Shown piece after piece: positions 1 to 64,000 of a stretch of 64,000 nucleotides of DNA. Position numbers and translations under genes: made by a program. Position 1 is the first letter of the stretch. Each line of letters begins with the position of its first letter. Under the pieces are notes generated by a model. The model did not search any database. It saw only the letters and a list, made by a program, of their open reading frames with translations, and had not been told where the DNA came from. The DNA comes from Ruminococcus sp. (GTDB lineage: Bacteria > Bacillota > Clostridia > Oscillospirales > Ruminococcaceae), in assembly GCA_029062165.1 (NCBI GenBank), contig JAIDQQ010000015.1:1-64000 (forward strand), read 5' to 3'.

Positions 1-2
1 AA

Positions 3-76
3 GGGCCATTAGCTCAGTTGGTTAGAGCATCCGGCTCATAACCGGACGGTCTGGGGTTCGAGTCCCTAATGGCCCA
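3..76 (+). tRNA. tRNA with CAU anticodon (elongator Met or Ile2); 3' CCA not encoded
   Basis: Cloverleaf read by eye: acceptor GGGCCAT/ATGGCCC, D-stem GCTC/GAGC, anticodon arm TCCGG-CTCATAA-CCGGA (CAT at 37-39), T-arm with TTCGAGT loop, discriminator A76 followed by CTG rather than CCA. Confidence 0.96.
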
Positions 77-132
77 CTGAATATTAATAAGAAAGTCCGA
101 ATTTTCGGGCTTTTTTGTATGGAGGAATAAAT

Positions 133-948
133 TTGTCGGAAGAGAGTATCGTCAGGGAATTTAATAATACAATATGGAAAAATTTTCTGAAAGGACTGAA
201 AACATATCAGCTTATTCAGGACGGCGACAGAATAGCGGTTTGTATATCCGGCGGAAAAGATTCCATGCTTATGGCGGAATGTCTGAAACGTTGGCAGAAG
301 TACGGAAATGTAAAATTCAATTTGGAATATATAGTCATGAATCCGGGATATAATGAAGAAAATCTCCGGAGAATAGAAGAAAATGCGAAAATATTAGATT
401 TACCGGTAAAATTTTACGAAACGAAAATATTCAGTTCAGTTGCGAAAGAAAAAAATAATCCGTGTTTTCTGTGTTCTCGACTAAGGAGAGGTTATTTATA
501 CAGGACGGCACAGGAAATAGGTTGTAATAAAATCGCACTCGGACACCATTTTGACGACGTAATAGAAACAATCCTTATGGGTATGCTTTACGGTTCGCAG
601 ATGCAGACCATGATGCCTAAAATACATAGCGAAAACTATAAAGGTATGGAAGTTATCCGTCCGCTGTATCTCGTGAGGGAGGAAAATATCGTAAAATGGA
701 CAGATTTCAATAATTTGCGTTTCATAGACTGTGCCTGTAGGGTATCGGAAAAAAATAATAATTCAAAGCGTCAGGAGATAAAGAAACTTCTTGCGGAACT
801 ACGGAAAATCAATCCGGAAGTCGATATGAATATTTTCAGGAGTGCCGAAAACGTCAACTTGCAGACACTTATTTCCTATCATATCGGAAATGAATATCAT
901 CATTTTCTTGACAGCTATTCCGAGGGAAAAAGCGTCAGAGGTACGTGA
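133..948 (+). CDS. TtcA-like PP-loop ATPase / tRNA 2-thiocytidine biosynthesis-type protein (no rhodanese domain)
   Basis: SGGKDSM PP-loop, PCFLCSR CxxC motif, GHHFDDVIETILMGMLYG. TTG at 133 is preceded by GGAGG at 121-125; the upstream ATG at 115 has no SD and lies in the tRNA trailer. Confidence 0.85.
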   Translation: MSEESIVREFNNTIWKNFLKGLKTYQLIQDGDRIAVCISGGKDSMLMAECLKRWQKYGNVKFNLEYIVMNPGYNEENLRRIEENAKILDLPVKFYETKIFSSVAKEKNNPCFLCSRLRRGYLYRTAQEIGCNKIALGHHFDDVIETILMGMLYGSQMQTMMPKIHSENYKGMEVIRPLYLVREENIVKWTDFNNLRFIDCACRVSEKNNNSKRQEIKKLLAELRKINPEVDMNIFRSAENVNLQTLISYHIGNEYHHFLDSYSEGKSVRGT

Positions 949-1017
949 AATTTTTCTTTACATTCTGAAATTTAAGTGATATAATATATATGAAATATTA
1001 ATGAAAGGAGTGTCAGA

Positions 1018-1647
1018 ATGAAGAGATTTATTGATATTCTGTTGAGAGCGGTTGCAACCGGTTTTGCCATAGGTATCGGCGGAATTGTCTATCTTTCGTG
1101 CGATAACAAGTACATAGGGGCTTTTCTTTTCGGAACTGGTCTTTTCGTGATTCTCAGTTTCGGATTCAATCTTTTTACCGGCAAGGTAGGATATGCGGTA
1201 GAAAACAAACCGGCGTATCTGATAGACCTTGCTGTGATATGGTTTGGAAATCTTATCGGTACAGCGATTACTGCCGGACTTGTTCTGTGTACGAGAATTT
1301 CCGAAAATATCAGTGAAAAAGCGTCGGGAATATGCGATACAAAATTAGGCGATACACTGTCAAGTAATTTTATACTGGCGTTTTTCTGCGGAATGCTGAT
1401 GTTTATTGCGGCGGACGGTTACAAGACTATAAACAATACCGCCGGAAAGATGTTAGCGATATTTCTTCCGGTTGTAGTGTTCATACTCAGCGGATTTGAA
1501 CATTGTGTAGCGAATATGTTTTATTTTTCTATAGCTCAGGTATGGTCACTGAAGACTTTCGGTTATCTGATTGTTATGAGTTTAGGAAATTCAGTCGGTG
1601 GAATTTTCATACCTCTTTTAAGAAAAGGCTTTGAAAAAACAAAATGA
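1018..1647 (+). CDS. Formate/nitrite transporter (FNT) family membrane protein
   Basis: About six hydrophobic segments; the GFEHCVANMFYF motif is typical of FNT/FocA proteins. Confidence 0.88.
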   Translation: MKRFIDILLRAVATGFAIGIGGIVYLSCDNKYIGAFLFGTGLFVILSFGFNLFTGKVGYAVENKPAYLIDLAVIWFGNLIGTAITAGLVLCTRISENISEKASGICDTKLGDTLSSNFILAFFCGMLMFIAADGYKTINNTAGKMLAIFLPVVVFILSGFEHCVANMFYFSIAQVWSLKTFGYLIVMSLGNSVGGIFIPLLRKGFEKTK

Positions 1648-1656
1648 CAAAAAAAT

Positions 1657-1686
1657 TTCCGGTACGCTTGTACCGGAAGTTTTTTA
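1657..1686. terminator. Bidirectional intrinsic terminator
   Basis: TTCCGGTAC-GCTT-GTACCGGAA flanked by A-tract and T-tract, between convergent genes. Confidence 0.85.
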
Positions 1687-3108
1687 TTGTTTTATAACAA
1701 GTTTACGCATCAGAACGACATCAAAAGAATCCGTATAGCCGTCTTCATTGAAATCGCATGAAAATTCGGTATCTTTACCCATTACGGCATTAGCACAGTA
1801 AACGAGGTCAGCAACACTTATTTTACCGTCGTGATTGAGGTCACCGGCAATATTTTCCGGTATAGTGGTAGTGGTGGTTGTAGTAGTCGTTGTTGTAGTG
1901 GTAGTAGTTGTAGTAGTTTTCTGATTAGGTTTTGTACGCTTTGTAGAAGTGGTTGTTGTGGTTGTTTCGGTAGTGGTGGTTGAAGTTGTGGTTGTGGAAG
2001 TCGTCGTTGTGGTGACAGTAGTTACAATTGGTTTTTCAAGAATGTAGTCTGTTTCGGAAATTTCAGGATAGACGACTTTCATATAATTGTGTTCACCGCA
2101 TGGAGAGTGTTTTATATTGAAACTCTCCGAACCTTTCAGGAAATATTCATATTTGAGAATATTTCCGTGTTCGTCGTCGTTGAGGTCATCCCATGTGACA
2201 TCTACAGCGTACCATAAACCGTCTTCCATTTGTACGTAATTCCACATATGAGCAGTTCTTTCTTCGTCGTCAAAATTTCCGAGAACAACAACGCACGGAA
2301 TGTCAAGACTATCGCAAATCAGCTTGAAAGCCTTGGAATAGCCCTCGCATACAACGCCTCGTTCTACAATAGCACCGATTGCCGAACTGTTGAAAGGTGC
2401 ATTTAAATCATAATTGGTGAATCTGCATATGTAATCATGGATATTTTTCAGTTGTTCGTATCTGCTGTCAGCCTGCTCCGGAATATCTTCTACAGCCTTT
2501 TCAAGCCTGACTTTATATTCCATTACATCATCTATGGATTCATAACTTTCATAGTAAACCGGCATGAAATTAAAACCGGTTATAGTGATATTGTAATTTC
2601 TCTTGAAAAAATTGTACTGTTCAGTCTGTACCGTACCGAATTTCAGATTAAATTCGTCAAACCAGAATAATTCCGGATTATCCATTAAAAGAGTATCGAG
2701 AGCATTTTTCATGTTGCTTATTACGGCGTCATTGAAAATCTGTCTTTCTTCGTCCGGAAGATATTCTGATGACGGTGACTTACTAAGTGTAACAGTAACA
2801 GGTTCAGGAAGAGTAACTGTTATTTTGTCGGTGGACGGATTAGCGACAATCGGATATAAAGCATCATATACAGCTTTGTTGTTATTGTCAAGCTGGTCAC
2901 GGTAGTTATAGGAAAGTTCGCCGTAATTTGAAAGAATTTCCGGAATTGAATTGTTTTCGCCGTCCAGTTCGCCGAGCGTGAACCATATTTCAGACTGTTC
3001 AGCGGTAACATTTTCCGTATTTACGGCATAGACTGGCAGAAGAACATCTGCGGAAAAGATACCCGAAACTGCCATAGCACACATGACCGGCAGAAAAATT
3101 TTTTTCAT
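1684..3108 (-). CDS. Secreted transglutaminase-like protein with poly-Thr linker and C-terminal type I dockerin
   Basis: Signal peptide; transglutaminase triad context RGVVCEGYSKAF / AHMWNYVQ / DVTWDD; long T-rich linker; GDLNHDGKISVADLVYCANAV...DFNEDGYTDSFDVVLMRK dockerin repeats. Confidence 0.9.
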   Translation of the reverse strand: MKKIFLPVMCAMAVSGIFSADVLLPVYAVNTENVTAEQSEIWFTLGELDGENNSIPEILSNYGELSYNYRDQLDNNNKAVYDALYPIVANPSTDKITVTLPEPVTVTLSKSPSSEYLPDEERQIFNDAVISNMKNALDTLLMDNPELFWFDEFNLKFGTVQTEQYNFFKRNYNITITGFNFMPVYYESYESIDDVMEYKVRLEKAVEDIPEQADSRYEQLKNIHDYICRFTNYDLNAPFNSSAIGAIVERGVVCEGYSKAFKLICDSLDIPCVVVLGNFDDEERTAHMWNYVQMEDGLWYAVDVTWDDLNDDEHGNILKYEYFLKGSESFNIKHSPCGEHNYMKVVYPEISETDYILEKPIVTTVTTTTTSTTTTSTTTTETTTTTTSTKRTKPNQKTTTTTTTTTTTTTTTTTTIPENIAGDLNHDGKISVADLVYCANAVMGKDTEFSCDFNEDGYTDSFDVVLMRKLVIKQ

Positions 3109-3366
3109 ATAAAAAGACCTCCTGTAAAGTATTCCCGATTCACTTCTGATTTTTTAATTATATTATACAATAATTTCATTATTTTGTCAATGGAATAAAA
3201 AGTATTTCTGCATATCGGCGGAAAAACATATTTTTTGCTGAAATTCACAAAAAAAATGAAAATTCCGCTTTAATATTTGTTATGCTGTCACTTGAAAAAT
3301 TTTTCTTACTGTGATATACTTATATCTGGACAATTATAAATTTCTTGTAAAGGAGAGTTTCTGAAA

Positions 3367-4644
3367 ATGAATTTATTTCAGATGAACAGAAATGAGCTTG
3401 AAAATTTCAGGAATGAAACTGAAGCTCAGTACAATGATTTCAAGGCACTTGGACTTAAACTCAATATGGCAAGAGGTAATCCCTGTAAAGAACAGCTTGA
3501 ACTTAGTCTCGGTATGCTTAGTGTTTTTGACGACGGCGACTTCATGAGCGAAAACGGTGTTGATGTCCGCAACTACGGTATGCTCGACGGAATCCCCGAA
3601 GCAAAAAAATTTTTTGCCGATATGATTGGTGTTTCTGACGAAGAAGTTATTATTTTCGGTAACTCCAGTCTTAACGCTATGTTCTGGGCTGTACAGACTG
3701 CCTATAATAAAGGCGTACTCGGTAATAAGCCGTGGTCACAGGTTGAGAAGCCGAAGTTTTTGTGTCCTGTACCTGGTTACGACAGACATTTCAAGGTTAC
3801 TGAATTTTTCGGCATTGAGATGATTAACATTCCTATGACATCTACTGGTCCTGATATGGATATGATTGAAAATCTCGTTGAAAATGACGAATCCATAAAA
3901 GGTATATGGTGTGTTCCACAGTATTCCAATCCGGATGGCATTTCCTACAGCGACGAAACTGTAAAACGTTTCGCAAATCTTAAACCGCTTGCAAAGGATT
4001 TCCGTATTTTCTGGGATAACGCATACTGTATACATCATCTCACAGAAAACCCGACAATTATTCTTAACATTCTCGACGAAGCAAAAAAAGCCGGTAATGA
4101 AGATATGGTTTATATATTCGGCTCTACTTCTAAAATAACTTTCCCCGGAGCTGGTGTAGCCGTAATGGGTGCAAGCAAGAAGAATGTCGACGAACTCAAG
4201 AAATATCTTGGTATAAGCATAATCAGCTACGATAAAATGAATCAGTTACGCCATGTGAAATTTTTCAAGGATTTCGCCGGTATGTGCGAACACATGAACA
4301 AACACAGGGAAATTATTGCACCTAAGTTTACACACGTATGCGAAGTTCTTGAAAAGGAAATCGCACCGCTTGGTATCGGTAACTGGACTGTTCCGGAAGG
4401 TGGTTATTTCATATCTTTCAACGCTCCTGACGGTTGTGCGAAGAGAATAGTACAGTTATGTGCAGAAGCCGGTGTAACGCTTACCGGAGCAGGTGCTACA
4501 TTCCCATACGGTAAAGACCCCGACGATAAAAATATCAGACTTGCACCTACTTATCCGTCCATGGACGAACTTAAAAAGGCTATGGAATTATTTATCATAT
4601 GTGTTAAACTCGCAAGTGCTGAAAAGATTCTTTCCGAAAAGTAA
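3367..4644 (+). CDS. Aminotransferase class I/II (aspartate aminotransferase-like, PF12897-type)
   Basis: LNMARGNPCKEQLELS, IFGSTSKITFPGAGVAVMG (PLP-lysine region). Confidence 0.85.
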   Translation: MNLFQMNRNELENFRNETEAQYNDFKALGLKLNMARGNPCKEQLELSLGMLSVFDDGDFMSENGVDVRNYGMLDGIPEAKKFFADMIGVSDEEVIIFGNSSLNAMFWAVQTAYNKGVLGNKPWSQVEKPKFLCPVPGYDRHFKVTEFFGIEMINIPMTSTGPDMDMIENLVENDESIKGIWCVPQYSNPDGISYSDETVKRFANLKPLAKDFRIFWDNAYCIHHLTENPTIILNILDEAKKAGNEDMVYIFGSTSKITFPGAGVAVMGASKKNVDELKKYLGISIISYDKMNQLRHVKFFKDFAGMCEHMNKHREIIAPKFTHVCEVLEKEIAPLGIGNWTVPEGGYFISFNAPDGCAKRIVQLCAEAGVTLTGAGATFPYGKDPDDKNIRLAPTYPSMDELKKAMELFIICVKLASAEKILSEK

Positions 4645-4653
4645 TAAAAAAAG

Positions 4654-4683
4654 TCCGGTACTCCTGAAGTGCCGGATTTTTTT
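4654..4683 (+). terminator. Intrinsic terminator
   Basis: TCCGGTACTCCTGAAGTGCCGGA followed by TTTTTTT. Confidence 0.85.
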
Positions 4684-4731
4684 GTGACAATAATTATAAA
4701 ACCGTCATATTGTATTATGAGGTGATGTTAT

Positions 4732-5427
4732 ATGGCAACAAATGGTATAGACGTTTCTGAATGGCAGGGGCTTATCGACTGGCAGAATGTAAAGACTGAT
4801 TTCTGTATAATCCGTGCCGGTTACGGAAGACTTGTCACACAGAAAGACAAATATTTTGACGAAAATTATAACGGTTGCAGGAATAATAATATTCCGTGTG
4901 GTGCGTACTGGTTTTCGTATGCTGTCACGCCCGAAGAAGCTGTACTGGAAGCACAGACGTGTATGGAAGTAATAAAGGGTAAGAAGTTTGAATATCCGAT
5001 ATATTATGACGTTGAACAATCCGAACAGTTTGAACTGGGTAGGGATGCCGTAAGTGCGATAATAAGGGCATTTATGGATACTATGGAAAATGCAGGTTAC
5101 TGGGTAGGGTTGTATATGAGTACGTATTATCTTAATAATTACGTCACGGACGATATAAAAGTAAGATATGCGATATGGGTAGCGGATTACGTACCGTCCG
5201 CACCGGCTTATGACGGCACATACGGTATATGGCAGAAATCCGCCACCGGAACATTAGAGGGGATAAGCGGTAACGTGGATTTGGACGAATGTTACGTTGA
5301 CTATCCGGCAGACATGAAAAGAGCAGGTTTAAACGGCTATCCGAAAACACCTCCGGACAAAAAGACGGTCAGTATTACTGCAACCATAGACGGCGTGAAC
5401 TATTCCGGAGAACTCACAGAATTATAA
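4732..5427 (+). CDS. GH25 lysozyme-family protein without signal peptide
   Basis: NGIDVSEWQG, CIIRAGYG, IYYDVEQSE catalytic DxE region; N-terminus begins directly at the domain. Confidence 0.9.
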   Translation: MATNGIDVSEWQGLIDWQNVKTDFCIIRAGYGRLVTQKDKYFDENYNGCRNNNIPCGAYWFSYAVTPEEAVLEAQTCMEVIKGKKFEYPIYYDVEQSEQFELGRDAVSAIIRAFMDTMENAGYWVGLYMSTYYLNNYVTDDIKVRYAIWVADYVPSAPAYDGTYGIWQKSATGTLEGISGNVDLDECYVDYPADMKRAGLNGYPKTPPDKKTVSITATIDGVNYSGELTEL

Positions 5428-5433
5428 AGTAAA

Positions 5434-5466
5434 TCCCCACATACAGTATGTGGGGAGATTTTTTTG
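5434..5466 (+). terminator. Intrinsic terminator
   Basis: CCCCACATACAGTATGTGGGG stem followed by T-tract. Confidence 0.85.
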
Positions 5467-5575
5467 TCACCGGAAATAATTTTCACCAAATTTTCATAAA
5501 ATTATCACCGAATTTTTTATGTAATATAATATAAGTTAAGTAATAATCTGTAAAAAAATCGGAGGTAAAAAATTT

Positions 5576-6031
5576 ATGGGCGATTTCGATAAAGATAAAA
5601 ATAAAAAAAGCGGTTTCGGGTTTGGATTCGGTGTTGTAGTGGGTGTAGTAGTCGGTGCTACATCGTTTTTGGCAAATGTTTCCGAAATAGTACAGCTTTT
5701 CAATAAAAATGAAAAACCGTCTGAAAAGGAAAATTCCGTTGCAGTTGTAGAGCCGGTAGAAAAAGACGTTGAAAATGTAGTAATCGGAAAAACATACGTT
5801 ATACAAAACGGTGACGATTATGCGGAAGCCGTTGCCGGAATAGCCGATAAGGAAGACTTATGCATTGAGGAAGCCGAAGAAACGCTGATACAACGTGCAT
5901 ACGTTATAGACTATAATGAACCGGTATTCATAGAAGATATGATACCACAAGAAAACATAGTTACATATGGCAATTATGTAATATCTGTAGAGGACAAGGA
6001 CGTTGAAACAACGTTCATAGAACAGAACTGA
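5576..6031 (+). CDS. Hypothetical protein with Gly/Val-rich hydrophobic N-terminal segment
   Basis: ORF with SD (ggaggt) and TATAAT upstream; GFGFGFGVVVGVVVGATSFL segment followed by acidic tail. Confidence 0.7.
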   Translation: MGDFDKDKNKKSGFGFGFGVVVGVVVGATSFLANVSEIVQLFNKNEKPSEKENSVAVVEPVEKDVENVVIGKTYVIQNGDDYAEAVAGIADKEDLCIEEAEETLIQRAYVIDYNEPVFIEDMIPQENIVTYGNYVISVEDKDVETTFIEQN

Positions 6032-6040
6032 AATAAATTC

Positions 6041-6070
6041 CCACCCTGAAAAAATCGGGTGGATTTTTTT
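6041..6070 (+). terminator. Intrinsic terminator
   Basis: CCACCC-tgaaaaaatc-GGGTGG followed by T-tract. Confidence 0.75.
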
Positions 6071-6128
6071 GTCATATTTCCGGAAACTCCTGAATAGACT
6101 TAACCAGTAACATTATGGAGGCGATAAA

Positions 6129-6860
6129 ATGGACAAAAATGCTATTGAAGAATACAAGCGTGAAATGATGAAACTTTACGGAAAAAGTACCGTTCCGGCA
6201 GAGGAAGTAAAAACTGTCGTATCGGAAGAACCCATAAAACAACCTGCTCCGGAGCAGGTCATTGAAAAACCGGTAATTGAAGAGCGTTCCTATGAGGAAC
6301 AGCACCCTGTTTCAGAGGAAATAGAAGACGTTGACGAAAATGCACCGGATGATACCGCATATAATGAACGCTATCCTGAACCGGATTTATCGGAACTGAA
6401 TATCGGTAAAAAACCGGAAGTATCTACAACCGGAAATGAATTTAATGAAGATATAGGAACTTCTACCGGCTATATACTGGTGAATACCCGTACCGGCGAA
6501 AACTCGTCACCTGTTGAGAATGCTCTGATAATGATTACCGCCATAAGCGACGGTAAGCGTGAAATGATAGCTTCCGGACTGACCGACGAAAGCGGAATAA
6601 GTCCTAAATTTGCCGTACCTGCTCCCGATTTGGAACACTCACAGTCACCGGATTCAGTTAAAAGACCTTACAGCCTTTACGATATAAGCGTTACTGCCAA
6701 GGGATTTTTCAATGCAAGAAGCGTTGACGTACCTGTTTTTTCGGGGATAACATCAGTACAGACTTTCGGTATGATACCAGTACCGCTTATGATGAAATCG
6801 AATGAAGAGACTGTCACATATATAAATCAGGAGCCGGAATTTCCCACCGGAAACCGATAA
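6129..6860 (+). CDS. Hypothetical protein with C-terminal carboxypeptidase-regulatory/transthyretin-like domain
   Basis: STGYILVNTRTGENSSPVENALIMIT...GLTDESGIS...YDISVTAKGFFNARSVDVPVFSGITSVQTFGMIPVP pattern. Confidence 0.7.
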   Translation: MDKNAIEEYKREMMKLYGKSTVPAEEVKTVVSEEPIKQPAPEQVIEKPVIEERSYEEQHPVSEEIEDVDENAPDDTAYNERYPEPDLSELNIGKKPEVSTTGNEFNEDIGTSTGYILVNTRTGENSSPVENALIMITAISDGKREMIASGLTDESGISPKFAVPAPDLEHSQSPDSVKRPYSLYDISVTAKGFFNARSVDVPVFSGITSVQTFGMIPVPLMMKSNEETVTYINQEPEFPTGNR

Positions 6861-6875
6861 TGAAAGGAGTTTGAT

Positions 6876-8267
6876 ATGCTTACAGGAACTCCATATATAC
6901 CCGAAACTATAACCGTACATTTAGGCACACCGGATTCAAATGCACCTAACGTTACACTTGATTTTGCGTCATACGTGAAGAACGTCGCATCAAGTGAGAT
7001 TTTCCCGACGTGGCCTGAAAATTCACTCCGTGCGAACATATACGCAATAACAACATTTGCACTCAACCGCATTTATACAGAGTGGTACAGGGCAAGAGGG
7101 TATAATTTTGATATAACTTCCACGACACAATATGACCAGAAATTCATAAACGGCAGAGAGATATTCGAGAATATCAGCTATCTTGTCGACGAGCTTTTCA
7201 ACGATTACGTCAGGCGACAGGGAACTATTGAACCGTTGTTCACTGCATTCTGCAACGGAACTACGACGACGTGCGACGGATTATCTCAATGGGGTACGGT
7301 TACACTTGCGAATCAGGGACTGACACCTTTTGAAATTCTTCAACATTATTACGGAAGAGACATAGAAATTGTTAAAAATGCACCTGTCCGGACTACTATG
7401 CCTTCGTATCCTGGTATGGAATTGTCATTAGGTTCAGCCCGTAATGACATAAAATCATTGCAGATTTATCTTAACAGAATTTCAAGAAACTATCCGGCGA
7501 TACCTAAAATACCGTCAATAGATGGCATTTTCGATACCGCAACGGAATCCGCCGTGAAGAAATTTCAGGAAGTATTCGGGCTTGCGGTGACAGGTGTTGT
7601 AGACCAGGCTACATGGGATAAGATAACATACATCTATACGAGCGTAAAGCATATAGCGGAACTGGATTCCGAAGGTGTACGTCTTGAGGAAATCGCACCG
7701 GATTACGAAAACTTGCGTTTTGGTATGCAAAGTGTGGCGGTCAGCGTACTACAATATTATCTTGCGGTAATCGGTGCATACTATGAAGCGGTATCGCCTG
7801 TAGAGATTACCGGCTACTTCGGTGAGATGACAGAAAAATCCGTGAAATCGTTTCAGCGAGTTTTCGGACTTCCGCAGACAGGAGAAGTTGACCGTGCTAC
7901 AAGAAACGACATCTACAGGGCGTATCAGGGTATACTGGATTCTGTACCGCCGGATTATACGGAAGTAGCATTGTACCCTAATACCGTACTTAAAGAGGGC
8001 ATAACAAACGATTCTGTCCGGATAATTCAGGAGTACTTAACATTCATACATGAAACTTATCCTAACATTCCGGCGGTGAACAATACCGGCTATTTCGGTA
8101 CGCTTACGAAACAGGCTGTCATTGAGTTTCAGAAACAATTCGGAATCAATCCGACGGGAATAGTCGGTGCGGTCACGTGGGACAGGATAGCGGAAGTTTA
8201 TTCAGATTTAAAGTACGGTTTCGACAAAAGACCGTATCAGAATCCAGGTTATACTATCACGGCATAA
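6876..8267 (+). CDS. SpoIID-like domain protein with three C-terminal peptidoglycan-binding (PG_binding_1) repeats
   Basis: N-terminal SLRANIYAITTFALNRIYTEW ... CDGLSQWGTVTLANQGLTPFEILQHYYG (SpoIID/LytB-like); three repeats of DGIFDTATESAVKKFQEVFGLAVTGVVDQATW type. Confidence 0.82.
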   Translation: MLTGTPYIPETITVHLGTPDSNAPNVTLDFASYVKNVASSEIFPTWPENSLRANIYAITTFALNRIYTEWYRARGYNFDITSTTQYDQKFINGREIFENISYLVDELFNDYVRRQGTIEPLFTAFCNGTTTTCDGLSQWGTVTLANQGLTPFEILQHYYGRDIEIVKNAPVRTTMPSYPGMELSLGSARNDIKSLQIYLNRISRNYPAIPKIPSIDGIFDTATESAVKKFQEVFGLAVTGVVDQATWDKITYIYTSVKHIAELDSEGVRLEEIAPDYENLRFGMQSVAVSVLQYYLAVIGAYYEAVSPVEITGYFGEMTEKSVKSFQRVFGLPQTGEVDRATRNDIYRAYQGILDSVPPDYTEVALYPNTVLKEGITNDSVRIIQEYLTFIHETYPNIPAVNNTGYFGTLTKQAVIEFQKQFGINPTGIVGAVTWDRIAEVYSDLKYGFDKRPYQNPGYTITA

Positions 8268-8286
8268 GAAAGGAGAATTTTTTTCT

Positions 8287-8808
8287 ATGGCATACAATGA
8301 GGCACAAAGGCGACAGCATATAGTTGAGTTGCAGACTTATCTTTATGCGATTTCATTTATAAACAAGGAAATACCGCCGGTAGTTCCGGATGGCGTATAT
8401 AATCGAGAGACGGTTTTTGCGGTAAAGACTTTTCAGCACGAGTACGGACTTAAGGAGACCGGAAGTACTGACCCTGCTACATGGAATAAGATTGTAAGCG
8501 TATATCGTTCGTACATACGTACAGACCCTATGCCGTATAATGTATTTCCCTCACAGAATTATATCGTACATAACGGCGAAAGCGGTCAGCTTGTGTACAT
8601 ATTACAGGCTATGCTGGGAGCGGTATGCAGTAGTTACGACAATTCACCGGAAATAAAAGTCTGTGGAAACTATAACCAGGAGACTTCCGAAACGGTCAGA
8701 TTTTTTCAGAAGAAAGTAGGACTTCCGCAAAGTGGCAACGTCGACAGCGGTACATGGAATATGCTTGTTACGTGTTGCGAACACATAAATAATACGCTTT
8801 TCAAATAA
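8287..8808 (+). CDS. Peptidoglycan-binding domain protein (two PG_binding_1 repeats)
   Basis: DGVYNRETVFAVKTFQHEYGLKETGSTDPATWNKI and CGNYNQETSETVRFFQKKVGLPQSGNVDSGTWN. Confidence 0.82.
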   Translation: MAYNEAQRRQHIVELQTYLYAISFINKEIPPVVPDGVYNRETVFAVKTFQHEYGLKETGSTDPATWNKIVSVYRSYIRTDPMPYNVFPSQNYIVHNGESGQLVYILQAMLGAVCSSYDNSPEIKVCGNYNQETSETVRFFQKKVGLPQSGNVDSGTWNMLVTCCEHINNTLFK

Positions 8809-8888
8809 ATTTTCCGTAAACTGTTGCAATTACCGGAATTTTAATGTATAATTAGAATAATAAAAAAATTTTTTGAGGAGTTTAAAAA

Positions 8889-10610
8889 ATGATTAAGAAA
8901 TTAATATTGTCGCTTATAGCGGTCACGACGGTTTCGGCGGTAGTGTGTACGGCTGTATATGCTTCCGGATACGTAACAACAAACCTTAAAGATTTAGGTG
9001 ATGCACTGCTTGGCAGAGGGGAAGTTACTGCTGAAATGGATTTGACAGGCGATAAAGTTGTAGATGTTTTTGACCTCGTCGCAATGCGTAAACAGTTCAC
9101 ATCGACAGGAGAGTTTAAAGAAAGTACAGTACCGGCTACTGAAGACTATGTAAAATATACCGGCAGAAATTACAATAACGGAAAATCCACATGGTTAGTA
9201 CAAAGCGGTTCAGCCGTGGAATTTACCGTAAATGCGAAGTCTGCCGAAGTAACAATAACAGGTGACCATTCTGTAAACAATGACGAAAAATACAGACCAC
9301 GTTATGCAATAGTAGTAGACGGCGAAGTAGTTCTTGACGAAGTTCTTAATGAGAGGTCAAAAACGGTCAAGATTTTTGACGAAAAAGTTTCACGTACAGC
9401 AGAAGTAAAAATAATACATCTTTCGGAAGCCAATAACGGAGCTGTCGGAGTATCTGAAATAAAGACAGTTTCCGATTCGCCTGTACCGGTTACACCCGCT
9501 CCGGAAAAAGACCTTTCAATAGAATTTATCGGAGATTCAATAACGTGTGCATATGGCGTTGAAGGCAAATCGGCTTATGAAAACTTCTCGACGACTACTG
9601 AAAATTTCATGAAATCATATGCGTATCTCACGGCACAGAAACTCAATGCGGATTATAGTGCGGTATCGTATAGCGGTCACGGAATCATTTCAGGCTATTC
9701 AAACGACGGCGAAATTAATACTGATAGTCTCGTACCGCCTTACTATAAAATATACGGTAGTCTTAACGATTACGCTAAGCCTTGGGATTTCACGAAGAAA
9801 AAGAACGATGTTGTAGTAATAAACCTTGGTACGAATGACTATTCATACGTAAGTAAGGATTTTGATAACAGAAGTCAGGAATACGTTGACGGCTATGTTG
9901 AATTTCTGGAAACAATCCGTGAATGTAATCCGGACGCATATATAATATGTACTATGGGTATAATGGGTGGTGCTGAAATGTACCCTCTTATTGAGCAGGC
10001 TATAAAAGATTTCACCGCTAAGACCGGCGATAAAAAAGTAACATCATATGAATCGCCGATACAGAATTTCAATGATGACGGTATCGGTTCAGACTGGCAC
10101 CCATCGGAAATCACACAACAGAAAAATGCTTACATACTTGCCGATAAAATCTGTAACGCCTTAGGTATCGAATCTGACCAGATAGGGCTTGATGTTGCTT
10201 CCGATGCGGAATATAACGTAGTTTTCGATAAGTCCACCAATGCAAATGCTGCTACATATTTTTCCGACTATGATAAATCCTACTGGATTAACGTAGTAAA
10301 TGGCGGTACTGGTAGCGATTCTATCGAAGCAGTAGTTTCCGGAATAGACCTCAAGAAAGGCGGTAAGTATAAACTTACATTTCAGCTATCCACGACGGAC
10401 GGTAAAGAAGTTCCGGTAATAATAAGAAATTCCGACAAGACGGAAAATTATTTCAGCGACACATTCACCGGTGACGGCAATAAAAAATCTTTCGAGGCTG
10501 AAATAACTATGGATACAGCTTGTAAAAATGCCGAATTTGTCCTGCAGGTAGGCGGTAACGATTCATGCAATGCCACACTGTACAACCTCAGACTTGAAAA
10601 AATTGGTTAA
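8889..10610 (+). CDS. Secreted CE2-type acetyl esterase (SGNH hydrolase) with N-terminal dockerin-like segment and C-terminal carbohydrate-binding-like domain
   Basis: Signal peptide; MDLTGDKVVDVFDLVAMRKQF dockerin half; IEFIGDSITCAYGVEG and SDWHPS (Ser and Asp/His); C-terminal beta-rich CBM4/9-like tail. Confidence 0.85.
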   Translation: MIKKLILSLIAVTTVSAVVCTAVYASGYVTTNLKDLGDALLGRGEVTAEMDLTGDKVVDVFDLVAMRKQFTSTGEFKESTVPATEDYVKYTGRNYNNGKSTWLVQSGSAVEFTVNAKSAEVTITGDHSVNNDEKYRPRYAIVVDGEVVLDEVLNERSKTVKIFDEKVSRTAEVKIIHLSEANNGAVGVSEIKTVSDSPVPVTPAPEKDLSIEFIGDSITCAYGVEGKSAYENFSTTTENFMKSYAYLTAQKLNADYSAVSYSGHGIISGYSNDGEINTDSLVPPYYKIYGSLNDYAKPWDFTKKKNDVVVINLGTNDYSYVSKDFDNRSQEYVDGYVEFLETIRECNPDAYIICTMGIMGGAEMYPLIEQAIKDFTAKTGDKKVTSYESPIQNFNDDGIGSDWHPSEITQQKNAYILADKICNALGIESDQIGLDVASDAEYNVVFDKSTNANAATYFSDYDKSYWINVVNGGTGSDSIEAVVSGIDLKKGGKYKLTFQLSTTDGKEVPVIIRNSDKTENYFSDTFTGDGNKKSFEAEITMDTACKNAEFVLQVGGNDSCNATLYNLRLEKIG

Positions 10611-10616
10611 TATAAT

Positions 10617-10648
10617 AAAATCCGTACTTTTTTGGTACGGATTTTTTA
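10617..10648. terminator. Bidirectional intrinsic terminator
   Basis: TCCGTACttttttgGTACGGA with flanking A/T tracts between convergent genes. Confidence 0.8.
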
Positions 10649-10867
10649 TTTTCTGTAGTCTTTTATGTTGGTTTGTCCTAAAATGTAATCAGTTGATACT
10701 TTGTAGAATTTTGCAAGTGTAACAATATATCTTGCCGGAATTTCACGCTCACCAGTTTCATACAATGAATATTGTTGTTGTGTTATACATAAAAGTTTTG
10801 CAATATCAGATTGTTTTAAATCCTTATCTTTTCTTAAATCTTTCAGACGTTGCAGATAATACACCAT
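10646..10867 (-). CDS. XRE-family HTH transcriptional regulator
   Basis: LKDLRKDKDLKQSDIAKLLCITQQQYSLYETGEREIPARYIVTLAKFYKVSTDYILG; start taken at the second Met. Confidence 0.88.
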   Translation of the reverse strand: MVYYLQRLKDLRKDKDLKQSDIAKLLCITQQQYSLYETGEREIPARYIVTLAKFYKVSTDYILGQTNIKDYRK

Positions 10868-11004
10868 ATACACCCCGATAAAATTATTATTCGATTAATT
10901 TTAACATAAATTGACATAAAATATAATATTTTACATCTATTTAGATGTAAAAGTGAAAATTAATGTCAAATTTGATATATAATGATTCAAAAGGTGGTGA
11001 TATT

Positions 11005-11331
11005 ATGAAAAAGATTTTATTAGTGTTTCTGTCGATAATTATGTGTCTTGCACTGTTTAGTTGTGGTGGCGGTAATGTGGATTTCAAAGACGCTGAAAGT
11101 TTTGAATCCGCACTTAATGCCGGTGAAGACCTTACCGGAAAAACGGTAACATTTACTGTAAAGGAAATCGTACCTGATAGTGCATTCGGCTATAATCTCC
11201 ATGCAGGCGAAACATTGAATTTCTGTTCGTCAAAAAATCCGAATGTGGAAGTAGGCGATACAGTAACCGCAAAAGTCAAAAGTGTATCGTATGTTTTCAT
11301 GCACTATGTAATATACTATACAATTGTGTAA
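11005..11331 (+). CDS. Small putative lipoprotein
   Basis: MKKILLVFLSIIMCLALFSCGGG lipobox; the SD-like ggtggtga supports this internal ATG over 10963. Confidence 0.75.
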   Translation: MKKILLVFLSIIMCLALFSCGGGNVDFKDAESFESALNAGEDLTGKTVTFTVKEIVPDSAFGYNLHAGETLNFCSSKNPNVEVGDTVTAKVKSVSYVFMHYVIYYTIV

Positions 11332-11465
11332 TCCGGAAATTTTCCAAAAAATAATTTGTAAATTTTTTCTGTAAGGTATTGCATTTTTATGTAAAATGTA
11401 GTATAATGATATTGCAGGGCTGTAAAAAGCCCTCCGACAGTAAACAAGCAGGAGGAATTTTAATT

Positions 11466-12329
11466 ATGTTAGTTTCGGCTACAGAAATGCTTAAAAAAGC
11501 AAGAGCTGGCAAGTATGCAGTAGGTCAGTTCAACATCAACAATCTTGAGTGGACTAAGGCTATACTCCTTACCGCACAGGAATGCAATTCACCTGTTATC
11601 CTCGGTGTTTCAGAGGGTGCAGGCAAGTACATGACAGGTTTTGAAACCGTTGCCGCTATGGTAAAGGCTATGGACGAATCACTTGGAATCACTGTTCCGG
11701 TAGCACTCCATCTTGACCACGGTTCATACGACGGTTGTTACAAGTGTATCAAGGCAGGATTCACTTCAATCATGTTCGACGGCTCACACTTCCCGATTGA
11801 AGAGAACGTCGCAAAAACTACAGAACTCGTAAACGTAGCACATCAACTCGGACTTTCAATAGAAGCTGAAGTAGGTGCAATCGGTGGTGAAGAAGACGGC
11901 GTTGTAGGTAAGGGCGAATGTGCTGACCCTAACGAATGCAAGCAGATTGCAGACCTCGGTGTTGATTTCCTTGCAGCCGGTATCGGTAATATCCACGGCG
12001 TATATCCGGATAACTGGGAAGGTCTTAGCTTTGAAACTCTCGAAGCTGTAAATAATGCAGTCGGCGAAATGCCACTCGTACTCCATGGTGGTACAGGTAT
12101 CCCCGATGATATGATTACTAAGGCTATCTCACTCGGCGTTGCAAAAATCAACGTTAATACAGAATGTCAGCTTGTATTCGCAGACGCTACAAGAGGTTAC
12201 ATTGAAGCAGGTAAGGACAAGCAGGGCAAAGGTTTTGACCCTCGTAAACTTCTTGCCCCTGGTTTCGAGGCTATCAAAGCTAAGGTTAAGGAAAAAATGG
12301 AACTCTTCGGAAGCGTTGACAAGGCTTGA
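11466..12329 (+). CDS. fba: Class II fructose-1,6-bisphosphate aldolase
   Basis: MLVSATEMLKKARAGKYAVGQFNINN; HLDHGS; EAEVGAIGGEEDG; LVLHGGTGI; caggagg SD before ATG 11466. Confidence 0.95.
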   Translation: MLVSATEMLKKARAGKYAVGQFNINNLEWTKAILLTAQECNSPVILGVSEGAGKYMTGFETVAAMVKAMDESLGITVPVALHLDHGSYDGCYKCIKAGFTSIMFDGSHFPIEENVAKTTELVNVAHQLGLSIEAEVGAIGGEEDGVVGKGECADPNECKQIADLGVDFLAAGIGNIHGVYPDNWEGLSFETLEAVNNAVGEMPLVLHGGTGIPDDMITKAISLGVAKINVNTECQLVFADATRGYIEAGKDKQGKGFDPRKLLAPGFEAIKAKVKEKMELFGSVDKA

Positions 12330-12349
12330 TTTCAAAAAATTAAAAAACT

Positions 12350-12381
12350 ATACGGATTCTGAAAAGAGTCCGTATTTTTTT
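12350..12381 (+). terminator. Intrinsic terminator after fba
   Basis: ATACGGAttctgaaaagagTCCGTAT followed by T-tract. Confidence 0.82.
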
Positions 12382-12415
12382 GTAGTCACTTTTTTTAAAT
12401 CCGGCATATAATGTA

Positions 12416-12435
12416 TCAGGGAAATATTTCCCTGA
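12416..12435. promoter_or_regulatory. Perfect 20-nt palindrome at the predicted transcription start of the DUF11 gene
   Basis: TCAGGGAAATATTTCCCTGA immediately downstream of TATAAT at 12407-12412. Confidence 0.6.
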
Positions 12436-12458
12436 AAATATTATAAGGAGGTTTTTTT

Positions 12459-13322
12459 ATGGCTACTTTCTACAATCAGGCTACATTGTCGTATAACGGA
12501 AATGTAAGAAGCTCCAATATAACAACAGGTAACATTATTGAAGTACTTTCCGCCGACAAACACGCTGTACAGGATAACTATTCCGCTGATAATGACGTTG
12601 TATACGTCATAAGCATAGTAAACAACGGAAATATGGCTTATAACGGTATCAGAATAACCGATAATTTAGGTTCATATACACCATCCGATACAGCACCGGC
12701 AGTTGTTCCGCTGACTTACGTGCCTGATTCCGTAAATCTGTATGTGGACGGCGTTAAACAGGCTGACCCTACTGTTTCTGATACTAATCCGCTTACAATC
12801 GAAAATATCAGCGTACCAGCAGGCAGTAACGCTGTTGTAATATATTCCGCAAGACCTAATCAGTTTGCACCTCTCGGCACAGACGGAAGTATAACCAATA
12901 ACGCCGTAATAAGCGGAAACAATTTCACTGATATTCCGGTAACTGACACCATAACTCCGAAGAACTCCGCTGACCTGACTATAAGCAAATCGCTTACGCC
13001 TACCGAAGTAGCAGAAAACGGTGCTGTAACGTATACTTTCGTTATCCAGAACTACGGAAATACCGCCTCTCTGTCAACAGATGACATTGTTTTCCGTGAT
13101 GTATTCACACCGGTACTCACTTCCCTTACTGCAACTTACAATGGTACACCTTGGGTTGACGGAACTAATTACACTTACGATACTACCACCGGCGAATTTG
13201 TCACCACTGCCGGACAGATTGAAGTTCCTCCGGCTACTTTCACACAAGACCCGCAAACAGGTGCATGGTCTGTACAGCCGTCTGTAAGCACTCTTGTTAT
13301 AAAGGGCAATCTTCAGAGCTGA
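12459..13322 (+). CDS. DUF11-type repeat protein, no signal peptide
   Basis: DVVYVISIVNNGNMAYNGIRITDNLG and NGAVTYTFVIQNYGNTASLSTDDIVFRDVF DUF11-like repeats; TISKSLTPTEV linker. Confidence 0.75.
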   Translation: MATFYNQATLSYNGNVRSSNITTGNIIEVLSADKHAVQDNYSADNDVVYVISIVNNGNMAYNGIRITDNLGSYTPSDTAPAVVPLTYVPDSVNLYVDGVKQADPTVSDTNPLTIENISVPAGSNAVVIYSARPNQFAPLGTDGSITNNAVISGNNFTDIPVTDTITPKNSADLTISKSLTPTEVAENGAVTYTFVIQNYGNTASLSTDDIVFRDVFTPVLTSLTATYNGTPWVDGTNYTYDTTTGEFVTTAGQIEVPPATFTQDPQTGAWSVQPSVSTLVIKGNLQS

Positions 13323-13339
13323 TTTCAGATAGTAAAAAT

Positions 13340-13380
13340 AATCTGCTATGGGAATTTATTTTCTCATAGCGGATTTTTTT
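13340..13380 (+). terminator. Intrinsic terminator
   Basis: AATCTGCTATGgGAA...TTCtCATAGCGGATT followed by T-tract. Confidence 0.78.
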
Positions 13381-13381
13381 A

Positions 13382-13410
13382 TTGACATTACTTTAAGAAT
13401 AATATATAAT
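13382..13410 (+). promoter_or_regulatory. Consensus sigma-A promoter (TTGACA-N17-TATAAT)
   Basis: TTGACA 13382-13387, TATAAT 13405-13410, 17-nt spacer. Confidence 0.8.
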
Positions 13411-13503
13411 ATTATTGATATTAATTATTTTACGGAGCAGGAAAAATTTATAATTTTAAAAATTCAGGAAAAAATAAAAAAAACATTCTGAGGTGATAAG
13501 AAA

Positions 13504-14100
13504 ATGATTATCGGCGTTGACTGCGACGGCGTACTTACTGATATGACAGCTTATATTTTTCATTATGGTGAAAAATGGTTCGGACGTAAACCGAAAAAAT
13601 GTAACTCAATGAATCCTACCGATATTTTCGGCTGTACAAGAAAACAAGAAGTCGTTTTTGCAGTGAGATTTTTTTTCACTTACTGCAAAAAGTGGAAGCC
13701 TCGTAAATATGCCCGTGCTGTACTCCGGAAACTCAAACAGGACGGTCACGAACTCTATCAGATTACCGCCCGAAAATTTGCATCAGGTCATAATCCGCTA
13801 GCCCTCTACAGCAGATATGTCTATAAAAAATGGCTGAAAGAAAATAAATTCAATTTTGACGGCATTTTTTTCTGTTCAGACCACAAAGGACCACCCGAAA
13901 AACTCAAGGGTATAAAGTATTTTTCAGCGGATATAATGATTGATGACAGACCTGATATTTCCCTTTATCTCGCTGAAAACGGCGTGAAAGTGCTTCTGTT
14001 TGATACGCCTTACAATAAGGACGTATCGCATAAGAACATAACAAGGGTTTACGACTGGAAAGACGTTTACAGAAAAATTTCACGGTTTGCGGATAAATGA
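13504..14100 (+). CDS. HAD-family 5'-nucleotidase-like protein (NT5C/5'(3')-deoxyribonucleotidase type)
   Basis: IIGVDCDGVLTDMT (DxDG), YQITAR, MIDDRPDI. Confidence 0.75.
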   Translation: MIIGVDCDGVLTDMTAYIFHYGEKWFGRKPKKCNSMNPTDIFGCTRKQEVVFAVRFFFTYCKKWKPRKYARAVLRKLKQDGHELYQITARKFASGHNPLALYSRYVYKKWLKENKFNFDGIFFCSDHKGPPEKLKGIKYFSADIMIDDRPDISLYLAENGVKVLLFDTPYNKDVSHKNITRVYDWKDVYRKISRFADK

Positions 14101-14183
14101 AAAATTTTTCAGAAAAAACTATAGACATTTTGTTTTTTTTATGTTAGAATATTATTACTACATTATAGAAAGGAAGTTTTTTT

Positions 14184-14417
14184 ATGGCTGAACTTAAATT
14201 TGAAATCACTGAAAAAATAGGCGTTCTCTCCGAAAACTCAAAGGGCTGGACAAAGGAAATAAACCTTGTAAGCTGGAATGAACACGAACCTAAATATGAC
14301 ATCCGTGAATGGTCTCCTGACCACTCAAGAATGGGTAAGGGTGTTACACTCAATGCCGACGAACTCGCAGAACTTAAAGAACTTCTTGCGAAAATTGACC
14401 TTGATTCCTTTGAATAA
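14184..14417 (+). CDS. YdbC/PC4-like nucleic-acid binding protein
   Basis: FEITEKIGVLSENSKGWTKEINLVSWNEHEPKYDIREWSPDHSRMGKGVTL is the YdbC-family pattern. Confidence 0.85.
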   Translation: MAELKFEITEKIGVLSENSKGWTKEINLVSWNEHEPKYDIREWSPDHSRMGKGVTLNADELAELKELLAKIDLDSFE

Positions 14418-14431
14418 TTACAAATCTGTGA

Positions 14432-14463
14432 AAAGCTGTACATTGTCTGTACGGCTTTTTTTA
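14432..14463 (+). terminator. Intrinsic terminator
   Basis: AAGCTGTACAttgtcTGTACGGCTT followed by T-tract. Confidence 0.8.
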
Positions 14464-14680
14464 TTGAAAATATCGTTTGTGATATAAATGAAAAAATATC
14501 CATATTTCTTTTTTTTCTTTGTAATATATGTGTATTGACTTTTTTGTTTATTTATGCTATAATGAATACTGTAAACGGCAGTAAAATATAGCAAATTATA
14601 TATAAATTCACGACTTTTTAATGTGAATTGATTTATTGAATTTATTATATCTGTCAGAAAATCGGAAAGGACTTTAATTT

Positions 14681-15664
14681 ATGAATTTGGACAATACCAA
14701 AAGTGCTAAAGAGTATATTTCTGAATCTTATTCCGCTGAACTGAAAGCAATTCAAGAAAAAGATAAACTCATGGAAACACCGTCAAGCATTATCGAAAAG
14801 GAAAAAATCGCCCATACACTCGCACTCGCTGAAGAAATCATTAAAATGGATATTCTCAATGAGGAAACTACTAAGGAATATACCGAACTAAACAGCAAAA
14901 TTCAGGACAAAAAAGACGAAATACGCAAACTTTACGGAATAGAAGTAACAAAGGACGGTTTACAGGCTGTGAAATCTGCTATGAAAACTGTTGAAGATGG
15001 TTTATCAGAATATCTGAAATCCAATCAGGAAGACTTCACAAAATCCCTTGATGAAGCTATGGAATCTGTAAAGGCTGAAATACAGTCAGCAAAAGAAGAT
15101 ACACAGAAAAAAGCAGATACTATAAATAATGAAATATCCGCCATGAAAGAAGCCGACAAAAAAGAAACTCAACGTGAAAAGGCTGAATATGACTATAATC
15201 TCAAACGTACAAGAAAACAACAGTCCGAAGCACGTGACAAGGAAATTACGGAAAGAAAAAAATCTATGTCCGCCAAGGAAGAAGAGGTCAATAGCAGACT
15301 TAAAACCGCTAAAGACGCTCTCGCTGAAATAGATGATTTACAGAAAAAAGTTGATGACATTGAAAATCAGCTTAATACCGCCCGTGCAAAAGGTGCGGAC
15401 GAAAAATCCAAGGAACTCGGCAGGGAATACGGTTATAAAACCGCTATGGCTGAACAGGAAAGCAAATTCCAGATTTCCAAGTTACAGAAAGAATACGACA
15501 GACTTAATGAAAAATATAAGGCTGTACTTTCTGAAAATGCCTCGCTCTCTGCCAAACTCGACAAGTGCAACGCCGAAAGCCGTCAGCTTGCTACAGATAC
15601 CGTTAAATCTACAGGCGGAATCAATATTCTTAATACGGAGAACGGACAGAACGGCAAAAAATAA
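14681..15664 (+). CDS. Coiled-coil protein A of an adjacent paralogous pair
   Basis: Long charged heptad-rich sequence; KELGREYGYK and TVKSTGGINILN motifs shared with the next gene. Confidence 0.75.
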   Translation: MNLDNTKSAKEYISESYSAELKAIQEKDKLMETPSSIIEKEKIAHTLALAEEIIKMDILNEETTKEYTELNSKIQDKKDEIRKLYGIEVTKDGLQAVKSAMKTVEDGLSEYLKSNQEDFTKSLDEAMESVKAEIQSAKEDTQKKADTINNEISAMKEADKKETQREKAEYDYNLKRTRKQQSEARDKEITERKKSMSAKEEEVNSRLKTAKDALAEIDDLQKKVDDIENQLNTARAKGADEKSKELGREYGYKTAMAEQESKFQISKLQKEYDRLNEKYKAVLSENASLSAKLDKCNAESRQLATDTVKSTGGINILNTENGQNGKK

Positions 15665-15690
15665 TCTCATGAAAGGATATTATAACGCTT

Positions 15691-16818
15691 ATGGTTACAG
15701 ATAAAAACACCAAGCAGGAAATACTTGACGAATATAAACGTCTCGTTGCCGAAGCTAAGGCTAAAAAAATAACCGTTCCGGCTGATGCAAAGGGCATTAC
15801 AAGCAAAAACAACAAGACCGAAATGCTTAATGCTGTCAGATTACTTGAAAATGCCGTTTCAGCTAAACCGGTTGTGGTAGTGGTTGATACTCCTGTGCCA
15901 CCTGCTCCGAAGTCAACTCCTGCACCAACTCCCACACCAAAACCGACACCAGCTCCGGAAAAAAATAAAAATACTGCTGTTACCGAACCGAAACCAAAGG
16001 AGGATAATGATTTGAGTTACTTGAATCAGGAAATCGTCGAAAAAATACAGGCTCTTGATACCGCAAAATCTCTTAAAAAGACCGAATATAATAACATTCT
16101 TGCAGTCGAACAGGAACTTGTAAAATTCGTTGAAATGATAAATAAAATGAAAACCGCCGGTCTTGTACAGGCTGAAACGCAGAAATCCGCAACCGAAAAA
16201 CAAACAGAAACTATCGAAAAAATGAAAGCCGATGCCGAAGAAGCTAACAAGGTTTTAATCGAACAGGCAGAAGAAAAACATACTCAACTTGAAACGGAAA
16301 TCGCCGAAAATAAAAAGAAACTCGAAAATGAACGTGCTGTAGAAGAAGAGGCTTACAGTTACAAAATAAGCGAGGAAAACAAAAAAGTTGATGACGCTTG
16401 GAGTGACGAAGTTGCTAAACGTGAAGAGGCTATAGCAGTAGTTGAGGAAAATATTTCCGCACTCAATGCCGAAATAGATTCAAAAGCCGTACTTAAATCT
16501 GAACTCGAAGCAAAACTCGCTGAACTTCCGGAACTCATTAAAAAGGCTCAGGAAGAGGGTGCAATCGCCAAAGAAAAAGAACTCGGCAGGGATTATGGTT
16601 ATAAATCGAGTAAGGCGAAAAAGGAAACCGAAAACAACGTACAGGCACTACAGGAAGAAATTGAAATGCTCCGTAAGGATTTCGAGGACGCACTCGCCGA
16701 AAAACAGGCGATTCAGGCTAAACTTGATAAGGCTTACGAACTCAATAACGCCCTCTATATGCAGACAGTACAGTCAACAGGTGGCGTAAAAATTCTTAAC
16801 AATTCCGATAAATCATAA
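15691..16818 (+). CDS. Coiled-coil protein B of the pair, with Pro-rich (PTPTPKPTPAPE) linker
   Basis: KELGRDYGYK and TVQSTGGVKILN motifs; same direction, 27-nt gap to gene A. Confidence 0.75.
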   Translation: MVTDKNTKQEILDEYKRLVAEAKAKKITVPADAKGITSKNNKTEMLNAVRLLENAVSAKPVVVVVDTPVPPAPKSTPAPTPTPKPTPAPEKNKNTAVTEPKPKEDNDLSYLNQEIVEKIQALDTAKSLKKTEYNNILAVEQELVKFVEMINKMKTAGLVQAETQKSATEKQTETIEKMKADAEEANKVLIEQAEEKHTQLETEIAENKKKLENERAVEEEAYSYKISEENKKVDDAWSDEVAKREEAIAVVEENISALNAEIDSKAVLKSELEAKLAELPELIKKAQEEGAIAKEKELGRDYGYKSSKAKKETENNVQALQEEIEMLRKDFEDALAEKQAIQAKLDKAYELNNALYMQTVQSTGGVKILNNSDKS

Positions 16819-16824
16819 AAAAAC

Positions 16825-16857
16825 AACTCCGGAACTTCTTACAGCTCCGGAGTTTTT
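16825..16857. terminator. Intrinsic terminator
   Basis: ACTCCGGA...TCCGGAGT followed by T-tract. Confidence 0.8.
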
Positions 16858-16876
16858 GTATTATGCGTGTTAAATT
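16852..16876. repeat. Copy 1 of a 25-nt sequence GTTTTTGTATTATGCGTGTTAAATT
   Basis: Identical to 35612-35636. Confidence 0.85.
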
Positions 16877-19800
16877 ACTTTATGATAGCTTTTCGCATAG
16901 CAACGAGGTCAAAGACATCAAGTATGCCGTCGCCTGTGAGGTCACCGGCTTGCCAGTCAGGAAGAGTTACATTCTGTCCGAGAATCCATTTCTGAAGAAG
17001 TACGGCATCTTCGGTATTTACTTTGCCGTCCTTATTCAAATCGCCCTGTATGTCTGCTGGTTTTGTAGTAGTTGTAGTGGTAGTCGTCGTTGTTGTGGTT
17101 GGTTTGGTAGTCGTGGTTGTAGTAGTCTGTGACGGTAATGTATAGTCAACCGGAATAAGTTTCCATTTCTGACAGTTATTGTCGTTCCAAGTCCACTGCT
17201 GAACGTTCGCACCGGCTGTTTTATCGGCGTTAATTACTTCAACACATGACAGGTCTTTTGAAGAACGTGTAACAATAGTGTACGTACCGTCTTCATTGTC
17301 GACGAACTTGAAGTACTGGTTACTGGACTTCTGGAAATCGTTTATATAAATATTTGAACCGTCTTTAGCGTTATCGCACTGGAGCAGTAATTTACCGTCG
17401 CCGACACCGGAGTATACATAGTAATAACCCCAGTTTACTTCCTCGAAACGCCATACATTATGCGGAGCAGGCTTTGAAGTATCTGCACCCCACTGCTGAA
17501 CATTCGCACCGGCTTCTGCTTTACCGTCCTTTATTTCAAGGAACTGTCCGCTGTTTACGTTCTGAATCATGTAATTCTTAGATGTATCGAGTTTAGCACC
17601 GTCTTTTATGGTTATCTTTTCGACTGTCCATTTCTGGAAATCTGTTCCGTTATCCTTACTCTGTACGATATTCGCACCCGAACCCTTTGAATCGCCGTCG
17701 ACAGTCAGACAGCTTGCGTCTTTGGTTGACTTTGTAGCGATAGTATAAGTACCGTCGCCATTATCGAAAAATTTGAACTTCTGAGCATCTTTTTCATTTT
17801 TAGTCCATATTTCTATGTTTGTACCGTCAGCAGTTTTACCGGCGGTCAAATCGAGATAGTAAGTTTTGCCGTCGCCGACATATGAACGTATATAATAGTA
17901 ACCGTCACCAGCGTCTTGTAATTTCCATGTATTCTGTACGGCTTCACCGTCCGCACCCCATTGCTGAACGTTTGCACCGGCTTCAGCCTTAGCACCGTCT
18001 ACATCGAGATATAGACTGCTTCCGACGTTCTTAATCATATACTTGATACTTGTATCCATTACGGCGACTGTCTTAGTAGGTGTCGGAGTTGGTGGCGTTA
18101 CTACTGTACTACCACCATTATTTACGGTACACTTCGGGCGTTCCGGCATATCGTAACCAGTTCCCATGAAGAAACTTATATGTGGTGGCTGATTATATGC
18201 TGTATTCTGTGAGGAAACCTGTGAACGATAATGTGGGTCATGCATGAGGGTCTGTACTCTGTAATCCGTATCGTATGTTGTAGTGAATATTCTTATAGAC
18301 TTACTATCTGCGGAACGTACTATTAATTCTTCACGCCAGTCACCGAAAATATCGGCGGAAAGACATGGTGTACCTTTTGTATAATTACACGTATAATAGC
18401 CGTCAGTCTGCATAAGCTGTGTGATTTTACCGTTTTCTGTCATTTTGCTTATTTTTGCCGGCGAATCCGTAGAACCGTCGAGAATTTCACGTTCCAAATC
18501 GCCGTCCCAGTATGTCAGGAAGTTAATAGCCGGTCTGTTACAGGAAAGTGTTTCGCCCTTTACGTTCTTGACAGGTGTAGAATCATCTGTTTCTCTGTTA
18601 CCCCATAATTCCGCACCGGCATTACCAGCCCATACATTATCAGCACAACAACGTCCGGTATCGCCTGCACCGTCGTTATGGAAGATAATTTTTCCTGTAT
18701 CGCAGTCGATAAGCGATACACCATAAGGCTTATCTTCGTGACAAATCCACGCTTCGAGACCTTCATTAGTAGGGTCAAGGTCACCGACGTGCATAGCGTC
18801 ACCGTGTCCCTGATTGGTATTCCATAAGATTTTACCGTTATCGTCGATACAGGTAGAGCCGGTAATAATTTCCTGTTTGCCGTCGCCGTCGACGTCAGCA
18901 GCCATAGTATTATGATTACCGTCTCCCCAACCGGCTGAACTACTGCTTGTTCCGGTATCGAAATTCCACATCTTCACGAGTTTCTTGTTTTCTACCTTGT
19001 AAGCGGTAGCTGTCATTCTCGCATAGTAACCACGTCCGGTGACTACACAAGGGTGTACGCCGTCGAGATAGGCAGTAGTACCCCAGAATCTGTCAACACG
19101 ATTAGTTTTGTCACTTGTCTTACCCCATTTTGTAGTATCGCCTCTTGCGGGTTCGTAAGGTACAGTATCAAGTGCCTCACCGGTTGCACCGTCGAAGAGA
19201 GTATAGAACTCGTCGCCCTGTATGATAAAGCCGGAAGAATCACGGTAATCCTTAGAGGCATCACCGATTACTTTTCCAGTACCGTCAACAGTACCGTCAG
19301 CAGTTTTACAACACATTTCGGCTTTACCGTCTAAATCGTAATCGGCAACAAAGAATTGTGTATAGTGTGCACCGGCACGGATATTAACACCGAGGTCAAT
19401 TCTCCACAGACGCTTTCCGTTAAGTTTGTAACAGTCTATATATACCTTACCGGTCTTGCCTTTCTGTGAGTTGTCTTTGGAATCGGTCGGGTCCCATTTA
19501 AGAAACAGTTCGTATTCACCGTCACCGTCGACGTCGCCTACTGACATATCATTCGGAGTATGGTTTGAACTCGGCGGACTTAATTTTATGTCAAAATAAG
19601 GAGCGTCTGCCTGTATGGAACAGGTATCGCTTGTAAGAAGTGTTGAACCGTTATAGCACTCAACCTTATATACGGACTTTGCATTTCCGGACTTATCAAG
19701 GAAACAGGTTGCCCCTTTAGTAACGGAATTGTCCTTGTCAGTGCTTGTATAGATTAGTGTATTGTCACGATAGAGTTTGAAAACTGCGTTGTCGGGGTCA

Positions 19801-20003
19801 GTGGCGAGGAAACGCCAGTTTACGAGCATACCGGAGCCGGTATTAACTGCACTTATGCCCCTGTTGAGATACTCAACAACATTCGATTGTGTGTTATTTA
19901 CTTTCACTGCATTGGCGTAAGGTATCACGGAAAGACCGTTTAAAGCGGTCACCGACAGGACACCCGAAAGTAGTGCCGATAAAATTTTTTTCTTTCTGTG
20001 CAT
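16875..20003 (-). CDS. Secreted rhamnogalacturonan lyase (PL11-type) with two ricin-B/CBM13-like domains, poly-Thr linker and C-terminal dockerin
   Basis: VEYLNRGISAVNTGSGMLVNWRFLATDPDNAVFKLYRD; DVDGDGEYELFLKWDPTDSKDNSQKGKTG; two QW-type lectin blocks; GDLNKDGKVNTEDAVLLQKWILG...GDLTGDGILDVFDLVAMRKAI. Confidence 0.92.
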   Translation of the reverse strand: MHRKKKILSALLSGVLSVTALNGLSVIPYANAVKVNNTQSNVVEYLNRGISAVNTGSGMLVNWRFLATDPDNAVFKLYRDNTLIYTSTDKDNSVTKGATCFLDKSGNAKSVYKVECYNGSTLLTSDTCSIQADAPYFDIKLSPPSSNHTPNDMSVGDVDGDGEYELFLKWDPTDSKDNSQKGKTGKVYIDCYKLNGKRLWRIDLGVNIRAGAHYTQFFVADYDLDGKAEMCCKTADGTVDGTGKVIGDASKDYRDSSGFIIQGDEFYTLFDGATGEALDTVPYEPARGDTTKWGKTSDKTNRVDRFWGTTAYLDGVHPCVVTGRGYYARMTATAYKVENKKLVKMWNFDTGTSSSSAGWGDGNHNTMAADVDGDGKQEIITGSTCIDDNGKILWNTNQGHGDAMHVGDLDPTNEGLEAWICHEDKPYGVSLIDCDTGKIIFHNDGAGDTGRCCADNVWAGNAGAELWGNRETDDSTPVKNVKGETLSCNRPAINFLTYWDGDLEREILDGSTDSPAKISKMTENGKITQLMQTDGYYTCNYTKGTPCLSADIFGDWREELIVRSADSKSIRIFTTTYDTDYRVQTLMHDPHYRSQVSSQNTAYNQPPHISFFMGTGYDMPERPKCTVNNGGSTVVTPPTPTPTKTVAVMDTSIKYMIKNVGSSLYLDVDGAKAEAGANVQQWGADGEAVQNTWKLQDAGDGYYYIRSYVGDGKTYYLDLTAGKTADGTNIEIWTKNEKDAQKFKFFDNGDGTYTIATKSTKDASCLTVDGDSKGSGANIVQSKDNGTDFQKWTVEKITIKDGAKLDTSKNYMIQNVNSGQFLEIKDGKAEAGANVQQWGADTSKPAPHNVWRFEEVNWGYYYVYSGVGDGKLLLQCDNAKDGSNIYINDFQKSSNQYFKFVDNEDGTYTIVTRSSKDLSCVEVINADKTAGANVQQWTWNDNNCQKWKLIPVDYTLPSQTTTTTTTKPTTTTTTTTTTTTKPADIQGDLNKDGKVNTEDAVLLQKWILGQNVTLPDWQAGDLTGDGILDVFDLVAMRKAIIK

Positions 20004-20124
20004 AAGAAAACATTCCTCCTGTAAAAATTACTGAAAATTTATCCACAAACGCCTCAAATATAATGAATATATTATAACATACTTTTTACAGAATTTCAAT
20101 AGTTTCGGAAAAATATTTTATAAA

Positions 20125-21141
20125 TCAGTACGGGTCAACCATTTTGTGACTTATATAGGCATATCCCGAACCATAACTTATTTTATACCAGTAATTGTCA
20201 ATGAGGTCATAGACGTCATATACCTGACCTTGTTTGGCGTAACCGAGAACGTCATCACCCTCACAGATTTTAGGGTATCTGTTTATACACGCTGAACCTT
20301 TTGAAACCTTGACCTGTGAACATATAGACGGTGCAATTTCCGGAGATTTTCCGATTGCTATATAGCTTTTCGGAACATAACCTATTCTGTAGGACTGACT
20401 GCCGAAATCACGCCTTATGAAATACCAGTCATCTACAGTACCGAGTATTTCAACACCGCTGTCCTTATAGACCATGTATTTTACATCTTTGTAACTGTCG
20501 GAAGACGGTTCAGAGAATATATAACAACTCTCGACTATACAGTAACCTTCGTTTTTGTTTTCTACGTACTTCGGATAGGAAAGCGGTGTGGCGTACTTTA
20601 CCTGAAAATCGTCAAGGGCGAACTCTATATTTATAATATTTTCTATTTTGTTTTCTATTTTGTTTTCGATATTTATTCCCTGACTTCCGTTATCAATAGC
20701 CTGAACAGGTACAGCCGGAGTTTCTGCTTCTGCCTGCTCCTGTGCCTGTACTTTAGCCGGAGTTTCTGCCTGTGTAGGCGGTACAGTTTCAGCCGGAATC
20801 TCAACGGCAGAAAAGGAAATGTTATTCAATTCGACGTATCCTGTAAAACCATTTGCGGAGATATTAGCCCATTGTTGTTCTGAACGGTTGAAAATAACCT
20901 CGTCATTTGTGTAAAGTCTGCATAATACTGAACCGTTTTCGATACTGCTTTTCATTTCAACGTATTCCTCACCGTCCGGAATGACAATATACGCCGGTGT
21001 GGAAGCACTTTCATTATTCTGTACACTGTTTTCCTGTACGGAACTGTTTTCGCTGTCACCTAATATATTATCTATAAGCGGAAGTCTGCCACATGAAGTA
21101 AGTGTAGCTGTAAGACATAATAAAGCAATAAATTTTTTCAT
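20125..21141 (-). CDS. Lipoprotein with SH3-like domains
   Basis: MKKFIALLCLTATLTSCG lipobox; SH3-like segments (e.g. VYKDSGVEILGTVDDWYFIRR, YAKQGQVYDVYDLIDNYWYKISYGSGYAYISHKMV). Confidence 0.75.
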   Translation of the reverse strand: MKKFIALLCLTATLTSCGRLPLIDNILGDSENSSVQENSVQNNESASTPAYIVIPDGEEYVEMKSSIENGSVLCRLYTNDEVIFNRSEQQWANISANGFTGYVELNNISFSAVEIPAETVPPTQAETPAKVQAQEQAEAETPAVPVQAIDNGSQGINIENKIENKIENIINIEFALDDFQVKYATPLSYPKYVENKNEGYCIVESCYIFSEPSSDSYKDVKYMVYKDSGVEILGTVDDWYFIRRDFGSQSYRIGYVPKSYIAIGKSPEIAPSICSQVKVSKGSACINRYPKICEGDDVLGYAKQGQVYDVYDLIDNYWYKISYGSGYAYISHKMVDPY

Positions 21142-21325
21142 AATAATCACCTCATAGAAATTATATCATATTTTCCTTATAATTGCAATTGAAAATACGG
21201 AAAATTTATGTAAAAGTTGCAATCTGAAACAGATGTTTTGTCAGAATGCCGGATATTGACCGAAGTATGTTGACATTTTCTGTCATATATGATATGATAT
21301 AAAAAAGAACGTTTATATCATTTTT

Positions 21326-21787
21326 TCAGATTCCTGTATTTATTATCTGCCTGTTGAGTTTTTCGGCATAACGCACAGAACGATATGCACGGCTTCCGGC
21401 GGTGTGCTGGATACAGCATACTATAATATCGGAATTTTCAATCATAATCCGGTTGCGTATCTGTATGGCGGATTTAGGATATGCTTCAGCGGATTCCTTA
21501 CATATTTCAACCTCATTGTAACAGCACAGATAATTTTCTTTATGGTCACGGAAACCTGCTCTCATGTACGGAAGAACAAGTACTGTATATATATTGTTTT
21601 TCCCTGTGGCGATACGACTTACTACCGAAGATGCAAGCCAGTCAAATTCGCCCTCACGTCCGAAAAGAAATTTAACATAGTCGTGATTGTTTACTATGTC
21701 ATTGATTACAGAAAACAGTTTTTCTTCCACACCGGAAATATTTTCAACTTTCCTGTGTCCGAAAAAACTTACAGTACAGATATTCAT
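21326..21787 (-). CDS. SLOG/DUF1273-like nucleotide-binding domain protein
   Basis: SFFGHRKV N-terminus; FLFGREGEFDWLASSVV; NSDIIVCCIQHTAGSRAYRSVRYAEK. Confidence 0.7.
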   Translation of the reverse strand: MNICTVSFFGHRKVENISGVEEKLFSVINDIVNNHDYVKFLFGREGEFDWLASSVVSRIATGKNNIYTVLVLPYMRAGFRDHKENYLCCYNEVEICKESAEAYPKSAIQIRNRIMIENSDIIVCCIQHTAGSRAYRSVRYAEKLNRQIINTGI

Positions 21788-21836
21788 AAAAAAATACTCC
21801 TTTTTATATTTGAAAATTTAAAAAATAGGTGATAAA

Positions 21837-22166
21837 ATGCCCAGACATGAATTTGGTATAATGCCGGAAACTCCGGAAAAACACAAGACTTACTATCAAT
21901 ACACACCTGAAAAATACAACTGTATTTCAATAAATGATGACTATATTCTTGAAATTCTTAAAGATTTAAATGAAATAAAATTTTACTGGGGTACTCTTGA
22001 CCGTCCGGAATGGAATATTTCATATTATGGAACTACACTTATTTCACCGGAATCCGCCGGAAAATTTCTTGAAAAAATATACGGTATACCTGATTTAAGT
22101 GACCTTGCAAATTTATTATGGAACGCCGTAAATGAAAATAAATTTGTAATTCATTACGGAATATGA
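21837..22166 (+). CDS. Conserved hypothetical protein (MPRHEFGIM-type)
   Basis: Intact ORF; MPRHEFGIMPETPEKHKTYYQYTPEKYNCISINDDYI pattern recognised as a recurrent Firmicute hypothetical. Confidence 0.65.
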   Translation: MPRHEFGIMPETPEKHKTYYQYTPEKYNCISINDDYILEILKDLNEIKFYWGTLDRPEWNISYYGTTLISPESAGKFLEKIYGIPDLSDLANLLWNAVNENKFVIHYGI

Positions 22167-22282
22167 AGTTATATTCATAAAAAAACACTCCTTATTCATA
22201 ATTAAGAATACATAATCAGAAACTTAAATAATTATGAATTATTAATTATGAATTATTAATTAATTATAAGGAGGTCAGCAAC

Positions 22283-23002
22283 ATGACTGAAGTAAAAAGA
22301 GGTTTTGTGCCTACAGATTCGGAAGATTTCAGCATTGAAAGTATAAACACCCTGCATACAGCCGGTGAAGACGTTTATTTTCTTCTCAACCGTGACTATC
22401 CTATAAAAAACGCTATAACTTTTGTAGGTAACCGCTATCAGCTATCCGAAAGGCAACGGACAGCACTTTCAAGGGTGGTATCGCCGGAAAAAAGTATAAT
22501 ATCACGTCGGGAACGTGAACTTTCTGCCGGTAAACTTTCCGGACAAACAGTACATATAGACGGATTCAATATAATAATAACTCTTGAAACAGCATTTTCC
22601 GGTTCAACGCTTTTCAGATGTATGGATAATACTATACGTGACCTCGCAGGTTTAAGGGGTTCATACCGTCTGATAGACAAGACGGACATAGCCCTTGAAG
22701 TCCTTGCAGACGCTCTCACGGAACTTGACGTATATAAAGCAGTTTTTTATCTTGATAAACCTGTTTCAAATTCCGGAAGACTTAAAAAGAAAATACTTGA
22801 TTCAATGTCAGGGAAAGCTTTTATAACGGAAGTCTATACGGAAAACGCCGTTGACCCTATTCTTGAAAATCTTGAAAACGTAATCACCGCTGATGCGATT
22901 ATCCTTGACAGGTGTAAAAGCTGGTTCAATATAAACGACTATATTCTTGAAAACAATGATTGCTGTCAGTGTATAGATATATGCAGAAACAGGAGGATAT
23001 AA
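22283..23002 (+). CDS. DUF434 family protein with PIN/NYN-like C-terminal region
   Basis: KNAITFVGNRYQLSERQRTALSRVVSPEKS; VHIDGFNIIITLETAFSG; VFYLDKPVSNSGRLKKKIL; VITADAIILDR. Confidence 0.78.
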   Translation: MTEVKRGFVPTDSEDFSIESINTLHTAGEDVYFLLNRDYPIKNAITFVGNRYQLSERQRTALSRVVSPEKSIISRRERELSAGKLSGQTVHIDGFNIIITLETAFSGSTLFRCMDNTIRDLAGLRGSYRLIDKTDIALEVLADALTELDVYKAVFYLDKPVSNSGRLKKKILDSMSGKAFITEVYTENAVDPILENLENVITADAIILDRCKSWFNINDYILENNDCCQCIDICRNRRI

Positions 23003-23067
23003 TAATTAATAATTAACAATTAATAATTATGAATTATTAATTGTACATTAACAGGAGGTAGACAGTT

Positions 23068-23805
23068 TTGAAAGTATATATACAATCCGGCAGAAACAAT
23101 ATACCACATAACTATAACTTCATGAACGCTTATCAGGGATTTTATGAAATGGGTTTTGAAACGGTAATGTTCAATGACGACGAAACACTATTGACAAGCC
23201 GTAAGGAAGATGTTATTGTAGGATACGTCGGAACAGTAAGGAAACGTCTTAATGATTTCGGGATTACCGCTCCGGAAATGGATTATCCCGAAGAACTTGA
23301 AAAATACCTCGGCAGAAAAATATGGTCTGCAAAAATGAACGATATAAATAATAATCCTGATAACTGGAATGTTTTCATAAAACCGGTTGAGGACAAACAG
23401 TTTACAGGAGTAGTTGTAAGGTCAGCAAAAGACCTTATAGGCTGTGGAATACAAGGTGTCAATCAGGATATTTACTGTTCGGAAGTTGTTGATTTTGTAT
23501 CGGAATGGAGATGTTTTGTAAGATACGGTAAAATTCTTAGCGTCCGGCATTATAAAGGCGACTGGCGAGTACATTACGATTACAGGGTTATAGAAAATGC
23601 CGTCCGAGAGTTTAAGACAGCTCCGGCAGGATACGCCATTGATTTTGGTCTGACCGCCGACGGAAGAACTTTACTGATTGAAGTAAATGACGGTTATGCT
23701 TTGGGATGTTATGGTCTCATGCATATCGACTATGCAAAACTTCTTTCGGCACGCTGGTCGGAACTTACCGGCACTACGGATGAATGTGCATTTGATATAT
23801 TTTAA
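23068..23805 (+). CDS. ATP-grasp domain protein (R2K-like clade)
   Basis: NVFIKPVEDKQFTGVVV, EWRCFVRYGKILSVRHYKGDW, AIDFGLTADGRTLLIEVNDGYALG ATP-grasp motifs. Confidence 0.75.
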   Translation: MKVYIQSGRNNIPHNYNFMNAYQGFYEMGFETVMFNDDETLLTSRKEDVIVGYVGTVRKRLNDFGITAPEMDYPEELEKYLGRKIWSAKMNDINNNPDNWNVFIKPVEDKQFTGVVVRSAKDLIGCGIQGVNQDIYCSEVVDFVSEWRCFVRYGKILSVRHYKGDWRVHYDYRVIENAVREFKTAPAGYAIDFGLTADGRTLLIEVNDGYALGCYGLMHIDYAKLLSARWSELTGTTDECAFDIF

Positions 23806-23817
23806 GGAGATGTCCAT

Positions 23818-24363
23818 ATGAAATACACGTTACAGAAAACAAGTAAATTTCTTTCCCTGATACTCCGTCATAAACCGGAAGTAATCGGAATTGAACTCGA
23901 CAGAAACGGCTGGGCAGATGTCGTATCGCTTATAGACGGTGTTAATAAATCCGGAAAATATTTTCTTGATACGAACACTCTTGAAGAGATAGTCCGCACC
24001 GACGAAAAAGGACGTTACAGCTTCAACAGTGACCACACAAAAATAAGAGCCAATCAGGGACATTCAATAAAAGTTGACGTTGATTTGAAAAGATGTCCGC
24101 CACCGGAATATCTGTATCACGGTACGGCGGAAAAATATGTAAACTCCATAAATAAACAGGGTCTCATACCTAACGGCAGACTATATGTACATCTTTCGGA
24201 AGATGTCACAACCGCTGAAAAGGTAGGGAGCAGGCACGGAAAACCGGTCATATACAGAATACTTTCCGGCGAAATGTACAGACAGGGATATGATTTTTAT
24301 ATTTCCGCAAACGATGTATGGCTGGCGGATTTCGTACCGGTGAACTTTATCAAAAAATTATGA
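23818..24363 (+). CDS. kptA: RNA 2'-phosphotransferase (Tpt1/KptA family)
   Basis: SKFLSLILRHKPEVIGIELDRNGWADV, KIRANQGHS, LYHGTAEKY, VHLSEDVTTAEKVGSRHGKPVIYRI. Confidence 0.93.
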   Translation: MKYTLQKTSKFLSLILRHKPEVIGIELDRNGWADVVSLIDGVNKSGKYFLDTNTLEEIVRTDEKGRYSFNSDHTKIRANQGHSIKVDVDLKRCPPPEYLYHGTAEKYVNSINKQGLIPNGRLYVHLSEDVTTAEKVGSRHGKPVIYRILSGEMYRQGYDFYISANDVWLADFVPVNFIKKL

Positions 24364-24812
24364 TTATAAGAAAATATAAACCGTCTGACTGTCCGGAACT
24401 GATACGGCTTTTCCGTGAGACCGTCCATAATGTGAACGCCCTTGACTATACACCGGAACAGCTTACCGCATGGACTGATAATAACAGAACTCCGGAAGAA
24501 TGGAATAATTCTTTTATGGAACACTATACAGTAGTTGCCGAGGACGGTATAATAAAAGGTTTTGGCGATATTGACAGCTCCGGTTATCTTGACAGGCTTT
24601 TTGTACATAAAGATTTTCAGCGTCAGAGGATAGCAACTTACATATGTGACGAACTTGAAAAAACAGTTACTTCCGGACAGGTTATAACTCATGCTTCGGT
24701 TACTGCGAGACCGTTTTTTCTGAAAAGGGGATATTATGTATTGAAAGAACAACAGGTATTCCGGAATGGTATTTATATTAAGAATTATATGATGAGGAAA
24801 TTGATATCATAA
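24360..24812 (+). CDS. GNAT N-acetyltransferase
   Basis: MIIRKYKPSDCPELIRLFRETVHNVNALDYTPEQL; LDRLFVHKDFQRQRIATYICDELEK. ATGA overlap with kptA stop. Confidence 0.85.
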   Translation: MIIRKYKPSDCPELIRLFRETVHNVNALDYTPEQLTAWTDNNRTPEEWNNSFMEHYTVVAEDGIIKGFGDIDSSGYLDRLFVHKDFQRQRIATYICDELEKTVTSGQVITHASVTARPFFLKRGYYVLKEQQVFRNGIYIKNYMMRKLIS

Positions 24813-25311
24813 TCCCTAACATTACTACTATGATTACATTCAGCCATGTAAAATTTATACTCTGCTGACTACCGCTTTTTATTTTCGCAAGTCTCAGACG
24901 TCTCTTACTGAAAAAAGGTATTCCGGCAGGTGTGAACATATCAAGATACAGGTGAGATATACACCCTAAAAACAATCCGACAAGTGACGGACAAAATATA
25001 TATGATAATATAAGTCCGGATATATATACTATCGGTTCATGGAGTACACCACGGTGTTTAGGCCCTGTTTTTCCGGACATCTCACCGAATTTGCCTATTA
25101 CCGTACTTAAAGGAACAGTAAGTTTGCCTATATGACTTACAGGGTTATCAATATCGGGGAATATACCGCCTATAAGTCCGCCGAGTACGAATAATGTGGC
25201 AGTTTCCGGCGAATCCGTAAGGTTAGGGAGAATTTTTTCAAGTTTATCGGTGTTCATAGCGAAAGCACTTCCTAAAGCCGCACCGAATACAAAATGACAG
25301 TTACCGTTCAT
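24778..25311 (-). CDS. YdjM/DUF457-type membrane-bound metal-dependent hydrolase
   Basis: GGIFPDIDNPVSHIGKL, GPKHRGVLHEP, SHLYLDMFTPAGIPFF. Confidence 0.85.
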   Translation of the reverse strand: MNGNCHFVFGAALGSAFAMNTDKLEKILPNLTDSPETATLFVLGGLIGGIFPDIDNPVSHIGKLTVPLSTVIGKFGEMSGKTGPKHRGVLHEPIVYISGLILSYIFCPSLVGLFLGCISHLYLDMFTPAGIPFFSKRRLRLAKIKSGSQQSINFTWLNVIIVVMLGIMISISSSYNS

Positions 25312-25388
25312 AATAAAAAAACTCCTTTAAAAAAATATATTTATATAATTATAGATTAAAAGGTAAAATTTGTCAAGTGAATAAAGAA

Positions 25389-25434
25389 ATCCCCCGAAAC
25401 TTCACATAACAATGTGGTTTCAGGGGGGATTTTT
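25389..25434. terminator. Strong bidirectional terminator hairpin
   Basis: ATCCCCCGAAAC..CACATaacaATGTGgTTTCaGGGGGGAT with A/T tracts. Confidence 0.8.
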
Positions 25435-25888
25435 AACGTATCTCTCCGCAGGCGATTTTTTCGCCGGAATTGCCTGATGGTTGTGTCCGGAAATCGTCGG
25501 GCATACTATGTATTATGACTGTATATCCGGTTACCTGTTCAGGGAAAAAGCGGTCTGTATAGACTGCATTCCATGAGAATCCTTTGTTGCTGAAAACTGC
25601 CGGAAGGTCTCCCATATGGAAAGGGTGCGTCTGGTTATCGAGGTTAAGATGAGAACCGGTATTATCGAAAGGGGCTGAAAGCGTTCCTGTACATTCCGTG
25701 CCGTTGTGTATGTGCATGGCGTAAACTCCGTCGGGTGACGGAAGATTATGAAGTTCAGTTACAACCACAGTACCGCCGGAAGCCTTTATGAATGAGACCG
25801 TACCATGTAATTCCGGAAAATTTCCGTTACCACGAATACAGGCTTTACAGCATGGACGACAGCACAGAATCTGACTTAATGAAAACAT
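25433..25888 (-). CDS. Cu/Zn superoxide dismutase-like protein with Cys-rich N-terminus
   Basis: HIHNGTEC, GSHLNLDNQTHPFHMGDLP, YTVIIHSMPDDF, GNSGEKIACGEI; N-terminus LCCRPCCKAC. Confidence 0.85.
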   Translation of the reverse strand: MFSLSQILCCRPCCKACIRGNGNFPELHGTVSFIKASGGTVVVTELHNLPSPDGVYAMHIHNGTECTGTLSAPFDNTGSHLNLDNQTHPFHMGDLPAVFSNKGFSWNAVYTDRFFPEQVTGYTVIIHSMPDDFRTQPSGNSGEKIACGEIR

Positions 25889-26008
25889 ATTATATTACCT
25901 CCGGAAAAATTATTCTGATATATATTATTCATACCGGAAGAATGTTGACATTAAACGATTCAGGAAATAACAGGTATATGTATAACCGGTTTCATGAAAA
26001 GCAGATTG

Positions 26009-26374
26009 TTATTTCTTTTTTACAGGTCTGCTTGAAACAGCCTCCGACTTGCTGTTAAGGAGTTCATTTATTCCCTTTGTGATGATGTGGTACTCTTCGA
26101 TGAGGTCATTGAGGTGATTTTTTCCTTCTTCGGTGATGTGGTAGTAAACACGTGTGCGTCTGCGACCGACAAGTACCTGTTCGTCTTCTATGTAACCCTT
26201 GTCAATCATTCTGTAGAGAATGGGATACATAGAGCCGTCCTTGATAGCGAACTGTCCTCCGCTTCTTTCTTTCATTTCGCTCAGAATCTCGTAACCATAC
26301 ATTTCCCGTTCACTGAGCAGGTGAAGCAGTACCATTTCTACTGTTCCACGCTTGAGATTTTCACGTACTCTCAT
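26009..26374 (-). CDS. PadR-family transcriptional regulator
   Basis: RGTVEMVLLHLLSEREMYGYEILSEMKERSGGQFAIKDGSMYPILYRMIDKGYIEDEQ. Confidence 0.92.
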   Translation of the reverse strand: MRVRENLKRGTVEMVLLHLLSEREMYGYEILSEMKERSGGQFAIKDGSMYPILYRMIDKGYIEDEQVLVGRRRTRVYYHITEEGKNHLNDLIEEYHIITKGINELLNSKSEAVSSRPVKKK

Positions 26375-26509
26375 TTTAAGAATCGTTCCTTTCTGTTAAA
26401 AATATCAATCAGATTTACTGATTAACATCATTATAACATATCAATTTAAAATTTTCAATAGTTTATTTAAAAAATTATATAAAAATTTACATATGTCATA
26501 ATTTCTGTT

Positions 26510-26540
26510 AAAAAAAACCGTATGTTTTGCACATACGGTT
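26510..26540 (-). terminator. Intrinsic terminator downstream of the feo operon
   Basis: ACCGTATGTtttGCACATACGGT with A-tract on its left (T-tract on minus strand). Confidence 0.8.
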
Positions 26541-26552
26541 AAAATATGAGGG

Positions 26553-26708
26553 TTATTTTTTAGTGTTTCCGTGGCAGACTGAAGAGTTAGCACAGTGTTC
26601 GCAACCACACCCACAGGAAGATTTACCATTTTTTTTATTTTTTATCATGTTCCTTACGATTAAAGCGACTATCGCAAGAAGTACGAGACCGATTATAACA
26701 GTACCCAT
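26553..26708 (-). CDS. FeoB-associated Cys-rich membrane protein (51 aa; absent from supplied ORF track)
   Basis: Reverse-strand translation MGTVIIGLVLLAIVALIVRNMIKNKKNGKSSCGCGCEHCANSSVCHGNTKK; single TM plus CGCGCEHCANSSVCH; immediately 3' of feoB. Confidence 0.9.
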   Translation of the reverse strand: MGTVIIGLVLLAIVALIVRNMIKNKKNGKSSCGCGCEHCANSSVCHGNTKK

Positions 26709-26712
26709 GACA

Positions 26713-28860
26713 TCACGCTTTCACGGCTCTTGTATTCACGCCGTTTTCTTTAGAGGGTCTCACGAGCATATATATCATGAATACTATAAAGGCAACTGCT
26801 ACAACCAGTCCTACAGGGTGGATATTTCCGGTAAACAGTGAACCGAACTGATATATTATAAGCGATACAGCATAGGCGAATCCGGTCTGATAGCCTATTG
26901 CAAACCAAGTCCATTTTGCCGAGTTCATTTCACGTCTGATAGCTCCTATGGCAGCGAAACACGGCGCACACAGAAGATTGAATACGAGGAATGAAAATGC
27001 CGATACAGCGGTATAACTTGCGGATAACATCTGCCATATTTCGTCGCCGTTATCGGAGAGTTCACCACCGAAGTGAAACAGTGTTCCGAAAGTTGCTACA
27101 ACATTTTCCTTAGCGATAAGACCGGTCAGGGTTGCTACAGAAGCTTTCCAGTCGCCCCAGCCGAGCGGAATGAATATCCATGCAAAGAGATTACCTATTT
27201 TTGCGAGTATCGAGTTGTCAAGGTCTTCAATCATGCCGAACGAACCGTTTTCGATACCGAAGCCCTGTAAAAACCATAATACTATAGTAGAGAGAAGTAT
27301 TATAGTACCGGCTTTCTTGATAAATGACCAGCCTCGTTCCCACATGGAACGCATGACGTTACTGAACGTCGGCATATGGTAGGCAGGAAGTTCCATTACA
27401 AACGGAGCAGGTTCACCGGAAAACATTTTAGTTTTCTTGAGGATTATTCCGGAAATTATTATAGCAAGTACGCCTATGAAGTAAGCCGATACCGCAATAA
27501 GTCCGGAGTTATTGAAGAACGCACCGGCAATAAGTGCTATAATCGGAAGTTTAGCACCACACGGAATAAATGTTGTAGTCATGATAGTCATACGGCGGTC
27601 ACGTTCGTTTTCTATGGTACGGCTTGCCATTACCGCAGGAACTCCGCAACCTGTACCGATAAGCATAGGTATGAACGATTTTCCGGACAGTCCGAATTTA
27701 CGGAAAATTCTGTCCATGATAAAGGCGATACGTGCCATATATCCGCAGGCTTCGAGGAACGCAAGGAAGATAAACAGTACAAGCATCTGCGGTACGAAAC
27801 CGAGGACAGCCCCGACACCACCTATTATGCCGTCTACTATGAGATTCTGTAACCAGTCGGCACAGTTTATATTTTCGAGGAAACCGCTTACAGCATTCGG
27901 AATCCATTCGCCGAAAAGTACATCATTAGTCCAGTCGGTACACCATGCCCCGACAGTCGTTATAGATACGTAATATACTATGAACATTATCACAGCGAAT
28001 ATCGGTAAAGCAAGGAATCTGTTTGTAACAATCTGGTCTATCTTGTCGGAGACCGTGAGACCGCCTTTATTTTTCTTTTTACAGCATTCTTTCATTACTT
28101 CCGCTATGTAAACATAACGTTCATTTGTTATGATACTTTCGGAATCGTCATCCATTTCGGTCTCTGCGGATTGTATATCTTTTTCTATATGTTCCTTTAC
28201 TTCGTCGGGGATATGTAGTTTTTCAAGAACTTTTTCGTCACGCTCGAAAATTTTTATAGCGTACCAGCGTTGTTGTTCGTCGGGATAGTCATGGAGTACG
28301 GCTTCTTCGATATGTGCTATAGCGTGTTCGGCACAACCACTGAAACTATGTTGCGGAACTGTTCTTTTACCGGATTTTGCAACCTTTACGGCAACTTCTG
28401 TAGCCTTTTCTATACCGGTATTCTTAAGGGCGGAAATTTCCACTACCTGACAGCCTAATTTTTCGGCAAGAACGTCAGTTTTAATGACATCACCGTTTTT
28501 TCTTACGACGTCCATCATGTTTATCGCAATGACTACCGGTATACCTATTTCAATAAGCTGTGTCGTCAGATACAGATTTCTTTCAAGGTTTGTACCGTCT
28601 ATTATGTTGAGAATGGCATCGGGTCTTTCGTCGATAAGATAGTTACGTGCGACTACTTCTTCCAGCGTATACGGCGAAAGCGAATAGATTCCGGGGAGGT
28701 CAGTTATTATAACGTCTTTCTGACCTTTCAGCCGTCCTTCTTTCTTTTCGACTGTTACTCCTGGCCAGTTTCCGACGAACTGGTTTGAACCGGTAAGGGC
28801 GTTGAAAAGGGTAGTTTTTCCGCAGTTAGGATTTCCTGCGAGTGCTATTTTTATATCCAT
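26713..28860 (-). CDS. feoB: Ferrous iron transport protein B
   Basis: IALAGNPNCGKTTLFNALTGSNQFVGNWPGVTVEKKEG, DLPGIYSLSPYTLEE, GCGVPAVMASRTI, Gate/FeoB_C segments. Confidence 0.97.
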   Translation of the reverse strand: MDIKIALAGNPNCGKTTLFNALTGSNQFVGNWPGVTVEKKEGRLKGQKDVIITDLPGIYSLSPYTLEEVVARNYLIDERPDAILNIIDGTNLERNLYLTTQLIEIGIPVVIAINMMDVVRKNGDVIKTDVLAEKLGCQVVEISALKNTGIEKATEVAVKVAKSGKRTVPQHSFSGCAEHAIAHIEEAVLHDYPDEQQRWYAIKIFERDEKVLEKLHIPDEVKEHIEKDIQSAETEMDDDSESIITNERYVYIAEVMKECCKKKNKGGLTVSDKIDQIVTNRFLALPIFAVIMFIVYYVSITTVGAWCTDWTNDVLFGEWIPNAVSGFLENINCADWLQNLIVDGIIGGVGAVLGFVPQMLVLFIFLAFLEACGYMARIAFIMDRIFRKFGLSGKSFIPMLIGTGCGVPAVMASRTIENERDRRMTIMTTTFIPCGAKLPIIALIAGAFFNNSGLIAVSAYFIGVLAIIISGIILKKTKMFSGEPAPFVMELPAYHMPTFSNVMRSMWERGWSFIKKAGTIILLSTIVLWFLQGFGIENGSFGMIEDLDNSILAKIGNLFAWIFIPLGWGDWKASVATLTGLIAKENVVATFGTLFHFGGELSDNGDEIWQMLSASYTAVSAFSFLVFNLLCAPCFAAIGAIRREMNSAKWTWFAIGYQTGFAYAVSLIIYQFGSLFTGNIHPVGLVVAVAFIVFMIYMLVRPSKENGVNTRAVKA

Positions 28861-28908
28861 ACACAAATCCTTTCTATTAGTCTATACTAACTAAAATCCA
28901 AAAAAAAA

Positions 28909-29127
28909 TTATAAAACTTCAATCATTTCAGCGTCGGCTTTTCTTAGGGAAAGCTCATAGCCTCTTACGGTAATTTCAATAGGGTCTCCAAGGGGTGCAA
29001 CCTTACGTATGAAAACTTCCGTACCTTTAGTGATACCCATATCCATTATACGTCTTTTTATAGCACCTACGCCGGTTATTTTCTGTACGGTCACAGTCTG
29101 ACCTACTTTTACATCTTTAAGTGTCAT
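28909..29127 (-). CDS. feoA: FeoA-domain protein
   Basis: MTLKDVKVGQTVTVQKITGVGAIKRRIMDMGITKGTEVFIRKVAPLGDPIEITVRGYELSLRKADAEMIEV. Confidence 0.95.
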   Translation of the reverse strand: MTLKDVKVGQTVTVQKITGVGAIKRRIMDMGITKGTEVFIRKVAPLGDPIEITVRGYELSLRKADAEMIEVL

Positions 29128-29140
29128 AGAAATTCAACTC

Positions 29141-29350
29141 CTATATCATAATTTTTACAGCCATTTCACGACTGACTGCCACTCTCGAATCCTTTACGTT
29201 TACAATAAGATTTCCGGCTATTTCGCTTATGACCGTAACTGAACCGCCGACTACGAAACCTAAACTTTCGAGGAATTTTCTTGTTTCAGGATTTCCGCCG
29301 ACTTTTTTTATAATGTTTTCTTCGCCTGTATCTGCCATAGTCAAAGGCAT
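29141..29350 (-). CDS. FeoA-domain protein (second copy)
   Basis: VGGNPETRKFLESLGFVVGGSVTVISEIAGNLIVNVKDSRVAVSREMAVKIMI. Confidence 0.9.
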   Translation of the reverse strand: MPLTMADTGEENIIKKVGGNPETRKFLESLGFVVGGSVTVISEIAGNLIVNVKDSRVAVSREMAVKIMI

Positions 29351-29504
29351 ATGTAAGCACCTCCTGATAGTTAGTGTTCAATAACAATATATTAACACTC
29401 ACCGGAAAAAATGTCAATAGTATGGAATTATTTTCGGAAATATCTACAATAATACAAGTTATTTTCAGTTGATAATTATTGATTATGAATTAAAATAATG
29501 TTAC

Positions 29505-29533
29505 TTGACATTAACACGACAAATATGTATAAT
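29505..29533 (+). promoter_or_regulatory. Consensus sigma-A promoter (TTGACA-N17-TATAAT)
   Basis: TTGACA 29505-29510, TATAAT 29528-29533, upstream of the thioesterase gene. Confidence 0.85.
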
Positions 29534-29553
29534 ATATATAAGGAGTGATTACA

Positions 29554-30021
29554 ATGGAAAAAAGAGTAAAAGATTCGTATTCGGAGCAGGTACACGTTCT
29601 CACGCAGGCAAATATTAACGGTTATAACAGACTTTTCGGGGGTCAGCTGATGGAGTGGATTGACGTTGTGGCGGCGGTTGTGGCACGGAGACATTCCGGA
29701 CATAACGTTACTACCGCTGTAGTCGATAAACTTACTTTCAAAGCTCCGGCGTATCCGAATGATACGGTTATAGTATGTGGTTTTGTCACGTATGTCAAGA
29801 AAACATCTATGGAAGTATGTATAAAAAGTTACGTCGAAAATTTAAGCGGTGAAAGAAAACTCATAAACAAGGCATATCTTGTAATGGTTGCTCTCGACGA
29901 AAACGAAAAACCTGTTGAAGTACCACGGCTTATCCTCGAAACAGACGAAGAACGTGAAAACTGGGAATCTGCACGAAAAAGAGACCTGCTCCGGAAACAG
30001 CGTCATGACGAAAAATTCTGA
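29554..30021 (+). CDS. Acyl-CoA thioesterase (hotdog fold)
   Basis: MEKRVKDSYSEQVHVLTQANINGYNRLFGGQLMEWIDVVAAVVARRHSGHNVTTAVVDKLTFKAPAYPNDTV. Confidence 0.9.
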   Translation: MEKRVKDSYSEQVHVLTQANINGYNRLFGGQLMEWIDVVAAVVARRHSGHNVTTAVVDKLTFKAPAYPNDTVIVCGFVTYVKKTSMEVCIKSYVENLSGERKLINKAYLVMVALDENEKPVEVPRLILETDEERENWESARKRDLLRKQRHDEKF

Positions 30022-30030
30022 TTTTATACC

Positions 30031-30055
30031 GCCGGTATTATTACCGGCTTTTTTT
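30031..30055 (+). terminator. Intrinsic terminator
   Basis: GCCGGTATTATTACCGGC followed by T-tract. Confidence 0.8.
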
Positions 30056-30137
30056 ATTGTTGAAGTCTTTCCGGAAATGTGTTATAATATACTCAACAGG
30101 TTATGCTGAAATTTTTATAAAAAGGATTTGATTTGTT

Positions 30138-30956
30138 ATGTTACAGGATATTATGCCGAAAAAACTTGATAATCACTATTCTGCCGACGTTCTCCCCGAC
30201 AGTGACAGTATATTCTTTCACTTCAGAGGCTGTGAAGTACTCGTAAATAATACGTCTTCACCGTTTCCGGTATACGAAACTTTCGTATCTGAACACCCTG
30301 TATATTTATTTTCGATAGGAGATGTTAAATATTTCCTTGCCCGTGATATGAACGTATCTGTTCCGGAAGGCTTTACATATAAGAATATAAAATCTCTCCG
30401 GAGTTCACGGAACGTAAGCAAAGAAAATTTCTTTGCACTTTTCACGGCGTATCACCTTTCGGAGTGGTACAGGTCAAATTGTTTCTGTGGTAGTTGCGGG
30501 CAAAGAACGGAACTATACAGAATAGAACGTGCCATGAGATGTACAGGTTGCGGAAAACTCATCTATCCCCGACTTAATCCGGCAGTAATAGCCGGTGTTA
30601 TAAAAGACGACAAACTTCTTGTAACTCATTACGTACAGAACAGGGGCGTTACCTGTAATGCATTAGTCGCCGGATTCACGGAAATAGGCGAGACTTTCGA
30701 GGAAACAGTAAGCCGTGAGGTCATGGAAGAAGTAGGTCTTAAAGTAAAGAACATCAGATATTATAAGTCACAACCGTGGGGATTCTCCGGAGGTATTCTC
30801 GCCGGATTTTTCTGCGAAGTCGACGGCGATGACAGTATAACCCTTGATTCAAGCGAATTAAGCAGTGCCGTATGGACTGAAAAGAAAGATATTTCCGGAC
30901 AGACTGATGATTACAGTCTCACTAATGAAATGATGATGTACTTTAAAAATTCATAA
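30138..30956 (+). CDS. nudC: NAD+ diphosphatase-like Nudix hydrolase with zinc ribbon
   Basis: CGSCGQRTELYRIERAMRCTGCGKLIYPRLNPAVI zinc ribbon; GFTEIGETFEETVSREVMEEVGL Nudix box; SQPWGFSG. Confidence 0.92.
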   Translation: MLQDIMPKKLDNHYSADVLPDSDSIFFHFRGCEVLVNNTSSPFPVYETFVSEHPVYLFSIGDVKYFLARDMNVSVPEGFTYKNIKSLRSSRNVSKENFFALFTAYHLSEWYRSNCFCGSCGQRTELYRIERAMRCTGCGKLIYPRLNPAVIAGVIKDDKLLVTHYVQNRGVTCNALVAGFTEIGETFEETVSREVMEEVGLKVKNIRYYKSQPWGFSGGILAGFFCEVDGDDSITLDSSELSSAVWTEKKDISGQTDDYSLTNEMMMYFKNS

Positions 30957-31039
30957 TTAAGAATTATTTCTTGACACTTTGGTGTATCTGTGATAGTATA
31001 ATATATATGATTTATTCCGGAATTATCAGGAGATTGATT

Positions 31040-32503
31040 ATGAATAAAAAAAAAATAATTGTTATGATTTCAGCACTGTGTATGATTTCAGCAGTATTTT
31101 CGGGTTGTGGGGATTCTGAAAAGAAAACTGATAAAAATTACGGTCTTGATGTCAGAAAACCTGCTGAAATTACCATATGGCACTATTATAACGGCGTTCA
31201 GCAGGAAATTTTTGACAAATCAGTAATTGAATTTAATGAAACAGTCGGACGTGAAAAAGGTATAGTAGTTGAGGCTTACAGCAAGGGCAGTATAGACGAA
31301 CTTTCAGCAGATGTCATAGCCTCTGTGAAACAGGATGTCGGTGCGGAAAAATTACCGGATATGTTTGCATCATATTCCGAAACAGCATACGTTGCCGATA
31401 AACTCGGTGTTGCCGTTGACATCTCGGAATACTTCACGGAAGACGAACTGGAAAAATACGTCGACAGCTACATAGAAGAGGGCAGAATAAGTGAAGACGG
31501 TGGTATTAAAATTTTCCCTACCGCAAAAAGTACGGAAATTATGATGCTTAATCTTACGGACTGGGAAAAATTCGCTTCTGTCGAAAACGTAACAACAGAT
31601 GACCTAAGTACATGGGAAGGTGTCGTCGATACCGCCGGAAAGTACTATAAATATACCGATAGTCTTACACCCGACGTACAAAACGATGGCAAGGCATTTT
31701 TCGGACGTGATTCTGTAGCTAATTATATGCTTGTCGGTGCAAAACAGCTCGGGGCGGAATTTGTCACACAGAAAGACGGTAAATTCATTCTTGATATTAA
31801 TAAGGAAGCCGTCCGGAGATTATGGGATAATTATTACGTACCGTATGTAAAGGGATATTTTACAGTACAGAGCCGTTTCCGGAGTGACGACGCCAAAACA
31901 GGTGATATAATAGCCCTTATATGTTCCACTACCGGAGCAGTATATTTTCCGGATTCCGTAACTATAGATGACGACTATTCCTATCCGATAGAAGCACTTG
32001 TAATGCCTGTACCTGACTTTGAGGGTACTCAACCATATCTTGTACAGCAGGGTGCAGGAATGGTTGTTACAAAATCTGACATGAAACATGAATACGCCTG
32101 TACGGTATTTCTTAAATGGTTCACGGAAACTGAAAGAAATATTTCATTCTGTACCGGTTCGGGATATATGCCTGTACAGAAAAGTGCAAATGATATAAAT
32201 CTGATAACGGATACTACAGCTACAGAAAATCAGATACTTACAGATACCCTGAAAGTCGCTATAGATGAGATAAACAATTATAACCTCTATACAACAAAGC
32301 CTTTCGACAATACCGCTGAAACAAGAAATTTCCTCGGCGATTATATTCAGGACACCGCACAGGATTCATACAATAAGGCTTATGAACGTATTCACAACGG
32401 TGAAGACCGTGAAGAAGTTCTTGAGGAATATATTTCAGATAAGGCTTTCGATAAATGGTACAATGAATTTTCAGCAGGTCTGCATGAAGCATCAGGTCTT
32501 TAA
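31040..32503 (+). CDS. Extracellular solute-binding lipoprotein (ABC-type, family 1)
   Basis: MNKKKIIVMISALCMISAVFSGCGDS lipobox; ITIWHYYNGVQQEIFDKSVIEFNETVG; no adjacent permease or ATPase genes. Confidence 0.88.
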   Translation: MNKKKIIVMISALCMISAVFSGCGDSEKKTDKNYGLDVRKPAEITIWHYYNGVQQEIFDKSVIEFNETVGREKGIVVEAYSKGSIDELSADVIASVKQDVGAEKLPDMFASYSETAYVADKLGVAVDISEYFTEDELEKYVDSYIEEGRISEDGGIKIFPTAKSTEIMMLNLTDWEKFASVENVTTDDLSTWEGVVDTAGKYYKYTDSLTPDVQNDGKAFFGRDSVANYMLVGAKQLGAEFVTQKDGKFILDINKEAVRRLWDNYYVPYVKGYFTVQSRFRSDDAKTGDIIALICSTTGAVYFPDSVTIDDDYSYPIEALVMPVPDFEGTQPYLVQQGAGMVVTKSDMKHEYACTVFLKWFTETERNISFCTGSGYMPVQKSANDINLITDTTATENQILTDTLKVAIDEINNYNLYTTKPFDNTAETRNFLGDYIQDTAQDSYNKAYERIHNGEDREEVLEEYISDKAFDKWYNEFSAGLHEASGL

Positions 32504-32535
32504 AAAAATACCTGTATATTTTGAAAGGAGGTCAT

Positions 32536-35500
32536 ATGGAGCAGGATTTTAAAAAGTCGGAAAGAAAAAAAAATAAAGTACAGAAAATGCTTACACGAAT
32601 GCTTATACCCATGCTGATACTGATACTTTTTCAGCTTATTACATTTTTTTCTGTACTTGCAATAGGCGGTGAATTTTCTTTCATAAAAAAATATGCCTAT
32701 GATACGCTTGTTGAAAAAACAAGAAACAGAACAAGTTATGTTGAAAAGGAACTTTCACAGAAAATAACTTTTGTCAACGAACACGCTACGGAAATAAATA
32801 ATATAGTCCGTGAACGTCTTGCGGAAAACAATACGGATATTTCAGCACTTGCAACTGACAAGGAACTCAACAGGCAGATTATGGAAGATTCCGTTGACAG
32901 CATAATATATCTTCTTAGAAGAAGTCTCGCAAATGATGTGTTTATTATCCTCGAAACCGGTGACTTATACAACAACGGCGGAAAATCTGACAATAAAGCA
33001 GGTATGTATCTGCGAGACCTTGACACTTCAACGGATTCCGGCTATAAGGATTTACTTATGGAAATGGGGTATTCCTCTATATCAAAGGATTTCGGTATAA
33101 TTCTTGATTCCGGCTGGAAAGCCCGTATGGAAGTCGGGAACGACGACAGACAGAGTTATGACTTTTATTACAAGACTATACAGAATGCACAGGAAAATAA
33201 TACAACACCCATTGAACGTCTCGGCTACTGGAGCAGGTTTTCAAATATAAACCCGAACAGTGCCGGAAGTCTTAAATATACAGTACCTCTTATCGCTGAC
33301 GACGGTACAGTTTACGGCGTACTGGGAATAGGTCTCACTGAAAAGACCATACTTGCAAATCTTCCGCCTAATGATTTTGTAAGTGCAAGTGCCTGTTACG
33401 TACTGTGTAACGGTACGGACAATTCCGACGTTTTCAATATATGTATGCATTCCGGAGCATCTTTCGGAAGGCTTATCGGTTCGCAGACAACTTTAAGACC
33501 GTCCGGACAGATTGACGAGGAAATGTATAATTTTCCGCTTGATTCCGGTATAGATGCCGTCGGGAATATACAGACTATGAATTTATATAATTCAGAAAGC
33601 ATATACGTCGACGAGCAATGGTCATTGATTTCCGTTGCGGAAAAAAGTGACGTCCTTTTTGTTTTTACCAATCTTGTAAAAATGATGTTCATATCTGCAT
33701 TGATTTCCGTCGCCGTAAGTATAGTGGTTATGTCGATAGGTTGTAATACTATCGCAAAACCTATTTCCGCAGTAATAAAGACTATAAATTCCAAACGTGA
33801 ATACAATGAGGCTATAAGATTCCAGTCGACGAAAATTTACGAACTTGACCAGCTCACAGACGCTATAACACAGTTACAGATAAATGTACATAATTTTTCC
33901 TCACAGGTATCTAAGATGATTCGTATTGCAGATGTTGGCTTATGTACGTTCATGTACGACAGCATGGATGACAGTGTTTTTGTGGCACAGAGTATGCTGA
34001 AACTTCTTAATCTTTCTGTGAAGTATCAGGAAGATATCGTCATAAGCAGACAACTTTTCCTTGAAAACATAATCGCCGACGAAACACGTGAAATTATTAC
34101 GGATTGTCTTTCCAATAAGCTGTTTGATACAGAAACAAGTTTTTCCAAGGAATACTGTATCGAACATCCCGAAAAACCTACTGTATGGATGCGTATAAGT
34201 GTTGTATGTAACAGTAACAAGATTATCGGCGTACTTCAGGATATAACAAATACTATCCTTGAAAGACAGCGTATAGAATACGAACGTGACTACGACGGTA
34301 CAACAGGACTTCTTAACCGTCACGCATACTATCATAAAGTAAATGACATTTTCGCCAGTCCGGAAACAGCCGGTATAGCCTGTATCATAATGATTGACCT
34401 TGATAACCTCAAATACGTGAATGATACATACGGTCACGACTTCGGCGACGATTATATAAAGACTTCCGCAAACGTACTGAAAGAATTTAAAAAATATAAC
34501 AACGGTATTGTTTCAAGGCTTTCCGGCGACGAATTTAATGTATGTCTGTATGGTTATTCCTCGAAAAAAGAAATATGGGATATTGTTTCAACAGTCCGTG
34601 AAAAGCTCCGTAACAGTTACTGTCTGTTATCCGACGGTACACATTATAAGATAAGAGCAAGTGCCGGTATAGCGTGGTATCCTGACGATTCCACTTCACC
34701 GGAACTGCTTATGAAATATGCCGATTTTGCCATGTATACAATAAAGCATACCACCAAGGGCGAAATAACCGAGTTTGATATGAACGCATATGCCAAAGAT
34801 TCAGTACTTATTACAGGCGTTGAGGAAATGAATAAAATTATCGACGAATGCCGTATAAGATACGCATTTCACAGTATCATATCGGCACATACCGGCGAGA
34901 TTTACGGCTATGAGGCTCTTATGAGACCGCAATCAGCTATACTTCATTCACCGGCGGAACTTCTTAGGATTGCCAAAACAGGTGCTAAACTATATGAAAT
35001 AGAGCGTCTGACATGGATTGAAGCACTGAAGTCTTTCCGTAAACAGCGTGAAGCTGGTAACATTCCGGAAAACGCCTACATTTTCGTGAATACTATATCA
35101 AATGCCATTTTAGAACAATCTGATATAGACATAGTCGAAAATGAAAACAAGGATATTCTTTCAAAGATAGTCATGGAGATTACCGAAGGCGAAGAAGTTG
35201 ACGATACTATAAATATGCGTAAACTGAAACGTCTCGAAAAGTGGAAAGCACATCTTGCACTGGACGATTTCGGAACAGGTTACAACAGCGATTTTGCACT
35301 GATTACAATGCATCCGAATATCATTAAAATTGACCGTTCAATAATAAGCAGTTGCGACAAGGACGTTAGCAGACGTACTATTATTGAAAATATAGTCAAA
35401 CTGTCAAGAACACGTAATATAAAAGTACTTGCCGAGGGTGTGGAAACGGAATCGGAATTGAAAACCGTCATTGAATGTGGTGTAGACTTATTACAGGGAT

Positions 35501-35580
35501 ATTTTATAAACCGTCCTGTATTTGAGCCACAACCCATTACACAGGAAGTTGTTGACAAGATTATGAAATATCAGATATAA
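32536..35580 (+). CDS. Membrane GGDEF-EAL protein with N-terminal extracellular sensor (Cache-like) region
   Basis: Two TM segments flanking ~330-aa sensor; NRHAYYHKVN...MIDLDNLKYVNDTYGHDFGDDY...SRLSGDEF; YGYEALMRP, LALDDFGTGYNSDFAL, IKIDRSII, LAEGVETESEL. Confidence 0.92.
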   Translation: MEQDFKKSERKKNKVQKMLTRMLIPMLILILFQLITFFSVLAIGGEFSFIKKYAYDTLVEKTRNRTSYVEKELSQKITFVNEHATEINNIVRERLAENNTDISALATDKELNRQIMEDSVDSIIYLLRRSLANDVFIILETGDLYNNGGKSDNKAGMYLRDLDTSTDSGYKDLLMEMGYSSISKDFGIILDSGWKARMEVGNDDRQSYDFYYKTIQNAQENNTTPIERLGYWSRFSNINPNSAGSLKYTVPLIADDGTVYGVLGIGLTEKTILANLPPNDFVSASACYVLCNGTDNSDVFNICMHSGASFGRLIGSQTTLRPSGQIDEEMYNFPLDSGIDAVGNIQTMNLYNSESIYVDEQWSLISVAEKSDVLFVFTNLVKMMFISALISVAVSIVVMSIGCNTIAKPISAVIKTINSKREYNEAIRFQSTKIYELDQLTDAITQLQINVHNFSSQVSKMIRIADVGLCTFMYDSMDDSVFVAQSMLKLLNLSVKYQEDIVISRQLFLENIIADETREIITDCLSNKLFDTETSFSKEYCIEHPEKPTVWMRISVVCNSNKIIGVLQDITNTILERQRIEYERDYDGTTGLLNRHAYYHKVNDIFASPETAGIACIIMIDLDNLKYVNDTYGHDFGDDYIKTSANVLKEFKKYNNGIVSRLSGDEFNVCLYGYSSKKEIWDIVSTVREKLRNSYCLLSDGTHYKIRASAGIAWYPDDSTSPELLMKYADFAMYTIKHTTKGEITEFDMNAYAKDSVLITGVEEMNKIIDECRIRYAFHSIISAHTGEIYGYEALMRPQSAILHSPAELLRIAKTGAKLYEIERLTWIEALKSFRKQREAGNIPENAYIFVNTISNAILEQSDIDIVENENKDILSKIVMEITEGEEVDDTINMRKLKRLEKWKAHLALDDFGTGYNSDFALITMHPNIIKIDRSIISSCDKDVSRRTIIENIVKLSRTRNIKVLAEGVETESELKTVIECGVDLLQGYFINRPVFEPQPITQEVVDKIMKYQI

Positions 35581-35586
35581 AAAAAT

Positions 35587-35611
35587 ACCCCTTGTTATCG
35601 TGACAAGGGGT

Positions 35612-35617
<6 letters not shown>
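35587..35617. terminator. Intrinsic terminator
   Basis: ACCCCTTGTtatcgtgACAAGGGGT followed by T-tract. Confidence 0.82.
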
Positions 35618-37003
<1,386 letters not shown>

Positions 37004-37100
37004 TCATATTTTTATTGTAAATTATTTATGAACAGACACACGTGTGTCCGGTATCAGTGATATAATATACTTGAATTTAAAAGAAAGGAGGCGAATAAGT

Positions 37101-38072
37101 ATGAAAAATGACAGGGAAAAAAGAATACTGACAATATTTTTCAGGGCATTACATGGCGAAAGTCTTTCTGTAAAGAAACTTGCAATTGAATACGGACTTT
37201 CAAAAAAAAGTATAAGCCGTGATATGAACGTAATACACGAATTTCTTTCTGAAAACCGTGAACTATTGGGAAATACGGAACTTGTTTATTCACATAAGGA
37301 AAAAGCATACGTCCTCAACAATGACGAATTTCTTAAAAACAGCGAACTCTTCGCACTGGTAAAAATAATAATAGGGAGCAGGTCACTGAATAAAGAAGAC
37401 GTACTGAACATCATAAGCAAAATGAAAAAAGTTACTACCGTAAGTGACCGTCAAAAACTTGAAAAACTTATCAGAAAAGAAATATATCATTACCATGAAG
37501 TGAAATCTGATTGCCGGAGCGTCATAGACAATATATGGAAGATAGCTCAGGCTATTGAAAACAGTCAGGTACTTACGATAACTTACTACAAAATGAATCG
37601 TCAGGAAGTGAAACGTAAAATAAAACCTGTTTCGATAATGTTCAGCGAATACTACTTCTATATGATAGCGTATAAATATGAAGATTTGAATTTCAGACCG
37701 GTATATTTCCGTATAGACCGGATTTCTTCAATAACTGAAAATCATGAAAAATTTTCGCTTGCACGTGAACATAGTTTCGATGAGGGAGATTTAAGGGAAA
37801 AAAATCAGTTTATGTTCCCAGGGGAAAATATCCTGATATGTTTTGAGTTTTCGGGACTGTCATTACAGGCTATACTTGACCGCCTGCCGACTGCAAGAGT
37901 AGTCGAGAAGAAAGAAAACGGCGTAAGTGTAATTGAAGCAGAAGTAAACAACGGCAGAGGAATTTTAATGTATCTTCTTTCGCAAGGGGCGTGGGTGAAA
38001 GTAATTTCACCGGATTCCCTTATCGAAGACCTGAAAAAAGAAATAGAAAAAATGAACGCTCTGTATAAATAA
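37101..38072 (+). CDS. HTH/WYL-domain transcriptional regulator
   Basis: N-terminal LAIEYGLSKKSISRDMNVI HTH; LTITYYKMNRQEVKRKIKPVSIMFSEYYFYMIAYKYEDLNFRPVYFRIDRI WYL domain. Confidence 0.88.
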   Translation: MKNDREKRILTIFFRALHGESLSVKKLAIEYGLSKKSISRDMNVIHEFLSENRELLGNTELVYSHKEKAYVLNNDEFLKNSELFALVKIIIGSRSLNKEDVLNIISKMKKVTTVSDRQKLEKLIRKEIYHYHEVKSDCRSVIDNIWKIAQAIENSQVLTITYYKMNRQEVKRKIKPVSIMFSEYYFYMIAYKYEDLNFRPVYFRIDRISSITENHEKFSLAREHSFDEGDLREKNQFMFPGENILICFEFSGLSLQAILDRLPTARVVEKKENGVSVIEAEVNNGRGILMYLLSQGAWVKVISPDSLIEDLKKEIEKMNALYK

Positions 38073-38177
38073 TAATGTAATCCGATGATAATTTTGTGAA
38101 AAAAAGACTTGCTAAATCTGTCCGGATATGCTATAATAAACAAAGAGTATTTTTATATAATGGAGGCATACTTTATT

Positions 38178-39380
38178 ATGACACGTTTAGACTTAATAGA
38201 AATGGAATGTACATCTTGTAAAAATGTAATATTCGGTGACAAGAATGCTGAATACTGGTACTGTGGTATATGCGGAAAGCGTATTGATTTAAAGGCATCT
38301 GCTGAACTTCAGGAAAAAGAAAACAAACTCAAGGCAAAGGAAGCTGAACTTAAAATCAGGGAAAACGCTCTAAGAAAGAAAGAAGCTGAACTCAGAGAAA
38401 AAGAGGAAATTATAAAAGCTCTCGAAAACGGTGAGGAACTCATGAAACCTAAGGCACAGGCTACACCTACTTTCAAGGCTACAAAGACCGCTGACGGCGT
38501 TGTACCTACTCTTGTCAGACCTGATACTGTACTGAATAATCCGGAAATGAAATTCACTAATCTTGCCGGAGACGCAAATAAAAAATCTGAAATTCCTGCT
38601 CCGGTTAAACCTGTAACACCTGTACCGCCTGTCACACCGGTAACGCCAGCACCGGTTAAACCTGCTGAACCTGTACCGGTTAAACCTGAAATAAAACCGG
38701 AAATTCCTGTGGCTGAAAATGACGTATCAGCTTTACAGAACAAAAAACCGAAAGTTCAGACACCTGTAAGTGATGGCAAGCCTAAGGAATATGAAATTAA
38801 CGAACATACTTTAGTAAAATATAATACATTGAATCCTAATATCGTGAAAGTAAGTATTCCGGCAAATATATGGCGTATAGGTTCGGGAGCATTCAAGGGA
38901 AATACTAATATAACTTCCGTGGTATGCAGTGACAATATAAAGGAAATATGCGATTCTGCTTTTATGGATTGTACTTCACTTACGGAAATAAAACTTTCAA
39001 ATGAAATAACTAAAATTAATTTCAAGACTTTCAACGGTTGCGATAAGTTGAAATCTATAACTATTCCGGAAAACGTCAAGGAAATAATGTGCGATTCCAT
39101 GGTATGCGGTCTTGAGGAAATAGTTTTCAAGAATGCCCGTACTACATGGGAGCAGGCAAGTGATGCCGCTGACGCTTCATTTGCTATCGACAAGAACGGT
39201 AAGGGAAAAGGCGTAAACAGATTTATTTTCCGTGGTACAGAATACAAGGCTGTTGACGTTTTCAAGCATGGCTGTCTGACCAACTACTTCAAGGCAAACG
39301 GACTTTGTCAGTATTGCGGAAGTAAGTTCAGTTTCGTGAACGGTAAGTGTCCTAACTGCAAGACCAAGAAAGATTATTAA
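38178..39380 (+). CDS. Zinc-ribbon / coiled-coil / Pro-rich / BspA-type LRR protein with C-terminal zinc ribbon, no signal peptide
   Basis: N-terminal CTSC..CGIC; VKPVTPVPPVTPVTPAPVKPAEPVPVKP; GAFKGNTNITSVVCSDNIKEICDSAFMDCTSLTEIKLS LRR_5; C-terminal CQYCGSKF..GKCPNCK. Confidence 0.78.
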   Translation: MTRLDLIEMECTSCKNVIFGDKNAEYWYCGICGKRIDLKASAELQEKENKLKAKEAELKIRENALRKKEAELREKEEIIKALENGEELMKPKAQATPTFKATKTADGVVPTLVRPDTVLNNPEMKFTNLAGDANKKSEIPAPVKPVTPVPPVTPVTPAPVKPAEPVPVKPEIKPEIPVAENDVSALQNKKPKVQTPVSDGKPKEYEINEHTLVKYNTLNPNIVKVSIPANIWRIGSGAFKGNTNITSVVCSDNIKEICDSAFMDCTSLTEIKLSNEITKINFKTFNGCDKLKSITIPENVKEIMCDSMVCGLEEIVFKNARTTWEQASDAADASFAIDKNGKGKGVNRFIFRGTEYKAVDVFKHGCLTNYFKANGLCQYCGSKFSFVNGKCPNCKTKKDY

Positions 39381-39394
39381 TCAGAGGTGACGTA

Positions 39395-40159
39395 ATGAAA
39401 TATACACAGGGAAAATATCTGATACTCGATAAAAAAAGTATAGCCCGTGAAATATACAGTTTTGTTATAAGCTGTCCGGAAGTAACGGAGATTGCAACCG
39501 CCGGACAGTTCGTACACATACGTACAGGAAATTTCACGCTCCGGAGACCTGTTTCAATATGCGGTATAGACAGAAAAAACGGTACACTCCGTATAGTATT
39601 TGAAGTCCGTGGAGCAGGTACGGAAGAAATATCCCGACTTAACAAGGGCGATTTAATTGATATGCTTGCACCTCTCGGACATGGTTTCACGATAAATCAG
39701 GACTTTAAAAAGGTAATCCTTATAGGTGGCGGAATAGGTACACCCCCTATGCTGTCACTTGCCGGAATATACGGCGAAAAAGCTACTGTAATAACAGGAT
39801 TCCGGAATGCCGGTGCTGTAATCTTACAGGAAGATTTCAGAAAAACCGGTGCGGAAGTGATACTGTGTACCGACGACGGTTCAACCGGTATACATGGCTT
39901 CGTCACACAACCGTTTTCGGAAATCGTAAAAAGTGCAGATGCCGTATACGCTTGCGGACCTATGCCTATGTTGAAGAGTATCGCCGGAATATGTAATGAA
40001 AATAACGTATTCTGCGAAATTTCACTGGAAGAGCGTATGGCTTGCGGAATAGGTGCTTGTTTAGGATGTGCGTGCCGTACAGTCCGTAACGACGAGGAAT
40101 ATTTTGCACACGTATGTAAAGACGGTCCTGTATTCAATGCAAAGGAGGTAATTTTTTAA
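39395..40159 (+). CDS. pyrK: Dihydroorotate dehydrogenase electron transfer subunit
   Basis: LRRPVSICGIDRKNGTLRIVFEVRGAGT; CGIGACLGCACRT [2Fe-2S] motif; adjacent to pyrD. Confidence 0.95.
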   Translation: MKYTQGKYLILDKKSIAREIYSFVISCPEVTEIATAGQFVHIRTGNFTLRRPVSICGIDRKNGTLRIVFEVRGAGTEEISRLNKGDLIDMLAPLGHGFTINQDFKKVILIGGGIGTPPMLSLAGIYGEKATVITGFRNAGAVILQEDFRKTGAEVILCTDDGSTGIHGFVTQPFSEIVKSADAVYACGPMPMLKSIAGICNENNVFCEISLEERMACGIGACLGCACRTVRNDEEYFAHVCKDGPVFNAKEVIF

Positions 40160-41070
40160 TGGCTGATTTGTCTGTGAATATATGCGGAATAGATTTCAAA
40201 AATCCGGTTATACCGGCTTCGGGCGTATTCGGATACGGCAGGGAATATGAAGAATTTTTCCCACTCGAAAAACTCGGCGGAATAGCTACAAAAGGTACTA
40301 CACTCAACAGGCGTACCGGTAATTTATCGCCTCGAATAGCTGAAACACCGTCGGGTATGCTGAACTCTGTAGGCTTACAGAATCCTGGTATTGACCATTT
40401 CATAAGTAAAGAGTTACCATATCTGCTTGAAAAAAATACAGTTATACTCGCAAATATAGCCGGTTCAACTCCGGAAGAATGCGTACAGGTTGCGGAAAAA
40501 CTCGAAAATACAGACGTTCATATGATAGAATTGAATATATCGTGTCCGAACGTAAAACAAGGAGGTGCAGCATTTGGTACGAGTTGTGAAATGGCATCGG
40601 AAGTGGTAAGTAAAGTCCGTAAGGCTACTACTAAACCGCTTGTTGTAAAGCTGTCGCCAAACGTAACGAGTATAACCGATATTGCAAAAGCCGTCGAAAG
40701 TGCTGGTGCAGATGCGGTATCACTTATAAATACGCTCCTCGGAATGCGTATCGACGTAAATACACGGAGACCTGTTTTAAGAAACAACGTCGGCGGTATG
40801 AGCGGACCGGCAGTTTTCCCGATAGCCGTCAGAATGGTATGGCAGGTTGCAAATGCCGTCAAGATTCCTGTTATTGGTATGGGCGGAGTTTCAAGCGGTA
40901 GGGACGCTATAGAATTAATGATGGCGGGTGCAAGTGCCGTACAGGTAGGAGCGGTCATATTTACTGACCCTTATGCACCGGTAAGAATTACAGAAGAAAT
41001 GAACAATTTTCTTGACAGTAAAAATATTTCCTCGGTGCGTGAAATTATCGGCACTGTCAGACCGTGGTGA
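40159..41070 (+). CDS. pyrD: Dihydroorotate dehydrogenase B catalytic subunit
   Basis: LSVNICGIDFKNPVIPASGVFGYGREYEEF; ELNISCPNVKQGGAAFG; VIGMGGVSSGRDAIELMMAGASAVQVG. Confidence 0.97.
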   Translation: MADLSVNICGIDFKNPVIPASGVFGYGREYEEFFPLEKLGGIATKGTTLNRRTGNLSPRIAETPSGMLNSVGLQNPGIDHFISKELPYLLEKNTVILANIAGSTPEECVQVAEKLENTDVHMIELNISCPNVKQGGAAFGTSCEMASEVVSKVRKATTKPLVVKLSPNVTSITDIAKAVESAGADAVSLINTLLGMRIDVNTRRPVLRNNVGGMSGPAVFPIAVRMVWQVANAVKIPVIGMGGVSSGRDAIELMMAGASAVQVGAVIFTDPYAPVRITEEMNNFLDSKNISSVREIIGTVRPW

Positions 41071-41076
41071 AAATCT

Positions 41077-41511
41077 ATGATAATAATGTCTGTTGATTTC
41101 GGAGACTCCAGAACCGGTATAGCGGTATGCGGTAAGGCTGAACTTCTTGCAACGCCGGTATGTGTAATATCCGAAAAGAATTTTGATAAATGTATAGAAA
41201 AAACCGCTGTCCTTGCGAGAGAACAGCGGGTTGAAGAAATAGTCGTCGGCTACCCGAAAAATATGAACGGCACTATCGGTGAAAGGGCTGAAAAATGCCG
41301 TCTGTTTTCGGAAAGACTTGCGGAAATCGTTGACTGTCCGGTAACTCTGTGGGATGAGCGTTGTACTACTGTATCTGCACATAATATACTCAACGTAACT
41401 AATACGAGAGGGAAAAAGCGTAAGGCTGTTGTAGATGCTGTATCGGCAGTGATAATACTTGAAAGTTACATGGGTTATCGGAAAAACAAAGGGCTTTCGC
41501 CTACATTATGA
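41077..41511 (+). CDS. ruvX: YqgF/RuvX family Holliday junction resolvase-like protein
   Basis: SVDFGDSRTGIAVCG; VVGYPKNMNGTIGERAEKCRLFSERL; WDERCTTVSAHNIL. Confidence 0.93.
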   Translation: MIIMSVDFGDSRTGIAVCGKAELLATPVCVISEKNFDKCIEKTAVLAREQRVEEIVVGYPKNMNGTIGERAEKCRLFSERLAEIVDCPVTLWDERCTTVSAHNILNVTNTRGKKRKAVVDAVSAVIILESYMGYRKNKGLSPTL

Positions 41512-41686
41512 TTGACTTTATATCATCAATCAGGTGACTTGCGGATTTCAAAGTCTTTGCGGTATCTTTCTTGATACTGTATTTCTTTACAGGTGGGGCG
41601 GAACTTAAGGCATAGTAAGTGAAACCGGCAATCGCACCGGCAGTAGCTCCTTTTACAATTGATTTCATATTCATGTTCATTGTCAT
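41501..41686 (-). CDS. Small hypothetical membrane-associated protein
   Basis: MNMKSIVKGATAGAIAGFTYYALSSAPPVKKYSIKKDTAKTLKS; convergent with ruvX. Confidence 0.6.
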   Translation of the reverse strand: MTMNMNMKSIVKGATAGAIAGFTYYALSSAPPVKKYSIKKDTAKTLKSASHLIDDIKSIIM

Positions 41687-41766
41687 GTCTCCTGAACTTA
41701 TTTCCGGAAGTAATCCGGTATAGTTATTCTATGCCGTAAAATTTTCATTATACATGGTGATAAAAA

Positions 41767-42267
41767 ATGCATAATCTTAACATAGTACTTGTAGAACCGC
41801 AGATACCGCAGAATACAGGAAATATTTCCAGAACGTGTGCGGTAACAGGTGCAAGACTACATCTTATAAAGCCATTAGGTTTTGAGATTTCTGACAAACA
41901 TCTGAAGAGAGCAGGTCTCGACTACTGGGACAAACTCGACATAACATATTACGAAAATTTAAGTGATTTCTTTGAAAAAAACAAATCCGGAAATTTTTTC
42001 TACTTCACGACAAAGGGCAGACACGTACACAGTAATGTAGAATATCCGGATAATGCGTATCTTATTTTCGGTAGGGAAGACGCCGGACTTCCGGAAGAAC
42101 TGTTATATAATAATCCCGATACCTGTGTGAGAATACCTATGCGGAATAATTTAAGAAGTCTGAATCTTTCCAACTCGGTAGCCATAGCCGTCTATGAAGT
42201 TTTAAGACAATGGGATTATCCCGACTTGTCAAGAGCAGGTAAGCTGACAAAATACGAATGGAATTAA
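41767..42267 (+). CDS. trmL: tRNA (cytidine(34)-2'-O)-methyltransferase (SPOUT)
   Basis: LNIVLVEPQIPQNTGNISRTCAVTGARLHLIKPLGF; IFGREDAGLPEELL; IPMRNNLRSLNLSNSVAIAVYEVLRQ. Confidence 0.96.
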   Translation: MHNLNIVLVEPQIPQNTGNISRTCAVTGARLHLIKPLGFEISDKHLKRAGLDYWDKLDITYYENLSDFFEKNKSGNFFYFTTKGRHVHSNVEYPDNAYLIFGREDAGLPEELLYNNPDTCVRIPMRNNLRSLNLSNSVAIAVYEVLRQWDYPDLSRAGKLTKYEWN

Positions 42268-42462
42268 TTATTAATTCATAATTATCAATTCTTAATTTAT
42301 GATAAATGAACGATATGAACTATATGAACTGTTTATATAGTTCTCTATAAAAGAATATATAATATATATATATAATATAGTACGTAAAAAAAGTTATGAA
42401 AAAAGCCGTTTATTGTTCATAAGATTCATATTAATGCATTCTTAATTATGAATCCAAAAAAC

Positions 42463-42496
42463 GCCCTGTAATGAAAATTCACTACAGGGATTTTTA
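42463..42496. terminator. Intrinsic terminator
   Basis: CCCTGTAatgaaaattcacTACAGGG with flanking A/T tracts. Confidence 0.75.
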
Positions 42497-42509
42497 TTAT
42501 TAAGATTGA

Positions 42510-42710
42510 TTACTGTTTTGTATAGGATTCAATCATTTTCTTGACCATGTTACCACCGATTGAACCGGCTTCCTTTGAAGTGAGGTCACCGTTGTAACCG
42601 TGTCTGAGATTGATACCGAGTTCGCTGGCGGATTCCATCTTGAATCTTTCGAGAGTTTCTCTGCCTTTCTGTGTCATACCGCTGTTATTATTGTTACTGT
42701 TGTTACTCAT
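42510..42710 (-). CDS. Alpha/beta-type small acid-soluble spore protein (SASP)
   Basis: RETLERFKMESASELGINLRHGYNGDLTSKEAGSIGGNMVKKMIESY is the SASP alpha/beta signature. Confidence 0.92.
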   Translation of the reverse strand: MSNNSNNNNSGMTQKGRETLERFKMESASELGINLRHGYNGDLTSKEAGSIGGNMVKKMIESYTKQ

Positions 42711-42788
42711 AGTTAAAATCTCCTTTGAAATAATTATTGATGCCGTGATAGTATTATGACACGTCGGACGTAAAATATTTATGGAAAT

Positions 42789-43910
42789 TTATTCATATTC
42801 GTCGAGGAAATTATGAACGCCGTCGGAATCCTTATAGGCTATAATGGTATTCAGGTTTACATTCTGTACGCTCCGGAAGATATTCTTTTCAACCTGTGGA
42901 TTAATTTTTTTAAGTTCGGCAATAAGATTTTTAATTTCCATTCTCTTTGAAACGGAACGTCCGTCGGGTTCGCAGGTAGTACAGGTATCTGTGAATTTAC
43001 AGGCACATTGTATAAAATGTAAATCGTTGTAGTCACGCCAGTGTTTGATGTCATTTTCCCTGATGAGATACATAGGGCGGATAAGTTCCATACCCTCGAA
43101 GTTTGTGCTGTGGAGTTTCGGCATCATAGTCTGAACCTGTCCGCCGTAAAGCATACCCATAAGAATAGTTTCTATGACGTCGTCGAAGTGGTGACCGAGT
43201 GCAATTTTATTACAGCCGAGTTCTCTGGCTTTACTGTAGAGATAACCACGCCTCATTCTCGCACAGATATAACACGGATTTTTTTCGATATTGAAAACAG
43301 ATTCAAAAATATCGGATTCAAAAATATTTATCGGAATTGACATTGATTCAGCGTTATTTTTTATGATTTCGAGATTTTCCGGACTATATCCAGGATTCAT
43401 TACAAGAAATTCCACGTCAAAGGGGAATTTGTCGTGATGTTTTAGTTCCTGAAAGAGTTTCGCCATAAGCATGGAATCCTTACCGCCGGATATACAGACA
43501 GCTATTCTGTCGTGTGGATTTACGAGTTTGTATTCATTTATGGCTTTCGTAAACCTGCACCATATGGATTTCTTGAATTTTTTCCGGAGACTTTTTTCAA
43601 CGTCTTCAGTAATCTGACGGTTTGTCAATTTTTTCGTGAGCCATTCGACGTAACCGCCGGTAAGATTATAAGCGTCAAGACCCTTTTCGCAGAGAACGTC
43701 AGCGACATCACGGCTTATTATACCGCTTCTGCAACATATTATCAGTTTTTTATTGTGTGGGAGTTCCGCAGAAAATATATTGTTATGCGGAATATTTACT
43801 GAATTATGAATATGTCCGTATTCAAAAGCTGACTCGTCACGTATATCTATGATAATATATTCTGTTTCGGGGATATTTCTTAAATTTTCATATGATATTT
43901 CTTTTTTCAT
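42789..43910 (-). CDS. Rhodanese domain fused to TtcA-like PP-loop ATPase
   Basis: IIDIRDESAFEYGHIHNSVNIPH...LIICCRSGIISRDVADVL rhodanese; SGGKDSMLMAKL, PCYICARMRRG, FTDTCTTCEPDG. Confidence 0.9.
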   Translation of the reverse strand: MKKEISYENLRNIPETEYIIIDIRDESAFEYGHIHNSVNIPHNNIFSAELPHNKKLIICCRSGIISRDVADVLCEKGLDAYNLTGGYVEWLTKKLTNRQITEDVEKSLRKKFKKSIWCRFTKAINEYKLVNPHDRIAVCISGGKDSMLMAKLFQELKHHDKFPFDVEFLVMNPGYSPENLEIIKNNAESMSIPINIFESDIFESVFNIEKNPCYICARMRRGYLYSKARELGCNKIALGHHFDDVIETILMGMLYGGQVQTMMPKLHSTNFEGMELIRPMYLIRENDIKHWRDYNDLHFIQCACKFTDTCTTCEPDGRSVSKRMEIKNLIAELKKINPQVEKNIFRSVQNVNLNTIIAYKDSDGVHNFLDEYE

Positions 43911-43941
43911 AAAATCACCTTTCTTATTTAATATAAGATAT

Positions 43942-43969
43942 AAAAAAGAGCAGTCCCGAAGAACTGCCC
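43942..43969 (-). terminator. Intrinsic terminator with UUCG tetraloop (minus strand) after gap
   Basis: Minus strand GGGCAGTTC-TTCG-GGACTGCTC-TTTTTT. Confidence 0.82.
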
Positions 43970-44001
43970 TTTGGAAAAAAATGCTTGTCCGGTTAATGAA
44001 A

Positions 44002-45039
44002 TCAGCCGAGTTCAGCGAAATACTTGATAGTTCTTACCATCTGTGATGTGTAAGAGTTTTCGTTATCGTACCATGAAACAACCTGTACTTCATAGAGGTC
44101 ATCAGAAATCTTAGAAACCATAGTCTGTGTAGCGTCGAAGAGTGAACCGTATCTCATGCCGATAACGTCAGAAGAAACAATCTGGTCTTCATTGTAGCCG
44201 AATGATTCAGAAGCAGCAGCCTTCATAGCAGCGTTAATGCCTTCCTTGGTAACGTCTGTACCCTTAACAACTGCTGTAAGGATAGTTGTAGAACCGGTCG
44301 GAACAGGTACTCTCTGTGCAGAACCGATAAGTTTTCCGTTGAGTTCAGGAATAACAAGACCGATAGCCTTAGCAGCACCAGTTGAGTTAGGAACGATATT
44401 AGCAGCACCTGCTCTTGCTCTTCTGTAGTCGCCCTTTCTGTGAGGACCGTCAAGAATCATCTGGTCGCCTGTGTAAGCATGGATAGTTGACATGATACCG
44501 CTCTGGATAGGTGCGTAATCGTTGAGAGCCTTAGCCATAGGAGCGAGGCAGTTAGTTGTGCATGAAGCAGCAGAAATGATAGTATCTTCAGCAGTAAGAG
44601 TGTCCTGATTTACGCTGTAAACGATAGTCTTGAGGTCACTGCCAGCCGGAGCAGAAATAACAACTTTCTTAGCACCTGCATTGATATGAGCCTGTGACTT
44701 TTCTTTTGAACAGTAGAAACCTGTACATTCAAGAACAACGTCAACACCGAGTTCACCCCAAGGGAGTTCAGCGGCATTAGCCTTAGCGTAGATTGTGAGT
44801 GTCTTGCCGTCAACTGTGATAGTACCTGCTTCGTCGTCAGCGGAAACGGTATGGAGATTCTCGCCGATTTTACCGCAGTAACCGCCCTGTGCGGTATCGT
44901 ACTTGAGGAGCTGTGCAAGCATTGAAGGCTTAGTAAGGTCGTTGATAGCAACTACCTCATAACCTTCTGCATCAAACATCTGTCTGAATGCAAGACGACC
45001 GATACGGCCGAAACCATTAATAGCAACTTTAACTGACAT
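44002..45039 (-). CDS. gap: Glyceraldehyde-3-phosphate dehydrogenase, type I
   Basis: [49 protein letters not shown]. Confidence 0.97.
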
Positions 45040-45328
45040 TGGTAAATTACCTCCTAAAAAAATTATATATATATTATAAAACAAAACGGAAAATTTTTCA
45101 AGGGGGTCAGATAAAAAAATAACAATTTTCAGAAATAATTGTTTATTTTTCATAAAAATAATGCTTTCGTAATATGTGAAATAAGTGATAATGACATAAC
45201 ATACAGGAGCATTAATGTATATATAAATAGTATGCAAAAAATTTAACTGATTTCATGGTGTTTCCGTCGGTAAACATTACAGCCGGAAGAAATTCAGTAA
45301 TATTAAACATAATTTTATAAACTTTTTG

Positions 45329-45357
45329 TTGACAATATTCAAAAAAAATAGTATAAT
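45329..45357 (+). promoter_or_regulatory. Perfect sigma-A promoter (TTGACA-N17-TATAAT) for the CYTH-phoH-ybeY-era-recO-mutS2 operon
   Basis: TTGACA 45329-45334, TATAAT 45352-45357. Confidence 0.87.
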
Positions 45358-45411
45358 ATATTAGACAGCGGGTTATGCTGTTATCAGATTAACTGCAAAG
45401 AAGTGAATTTT

Positions 45412-45924
45412 ATGATTAAAGGATACGAAATTGAAAGGAAATTCCTTGTCAGAATGCCCGATACGGAAAAACTTGACGTAAGAAAAAAACTCGAAATCTT
45501 ACAGACCTATCTTATCAACGGTGAGAACGATTCACAACGCCGTGTGCGTCGTATATCCGTAGATGGTGAAGTGAAATATTTCTATACCGAAAAGCTTTTC
45601 CTTACCGGCATAACTCGTAAGGAAATGGAATATGAAATCAATCACAGCGAATATGACCGCCTTATAAATCAGGCTCGTGAAGACTACGTACCCATAAATA
45701 AGACAAGGTACTGTTTCGACTATAAAAACCAGCTTTTTGAACTCGATGTATACCCATTTTCTGACAGCCTTGCGGTCATGGAACTGGAGCTTGATTCAGA
45801 GGAACAGGAGATTATTTTTCCGGAGAACGTAGAAGTGATTAAGGAAATAACCGGAAATCCGGCTTACTCTAATGCAAGAATTGCTACAGACGGAACTTTT
45901 CCGGCTGATAATTATGAATTATAA
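45412..45924 (+). CDS. CYTH domain protein
   Basis: MIKGYEIERKFLVRMP (ExExK), RRVRRISVDG, FELDVYPF, MELELDSEEQ. Confidence 0.9.
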   Translation: MIKGYEIERKFLVRMPDTEKLDVRKKLEILQTYLINGENDSQRRVRRISVDGEVKYFYTEKLFLTGITRKEMEYEINHSEYDRLINQAREDYVPINKTRYCFDYKNQLFELDVYPFSDSLAVMELELDSEEQEIIFPENVEVIKEITGNPAYSNARIATDGTFPADNYEL

Positions 45925-45945
45925 ATTAAACAACGGGGGTTTTTT

Positions 45946-46917
45946 ATGGCAGAAAAAATTATAACAGTCGATAATCAGGAACAGCTTGCGGAACTTTTCG
46001 GACATCTTGACGGTAATATTAACCGTATTCAGAAAGAATATAATGTTAATATCGTCAGTCGGGACGGTTATATAAAAATAATCGGCGATACCGGAAACAT
46101 TTCCGGAGCTGAAAAAGCTGTGAAGATTTTACTGAAAATGTCCGGTACTGGACAGGCTCTAAGTGAACAGACAGTAAGATATGTAACGTCAATGGTAACG
46201 GACGGTGTAGCCGAACAGTTAGAGGAACTCAAAGGCGACGGAATATGTCTGACGGCTTCGGGAAAAATTCTCCGTGCAAGAACCGTAGGACAAAAACGTT
46301 ATGTCGATTTGATAAAGGATAATACAATAGTACTCGGCATAGGTCCGGCAGGTACCGGAAAAACGTATCTTGCGGTAGCTATGGCGGTAAAGGCGTTCCG
46401 TGAACATAAAGTCCGGAAGATAATTCTTACAAGACCGGCAGTTGAAGCAGGTGAAAAATTAGGCTTTCTTCCGGGGGATATGCAGGACAAAGTTGACCCA
46501 TATTTAAGACCTCTCTATGACGCTCTTTTTGATATGTTCGGGGCGGAAAGTTTCGGACGGTACATGGAAAAGGGTATCATAGAAGTAGCACCATTAGCGT
46601 ATATGCGTGGACGAACTCTTGACGAGGCTTTCATAATTCTCGATGAGGCACAGAATACCACATCTGAACAGATAAAGATGTTTCTTACACGTCTGGGCAA
46701 CGAAAGCAGAATGGTCATCACCGGCGACGTCACGCAGATAGACTTACCGGAAACCAAAAAATCCGGACTGGTTGAAGCGGTCAAAATACTGCAGGGTATA
46801 GACGATATAGCTATACACAGATTCACGGAAAAAGATGTAGTGCGTCATAAACTCGTACAGGACATCATAAAGGCATATGAAAAGTATAACGAAAGGAAAA
46901 TAAAAAATCATGGCTAA
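45946..46917 (+). CDS. phoH: PhoH-family ATPase
   Basis: GIGPAGTGKTYLAVAMAV; ILTRPAVEAGEKLGFLPGDMQDKVDPYLRPLYD; IILDEAQNTTSEQIKMFLTRLG. Confidence 0.97.
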   Translation: MAEKIITVDNQEQLAELFGHLDGNINRIQKEYNVNIVSRDGYIKIIGDTGNISGAEKAVKILLKMSGTGQALSEQTVRYVTSMVTDGVAEQLEELKGDGICLTASGKILRARTVGQKRYVDLIKDNTIVLGIGPAGTGKTYLAVAMAVKAFREHKVRKIILTRPAVEAGEKLGFLPGDMQDKVDPYLRPLYDALFDMFGAESFGRYMEKGIIEVAPLAYMRGRTLDEAFIILDEAQNTTSEQIKMFLTRLGNESRMVITGDVTQIDLPETKKSGLVEAVKILQGIDDIAIHRFTEKDVVRHKLVQDIIKAYEKYNERKIKNHG

Positions 46918-47422
46918 ATTAAAGGTTTACGTAAAGAATAATCAGACAGAGGTAAAAGTTCCTGTAGGAATCAGACTTCTTATAAGAAGATGCTGTCAGG
47001 CGGTACTTGCTACCGAAAACTTCGGTAAAGATGCGGAAGTAAGTGTTTCGTTTGTAAGTAACGAGGAAATCAGGAATCTTAACAAGATTTACAGAAACAA
47101 GGACAGCGTTACAGATGTACTGTCATTTCCGCTGACCAGTGAAGACGGTACAGAAGAAATCAATCCGGAAACCAATGCCGTACAGCTTGGCGACGTTGTC
47201 ATTTCACTCGAAACAGCCGTAAAACAGGCACATAATTACGGACATTCCCTTGAAAGGGAAGTAGGATTTTTAACAGTACATTCAATGTTACACCTGCTCG
47301 GATATGACCATGAGACAAGCCAGTTAGACCAGCGTATAATGAGGGAAAAAGAAGAATCCGTACTTGAAAAACTCGGTATATCAAGAGACGCTACTTTCAT
47401 AGTACAGGAGGATAACACATAA
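46910..47422 (+). CDS. ybeY: Endoribonuclease YbeY
   Basis: NKIYRNKDSVTDVLSFPL; HSMLHLLGYDHE. Confidence 0.96.
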   Translation: MAKLKVYVKNNQTEVKVPVGIRLLIRRCCQAVLATENFGKDAEVSVSFVSNEEIRNLNKIYRNKDSVTDVLSFPLTSEDGTEEINPETNAVQLGDVVISLETAVKQAHNYGHSLEREVGFLTVHSMLHLLGYDHETSQLDQRIMREKEESVLEKLGISRDATFIVQEDNT

Positions 47423-48315
47423 TGTCAAGAACCGCTTTTATCACCATTGCCGGACGTACCAATGCCGGAAAGTCCTCACTTTTAAATGCGATAGTCGGCG
47501 AAAAAATAGCTTCCGTAAGCGATAAGCCACAGACTACACGCACACGTATAACGGGTATACGAAACATTGAAGACGTTCAGCTTGTATTTTTCGATACCCC
47601 TGGGCTTCATAAGCCGGTAAATAAATTAAGTGAACATATGTTAAATACGGTCAGGGAATCCGTCAGCGATATTGACGGTGTTGTGTTCGTCATGGACTGT
47701 ACACGGAAAATAAATCAACAGGAAAAAGATTTACTTAAATCTATGAATAAATCCGGTATGCCGGTTATACTCGTACTCAACAAGATAGATTTACTGAAAA
47801 ATATGAACGAACTCGCACCGGTTATAGCCGGACTTACTGCGGAGATTGATTTTCAGGCGGTAGTACCGGTCAGCGTAACACAGGGAAACGGTGTGGACAT
47901 AGTCATTGACGAGATAATGAAACTTTCGGAAGAATCGGTACATTTTTTCCCCGACGATATGATTACTGACCAGCCGGAAAAAGTTCTTGCCGGTGAAATG
48001 ATACGTGAAAAACTTCTTACATTACTTAATGACGAAGTACCACACGGAATAGCCGTTGGAGTGGAACAGATGTCTGAACGAGATGGCAAGGATATACTTG
48101 ACATTTCAGCGGTAATCTATTGTGAAAAGGAATCGCATAAGGGAATAATTATCGGAAAAGGCGGTAGTATGCTGAAAAAAGCGTCAACAATGGCACGCCT
48201 TGAATTAGAAGACTTTTTCCAGATAAAAGTAAATCTTAGATGTTGGGTAAAAGTCAAGGAAGACTGGCGTAACCGTGAGAATCTTATAAGAAGTTTCGGA
48301 CTTTCTGAAACATGA
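47422..48315 (+). CDS. era: GTPase Era
   Basis: GRTNAGKSSLLNAIVGEKIASVSDKPQTTRTRITGI; FDTPGLHKP; NKIDLL; KH domain GIIIGKGGSMLKKASTMARLELE. Confidence 0.97.
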   Translation: MSRTAFITIAGRTNAGKSSLLNAIVGEKIASVSDKPQTTRTRITGIRNIEDVQLVFFDTPGLHKPVNKLSEHMLNTVRESVSDIDGVVFVMDCTRKINQQEKDLLKSMNKSGMPVILVLNKIDLLKNMNELAPVIAGLTAEIDFQAVVPVSVTQGNGVDIVIDEIMKLSEESVHFFPDDMITDQPEKVLAGEMIREKLLTLLNDEVPHGIAVGVEQMSERDGKDILDISAVIYCEKESHKGIIIGKGGSMLKKASTMARLELEDFFQIKVNLRCWVKVKEDWRNRENLIRSFGLSET

Positions 48316-49055
48316 ATAATATAAAGGGAATAGTCCTGAAAGAACGTAATACCGGCGATAATGGAAAATTTATAGACGTTCTCACGGCTGAAAACGGTAT
48401 CATGGAATTTACTGTGCGTGGGTCACGGAAAATAAACAGTAGTCTTTTAAATTCCACACAACTTTTTGCGTATTCAGATTTCTGCTATCACGAGAGCGAT
48501 AAATATAAAATCCTCACAAGTGCCGTACCAGTACGGATTTTCTATAAACTCCGTGAATCTCTCACCGGAATATCATTGGCGTGTTATATGGCGGAAGTCC
48601 TGAAATACTGTTCCGAACCGCAGGGAAATGAAATATTGAGATTATTTCTTAATATACTGCATTTTCTTGAAAACAGACTCCGTGACGAAAAAATGTTGAA
48701 GGCGATATTTGAGTTCAGACTTATGGCGGAAACAGGATTCATGCCGGATGTAGTAATGTGTCGTGAGTGCGGAGCTTATGAACCGGAAGAACTTTATTTC
48801 AGTATCCGTGAAAGCTGTTTCTGTTGTGCGGAGTGCTTTAAATTCAATCCGGCGGAGTGGTACAGGATAAATATTTCCGTCCTAAGTGCAATGAGACATA
48901 TAGTACTCACGGACTTTGAAAGACTTTTCAATTTCAGGACTTCGGAAAACACTATGAATATGCTTGAATATCTTTCCGAAAAATATCTTACAGCGAAACT
49001 CGAAAGAAGTTTCAGAACACTTGATTTTTATAAATCAATCAGACAATCTATATAA
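48312..49055 (+). CDS. recO: DNA repair protein RecO
   Basis: IKGIVLKERNTGDNGKFIDVLTAENGIMEFTVRGSRK; CxxC...CxxC zinc finger CRECGAYEPEELYFSIRESCFCCAEC; ATGA overlap with era. Confidence 0.93.
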   Translation: MNNIKGIVLKERNTGDNGKFIDVLTAENGIMEFTVRGSRKINSSLLNSTQLFAYSDFCYHESDKYKILTSAVPVRIFYKLRESLTGISLACYMAEVLKYCSEPQGNEILRLFLNILHFLENRLRDEKMLKAIFEFRLMAETGFMPDVVMCRECGAYEPEELYFSIRESCFCCAECFKFNPAEWYRINISVLSAMRHIVLTDFERLFNFRTSENTMNMLEYLSEKYLTAKLERSFRTLDFYKSIRQSI

Positions 49056-49065
49056 AGGAAAATAT

Positions 49066-51447
49066 ATGAATAAATATTTAAGAACACTCGAACTTGACAA
49101 AATACTTGAAATGCTTGCGGAATGTACGTCGAATGAGGAAACAAGACGTATGGCATTGGCATTACGTCCCGACAATGATGCAGAACGTGTCCGCTATGAG
49201 TGTCTGAAAACATATCAGGCATTTAACCTGTCTGTACAGTTCGGAACGCCACCATTCAGTAATTTCAGGGATATAACGACAGTTTCAGCCCGACTTAAAT
49301 CGGGTGCGATAGTCTCCTTGCGTGACCTGCTTGACATTGCCGGAATGTTACGACAGATAAAAAGTCTTCACGACTGGTACGGACATTGCGAGAATATCGA
49401 GACAGAATTAAGTTACTTGTTTTCGAGACTTGCTCCGAATGACTGGTTACTTGAAAAACTGGAGAGGTCAATAATATCGGAGAATGAAATTTCCGACGGT
49501 GCAAGTCCGGAACTTTCGGCAATCCGACGGAAAATAAACAGAGCAGGTATGCAGTTGAGAGAAACTCTCGACAAGATGATAAAAAACAAGACCACACAAC
49601 AGTATCTTCAGGAAAATACAGTGACAATCCGTGACGGAAGATTTGTACTTCCTGTAAAGTCGGAACACCGTGGACATATCAGCGGACTTATACACGATAC
49701 GTCGGCAACCGGTCAGACGATTTTCATTGAACCTATGGCAATTGTAGAAGCCAATAACGATATACGTATTTTAGAGGGCAAGGAGCAGGAAGAAATAGAA
49801 AGAATAATCCGTGAACTGTGTCATGAATGCGGTGAATATGCGGACGTTCTATGCGAAAACTATAAAATCTGTACCGAACTTAATATATACTTTGCGAAAT
49901 CCGGACTTGCTACAAAAATGAATTGTTCACTGCCGGATATAACCGACGACGGAAAAATGAATCTTAAAAAAGCACGTCATCCGCTTATAGACCGTAAAAA
50001 AGCTGTACCGATAAATATAAAACTCGGTGAGGAATACAGTACGCTTATAATAACCGGTTCAAATGCCGGTGGTAAGACGGTAAGCCTTAAAACAGCCGGA
50101 CTTCTTTCGGCAATGACGATGTGCGGACTTCTGATACCGGTAGCCGACGGCAGTAGTATATCAGTTTTCAATCACATACTTGCGGATATAGGCGATAATC
50201 AGAGTATAGAACAGAATTTATCTACATTTTCGGCACATACGAATAAAGTAATAGAAATTCTTAATACTGTTGACGAAAATTCCCTTGTACTCCTTGACGA
50301 ACTCGGTTCAGGTACTGACCCTGTAGAAGGCTCGGCACTGGCGGTAGCGGTAATAAAACGTCTTATGACGTCAGGAGCGAAGACAATGGTTACAACGCAC
50401 TATCAGGAACTTAAATTATTTGCGATTGAAAATGACGATATAGAAAATGCCTCGTGTGAGTTCGATATAGAAACGCTCCGCCCGACGTATCGGTTAATAG
50501 TAGGTTCAGCCGGAAAGTCAAATGCATTTGTGATTTCTGAAAATCTCGGTATGCCACCGGATATAATAGAAGACGCCAGAACTCTTGTAAGCGAATCTGA
50601 CAGCCGGTTTGAAGAAGTTATCGGAAAACTTGAAGCGTCAAGAATAGAACTCGAAAGACAGAAAGAGGATATTTCACGTTTGAGGGCTGAAATATCTGAA
50701 CATGAAAGGGTACTCCGTGAAGAACGTGAGGAACTCGAAAGACTTAAAGCGGAAGAACTCGAAAAAGCCCGTCTGCGTGCAATGACGATTATCGAACAGA
50801 CTAAAGCGGAATCAAACGAACTTATTACGGAACTCGAAAAACTCAAAAAAGAAAAGGACAGAAAAGACTTCGGAGAGAGAGTTTCCGGAGTTAAAACCGG
50901 TAGTAAACAGCGATTCAATAAGATGTACGATACTGCTAATCCAGTCGACAGGCGAGACCCTAATGCAGATTACGTACTACCACGGAAATTAAAGCGTGGT
51001 GATACCGTCTATGTAGTGGACTTGCAGAGGAAAGGAATAGTTTCCGGAGACCCTGATGACAGCGATTCAGTATTTGTACAGATGGGCGTCATGAAGACAA
51101 AAATAAAAATTTCACGGTTAAGACTTGAAGAGCCGGAAAAAGTTACGTATAAGAACAAACCTACACGCCGTACCGGAAAAGTAGGTGTAAAAGTTGAACG
51201 TCGGGGCAGTATGGAACTTGATATAAGAGGTTCTGCGTGTGACGACGGTGTATATCAGCTTGACGCATTCATTGATAAAGCTGTAATGTCAAATATCTCG
51301 ACGGTGACTATCATACACGGTAAGGGAACAGGACTTTTAAGAAAGGCGGTTCATGCAAGATTGAAGTCTCACCCATCAGTGAAGAATTTCCGTCTGGGAG
51401 TTTTCGGCGAGGGTGAAGACGGCGTTACAATAGCTGAACTGAAATAA
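49066..51447 (+). CDS. mutS2: Endonuclease MutS2
   Basis: MNKYLRTLELDKILEMLAECTSNEETR; ITGSNAGGKTVSLKTAGLL Walker A; LLDELGSGTDPVEGSAL; C-terminal Smr LDIRGSACDDGVYQLDAFIDKA...IIHGKGTGLLR. Confidence 0.96.
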   Translation: MNKYLRTLELDKILEMLAECTSNEETRRMALALRPDNDAERVRYECLKTYQAFNLSVQFGTPPFSNFRDITTVSARLKSGAIVSLRDLLDIAGMLRQIKSLHDWYGHCENIETELSYLFSRLAPNDWLLEKLERSIISENEISDGASPELSAIRRKINRAGMQLRETLDKMIKNKTTQQYLQENTVTIRDGRFVLPVKSEHRGHISGLIHDTSATGQTIFIEPMAIVEANNDIRILEGKEQEEIERIIRELCHECGEYADVLCENYKICTELNIYFAKSGLATKMNCSLPDITDDGKMNLKKARHPLIDRKKAVPINIKLGEEYSTLIITGSNAGGKTVSLKTAGLLSAMTMCGLLIPVADGSSISVFNHILADIGDNQSIEQNLSTFSAHTNKVIEILNTVDENSLVLLDELGSGTDPVEGSALAVAVIKRLMTSGAKTMVTTHYQELKLFAIENDDIENASCEFDIETLRPTYRLIVGSAGKSNAFVISENLGMPPDIIEDARTLVSESDSRFEEVIGKLEASRIELERQKEDISRLRAEISEHERVLREEREELERLKAEELEKARLRAMTIIEQTKAESNELITELEKLKKEKDRKDFGERVSGVKTGSKQRFNKMYDTANPVDRRDPNADYVLPRKLKRGDTVYVVDLQRKGIVSGDPDDSDSVFVQMGVMKTKIKISRLRLEEPEKVTYKNKPTRRTGKVGVKVERRGSMELDIRGSACDDGVYQLDAFIDKAVMSNISTVTIIHGKGTGLLRKAVHARLKSHPSVKNFRLGVFGEGEDGVTIAELK

Positions 51448-51461
51448 GGAGGTGATATATT

Positions 51462-51647
51462 ATGCAGAAAATGCTGATAGTAAGTAGTCTATATAACGAA
51501 TATGGAAATTTATTAGGAGGCAATGGATTAGATAAGTTAAATAAATATCTCGCTGAAGGTTGGAAAGTTGTTAATATGAAGGAATCTGGAACAATTGATA
51601 AAGCCGACTATGTTTTACACGTATGTTACGTAGTGATTGAAAAATAA
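51462..51647 (+). CDS. Small hypothetical protein (DUF4177-like size/pattern)
   Basis: SD aaggaggtgat; GLDKLNKYLAEGWKVVNMKESG. Confidence 0.6.
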   Translation: MQKMLIVSSLYNEYGNLLGGNGLDKLNKYLAEGWKVVNMKESGTIDKADYVLHVCYVVIEK

Positions 51648-51673
51648 ATCCGAAAAAATTTTCATATTAACCC

Positions 51674-51702
51674 TTGACAAATTTAATAAAATATGATAGA
51701 AT
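51674..51702 (+). promoter_or_regulatory. Strong sigma-A promoter (TTGACA-N17-TAGAAT)
   Basis: TTGACA 51674-51679, TAGAAT 51697-51702; no ORF starts until 52004. Confidence 0.8.
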
Positions 51703-51708
51703 GATACA

Positions 51709-51980
51709 AATTGCAGAAGAAGCTTCGGTTTCATGTACCGCCATTCTGTTGACGGTGAGGCAAGATTTTTTAACCGGCAATGTAAAATTGCCTTATTGAT
51801 TCGGCTTTGTGCCAATAAATTTTTATAAGTTTTCATCAGCTTGTGAAAGGTCAATAAGAGTAGTAAAAGGTAATCTTTGCTTATATAGACTCTGAAACCA
51901 ATATGAAGTTATAATGCATAATTATATGTATTTTCATGCACGTACCGGTTGATGAAACCTGTATGTGCATTTTATTTTAT
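51709..51980 (+). ncRNA. Candidate structured ncRNA / speD leader, ~260-270 nt, unassigned
   Basis: Starts at predicted TSS; enclosing pairing GGTTTCA (~51728) with TGAAACC (~51893); internal hairpins TACCGcCA/TGaCGGTg, GGCAA-tgtaaaa-TTGCC, TTTCA/TGAAA; ends with terminator 51937-51980. Confidence 0.6.
51937..51980 (+). terminator. Intrinsic terminator at the 3' end of the candidate ncRNA / speD leader
   Basis: TGCACGTACcGGTT-gatga-AACCtGTATGTGCA followed by TTTTATTTTAT. Confidence 0.82.
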
Positions 51981-52003
51981 GTTATAACTTTATGAGGTGA
52001 AAT

Positions 52004-52783
52004 ATGGAAAATAAATTAAAACTTTACGGATTCAATAACCTTACGAAGTCATTGAGTTTCAATATATACGATGTATGTTACGCCAAGACACCTAAGGCAC
52101 AACTCGACTATATAGCATATATCGACAAGGCATATAATTCCGAACGCATAACAGAAATAATGACCACTCTTACTACAATGATTGGTGCAAAAGTCCTAAG
52201 TATTTCCCGACAGGATTACGACCCACAAGGAGCATCGGCAACATTTCTTATTGCAGACGATACTATGATACCGGCTGGCAGTGAGACTATAGCACATCTC
52301 GATAAAAGCCATGTGACAGTACATACCTATCCGGAGTACCACCCCGATACGAATATAGCAACTTTCCGAGTAGATATAGATGTTGCGACTTGCGGAAAAA
52401 TAACACCACTCACCGCCCTCGACTATCTGGTAAACAGTTTTGATTCCGATATAATAACAATGGATTACAGGGTCAGAGGCTTTACACGTAACGTCACCGG
52501 TCAGAAACTCTTCATAGACCATGATATAACATCTATACAGGATTATATCAATGACGAGATACTCGAAAGATACGACGCTGTTGACATTAATGTATATCAG
52601 GCAAATATGTTTCATACGAAGATGTTGATAAAGGAAATAGAATTACAGAACTACTTGTTTAATACAGATGTTCGGGAACTCTCACCACGTAACCGGTTGG
52701 CGATAACAAACAGTCTCCGGCGAGAGATGATAGAAATTTTCAGCGGAAGGAATGTTTTTGAAAATGGGACTTTCACAGATTAA
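52004..52783 (+). CDS. speD: S-adenosylmethionine decarboxylase proenzyme (E. coli-type)
   Basis: [42 protein letters not shown] processing site (Lys-Ser). Confidence 0.95.
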
Positions 52784-54209
52784 CGCACCTATATACGAGG
52801 CTTTAAGAAGATTCCGTCGTATGCGTGTAGTACCTTTTGACGTACCTGGACATAAAAGAGGTAGGGGCAATATGGAACTCACGGAATTTTTAGGCGAGGA
52901 CTGTATGAGTGTCGACGTAAATTCAATGAAACCGCTTGACAATCTGTGTCATCCTGTATCAGTAATAAAAGATGCGGAATATCTTGCCAGTGAGGCTTTC
53001 GGAGCGGAAAATGTTTTCTTCATGGTAGGTGGTACTACTTCAGCGGTACAAAGTATGATAATGTACGCCTGTAAGAGTGGTGATAAGATAATCATGCCAC
53101 GGAACGTCCACCGGAGTGCGATAAATGCCCTTATTCTGTGTGACGCCGTACCAGTATATGTCAATCCGGAAGTCAATAAACAACTCGGAATAGCACTCGG
53201 AATGTCGGTGAAGCAGGTAGAAAAAGCTATTGAAGAAAATCCCGACGCTAAAGCCATACTAGTGAATAATCCAACATATTACGGAATATGTTCAGACCTT
53301 AAGAAAATAACTGAAATCGCACACGCACATGGTATGCTTGTACTCGTCGACGAAGCACACGGAACACATTTCTATTTTGGTGAGGATTTCCCGATAACCG
53401 CCATGCAATCCGGTGCGGATATGGCGTCAGTGAGTATGCATAAATCAGGCGGAAGCCTTACACAGAGTTCGTTTCTGCTTATGGGAAAGAATATAAATTC
53501 CGATTATATGCGACAGATTATAAACCTTACACAGACAACAAGTGCATCATATTTACTGCTGTCAAGCCTTGATATTTCACGTAAAAGACTTGCATTAAGC
53601 GGACGTGAAATTTTTGCGGAAACGGTCAGTATGGCGGAATATGCACGTTCTGAAATAAATTCTATAGGCGGATATTATGCCTATTCAAGAGAATTAATAA
53701 ACGGCGATAGTATATATGATTTTGACGTTTCAAAACTTTCGGTATATACCTTGCCTATCGGACTTGCCGGAATAGAAGTATATGACCTGCTCCGAGATGA
53801 GTACGATATACAGATAGAATTTGGTGATATAGGTAATATTTTAGCATATATTTCCGTCGGTGATAGAAAACGTGATATAGAACGTCTTATAAGTGCTATG
53901 TCGGAAATAAAAAGACGTTTCGGGAAATCGGGAGCAGGTATGTTGACACAGGAGTATATAACCCCTATAGTAGCGGAAACTCCACGAAAGGCGTTTTATG
54001 CAGATAAGATGTCATTACCGCTTGAGAAGTCCGCCGGTCATGTATGTAGTGAATTTGTAATGTGCTATCCCCCTGGAATACCGATACTTGCCCCTGGTGA
54101 ACTGATTACGGAAGAAATCATAGAATACATAAAATACGCAAAAGATAAAGGCTGTTCCATGACCGGCACGGAAGACATTAACATTGAATATCTGAATGTC
54201 ATAATATAG
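52764..54209 (+). CDS. speA: Orn/Lys/Arg decarboxylase (probable arginine decarboxylase)
   Basis: [58 protein letters not shown]. Confidence 0.92.
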
Positions 54210-54219
54210 GGGGATTTTT

Positions 54220-54714
54220 ATGAAAAAACTGAAAGTTATGTCATATATTTATATAATATTGTTGCCGTATCTTGTAATGATGAGTATATATTTTGTTTTA
54301 TTGAAATCTGTTACATTATCGCTTGTATGTATAATATTATTGTGTATAGCCGGAATTTTTGCGTGTATTTCAAGTAACGTTTCCGCACTGGCAGACAAAA
54401 ACGACATCAGACCGGCAATTATGAATATTGTCACGAAAATATGTTATATACCTGTTTACGTTATTTGCAGATATTTTTTTCTGGGTATGCTGAATCCTTT
54501 TCTTGTGATGGTAAGCGTGATACCTTTTGCAATAGGTATATGTACTATTTGTTTTTCGGGTTTCTGTAATATAGGAGTATGTGTAAATCTTTTCCGTAAG
54601 AGCAGGTGTAAACTCGTTACGGCAGTGATATTGTGTCTTATGGGATTTGTTTACGGACTTGACATTATAGGCGGAGTGATACAGATAATATCTTGCAGAA
54701 AGAAAGGTAACTGA
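54220..54714 (+). CDS. Hypothetical multi-TM membrane protein
   Basis: ORF of mostly hydrophobic segments, SD ggggga upstream. Confidence 0.7.
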   Translation: MKKLKVMSYIYIILLPYLVMMSIYFVLLKSVTLSLVCIILLCIAGIFACISSNVSALADKNDIRPAIMNIVTKICYIPVYVICRYFFLGMLNPFLVMVSVIPFAIGICTICFSGFCNIGVCVNLFRKSRCKLVTAVILCLMGFVYGLDIIGGVIQIISCRKKGN

Positions 54715-54715
54715 T

Positions 54716-55138
54716 ATGATAAAATCATCAGTTTACTTTATTTTACTTATTTTGCTTGATATTGTTTCAATAGTTATTGCGGAAGGAAGTATTATAGAAG
54801 TCATCGGAATTGTTGCGTATTTTGTATTTCTGTTGCCGGTTGTACTTAATGTGATTTCAGTAAGAAAGTATAAGAAAGTTTTTCAGAAAATAATATTATC
54901 CTTTATGGTTTTTGTTTATATTATTACGGGAATGATTTCTATGATACATTTTGGCAGTCGTAAGATTTACAGTCAGGAAAAAGACGGTCATTATATCTAT
55001 ACAACATATGAAATCAATCCCGGAGCTATGGGACATATTTCATATATAGACAATGTTTATTATAGTCTGATTGATACTGACGGTTTTTTCAGTGTGCGTA
55101 TTGTGAAAAGTACGAGACATCACAGATACATAGGATAA
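54716..55138 (+). CDS. Hypothetical membrane protein
   Basis: ORF with 3-4 hydrophobic segments followed by soluble tail. Confidence 0.7.
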   Translation: MIKSSVYFILLILLDIVSIVIAEGSIIEVIGIVAYFVFLLPVVLNVISVRKYKKVFQKIILSFMVFVYIITGMISMIHFGSRKIYSQEKDGHYIYTTYEINPGAMGHISYIDNVYYSLIDTDGFFSVRIVKSTRHHRYIG

Positions 55139-55159
55139 AATATTACAAGGAGTTTGTTT

Positions 55160-55615
55160 ATGGTGGTTAAGGTTAAGAAAACCGGAAATCCGAAAATAAT
55201 AGGAATTGTTTTTGTAATTTGTTCCGTAATTTTTATTCTCATAGGAATGAAAACACATTATGATTTCAGAGGGCTTGAAAAAAGATGTACGGAATCTGTA
55301 ACGGCGGAAGTAGTCGAAAATATAGTAGTAAAGTCAAGAACCAAATCGAAACATAGTTCCAATATTTCCATTACTTACAAACCGGTTTTTGATTTTGACT
55401 ATAACGGAACATCTTACAGGGTAGAAAGTAACGTATCAAGTAAACCGGCACTTTTTGAAGTCGGCGAAAAAACGGAAATAAAAGTCAATCCGGAAGTTCC
55501 GGAAGAAATTTACGTACCTGCCGATAAGACCGCTAAATATATAGGTATAATATTTGCTACGGCGGGAACAGTTTTCCTTATTGCCGGAATACTGGTAATA
55601 TTGAAAGTACACTGA
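55160..55615 (+). CDS. DUF3592-like membrane protein
   Basis: Two TM helices flanking YKPVFDFDYNGTSYRVESNVSSKPALFEVGEKTEIKVNPEVPEEIYV. Confidence 0.75.
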   Translation: MVVKVKKTGNPKIIGIVFVICSVIFILIGMKTHYDFRGLEKRCTESVTAEVVENIVVKSRTKSKHSSNISITYKPVFDFDYNGTSYRVESNVSSKPALFEVGEKTEIKVNPEVPEEIYVPADKTAKYIGIIFATAGTVFLIAGILVILKVH

Positions 55616-55633
55616 TATATTGGAGGTATGAGA

Positions 55634-56503
55634 ATGGAGGAAAAAATAATTTCCGTAAAAACAGAAAAATTAGGAGAACTTCACGGTCGTGACTGTATAT
55701 ATATTGATACAGTAACTCAGGACGATACGGACAATCTTATTTTTGGTGGCGAAATAAACGGACGGCTTACTGAAAAATTAAAGACAGACGATTTTATTAC
55801 ATACAGACTTACTTTTCACAGGGTTCTGACGTACTTTGTATGTGAACTTGATACTTACGAAAATATCGATAATTCGGCACATCTTGATTATAGCAGTTTC
55901 AATATTGTTGATGATAGTAAATGGCTTGAAAGTCTTCCGGTACGCAGTGACTTTGATAAATCTTTATACAGACATTATCAGGTTTTTACATACGATTTTG
56001 TGTACAATATTATTGCCGTGGATTTTAATTTTTCCGTCAGAAATCTTTATAATATCCGTAAAGCAGAGCAGGAAGATTTACAAGTTATCACGGATATAGT
56101 CCACAGAACGATAAAAAATATATATCCTAAGTATTACCCACAAGGTGCGGTTGAATTTTTTCTTGAATATCATAATGAAAACGCTGTCAGTCAGGATATA
56201 GCGGATAACAACGTTTATATCATTGAAGACAATAACGAAATTATCGGAACAGTCACCATAAACGACAATGAAATAAATCGTCTGTATGTACTTCCGGAGT
56301 ATCAGGGAAAAGGTTATGGCGGATTTTTGCTTGAATATGCTGAAAAAATTGTTTTAAAAAATTATACTGAAATAATTTTGTACTCATCATTTCCGGCGAA
56401 AGCAATGTATCTGAAAAGGGGATATAAAGAGTACAGATATGAAGTACTCGATACAAAAAACGGTGATTTTCTGTGTTGCGATATAATGAAAAAGAAATTA
56501 TAA
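55634..56503 (+). CDS. GNAT acetyltransferase with ~130-aa N-terminal extension
   Basis: C-terminal IRKAEQEDLQVITDIVHRTI...INRLYVLPEYQGKGYGGFLLEYAEKIV; distinct N-terminal region. Confidence 0.8.
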   Translation: MEEKIISVKTEKLGELHGRDCIYIDTVTQDDTDNLIFGGEINGRLTEKLKTDDFITYRLTFHRVLTYFVCELDTYENIDNSAHLDYSSFNIVDDSKWLESLPVRSDFDKSLYRHYQVFTYDFVYNIIAVDFNFSVRNLYNIRKAEQEDLQVITDIVHRTIKNIYPKYYPQGAVEFFLEYHNENAVSQDIADNNVYIIEDNNEIIGTVTINDNEINRLYVLPEYQGKGYGGFLLEYAEKIVLKNYTEIILYSSFPAKAMYLKRGYKEYRYEVLDTKNGDFLCCDIMKKKL

Positions 56504-56519
56504 AAGAAAGGATTTTTTT

Positions 56520-57371
56520 ATGGAACTTTGGTTTACTGAAAAGCATACACCGGAAGTTAAATTTTCTATAAAAGTAGACAGACAGTTATACAGCGGTAAG
56601 AGTGAATTTCAGCGGATAGATATATTCGATTCAAAGGAGTTCGGACGGTTTCTTACTCTTGACGGTTATATGATGCTCACGGAAAAGGACGAGTTCATAT
56701 ATCATGAAATGATAACACACGTACCTATGGCGATACACCCGAATCCGAAAAATATTCTCGTAATCGGAGCAGGTGACGGCGGTGTAATACGTGAACTTAC
56801 AAATTATAACTGCGTCGAGAATATAGACCTCGTGGAAATTGACGAGCTTGTTGTTGAGGTAAGTAAGAAGTATCTTCCTACAACAGCGTGCCGTTTCGAC
56901 GATAAAAGGGTACATATTTTCTATGAGGACGGCGTTAAATACATACGTCGGTGCGAAAATAAGTATGATGTCATAATAGTCGATTCTACTGACCCTTTCG
57001 GAGTAGGTGAGGGACTTTTTACTAAAGAATTTTACGGTAGCTGTTATAAGGCACTACACGATGACGGTATCATGGTAAATCAGCATGAAAGTCCTTTCTA
57101 TGACGAAGATGCTATAGCTATGCAGAGGTCACATAAACGTATAACCGGTAGTTTTCCGATAAGCAAGGTATATCAGGCACATATACCTACTTATCCGTCG
57201 GGACACTGGTTGTTTGGATTTGCCTCAAAGAAGTATCACCCAGTCCGAGACCTGAATCAATCCGCATGGAATCTGTTAGGAATCAGAACACGATACTATA
57301 ATACAAGACTTCATGCCGGAGCGTTTGCATTACCTAATTATGTAGAGGAGTTGTTAAAAGATGTTGAATAA
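56520..57371 (+). CDS. speE: Spermidine synthase
   Basis: LWFTEKHTPEVKFSIKVDRQLYSGKSEFQRIDIFDSKEFGRFLTLDG; VIGAGDGGVIRELTNY; IIVDSTDPFGVGEGLFTKEFY. Confidence 0.96.
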   Translation: MELWFTEKHTPEVKFSIKVDRQLYSGKSEFQRIDIFDSKEFGRFLTLDGYMMLTEKDEFIYHEMITHVPMAIHPNPKNILVIGAGDGGVIRELTNYNCVENIDLVEIDELVVEVSKKYLPTTACRFDDKRVHIFYEDGVKYIRRCENKYDVIIVDSTDPFGVGEGLFTKEFYGSCYKALHDDGIMVNQHESPFYDEDAIAMQRSHKRITGSFPISKVYQAHIPTYPSGHWLFGFASKKYHPVRDLNQSAWNLLGIRTRYYNTRLHAGAFALPNYVEELLKDVE

Positions 57372-58218
57372 AAATATACATACGTTCATAGCGTGTGACA
57401 GCGAATACAAAAACGCCGGAATAGTACTTTTCGGAGCAGGTTACGACGGTACAACGAGTTTCAGAGCCGGTACGAGATTTGCACCGTCGGCAATAAGAAA
57501 CGAAAGTTTCGGGATTGAAACATATAGTCCGTATCAGGACAGGGATATGACTGACTACTTTTATTTTGACAGCGGAGATTTGGAATTACCTTTCGGAAAT
57601 CCGGAGCAGGTACTCGACGATATAAAAGAACGTTCCGGAATAATACTCGCTGACGGAAAAATACCATTCATGATAGGTGGAGAACATCTTGTTACACTCG
57701 GACAGGTAAGGGCGGTAAGCGAAAAATATAAAGATTTATATATAATTCACTTCGACGCTCATGCCGATTTGAGAGACGATTATTTAGGTCAGAAACTTTC
57801 GCACGCCTGTGTAATCAGGAGATGTCACGAGATTGTCGGGGACGGTCATATATATCAGTTCGGAATCCGTAGCGGTGACAGGGAAGAATTTAAATTCGCT
57901 GAAAATCATACTGAAATGCACCGGTTTAATTTCGACGGTCTCGAAAAAACGGTTGAAAATCTCAAAGGGAAATCAGTTTATCTTACTGTAGATTTGGACG
58001 TTTTAGACCCGTCTGTATTTTGCGGTACAGGTACGCCAGAAGCAGAGGGCGTTACATTCGGGGAACTCCGTAAGGCATTAACTCTTGTATGCTGTGAACT
58101 GAATATAGTTGGTTGCGATGTCAATGAACTAAGTCCACCTTATGACCAGTCGGGAGTATCAACGGCGGTTGCGTGTAAGATTATAAGGGAAATGCTTTTA
58201 GCAATAGTAAAAGGATAA
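57361..58218 (+). CDS. speB: Agmatinase
   Basis: GAGYDGTTSFRAGTRFAPSAIR; IGGEHLVTLG; IHFDAHADLRDDY; SVYLTVDLDVLDPSVFCGTGTPE. Confidence 0.95.
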   Translation: MLNKNIHTFIACDSEYKNAGIVLFGAGYDGTTSFRAGTRFAPSAIRNESFGIETYSPYQDRDMTDYFYFDSGDLELPFGNPEQVLDDIKERSGIILADGKIPFMIGGEHLVTLGQVRAVSEKYKDLYIIHFDAHADLRDDYLGQKLSHACVIRRCHEIVGDGHIYQFGIRSGDREEFKFAENHTEMHRFNFDGLEKTVENLKGKSVYLTVDLDVLDPSVFCGTGTPEAEGVTFGELRKALTLVCCELNIVGCDVNELSPPYDQSGVSTAVACKIIREMLLAIVKG

Positions 58219-58219
58219 A

Positions 58220-58783
58220 ATGACTATGCAACATGATATAAATTTAAATATTCATTATACTATACCTGATGCATTATGGTTAAAAGTATATAATGTATTC
58301 AGTAATATGCCTTACTGGAATGATAAAGAAAATTATTGGACTGGTGAGGATATAGAGTTATGGTATTCTGTTGAACCAAGCGGAATACAGATAGCAGGTA
58401 CAATGCCGGAAGACATCTGGAATAAGTGGTTTGATACTCTTAAAAAAGAGTTGACAAAAGCACTCGGCTATGAAATCGGAGAACCGGAGGACGGTTTCAG
58501 ATTCAAGTTCTGGAAACCTGACGAAAAAAAGTATTCAGCTATTAAAAGTATTGATAATGAATGCATTATTTTTAATGACCATTCAATGTTTCAATGGGAA
58601 GATTTTGACACCATAGAGCGTAATATTTCTGCTGAACCGCCTTGTTATATATTTAAATCTGAATATATAGAACTCCGCATATATTTTGACGGAGTTTCAA
58701 AGAGAAGTAACAGACAGAATTTTAATAATTTCAATGAAAAAATAAAATCTCTTGGATTAAAAAATTTATATATAAAGGAGTAA
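58220..58783 (+). CDS. Hypothetical protein (immunity-protein-like size and composition)
   Basis: Intact 187-aa ORF in the operon; no recognised enzymatic motif. Confidence 0.65.
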   Translation: MTMQHDINLNIHYTIPDALWLKVYNVFSNMPYWNDKENYWTGEDIELWYSVEPSGIQIAGTMPEDIWNKWFDTLKKELTKALGYEIGEPEDGFRFKFWKPDEKKYSAIKSIDNECIIFNDHSMFQWEDFDTIERNISAEPPCYIFKSEYIELRIYFDGVSKRSNRQNFNNFNEKIKSLGLKNLYIKE

Positions 58784-58790
58784 TAAAAAA

Positions 58791-59993
58791 ATGGGAAAAT
58801 GTATGATAATAGGTTGCGGAGGCGTTGCCTCTGTAGCGATTCACAAGTGCTGTCAGAACAGCGGTATATTCGAGGGGATAATGATTGCGAGCCGTACAAA
58901 ATCGAAATGCGACGCACTTAGGGATAAACTCCAGCCGACCACAAAGACGGTTATCGAGACAGCACAGGTAAACGCTGATAACGTCGACGAACTCGTGACA
59001 CTTATAAACTCGTATAAGCCCGATGTCGTACTTAATCTTGCACTGCCGTATCAGGATTTAACTATCATGGATGCCTGTCTTGCTACTAAGACACATTATG
59101 TCGATACCGCAAACTATGAACCTCTTGACACTGCAAAATTTGAATACAAATGGCAGTGGGCGTATCGTGAAAAATTCGAGCAGGCAGGAATTACAGCACT
59201 ACTCGGAAGCGGTTTCGACCCTGGAGTTACCGGAGTATTTTCGGCATACGCTATGAAACACGAATTTGACGAGATAAATTATATAGATATTCTCGACTGC
59301 AACGGCGGTGACCATGGTTATCCTTTTGCGACAAATTTCAATCCGGAAATAAATATCCGAGAGGTATCGGCAAAAGGAAGCTATATCGAGAATGGTGAGT
59401 GGGTAGAAACCGAACCTATGGAGATTAAACGTGTATATAATTTCAAGGGAGTAGGCGAAAAAGATATGTACCTGCTCCACCATGAAGAACTCGAATCCCT
59501 TGCACTTAATATCAAGGGTATAAAGAGAATACGTTTCTTTATGACTTTCGGACAAAGTTACTTGACACACCTGAAATGTCTTGAAAACGTAGGCATGACA
59601 TCTATAGAGCCGATTATGTACGAAGGTAGGGAGATAGTACCGTTACAGTTTCTGAAAGCCGTACTCCCAGACCCTGCCACACTCGGTGCAAGAACGGTAG
59701 GCAAGACAAATATAGGTTGTATATTCCGAGGTAAGAAAGACGGTAAGGACAAGACATACTATCTGTATAACATCTGTGACCATCAGGAGTGTTATAGGGA
59801 AGTAGGTTCGCAGGCGATATCGTATACTACAGGCGTACCGGCTATGATAGGTGCAATGATGATTATGACAGGTCAATGGAACAGAGCAGGTGTATACAAT
59901 ATAGAGGAGTTTGACCCCGACCCGTTCATGCAGGCACTCAATGAGTGGGGTTTACCGTGGGAAGAAGATTTCAACCCTACACTTGTTGACTAA
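58791..59993 (+). CDS. Carboxynorspermidine/carboxyspermidine dehydrogenase (saccharopine dehydrogenase family)
   Basis: MGKCMIIGCGGVASVAIHKCCQN; LGSGFDPGVTGVFSAYA; FYDE-like CNGGDHGYPFATNFNPEINIREV. Confidence 0.92.
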   Translation: MGKCMIIGCGGVASVAIHKCCQNSGIFEGIMIASRTKSKCDALRDKLQPTTKTVIETAQVNADNVDELVTLINSYKPDVVLNLALPYQDLTIMDACLATKTHYVDTANYEPLDTAKFEYKWQWAYREKFEQAGITALLGSGFDPGVTGVFSAYAMKHEFDEINYIDILDCNGGDHGYPFATNFNPEINIREVSAKGSYIENGEWVETEPMEIKRVYNFKGVGEKDMYLLHHEELESLALNIKGIKRIRFFMTFGQSYLTHLKCLENVGMTSIEPIMYEGREIVPLQFLKAVLPDPATLGARTVGKTNIGCIFRGKKDGKDKTYYLYNICDHQECYREVGSQAISYTTGVPAMIGAMMIMTGQWNRAGVYNIEEFDPDPFMQALNEWGLPWEEDFNPTLVD

Positions 59994-60502
59994 TGATTAT
60001 AGGTAATCCATATTATTTTGCAGTAATTTTTGACGTTGTGGAGTGCTGGAACGTCGACAAGACTTTTCAGAATGGAATATTATTTCTTGCGATTAATGCT
60101 GAAATTTTCCCGAAAGAAATACAGTCGGCGACACTCTCTTGCGAGTTTTCTGAGCTGACAGATTCTCTTAAAAATATTCCCATTGACGAAAAAATATTCA
60201 GTATGCCAGTTAAAAAGGCTTACAGTGAAATATATAACAAAGTTTTTCCGGAAGACTGGGATATTAATAATGACTATAGTTATATGATTTCAACGTCCTC
60301 ATTTTCGGATAACGATTATCTGGTGTTTGCGGTAAGTAACGGCGAAAAAATCCGTATACTTGCCGGAAAACCGGATTACTGCAAAGAAGAATCCATACAC
60401 ATTTTAGAGGGTGCGGAAATTACTGAAACATTTGTTGATATATCAGAAATGAATGATATTATAACGAAACTATCTGATATTGATATAAAGGAGGTGTTAT
60501 AA
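59993..60502 (+). CDS. Imm42-like immunity protein
   Basis: MIIGNPYYFAVIFDVVECWNVDKTFQNGILFLAINAEIFPKEIQSATL..FPEDWDINNDYSYMISTSSFSDNDYLVFAVSNGEKIRILAG; family recognised from memory. Confidence 0.6.
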   Translation: MIIGNPYYFAVIFDVVECWNVDKTFQNGILFLAINAEIFPKEIQSATLSCEFSELTDSLKNIPIDEKIFSMPVKKAYSEIYNKVFPEDWDINNDYSYMISTSSFSDNDYLVFAVSNGEKIRILAGKPDYCKEESIHILEGAEITETFVDISEMNDIITKLSDIDIKEVL

Positions 60503-61146
60503 TGCTTTTCGTACAGGAAATAGACTTGTGGTACAGAAAAGATGTACGCTATCCGGAATATGCGAATATGCGTAATTCTTTGAAGTTCGTACCGGTAAAG
60601 ACGGATAATATAAATCCCGATTGTGAAGTACTTTATCAGTATACATCATTGTACCAGTCAACCGGTGGTATTGACAAATCGAGAGAATATTATAAGGGAT
60701 TCGGAGAGGAAATTTTTACAGCCGGAAGTCGTGACCCTATGGAGAATTTAAGAAATCTTATAAATAATGTACGTATATTCAAAGAGAACGAAAATTATAA
60801 AATAATGTTCTGTGATGATTACTTTTTTGTCCGTAATGACTTATATTTTGAAAACCGTTCAGGTGTGTCTAAACGTCGTGGACGTAATGAGGGTTACTGG
60901 AATAATAATTCACCGTTCAGCTATACGGACGTTATAAATCAGACAGCATTTATTCTCACGCCCGATACATACGGCAGAATTTTGTATAATGACCGGATAG
61001 TTATGCACCATACGGAAATATGGTACTACTGTATACACACCCTTAACTTTATAAATTGTGACAGAAATAAATTCAGGGAAAAGATGTTTTTCAGGAAAGT
61101 TCCGGACTATGAATATAAAAATATGCAGTATATGAAATATTGCTGA
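60502..61146 (+). CDS. Unknown-family protein, copy 1 of tandem triplet
   Basis: MLFVQEIDLWYRKDVRYPEYANMRNSLKFVP ... REKMFFRKVPDYEYKNMQYMKYC. Confidence 0.75.
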   Translation: MLFVQEIDLWYRKDVRYPEYANMRNSLKFVPVKTDNINPDCEVLYQYTSLYQSTGGIDKSREYYKGFGEEIFTAGSRDPMENLRNLINNVRIFKENENYKIMFCDDYFFVRNDLYFENRSGVSKRRGRNEGYWNNNSPFSYTDVINQTAFILTPDTYGRILYNDRIVMHHTEIWYYCIHTLNFINCDRNKFREKMFFRKVPDYEYKNMQYMKYC

Positions 61147-61161
61147 AATGGAAGTGAGTTA

Positions 61162-61776
61162 ATGCTTTTTGTACAATATATTTCTTTGACTTATTATAAA
61201 AACGTCCGTTATCCGAATTACGCCAATGTAAGAAATTCAGTCAGATTTGCACCGATAGTTATTGAAAAAGTTCCCGAATGTGAAGTGTTATTGCAAAAAG
61301 TACCAATGGTGCAGTATACCGACGGAGTAAAAAAATATAATGCAAGTTTTAAGGAGTACGGACAGGAAATATTTACGGTTGATAATCTTGACCCTTGCCG
61401 TAATTATTACAATATTATCCGTAATATCCGTATATTCAAGGTTAATGACGATTATAAAATAAGATTCTGTGATGACAGATATTATACAAGGTATAATGCT
61501 TTCAAACGGCGTGGACATAATGAGGCGTTCATGGACAATAATTCACCATTCTGTTATACAGATATTATAAACGAAACGGCGTTCACACTCAAACCGAATG
61601 AATACGGCAGAATCATTTATAATGAAAGAAACGTTACAATGGACGAAGAATGGTATTATACATTGTATGTGGTAAATTTCCTGAACTGCGACAAATCGGC
61701 TTACAGGGAAAAGATGTTTTTCAGGAAAGTTCCAGAATATGAATATAAAAATATGCAGTATCTAAGATACTGCTGA
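61162..61776 (+). CDS. Unknown-family protein, copy 2 of tandem triplet
   Basis: MLFVQYISLTYYKNVRYPNYANVRNSVRFAP ... REKMFFRKVPEYEYKNMQYLRYC. Confidence 0.75.
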   Translation: MLFVQYISLTYYKNVRYPNYANVRNSVRFAPIVIEKVPECEVLLQKVPMVQYTDGVKKYNASFKEYGQEIFTVDNLDPCRNYYNIIRNIRIFKVNDDYKIRFCDDRYYTRYNAFKRRGHNEAFMDNNSPFCYTDIINETAFTLKPNEYGRIIYNERNVTMDEEWYYTLYVVNFLNCDKSAYREKMFFRKVPEYEYKNMQYLRYC

Positions 61777-61791
61777 AATGGAAGTGAGTTA

Positions 61792-62316
61792 ATGCTTTTT
61801 GTACAGGAAATAGACTTGTGGTACAGAAAAGATGTACGCTATCCGGAATATGCAAATGTGCGTAACTCTTTGAAATTCGTGCCGATAGATACGAATGTTA
61901 TCAGACCGGAATGTGAAGTGTTTTACCAATATAAGTCATTTATACAGTCAACGGACGGTATTAATAAATGGCGTGAATGTTACAGTAGATTCGGAGAGGA
62001 AATTTTCGGAGAAGAAATTTATATTTTCGGAAAACGTACTGATTGGCGAAGTGCTAATATCCATATATTAAGTGACAGTGAAAATTATAATATAATGTTT
62101 TATGATGAGGTATATAAAACAGTTTTTACTTTAAGTCCGAACCAGTATGGCAGAATACAATACAACGAAAGGTTCGTAACTGACTATGCATGGTATTACC
62201 GTATACATACGCTTAATTTCATAAGTTGTGACAGAAATAAGTTCAGGGAAAAGATGTTTTTTAAGAAAATACCGGATTATGAATACAAAAATATGCAGTA
62301 TCTAAGATACTGTTAA
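61792..62316 (+). CDS. Unknown-family protein, copy 3 of tandem triplet (internally shortened)
   Basis: MLFVQEIDLWYRKDVRYPEYANVRNSLKFVP ... REKMFFKKIPDYEYKNMQYLRYC; lacks the RRGRNEGYWNNNSPFSYTD block of copies 1 and 2. Confidence 0.75.
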   Translation: MLFVQEIDLWYRKDVRYPEYANVRNSLKFVPIDTNVIRPECEVFYQYKSFIQSTDGINKWRECYSRFGEEIFGEEIYIFGKRTDWRSANIHILSDSENYNIMFYDEVYKTVFTLSPNQYGRIQYNERFVTDYAWYYRIHTLNFISCDRNKFREKMFFKKIPDYEYKNMQYLRYC

Positions 62317-62328
62317 GGAGGTTTTTAA

Positions 62329-62565
62329 ATGAAGATTGAAGAAGCATTGCAGAAGTTTATGGACAACAAAGAAGATTGTACTGTTACATTGAAAAACAGT
62401 GATGAAGTTAACGGGAAAATAACTGAAATCGGCGAAGGTTTTATTCGTATCGAGGAGGACGGCGGAATTATTGAAAGAGTTGTAAATATTCAGTACATCA
62501 TCAGTGTTTATGTTTATCACACACCGGAAAAAAAGAAAAAAGACAAAAAGAAATCTATATTTTAA
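62329..62565 (+). CDS. Small protein, copy 1 of tandem pair (Sm-like-sized, Lys-rich tail)
   Basis: MKIEEALQKFMDNKEDCTVTLKNSDEVNGKITEIGEGFIRIEEDGGIIERVVNIQYIISVYVYHTPEKKKKDKKKSIF. Confidence 0.75.
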   Translation: MKIEEALQKFMDNKEDCTVTLKNSDEVNGKITEIGEGFIRIEEDGGIIERVVNIQYIISVYVYHTPEKKKKDKKKSIF

Positions 62566-62577
62566 GGAGGTTTTTAA

Positions 62578-62802
62578 ATGAAGATTGAAGATGCATTACA
62601 GCGTTTTGTAGAGGATAAGGAAGACTGTATAATATATACCGAAAGCGGTAGTACGATTATTGCACGTATAATTGAAATCGGTGACGGTTTTATAATAATC
62701 GACGAAAAAGACAGTGAAAGTGTAGTAAATATAGAACACATATTCCGTGTACGGAGTTATCCGAAAAACGAAAAAGGCAAGAAAAAATCTATATGGGTAT
62801 GA
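62578..62802 (+). CDS. Small protein, copy 2 of tandem pair
   Basis: MKIEDALQRFVEDKEDCIIYTESGSTIIARIIEIGDGFIIIDEKDSESVVNIEHIFRVRSYPKNEKGKKKSIWV; same SD/start block AAGGAGGTTTTTAAATGAAGATTGAAGA. Confidence 0.75.
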   Translation: MKIEDALQRFVEDKEDCIIYTESGSTIIARIIEIGDGFIIIDEKDSESVVNIEHIFRVRSYPKNEKGKKKSIWV

Positions 62803-63917
62803 CGGAAATAAAAACTCCCTGTTACGTAATCGACGAGGGAAAATTAATAAAAAATCTTGAAATTCTTAAAGGCGTACAGGACAGAACAGGTTGTAAGATA
62901 CTGCTGGCACAGAAAGCATTTTCGTGTTATCACCTGTACCCGCTTATAAGCGAATATCTTTCCGGCACTGCTTGTAGCGGACTTTTTGAAGCCCGATTAG
63001 GTTACGAGGAAATGGGTAAAGAAAATCACGTATTCAGTGCCGGATACCGTGAAAATGAAATCGACGAGATAATTTCATACTGCGACGATATTATATTCAA
63101 TTCGTTCGCACAGCTTGAAAAGTACAGAAAAAAAGTACTCGGAGCAGGTAAGAAAATAGGTCTGCGGATAAATCCGGAAATTTCCACACAGGAAGGTCAT
63201 GAAATTTACGACCCATGTTCACCGAAGTCACGGTTAGGAATTACACGTAAGAATTTTGATACAGATAATCTTTATGGCGTATCGGGATTACATTTCCATA
63301 CGCTGTGCGAACAAAATTCCGATGACCTCGAAAAAACTCTTGACGCTGTAGAAGAAAAATTCGGTGATGTACTTAAAAAAATGCAGTGGATAAATTTTGG
63401 TGGCGGACATCATATAACACGTGCGGATTACGATATAGAACGTCTCGAAAGATGTATAAAGCGTATGCAGAAAAAGTATGGTCTTGAAGTGTATATCGAA
63501 CCAGGGGAAGCAGTCGCCTTGAATGCCGGTTATCTTGTGACAGAAGTACTTGATATAACGTGTAATGATATACCGATAGCCATTCTTGACTGTTCAGCAT
63601 CATGTCATATGCCCGACGTACTGGAAATGCCATATCGTCCGCCCCTTAGGGATTCCGGAAAACCTTATGAAAAGAAGTATACATATAGATTAGGCTCGCA
63701 GACCTGTCTTTCCGGCGACGTTATAGGCGAATACTCATTTGACAATCCGCTTGAAATCGGTGAACATCTGATATTTGAGGATATGGCTATATATTCAATG
63801 GTAAAAAACAATACATTCAACGGTATGCCTTTACCGTCGATACTTCTTCTCAGGACTGACGGTACTGTTGAAACGCTCCGGAAGTTCGGGTATGAAAATT
63901 TCAGAAATCGCCTATAA
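62793..63917 (+). CDS. nspC: Carboxynorspermidine/carboxyspermidine decarboxylase (fold III PLP)
   Basis: TPCYVIDEGKLIKNLEILKGVQDRTGCKILLAQKAFSCYHLYPLI; GLHFHTLCEQNSDDLEKTL; YIEPGEAVALNAGYLV; LDCSASCHMPDVLEMPYRPPL. Confidence 0.94.
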   Translation: MGMTEIKTPCYVIDEGKLIKNLEILKGVQDRTGCKILLAQKAFSCYHLYPLISEYLSGTACSGLFEARLGYEEMGKENHVFSAGYRENEIDEIISYCDDIIFNSFAQLEKYRKKVLGAGKKIGLRINPEISTQEGHEIYDPCSPKSRLGITRKNFDTDNLYGVSGLHFHTLCEQNSDDLEKTLDAVEEKFGDVLKKMQWINFGGGHHITRADYDIERLERCIKRMQKKYGLEVYIEPGEAVALNAGYLVTEVLDITCNDIPIAILDCSASCHMPDVLEMPYRPPLRDSGKPYEKKYTYRLGSQTCLSGDVIGEYSFDNPLEIGEHLIFEDMAIYSMVKNNTFNGMPLPSILLLRTDGTVETLRKFGYENFRNRL

Positions 63918-63922
63918 TCTTA

Positions 63923-63951
63923 TTGACAAATTTTTTATAAAGAGTTATAAT
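63923..63951 (+). promoter_or_regulatory. Perfect sigma-A promoter (TTGACA-N17-TATAAT)
   Basis: TTGACA 63923-63928, TATAAT 63946-63951, followed by GGAGG SD and ATG 63975. Confidence 0.87.
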
Positions 63952-63974
63952 AATTTTCAGGAGGTTGAAGTTTT

Positions 63975-64000
63975 ATGGATTCAGAAATTTACAGCAGATA
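63975..64000 (+). CDS. Start of a CDS truncated by the window end (MDSEIYSR...)
   Basis: Consensus promoter plus GGAGG SD before ATG 63975; only 8 codons visible. Confidence 0.55.

Follow-up and report, generated by a model that had tools for sequence, protein, structure and literature searches.

The DNA ahead of speD in Ruminococcus sp. (51661-52003 of the window, meaning the whole 64-kb stretch analysed) can with good confidence be read as a 5′ leader that serves the speD-ldcC-...-speE genes and attenuates their transcription in cis, with the anatomy of a riboswitch; most likely it exerts OFF-type feedback in response to spermidine or a close polyamine. The anatomy of this RNA, its covariation, its terminator, the coevolving antiterminator and the association with polyamine genes are all read from sequence. 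Two options had been left in the earlier note, a free-standing ncRNA or an attenuator of the polyamine operon; the polyamine genes found below the RNA across Bacillota, together with the terminator and the coevolving antiterminator, argue for the attenuator and against the free ncRNA.

Leader layout and downstream genes

The interval is composed, in this order, of a promoter, a structured RNA of ~230 nt, a terminator, a ribosome-binding site and the speD start (Table 1). The near-consensus promoter proposed earlier was indeed found, including an extended -10 TG, and transcription would start near 51709. Promoter-like sites with at least 9/12 matches are present in 175 of 193 homologous leaders, compared with 81 of 193 on the reverse strand, and lie mostly ~200 nt ahead of the TCAATAA block. 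The proposal of a structured, terminator-ended RNA of ~260 nt ahead of speD is borne out as well: RNAfold gives -74.8 kcal/mol for 51705-51985 (z = -4.0; none of 200 shuffles equally stable), and the hairpin at 51936-51970 is followed by a T-rich tail.

Table 1. Features of the leader and of the genes that follow it (window coordinates)
Feature	Position	Strand	Remarks
Promoter TTGACA-N17-TAGAAT	51674-51702	+	11/12 consensus matches and extended -10 TG
P1, 5′ strand GGTTTCA	51727-51733	+	pairs with 51893-51899
Hairpin CCGCC..GGTG, clade-specific	51738-51757	+	L001-L005 compared with L007-L027; RF02440/SpF59 domain here in most relatives
P2 hairpin GGCAATGTAAAATTGCC	51776-51792	+	6/6 pairs changed on both sides among homologues
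P3, TTATTGA with TCAATAA	51793-51799 with 51851-51857	+	encloses P3a and P4
P3a hairpin	51803-51805/51811-51813	+	inside P3
P4, TTTATAAGTT with AGCTTGTGAA	51822-51831 with 51838-51847	+	96.6% of cells paired; G-U and A-U replacements
Antiterminator, 5′ strand CATCAGCT	51834-51841	+	alternative partner: terminator 5′ arm GGTTGATG, 51947-51954
P5, AGAGT with ACTCT	51857-51861 with 51889-51893	+	98.6% of cells paired
P5a, AGTAA with TTGCT	51862-51866 with 51877-51881	+	inner to P5; 97.3% of cells paired
P1, 3′ strand TGAAACC	51893-51899	+	lineage-specific complementarity above swapped controls
Intrinsic terminator hairpin ATGCACGTACCGGTTGATGAAACCTGTATGTGCAT and T-rich tail	51936-51978	+	hairpin 51936-51970, then TTTATTTT
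Ribosome-binding site GAGGTG	51994	+	ahead of speD
speD, adenosylmethionine decarboxylase	52004-52783	+	NCBIfam TIGR03331, E = 1.5e-117; first gene controlled
Orn/Lys/Arg decarboxylase family gene (ldcC/speA-type)	52752-54209	+	overlaps speD end
speE, spermidine synthase	56520-57371	+	NF002010, E = 2.8e-119; TIGR00417; downstream

Upstream of the leader lies mutS2, and an orphan ORF of 61 aa without an NCBIfam match is found between the two (51462-51647). The best NCBIfam match of the decarboxylase gene at 52752-54209, lysine decarboxylase LdcC, stays below the cut-off of that family; the decarboxylase and SpeD are 98-99% identical to proteins of the uncultured Ruminococcus contig L094. Between the decarboxylase gene and the GNAT acetyltransferase and speE genes there are small predicted membrane-protein ORFs (54220-55615), of which the one at 54220-54711 gave no family match, and the spacing between decarboxylase and speE is greater here than in most relatives.

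The gene association extends far beyond this locus. When 70 matches of the covariance model R1, described below, were examined, 68 were located directly upstream of polyamine genes, the first recognised gene being speD in 34, an ldcC-type decarboxylase in 19, carboxynorspermidine synthase in 8, potA in 7 and others in 2. Some loci have a different arrangement: in L062, L099, L111, L141 and L226 the leader precedes genes for secreted M28-like peptidases, and in L075 the gene for a C39-like secreted protein (families read from the translations), while in L228 about 2 kb of unrelated ORFs separate the leader RNA from speD. These peptidases have no evident tie to polyamines and speak against the proposed role, but the leaders ahead of them possibly point to a new polyamine-linked function.

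The conserved core and its distribution

By blastn, the leader was found in 37 of 60 relatives; it stands ahead of speD across the whole genus and also in further families of the order, with 51837-51899 as the best-conserved stretch. An exact-pattern scan of bacterial genomes retrieved at least 118 loci, and the matches listed include Ruminococcus, Lachnospiraceae, Blautia, Gemmiger, Flavonifractor, Phascolarctobacterium, Bacillus, Robertmurraya and Lederbergia; one gammaproteobacterial match inside a coding sequence (L032) was set aside as a chance occurrence of the pattern. R1 was built from 72 aligned cores, with seeds from the exact-core-pattern finds and the SpF59 part excluded. Its core of ~130-150 nt is defined by helices P2, P3, P3a, P4 and P5 plus the GGTCAATAAGAGTAGTAAAAG and ACTCTG blocks, all of them present in the Ruminococcus sp. 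leader, and the main blocks are nearly invariant over many families. In its own genome, where the Ruminococcus sp. sequence is itself one seed row of the model, R1 finds a single copy (102 bits, E = 5e-19). Among sampled genomes, the model further matches 78 of 100 in the genus (48/55 good assemblies), 16/61 in the family, 52/197 in the order and 24/399 in the phylum.

The long-range closing stem GGTTTCA/TGAAACC noticed earlier is real and corresponds to P1, in which the 5′ end pairs with a stretch over or after ACTCTG; its sequence differs by lineage while complementarity is kept, with a score of 12.97 compared with 10.68 ± 0.25 when strands are swapped. In most lineages ACTCT is common to P1 and P5, here by one base only (51893); strict exclusivity of these two helices was therefore dropped, and the mechanism is not rested on it.

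Covariation across homologues, which had been named earlier as the test of the structure, was found. The sampled-genome alignment has 96.7% of its cells paired and two-sided changes in 21 of 39 pairs, whereas shuffles yield 7.5 ± 1.5 such pairs and none of 500 reaches 21, counts that lean towards the fold inasmuch as the alignment was fitted to the R1 model. Sliding the partner along the alignment brings pairing below 45%. These changes are concentrated in P2, P3a and P4a; P5 and P5a together contribute five pairs, three of them in P5, and P3 is almost invariant. A first count had been blind to P3 and P5, which were fixed by the search pattern, and was redone on model hits from the sampled genomes; the covariation of P2 and P3a also appears on a plain MAFFT alignment. 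RNAalifold on the automatic MAFFT alignment returned hardly any structure because of the large length differences among leaders, and this route was replaced by anchored segments and the covariance model.

Terminator, antiterminator and predicted signal

Terminators of -12 kcal/mol or better were detected in 62 of 66 leaders, compared with 6 of 66 coding controls and 8 shuffled leaders. In 88 of 147 leaders, the sequence that best complements the terminator 5′ arm lies in the P4 3′ region (15 with shuffled arms, spread 10-21), and the antiterminator helix scores 15.8, as opposed to 10.8 ± 0.18 for shuffled arms and 13.5 ± 0.22 for arms swapped between loci; since the swap lowers the score, the pairing coevolves. 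It is often lengthened by lineage-specific bases, for instance GCAGACTTGTG/CGCAAGTCTGC in L090 and ACATCACTTGT/ACAGGTGATGT in L114. A complement search over the whole leader showed a weak mean excess (15.1 vs 14.7 ± 0.16 for arms of other loci), because the ACTTGTG target is common to all leaders, and the shuffled-arm, swapped-arm and location tests resolved this point. Being complementary to the P4 3′ strand and covarying with it by lineage, the terminator arm thus provides a built-in antiterminator, and the predicted mutual exclusion of conserved fold and antiterminator is the hallmark of a terminator-type riboswitch.

The pair AAGTTATAA/TTATAACTT, which brackets the terminator and had been suggested earlier as an alternative stem, does exist; it is probably not the switch, as among the relatives it occurs only in the closest clade (L002, L004 and L005), and neither in L003 nor in other members of the genus, and it was discarded in this role as clade-specific. 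The predicted pairing of the P4 3′ strand (51834-51841) with the terminator arm (51947-51954) is the conserved one. Besides its copy in P1, the motif TGAAACC has a second one within the terminator (51953-51959), so that GGTTTCA of P1 could pair with either; in L007 and L017 both corresponding sites read TGAAGCC.

In the OFF state, the core would be folded, with P1 closing the element, the P2 hairpin formed and P3 holding P3a and P4. The P4 3′ strand would then be hidden, the terminator would form and the polymerase would release a transcript of ~270 nt. In the ON state, pairing of the antiterminator strand with the terminator 5′ arm would break both P4 and the terminator, allowing transcription into speD. 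The antiterminator helix of Ruminococcus sp. is a short one of 8 bp, including two G-U pairs, and the antiterminator fold reaches -60.3 kcal/mol vs -74.8 for the terminator fold with the 3′ end at 51985, or -54.1 vs -58.8 with the end at 51956. By free energy, the full-length leader would settle in the terminator state, so the ON state would need a kinetic, co-transcriptional preference; kinetically kept ON states are common.

Two of the features by which metabolite riboswitches are recognised are present: the 5′ leader has a conserved, aptamer-like fold supported by covariation, and its expression platform is exclusive with that fold, given the coevolution of terminator arm and P4 3′ strand. 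The leader is thus a candidate for a polyamine class of riboswitch-type attenuator, in which direct, selective ligand binding would change expression. The signal stabilising the core would most likely be spermidine or a closely related polyamine, causing feedback repression. We infer the sign of control, the identity of the ligand and its direct, protein-free binding. A ligand that stabilises P4 would turn expression off, which fits genes that make or import that ligand, and spermidine is the simplest candidate, given that these genes span synthesis with SAM, synthesis without it by way of carboxynorspermidine, and uptake.

A different metabolite, be it SAM, decarboxylated SAM, MTA, lysine, agmatine, putrescine or carboxynorspermidine, could in principle be sensed, and the fact that speD, which uses SAM, is the commonest first gene speaks for this unlikely but serious contender. 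However, the RNA is also found ahead of the genes for carboxynorspermidine synthase and the pot importer, neither of which consumes SAM, and SAM-type Rfam families match none of the loci examined. No SAM is needed on the carboxynorspermidine route, and the sole point common to synthase, decarboxylase and importer targets is the polyamine end product; this speaks against a common signal such as SAM, dcSAM or MTA. Rather improbable is a cis attenuator in which a polyamine-sensing RNA-binding protein sets the choice between terminator and antiterminator: identical anatomy and gene association would be expected, but the conserved multi-helix core of ~130-150 nt exceeds what known antiterminator-protein sites need, and one RNA across Clostridia and Bacilli would require an equally widespread protein.

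Relation to SpF59 and to other polyamine leaders

The Rfam scan of the leader proposed earlier was run, and no family reached threshold. In the 64-kb window the sole gathering-level match is a tRNA at 3-76, permissive thresholds (E up to 10) yielded only chance matches in the leader, and no T-box, 6S or raiA covariance model matched; raiA and 6S, which the earlier note had put forward as first candidates, are thereby excluded at Rfam thresholds. RF02440 (SpF59_sRNA or ‘ldcC RNA’, threshold 37.2 bits) is likewise without a match in the Ruminococcus sp. leader, at gathering level or at E up to 10, because this clade has lost the SpF59 domain: L001-L005 keep GCAAGATTTTTT, followed by a short lineage-specific hairpin and then P2. 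In relatives, RF02440 occupies the same place, right after the promoter, in 11 of 12 orthologous leaders scanned. Each of the ten RF02440 matches in 300 genomes of the phylum stands immediately upstream of an R1 core match in the same genome, from which it follows that RF02440 is the 5′ subdomain of a larger RNA, and an optional one, since ~11 of 70 cores do without it by a liberal motif test. The family of 54 nt, typed as an sRNA gene, thus covers the 5′ subdomain only. The earlier note could not assign the RNA to a class known to it; the Ruminococcus sp. copy matches no Rfam family, but a 5′ subdomain carried by most relatives is SpF59.

In Streptococcus pneumoniae, the counterpart F59 (srn235, Spd_sr49; TIGR4 869478-869804) lies in the gap between SP0915 and SP0916, the latter an arginine decarboxylase gene (PMC3395615, PMC7531197, PMC12323649). 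Its detection as a discrete RNA and its catalogue entry among the putative sRNAs (PMC3395615, PMC12323649) would be in line with a trans-acting small RNA. A terminated leader would look alike, so that a discrete RNA fits both; the position is fixed ahead of polyamine genes at 68/70 loci, and a terminator and antiterminator stand between RNA and start codon, synteny and a coevolving antiterminator being needless in trans, which makes a trans-acting role very improbable. Our analysis instead suggests that F59/srn235 is a cis-regulatory leader. The lung phenotype reported for it in a screen (PMC4387999) may stem from altered regulation, in cis, of the neighbouring arginine decarboxylase gene. Hence the 5′ part was already known as the RF02440 sRNA or F59, and what appears new, on the sequence evidence, is the full element with its switch as an attenuator of polyamine genes; no description of either as a regulator was found in the openly licensed literature.

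Other leaders of polyamine genes differ from this one. The odc1 motif incorporates a uORF (PMC8632094), and the short ORFs of the present leader, such as one of 41 aa at 51674-51799, might suggest comparable leader-peptide or uORF attenuation, but that ORF begins within the -35 box, the conserved blocks differ in length and spacing by non-multiples of three across homologues, in agreement with the earlier claim of no supported ORF, and conservation is of the paired-RNA type, leaving this explanation scarcely credible. A GTG-opened frame in GTGAAAGGTCAATAA also meets an immediate stop in Ruminococcus. The speF leader is known from alphaproteobacteria (PMC11477304) and has no Rfam match in the Ruminococcus sp. 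leader. The accepted spermidine riboswitch, a variant of SAM-I described as rare (PMC10853860), resembles the leader in its position ahead of ldcC, speB, speE and other polyamine genes and is a spermidine-responsive OFF switch of the terminator type, but the two differ in sequence and helices. SAM-I-type families gave no match in the window, nor in the 22 homologous loci scanned; a strongly diverged variant might still score below threshold.

Polyamines bind all RNA, and selective sensing of them by RNA has been a matter of dispute; the authors who described the accepted class expect more to exist (PMC10853860). On balance, we favour a widespread, putative polyamine riboswitch class in Bacillota, with a core of 130-150 nt and an optional 5′ domain of 54 nt (RF02440), unrelated in structure to the SAM-I-derived spermidine riboswitch and governing two synthesis routes and import via termination. 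Through such a leader, polyamine genes would probably be shut off when polyamine is sufficient. Being common, located ahead of genes for import and for biosynthesis by two routes, and equipped with a clear switch, this leader makes the question of polyamine sensing by RNA directly testable.
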